DNA of 5,279 nt, from positions 1 to 5,279 of the forward strand of contig JAFGQQ010000013.1 of assembly GCA_016935595.1 (NCBI GenBank). The letters are read 5' to 3'. Source of the stretch: Bacteroidales bacterium. GTDB taxonomy: Bacteria; Bacteroidota; Bacteroidia; Bacteroidales; UBA10428. The position numbers were made by a program, and so were the translations under genes. The notes beneath the pieces are model-generated. The model did not search any database. It was not told the origin of the DNA and was given only the letters and a program-made list of their open reading frames with translations. Positions 1 to 5,279 of the stretch are shown piece after piece (the first letter of the stretch is position 1; each line of letters starts with the position of its first letter).

Positions 1-27
1 GCTTTTTTTCTTTAAATTAAACTGTTA

Positions 28-855
28 ATGAATAAACTGTGTGTTTTCCAATCCTTATTTTTAATCTTCTGTTTATTTTATTTTCAAAATTCGTATTCAC
101 AATCTGCCAGTACGTATTTTCCATATACGTTATCCAAATCCGACTATATTATAATGCCTGCCGGTTTAGCAATTTTTGCTTCAGGAGAAGCATTAAATCA
201 TTATTCAAATACGATTACACTAGATGATATTTCGAGGTTAAATGGAAAAATAATTAACCGGTTCGATAAGCCAGCCATAAATTATCTTTCTGCCAAGCAT
301 AGCAAGTTCAGCGATTATTCAAGGGCTGCTTTGATATTATCGCCTTCAATTATAATGCTTCACCAGTCAAAAAATTTCAGGTTTAAAAATTCTTTCACTT
401 TAGGTATAATATATTTAGAATCTATGCTCTGTTTAAAAGGTTTAAACGATATTGTTAAAAACCTTACTGCGCGTCCCAGGCCTTTTTTATATAACCCCGA
501 TTTGTCGGTACAGGAAAGATATGATTATCTGGAAACAACCAGTTCATATGGTTCATTTTTTTCGGGCCATACCTCAACAGCATTTTTATCGGCTGTATTT
601 CTTTCTAAAACATTCACCGATATATATGGAAAATCGGCATGGAATGCTGTTATATGGACTGCTTCCCTTTCTGCTGCATCAATTACAGGTTATTGCAGGG
701 TTGCAGCAGGCGAGCATTTTCCAACCGATGTATTAACAGGGGCAATAATTGGCAGCCTTTTCGGATACATTTTTCCAATAATTCATAATAACCAAAATAA
801 AAATATCCAAACAACATTTACACTCAATACCTGCAAAATAACTTATTCTTTTTAA
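28..855 (+). CDS. PAP2-family membrane phosphatase (phosphatidic acid phosphatase type 2 / lipid phosphatase-like)
   Basis: This 275-residue protein should remove phosphate from a lipid or isoprenoid phosphate at the outer face of the inner membrane. The three PAP2 catalytic motifs are visible. Motif 1 is K144-x6-R151-P152 (KNLTARPRP). Motif 2 is FSGH at 178-181, with Phe replacing the usual Pro. Motif 3 is CR-x5-H-x3-D, with R224, H230 and D234, and Cys223 replacing the usual Ser. H181, R224, H230 and D234 supply the expected acid phosphatase centre. Residues 1-25 look like a signal peptide (hydrophobic core, then NSYS before Gln26), followed by several hydrophobic segments. The ATG at 28 is the first start after an in-frame TAA at 13 and has no Shine-Dalgarno, as is usual in Bacteroidota. 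Substrate is not determinable: undecaprenyl-PP, lipid A (LpxE/LpxF-like) or phosphatidate are all possible. Family call is secure; specificity is open. Confidence 0.9.
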   Translation: MNKLCVFQSLFLIFCLFYFQNSYSQSASTYFPYTLSKSDYIIMPAGLAIFASGEALNHYSNTITLDDISRLNGKIINRFDKPAINYLSAKHSKFSDYSRAALILSPSIIMLHQSKNFRFKNSFTLGIIYLESMLCLKGLNDIVKNLTARPRPFLYNPDLSVQERYDYLETTSSYGSFFSGHTSTAFLSAVFLSKTFTDIYGKSAWNAVIWTASLSAASITGYCRVAAGEHFPTDVLTGAIIGSLFGYIFPIIHNNQNKNIQTTFTLNTCKITYSF

Positions 856-882
856 TGGCTCTTTGGTAAAAATTTATATTTT
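851..882 (+). promoter_or_regulatory. Candidate Bacteroidota-type promoter for the corA leader
   Basis: TTTA at 851-854 and TATATTTT at 875-882 are separated by 20 bases. They match the Bacteroidota primary sigma consensus (TTTG, about 20 bases, TAnnTTTG) with one mismatch in each box. A start near 888-892 would give a leader of about 120 nt that contains the short ORF at 909 and both RNA stems. In such AT-rich DNA a match of this quality can occur by chance. The overlap with the hairpin at 862-895 means one of the two assignments may be wrong. Confidence 0.4.
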
Positions 883-895
883 TACACCAAATTTT
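862..895 (+). terminator. Possible terminator hairpin after the PAP2 gene
   Basis: TTTGGT (862-867) pairs with ACCAAA (886-891), and AAAAAT (868-873) pairs with ATTTTT (878-883). The loop is 4 nt and there is a 2-nt bulge at 884-885. A short run of T follows at 892-894. The hairpin begins 7 bases after the PAP2 stop codon. It is AT-rich with a weak U-tract, so it may terminate poorly. It overlaps the candidate corA promoter. Confidence 0.4.
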
Positions 896-908
896 AAATA
901 AAAAATAT

Positions 909-959
909 ATGGACGAAGGCCCGTATCCGAGTAAAAATAATTTTTTAACTTCTCATTAA
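909..959 (+). CDS. Candidate 16-residue leader peptide upstream of corA (MgtL/CorL-like in idea)
   Basis: ATG at 909 opens a short frame, MDEGPYPSKNNFLTSH, ending at TAA 957-959, 49 nt before the corA start. The product begins with two acidic residues followed by prolines at 5 and 7. In enterobacteria the mgtA leader peptide MgtL (MEPDPTPLP...) has an acidic/proline N-terminus that destabilises the translating ribosome when Mg2+ is low, and Salmonella corA has a leader ORF called corL. I see no sequence homology beyond this compositional pattern. Codons 2-5 form the 5' arm of a 10-bp stem whose 3' arm starts 3 nt past the stop codon, so translation would control that stem. There is no Shine-Dalgarno; the upstream sequence is A/T-rich (TTTTAAATAAAAAATAT), which is normal for this phylum. 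No homology search was possible, and a frame this short could be chance. Confidence 0.5.
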   Translation: MDEGPYPSKNNFLTSH

Positions 960-971
960 GGGGGCTTTCGT
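913..971 (+). promoter_or_regulatory. Leader stem A: 10-bp helix enclosing the leader ORF
   Basis: ACGAAGGCCC (913-922) pairs with GGGGCTTTCG plus T (962-971). This gives ten consecutive pairs with one G-U wobble (918-966), closing a 39-nt A/T-rich loop. The 5' arm lies inside codons 2-5 of the short ORF and the 3' arm just after its stop, so a translating ribosome would open the helix. There is no U-run after the 3' arm, so it is not a standard intrinsic terminator. The GC-rich pairing stands out in an otherwise very AT-rich intergenic region. Confidence 0.6.
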
Positions 972-974
972 ATT

Positions 975-1002
975 GCCTTCTTTAATGATTAATGAAGGAG
1001 GC
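975..1002 (+). promoter_or_regulatory. Stem B: hairpin covering the corA Shine-Dalgarno
   Basis: CCTTC (976-980) pairs with GAAGG (994-998). After one T-T mismatch (981/993), TTAA (982-985) pairs with TTAA (989-992) around a TGA loop. Nine pairs in total mask the 5' half of the corA ribosome-binding site GAAGGAGG (994-1001). The same CCTTC, extended by G975, can instead pair with GAAGGC at 915-920 in the leader ORF. That alternative excludes both stem A and stem B and would free the ribosome-binding site. This is a plausible translational switch; direction and trigger are not shown by the sequence. Confidence 0.55.
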
Positions 1003-1008
1003 ATAAAC

Positions 1009-1938
1009 ATGTTAAAAATTTTCCAAACTTTTGCAGGTTTTGTTGAATTACCTCAAACCCAAGACGGATGTTGGATAAATGTTGTCCAACCCGATCAGAA
1101 TGAAATTGACAGGCTGCACAACGAATATAAAGTTCCAAAAGAGGTAACCCAGGATATACTTGATGCTGATGAACGCCCTCGTGTTGAATTTGATGATGAC
1201 TGGTCGCTTGTTATACTGCGAATACCAGTTGCAAGCGCCAACAACGGAGTGCCTTTTAATACTGTACCACTGGGGATTTTCATGACCGAACAATTCACTA
1301 TTACATTATGTTCAGTTAACAATGAAGTATTGCCTTTTGAACAACCTTCGGTTTATAAAGAACATTATCAACAAGTTACTGATGGGCTAAATTTCATTTT
1401 CAAGTTATTTTTGCGCTCAGGCAACACCTACTTACGTTACCTGAAACAAATCAACCAACAAACCGGACAAATTGAACAGGACCTTGAAAAATCAATCAGG
1501 AACAAGGAACTAAACAAACTGCTTAAAATGGAAAAATGCCTGGTATATTTTGTCACATCAATTAAAGCTAATGAACTGGTTTTAGCCAGGCTTCATAAAT
1601 CGCGTAAAACAATGAGCGAAATAAATGAAGACCTTTTCGAGGATGCCCGTATCGAAAATAAACAGGCGCTTGAAATGGCCCAGATATACTCGGACATACA
1701 AAGTGGTATGATGGATGCTTTTGCTTCGGTTATTTCCAATAACCTGAACGTAGTGATGAAACAATTAACATCTATTTCTATTATATTAATGATCCCTACA
1801 TTAATAGCCAGCATTTATGGGATGAATATCCCAAATTATATGGAAAATAGCATGTTTGCTTTTCCACTGGTTATTATCGGATCTATATTACTTTCTGTTT
1901 TCGGGGTGATTTTATTCCGTAAAAAACGGTGGTTCTGA
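1009..1938 (+). CDS. corA: CorA-family magnesium/divalent-cation channel
   Basis: This 309-residue inner-membrane protein belongs to the CorA/2-TM-GxN family, pentameric channels that admit Mg2+ (in some members Co2+, Ni2+ or Zn2+). The N-terminal cytosolic domain carries the family pattern around residues 43-60 (LDADERPRVEFDDDW). A long helical stretch follows, then TM1 (about 253-270) ending in the signature Y270-G271-M272-N273. A short loop and TM2 (about 283-303) precede the basic tail RKKRWF. The loop after GMN reads IPNYMENS, so the MPEL motif of classical proteobacterial CorA is absent, as in many CorA-like proteins; cation choice is therefore less certain. I chose ATG 1009 because GGAGG (997-1001) sits 7 nt ahead. 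Upstream in-frame TTG 973 and ATG 985 have no ribosome-binding site and fall within the leader stem. It lies behind an unusual structured leader, which suggests control by Mg2+ or by translation. Confidence 0.92.
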   Translation: MLKIFQTFAGFVELPQTQDGCWINVVQPDQNEIDRLHNEYKVPKEVTQDILDADERPRVEFDDDWSLVILRIPVASANNGVPFNTVPLGIFMTEQFTITLCSVNNEVLPFEQPSVYKEHYQQVTDGLNFIFKLFLRSGNTYLRYLKQINQQTGQIEQDLEKSIRNKELNKLLKMEKCLVYFVTSIKANELVLARLHKSRKTMSEINEDLFEDARIENKQALEMAQIYSDIQSGMMDAFASVISNNLNVVMKQLTSISIILMIPTLIASIYGMNIPNYMENSMFAFPLVIIGSILLSVFGVILFRKKRWF

Positions 1939-1970
1939 TTTAAAACAGTACAGCATTTTTTGTAGTTTTG
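1939..1970 (+). promoter_or_regulatory. Candidate promoter for the PfkB kinase gene
   Basis: TTTA at 1939-1942, then 20 bases, then TAGTTTTG at 1963-1970. The second box is a full match to the Bacteroidota -7 consensus TAnnTTTG, and the first differs from TTTG by one base. The predicted transcript start, near 1976, would leave about 30 nt before the ATG at 2005. It begins directly after the corA stop codon, so the kinase gene may be transcribed on its own. Confidence 0.5.
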
Positions 1971-2004
1971 AATGAACAATTAATACAAAAACCATTCATT
2001 TTTT

Positions 2005-2916
2005 ATGAATTATGTTTACTGCTATGGAATGATTGCAAAAAGCACAGTTTACCTGCTTGACAAGCATTTTAACTATCCACTGCCAAATCAATATGCCGAA
2101 ATAGGGCAAGCATATCCATCGCTTGGGGGCGAAGCTGTTAATACTTCCATAATGTTATCAAAACTCGGAGTCGCTGTAAAATTAGACGGGATATGGATTA
2201 ATGAAAATCATAAGGATATTATATTCTCATTACTTAAACCTTATAGAATAGATATTTCGCGTTTAAGTGTTAAAAAAGGAAACATTGGTTGCGAGGAAAT
2301 TGTGATTACAGATAAAAAAAGCCGCACAGTATTCGGAAATTATGCTTCTTTTCATAGTGGCCCCCTGCAATTAAATTTTCCAAATGAAACCGATATAAAA
2401 AATGCATCGTGGGTTTCAATTGATCCTTATTTTAAGGATATTTCAGGACAAATTGCCTTGCTATGCGTAAAACATAAAAAACCTTATGTAACCATCGATT
2501 GCAAATATAATGATTACCTGGCCCAAAATGCAGAAGCTATAATTATTTCTCACGAACTTCGCGATCAGGCCTACCCTGAAGCTGATTATAATATCTTGTT
2601 TAAAGAATATCAAAAAAAATGTAAAGGATTAATACTATTTTCATGGGGTGAAAAGAACCTTTGGTATGGACGGCAAAACCAAACAATAAAAAAATTTACC
2701 CCTTATAAAGTCAAACCAATTGACACAACCGGGGCCGGAGATTCTTTCCGCGCAGGAATCATATACGGTTTAATGAACTCCTGGGACGATGAGCGTATTA
2801 TTGAATTCGCATCGGCAGTTGCTGCAAATGTATGTTTGTCAATTCCACATACATTAAACGCCCCTGAATTGAATGAAATATTATCTTTTCTAGAAAAAAG
2901 GACAACTAATATATAA
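2005..2916 (+). CDS. PfkB/ribokinase-family carbohydrate kinase
   Basis: This 303-residue cytoplasmic kinase should transfer phosphate from ATP to a sugar or nucleoside hydroxyl. The N-terminal PfkB signature is visible as G41-G42-E43-A44-V45-N46 followed by a hydrophobic helix and LG. The C-terminal signature is D240-TTGAGD-246 followed by SFRAG, where G243-A-G245 forms the anion hole and D246 is the catalytic base. Both halves of the active site are intact and the length is normal for the family. Substrate cannot be assigned: ribose, fructose, 2-keto-3-deoxygluconate, adenosine and others use the same motifs, and no sugar pathway gene is adjacent. The start at 2005 has no Shine-Dalgarno; the next in-frame Met (residue 9) is possible but would cut into the first strand. 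A weak AT-only hairpin (ATTCAT 1994-1999 with ATGAAT 2005-2010) covers the start codon. Confidence 0.88.
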   Translation: MNYVYCYGMIAKSTVYLLDKHFNYPLPNQYAEIGQAYPSLGGEAVNTSIMLSKLGVAVKLDGIWINENHKDIIFSLLKPYRIDISRLSVKKGNIGCEEIVITDKKSRTVFGNYASFHSGPLQLNFPNETDIKNASWVSIDPYFKDISGQIALLCVKHKKPYVTIDCKYNDYLAQNAEAIIISHELRDQAYPEADYNILFKEYQKKCKGLILFSWGEKNLWYGRQNQTIKKFTPYKVKPIDTTGAGDSFRAGIIYGLMNSWDDERIIEFASAVAANVCLSIPHTLNAPELNEILSFLEKRTTNI

Positions 2917-2919
2917 CTT

Positions 2920-2952
2920 CAGAAATTAATTGATTCATTCTGTTTTTCTTTT
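2920..2952 (+). terminator. Weak candidate intrinsic terminator after the kinase gene
   Basis: CAGAA (2920-2924) pairs with TTCTG (2938-2942) around a 13-nt loop. A T-rich tract, TTTTTCTTTT (2943-2952), follows. It starts 4 bases past the kinase stop codon. The stem has only five pairs, so efficiency is doubtful, but position and U-tract fit. Confidence 0.35.
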
Positions 2953-2973
2953 AAGGAACTATTTTTATATTTA
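2943..2973 (+). promoter_or_regulatory. Weak candidate promoter for the sensor gene
   Basis: TTTT at 2943-2946 and TATATTTA at 2966-2973 are spaced by 19 bases. Each box has one mismatch to the Bacteroidota TTTG / TAnnTTTG consensus. A transcript would start near 2980, about 25 nt ahead of the ATG at 3004. The first box overlaps the T-tract of the possible kinase terminator. Evidence is weak because the whole gap is AT-rich. Confidence 0.3.
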
Positions 2974-3003
2974 TATCCTTTTATTGTTCAATTCTGCTGA
3001 AAT

Positions 3004-5279
3004 ATGAAAATAAAACTAAGCATAAATTCCAAAATCCTGATATACATCCTGGGAACATCAATTTTTGTTTTTGTTTTTTCTTTTGGCTATACGACCTTTA
3101 AATTCCGGCAAATGTCCTTACAGGAAGCCAAACAATTAACCGACAGTTATGCCAGGGAATATGCCAATTATACAAGTTCCAGGCTGGTTGGCTTTATCAA
3201 TGATATTCAAACCATAGGAAATGCATTCGAATCATTCGATGCAATTGAGGAAACAAGCCGAAGGGCTTATTTCAATGATTTACTTATACATACTCTTAAA
3301 AAAAACGAAGAAATCATTTCAGCCTGGACAACATGGGAAAGCCGTTCAATAGACAACCTTGACGAGCAATATAAAGGACAATATGGAAGTACAGTTATAG
3401 GTAATTATGCAGTATTGTTTTATAAACAAGGAAATTCAATTGTATTAGATTCAACCCAGGAATCGAACCCTGATGAAGTTTTTGCCGGTGAATTTTATAA
3501 TATCCCCAAAAAAAGGGGGAAAATAACCATTATGGAACCTTACTATTATTCCTATTCTAAAGATGGCAGGAATAAAGTCCTTGAAACAAGCGTTGTTGTA
3601 CCCGTAATGCACCAACAAAAATTTATGGGGGTTGTTGGCCTTGATGTAGAACTCGAAACCTTTAAAAAAGTCACCGATAATATTAAGCCATTTCAGGAAA
3701 GCTTTTCTTTCCTGGTTTCAAATGAAGGCAACCTTGTTACCCATAATAAAAAAGTTTTTATCGGAAAGAACCTCGCAGAAATATATCCTGAAATAGTTGA
3801 AAAATATAGCCTGTTAGAAAACATTCAAAGTGGCAATACAATTTCTTTTACCGAAGATATTGATAAAGATGGAAACCTGTATTATTTATCATTTGTGCCG
3901 GTTGAGCTGGGAAAATCCGGAACACCCTGGTCGCTGGCTATTGTAGCTCCTCTTTCAAATATATATAAAGAAGTAAACGAAAAATTTTTGTATACTTCAA
4001 TTATTGCTTTCATAAGTATTCTTATATTAGCATTAGTTACCCGTCTCATATCAAAGAGCATAACCAACCCTCTAGAAAAAATAGATGCATTGCTTAAAAA
4101 ACTTAATAAAGCCAATGTTGAAGAAATAAAGCAAATAGCCAAAACCCATAAAGATGAAATCGGTGAAATAGCCGATTCGGCTTTCACCCTTATTACATGG
4201 CTAAATACCACAACAAATTTTGCCTACAGTTTAAAAGAAGGAAAACTTGATTATGAATATACTATAATTAATGACGATGATATCTTAGGAAAATCGTTGC
4301 TCGAATTACAACATACACTTAAAGAATCGAAAGCCGGTGAAGATGAACGCAGAATAGAAAACGACAGGCGCAACTGGGCAACAGCCGGTGTTGCCAAGTT
4401 TGGTGAAATAGCCCGGACAACATCCGATAATATGGAAAACTTTACGTATGAAGTAATAAGCAATTTGGTTAAATATTTAAATGCCAATCAGGGTGGGGTA
4501 TTTATATTAAATGAGAACGAAGAAGATTTTCACCTTGAGCTTACAGCAGCATTTGCCCTTAACCGTAAAAAAGCTCTTGTAAAGAAAATATATCCCGGAG
4601 AAGGACTTGTAGGTTCATGTATCCTTGAGAAAAAAACAATATACCTAACTCAACTGCCTGACGATTATATTGAGATAACTTCAGGACTAGGTGAAGCTAA
4701 TCCATCTTACCTTTTAATTGTGCCCCTGCTTCTTAACGATGCAGTTTATGGCGCTCTCGAAATAGCTTCTTTTTACCCGATAGAAAAATACCAGGTTGAG
4801 TTTATTGAAGAAATTGCAAATATTATTGCTTCAACGGTTAATAATGTGCGGATTAACGAAAAGACAAATAAACTCCTGCACGAATCAAAATTCTCAAGTG
4901 AACAGTTGCAACAACAAGAAGAGGAAATGCGGCAAAATTTTGAGGAATTACAGACAACACAGGAAGAACTTATCCGAACCAAAGAAGCCACAGAGAATAA
5001 AATAAAAGATGTAATAGCCATTCTTGAAGGTTTACCCTATGGATTGATTACTACAGACGAATCGGGAACTATTATTGATTATAATGCAACCCTGTTAAAA
5101 ACTACAGGTTATCAGAAAGGAGAACTTGACGGAGATAATATTTCTTCTCTGTTTAAACTTATTAAAGCGGAAAAAATTCAGGCTGGCACACAAATGAAAA
5201 CCGAAATAACTACCTCCGAAAATTCTTCTTTTGAAGTAACTGTTTTAATGAATAAAATTAAAAAACACGACCAGGTTAA
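3004..5279 (+). CDS. Membrane-bound sensor: dCache-HAMP-GAF-coiled coil-PAS protein, 3' end outside the window
   Basis: An uninterrupted frame of 758 codons runs off the window, leaving two bases (AA) of the next codon. TM1 is at about 11-32. A periplasmic double-Cache ligand-binding domain follows (about 36-325), with the dCache features YNIPKKRGK-x4-EPY (165-180) and GVVGLD ending at D214, and a membrane-proximal lobe around 234-316. TM2 is at about 328-349. HAMP follows, with N355-P356 and DEIGE (384-388). A second HAMP-like segment lies at about 408-440 (KEGKLDYEY, DDDILGKSL). A GAF domain spans about 475-615. A Gln/Glu-rich coiled coil (about 617-668) leads to a PAS domain (about 668-755). 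ATG 3004 is the first start after an in-frame TGA at 2998. No histidine-kinase, cyclase or phosphatase domain is reached, so the output is unknown; a kinase, a SpoIIE-type phosphatase or a bare PAS end are all possible. Small-molecule sensing in the periplasm is inferred from the Cache domain. Confidence 0.88.
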   Translation, partial: MKIKLSINSKILIYILGTSIFVFVFSFGYTTFKFRQMSLQEAKQLTDSYAREYANYTSSRLVGFINDIQTIGNAFESFDAIEETSRRAYFNDLLIHTLKKNEEIISAWTTWESRSIDNLDEQYKGQYGSTVIGNYAVLFYKQGNSIVLDSTQESNPDEVFAGEFYNIPKKRGKITIMEPYYYSYSKDGRNKVLETSVVVPVMHQQKFMGVVGLDVELETFKKVTDNIKPFQESFSFLVSNEGNLVTHNKKVFIGKNLAEIYPEIVEKYSLLENIQSGNTISFTEDIDKDGNLYYLSFVPVELGKSGTPWSLAIVAPLSNIYKEVNEKFLYTSIIAFISILILALVTRLISKSITNPLEKIDALLKKLNKANVEEIKQIAKTHKDEIGEIADSAFTLITWLNTTTNFAYSLKEGKLDYEYTIINDDDILGKSLLELQHTLKESKAGEDERRIENDRRNWATAGVAKFGEIARTTSDNMENFTYEVISNLVKYLNANQGGVFILNENEEDFHLELTAAFALNRKKALVKKIYPGEGLVGSCILEKKTIYLTQLPDDYIEITSGLGEANPSYLLIVPLLLNDAVYGALEIASFYPIEKYQVEFIEEIANIIASTVNNVRINEKTNKLLHESKFSSEQLQQQEEEMRQNFEELQTTQEELIRTKEATENKIKDVIAILEGLPYGLITTDESGTIIDYNATLLKTTGYQKGELDGDNISSLFKLIKAEKIQAGTQMKTEITTSENSSFEVTVLMNKIKKHDQV

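Follow-up and report, generated by a model that had tools for sequence, protein, structure and literature searches.

The short open reading frame (ORF) ahead of corA in this Bacteroidales genome is probably part of a translation-initiation attenuator of corA that follows a trp-like plan and probably senses Mg2+ as MgtL does. Comparison with related loci shows the ORF itself, its acidic/proline start, a set of predicted, mutually exclusive hairpins, a Shine-Dalgarno (SD) sequence within segment 4 of that set and a leader stop codon near segment 2. The window, by which we mean the entire 5,279-nt stretch analysed, contains the following features:

28-855, PAP2-family gene
875..884, + strand, probable -7 box of the promoter that serves leader and corA, TATATTTTTA (TAnnTTTG in degenerate form)
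909..959, + strand, leader ORF, MDEGPYPSKNNFLTSH, with stop codon TAA at 957-959
912..923, + strand, segment 1, the conserved acidic/Pro core made up of codons 2-5 (Asp-Glu-Gly-Pro; from conservation and pairing)
913-922 with 962-971, + strand, possible pairing of segment 1 with its partner (from folding and weak covariation)
953..965, + strand, segment 2, which contains the leader stop and is predicted to pair with 975-988 in the ON form (from a blocked fold and covariation)
974..988, + strand, segment 3, which is predicted to pair with segment 2 or segment 4 (from folds and covariation)
993..1003, + strand, segment 4, which contains the corA SD AGGAGG (996-1001) and is predicted to pair with 974-984 in the OFF form
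1009..1938, + strand, corA, encoding a 309-aa CorA-type divalent cation channel (from the GMN motif, Pfam and CorA structures)
2005-2916, PfkB-type kinase gene
3004 onward, gene for a dCache/GAF/PAS protein, of which only the start lies in the window

The CorA sequence of the window carries the GMN motif and matches Pfam PF01544 (E 4.4e-53) and solved CorA structures (best E 1.7e-24). Against the NCBIfam CorA equivalog TIGR00383 it scored 136 bits, below the cut-off of 200.75 bits. The leader has 16 codons starting with ATG at 909, and 49 nt (960-1008) separate its stop from the corA ATG at 1009. Direct reading thus bore out the preliminary description in the position and length of the ORF and in its placing of Asp, Glu, Pro and Pro at residues 2, 3, 5 and 7.

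We compared 81 corA upstream regions, consisting of the window and the best 80 of 159 confirmed CorA-relative loci. The preliminary description had proposed such an alignment, and in it the short ORF was conserved, its changes were biased toward synonymous ones and the acidic-Pro start was kept. Rather than being broken by frameshifts or loss of the ATG in relatives, the ORF was retained in 78 of the 81 regions, 84-107 nt ahead of corA, with 36-60 nt between leader stop and corA start; the leader of one relative (L047) starts with TTG. The relatives are mostly Bacteroidota (Prolixibacteraceae, Marinilabiliaceae, Marinifilum, Ancylomarina, Draconibacterium and others), and further records are labelled Mesonia, Yeosuana, Cytophagales, Ignavibacteriales, Chlorobiota and, in one case, Desulfobacteraceae. 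The interpretation of the ORF as a Mg2+ leader is supported by this sequence conservation and by analogy with known leaders. Our findings go beyond the preliminary description in the competing hairpins that extend to the corA start, the unusual SD and a second leader family.

Three of the 81 relatives (L005, L022 and L031) lack a leader. At L022:1880-2000 the bases for Asp-Glu-Gly are gone after the ATG and the hairpin arms and an SD-like stretch are retained, a possible natural loss of the leader. L031 is on a contig labelled Desulfobacteraceae and has a corA 69% identical to that of the window; perhaps the contig is mis-binned or its corA was transferred.

Covariation of the proposed helices was tested on a 78-row alignment (A1) against 500 shuffles and against slid versions of each helix. 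In helix 2:3, 93.3% of cells were paired and 38 cells had changed on both sides, compared with 9.2 in shuffles; in helix 3:4, the values were 83.3% and 39, compared with 16.1. Measured by paired cells, double-changed cells or covariation score, neither helix was matched by any of the 500 shuffles, with the caveat that related sequences can outscore shuffles in this tool without structure. Slid versions of both helices had fewer paired cells and lower covariation scores. Other measures separated them less clearly: the number of 2:3 pairs changed on both sides was reached by 44 of 500 shuffles (and was 8 in the version slid by -3, compared with 7), the further pair types of 3:4 were reached by 35 of 500, and the version of 3:4 slid by +1 tied at 39 double-changed cells. 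Helices 2:3 and 3:4 share segment 3 and are therefore mutually exclusive, as in MgtL-type and trp-type leaders.

In the window, folding predicts a helix 1:2 that joins the acidic/Pro codons to the loop following segment 2; its covariation in the alignment is weak. The helix had 65.0% of cells paired (63.5 in shuffles) and 11 double changes (5.8 in shuffles and 15 in one slid version), and its further pair types were reached by 249 of 500 shuffles. Partner swapping among 65 of the 78 sequences, with near-duplicates removed, favored the sequence's own partner for both segment 1 (-12.8 vs -11.7 kcal/mol) and segment 4 (-13.8 vs -11.4 kcal/mol), with 0 of 5000 permutations doing as well in either case. 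Codon choice also favors 1:2 (-12.2 vs -10.6 for synonymous recodings, p 2e-9), with a smaller shift toward a control target as well (-7.8 vs -7.2). Unaided, RNAalifold proposed 2:3, and 3:4 was absent from its result; positions 880-1015 of the window fold with a z of -3.8.

We then modeled the accessibility of the corA SD with a ribosome placed on the leader. The mean probability that the SD is unpaired was 0.053 in the free RNA, 0.206 with the ribosome on codons 2-6 and 0.049 with the ribosome at the stop, and this probability exceeded 0.5 in 1, 9 and 1 of 78 sequences, respectively. The modeled effect of ribosome position on SD exposure thus goes in the predicted direction but is modest. 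Among the 12 folds shown with the first 30 nt blocked, four, including that of the window, went to 2:3 and eight stayed in 3:4. Equilibrium folding was rejected as the entire switch: without segment 1, the SD-hidden form stays favored by a mean of 6.6 kcal/mol (6.9 in the window). Because equilibrium favors the hidden form, the ON form would have to be kinetic or held by translation.

In a trp-type attenuator, a ribosome on a short ORF determines whether segments pair as 1:2 and 3:4 or as 2:3. The leader described here has the same alternatives and differs in that no terminator-like site was found in 850-1060 and its codons are not for an amino acid that its operon makes. We consider it very likely that the leader controls the corA start through competing hairpins, and its likely signal, by analogy, is Mg2+, since the gene encodes CorA and the leader resembles MgtL. 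The attenuator plan and the folding runs lead us to infer that corA would be freed by a ribosome halted at the start codons. The proposed sequence of events has three states. In a leader without a ribosome, 1:2 and 3:4 would form and the corA start would be hidden (OFF). With ample Mg2+, the ribosome would clear Asp-Glu-Gly-Pro, reach the stop and cover segment 2, which would leave 3:4 in place (OFF). At low Mg2+, intrinsic destabilization of the ribosome would make it pause, or repeatedly start and drop off, at the acidic/Pro start; with segment 1 occupied and segment 2 unreached, 2:3 would form as the RNA emerges and corA would be translated (ON). More CorA would then bring in Mg2+.

A second leader family repeats this plan and was counted in favor of the attenuator. 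In an even sample of 148 genomes of the phylum, a CorA reached E 1e-80 or better in 10. Five of these had an acidic leader: one (G001) is of the DEGP type, and the rest (G029, G061, G072 and G146) belong to a second type. Across these four, the leaders read MDDYYYSLVLN, MDDSQRKYY and, in two, MDDYYSEMLN, and their CorAs are 45-50% identical to that of the window. Three more second-type loci were found in the order of G072, one with leader MDDYHPERNNEFL and two with MDDYHPKRNYQLL; their CorAs are 57-59% identical to that of G072, and this CorA group is probably Flavobacteriales. The leader was absent in the other five genomes (G125, G071, G118, G133 and G015), whose CorAs are 46-47% identical to that of the window (leaderless loci at this identity: L120, L122, L123, L127 and L128). 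These five, together with the three leaderless relatives among the 81, were counted against the attenuator. Loci L129-L138, with CorAs of 32-40% identity, showed no convincing leader.

In the second family (L149-L154; MDDYY, MDDSQ and MDDYHP types), a hairpin is predicted over the corA start codon, and inspection revealed no SD. In all seven second-family leaders, part of the corA start region is base-paired in the free fold (unpaired probability 0.10-0.56), and six of the seven have an alternative hairpin when the start is left free. The best fold switched with the ribosome on codons 2-6 and reverted with the ribosome at the stop in two of the seven (L153 and L154); in the other five, moving the ribosome did not switch the fold. 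Placing the ribosome on codons 2-6 raised the probability that the start is unpaired in two of the seven only (L152, 0.28 to 0.34; L153, 0.26 to 0.43) and lowered it in L149 and L150. A further search for this family in 199 genomes of the family of G072 (E 1e-40) returned the seed alone.

TAnnTTTG is the promoter box of Bacteroidetes. An exact copy lies 27-41 nt ahead of the leader ATG in 72 of 78 sequences, the window being among the six without one, compared with 181 of 4000 random stretches of 60 nt. A search for the -33 element farther upstream was negative (TTG in 10 of 71), as was one for a sigma-70-like promoter in 850-1060. The corA start is set apart by its SD: the five-base SD core is present at corA in 66 of 80 relatives, at 3 of 169 neighboring ORFs of at least 150 aa and at 0 of 77 leader ATGs. 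Similarly, an SD:anti-SD energy of -7 kcal/mol or better was found for 69 of 81 corA genes, 10 of 169 neighboring ORFs and 0 of 78 leaders (corA mean -9.2 kcal/mol; window -12.4 kcal/mol). The SD columns of segment 4 are near-invariant (A 75, G 78, G 76, A 76 and G 66 of 78), and C and T replace each other more often at the partner positions in segment 3. Because the SD columns vary so little and their partners more, the SD seems to be held for its own sake.

According to PMC9976891, Bacteroidia ribosomes mostly ignore SDs, as bS21, bS18 and bS6 hide the anti-SD, so that the role of segment 4 is uncertain. The same paper reports that bS21-free Flavobacterium ribosomes favor strong SDs and that SDs characteristic of bS21 control lie below -13 kcal/mol; corA does not appear in its main text. 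corA is thus marked out by a conserved strong SD among bacteria whose ribosomes mostly ignore SDs. Two other readings draw on this feature. In one, which we regard as unlikely, Bacteroidales corA would sense Mg2+ through the ribosome twice: the acidic/Pro nascent chain would destabilize the 70S ribosome on the leader and thereby open the competing hairpin, and the strong SD would be used well only by ribosomes with a freed anti-SD, e.g., those that have lost bS21 at low Mg2+. If true, this, together with a second family that hides the start codon, would amount to a separate invention of Mg2+ sensing through ribosome stability. In the other, the make-up of the ribosome would be the main sensor, with bS21-less ribosomes starting at the corA SD and the leader only tuning the response. 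The frequency and near-invariance of strong corA SDs and the preference of bS21-free ribosomes speak for this reading. However, the second family keeps the same leader plan without an SD, and the corA mean of -9.2 kcal/mol falls short of the range given for bS21 control in PMC9976891; we judge this reading quite improbable.

The leader peptide bears marks of selection. Residue 2 is acidic in all 78 leaders (Asp in 72 and Glu in 6), 77 of 78 have at least two acidic residues among residues 2-4, and Pro5 is kept in 76. Residues 2-5 read DEGP in 54 leaders, DDGP in 8, DEDP in 3 and EEDP, ESDP and DEVP in 2 each, with DEGL, EADP, DAGP, EEGP, DESP, DDTP and DEGS seen once each. Pro7 of the window is variable in relatives (His 55, Pro 9 and Tyr 9 of 78). 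Mean pairwise identity is 0.886 for codons 2-5, 0.666 for codons 6-8 and 0.475 for codons 9-12, with 0.487 at third positions of residue-keeping corA codons as the reference. Of the 4 leaders without an acidic residue 3, 3 have one at position 4, compared with 5 of the other 74; this association gives a Fisher p of 0.003, and the 2-3 independent pairs on the tree are too few for significance. The swap yields E-x-D-P, as within the EPDP of MgtL. In the Pro5 codon, identity is 0.97 at each of the first two bases and 0.55 at the third, where a quick CorA tree (22 of 78 inner branches starred and 33 open) shows 19 or more changes. The N-terminal acidic/Pro motif is thus maintained by selection on the peptide, as in MgtL-type leaders.

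Third bases are also held in codons 2-4 (identity 0.86, 0.79 and 0.95), compared with 0.487 at third positions of residue-keeping corA codons, which indicates a constraint at the RNA level there too. This constraint and the conserved hairpins would fit a metal-binding riboswitch in which Mg2+ or Co2+ is bound directly by the RNA and the ORF has no role of its own. Such a riboswitch is very improbable, since the third base of Pro5 is nearly free, the acidic class survives Asp/Glu swaps, the variable codons are stop-free and there is no Rfam match. Five Rfam matches at E up to 10 were all under the gathering score, and the only one over the leader was RefA1 (E 6.9, - strand).

The remaining explanations fare worse. 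The leader could be a coupling or reinitiation device that merely delivers ribosomes to corA and senses nothing, as its shortness, its closeness to corA and the lack of a five-base SD at the leader ATG (0 of 77, compared with 66 of 80 for corA) might suggest. With 36-60 nt and hairpins lying between stop and start, and with the kept acidic/Pro core and competing hairpins left unexplained, we hold this to be highly unlikely. Classical amino-acid attenuation, in which stalling for want of charged Asp, Glu, Gly or Pro tRNA would turn corA on, typically has the 1:2, 2:3, 3:4 architecture. Its chances here are slim indeed: most leaders have a single codon for each of Asp, Glu and Pro, there is no run of one residue, Asp and Glu are interchangeable, and a cation channel gene is no amino-acid gene. 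There is next to no prospect of a chance ORF, which is refuted by its presence in 78 of 81 regions and by codon-level selection: in codons 8-12, none of 390 in-frame codons is a stop, compared with 46 and 64 of 390 when the other two frames are read. Nothing was found that speaks for chance.

When the bases of codons 8-12 were shuffled, a stop arose in a mean of 38 of the 78 sequences (minimum 28), and the actual frame is open to codon 13 in all 78. Judged from these codon patterns, the leader is almost certainly a selected coding element. Of the 78 leaders, 38 end at codon 13, 32 at codon 17 and 8 at codon 15, 16 or 18, and the stop has switched position at least 10 times on the tree. It begins within segment 2 in 39 leaders, on the first base of the segment in 1 and 7-8 nt short of it in 38. 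Columns 40-46 of alignment A1 hold a conserved TATTAAC-like stretch, even when its TAA is outside the leader frame.

Among known systems, the closest likeness is to MgtL of Escherichia coli and Salmonella. According to PMC11282234 and PMC11552253, the EPDP motif of MgtL causes ribosome drop-off at low Mg2+, efficient translation of MgtL represses mgtA, and EttA and bL31 matter for the E. coli system. Both systems have a short leader with an acidic/Pro start ahead of a Mg2+ importer and two mutually exclusive RNA forms, and E-x-D-P is common to EPDP and the MESDP and MEADP variants found here (same papers). MgtL acts via Rho-dependent termination (PMC11282234 and PMC11552253), whereas the helices of the present leader extend to the corA start. 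The present leader is also distinguished by about 100 nt from leader ATG to gene, by occurring in another phylum and, in a comparison made against Rfam families, by having no match there.

CorL of E. coli and Salmonella is likewise a uORF ahead of corA with two alternative folds, and its efficient translation is inverse to corA; it differs in a conserved N-terminal region with a single proline, in fewer acidic and Pro residues than MgtL and in an output by Rho (PMC11552253). The corA RNA motif is confined to Gammaproteobacteria (PMC6429828). The SD-based autoregulation of rpsU (bS21) also involves a strong SD in the SD-poor phylum Bacteroidota; its signal is ribosome make-up, and a leader peptide is unmentioned in the portion of PMC9976891 examined. 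The corA SD described here, in contrast, is an arm of competing hairpins. The preliminary description knew of no Bacteroidota counterpart, and in the literature searched, from which subscription papers were largely absent, we recognized no description of a Bacteroidota corA or Mg2+ leader. In the main text of a large human-microbiome structured-RNA survey (PMC8040213), corA occurs only inside a surname.

Mg2+ sensing by ribosome instability on acidic/Pro leaders has been described for enterobacteria. The same peptide logic, kept by selection and with its own RNA output, in another phylum would suggest a general principle with possibly more than one origin. These Bacteroidota would thereby have a switch for Mg2+ homeostasis, and our analysis suggests that they read Mg2+ shortage through their own ribosomes, with parts unlike those of E. 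coli and Salmonella. Dozens of natural leader variants (E-x-D-P, DEGP, DDGP and MDDYY) would be at hand for testing the peptide rules of ribosome destabilization.

Covariance model R1 matched in 1 of 296 genomes of the phylum, with 13 of 173-3113 first-look candidates scored in the genomes listed, and says little about spread. A promoter-plus-leader pattern matched in 40 of the 296 genomes, as did a reversed control pattern in many; the match in G001 was the sole one identified as a corA leader. No credible acidic leader was found at 67 loci of the other CorA types of the phylum (at least three of them duplicates, L141/L207, L143/L215 and L144/L156, and with another ORF picked in L088 and L226). 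The acidic pattern at two of the 67 was rejected, the two being near-identical and, by inspection, antisense to a neighboring gene. MDNSKRDYG, at L141:1262-1291 ahead of a 339-aa CorA of another type, was missed by the pattern and is probably due to chance, since the next relative, L208, shows none.

In a set of 24 genomes, where 150 of 908-4987 candidates per genome were scored, R1 gave 16 weak matches (E 0.002 to 0.96); two of these, L202 and L203, were considered as leaders of other genes and look like chance. R1 also gave 25 strong matches in this set, every one at a corA start and two of them in G382 (L045 and L046). The Ignavibacteriales assembly PCUD01 has these two corA loci, with leaders MDEGPNKNNLKY at L045 and MDAGPKYFNLTN at L046, the latter being the only one of the 78 with just one acidic residue at positions 2-4.
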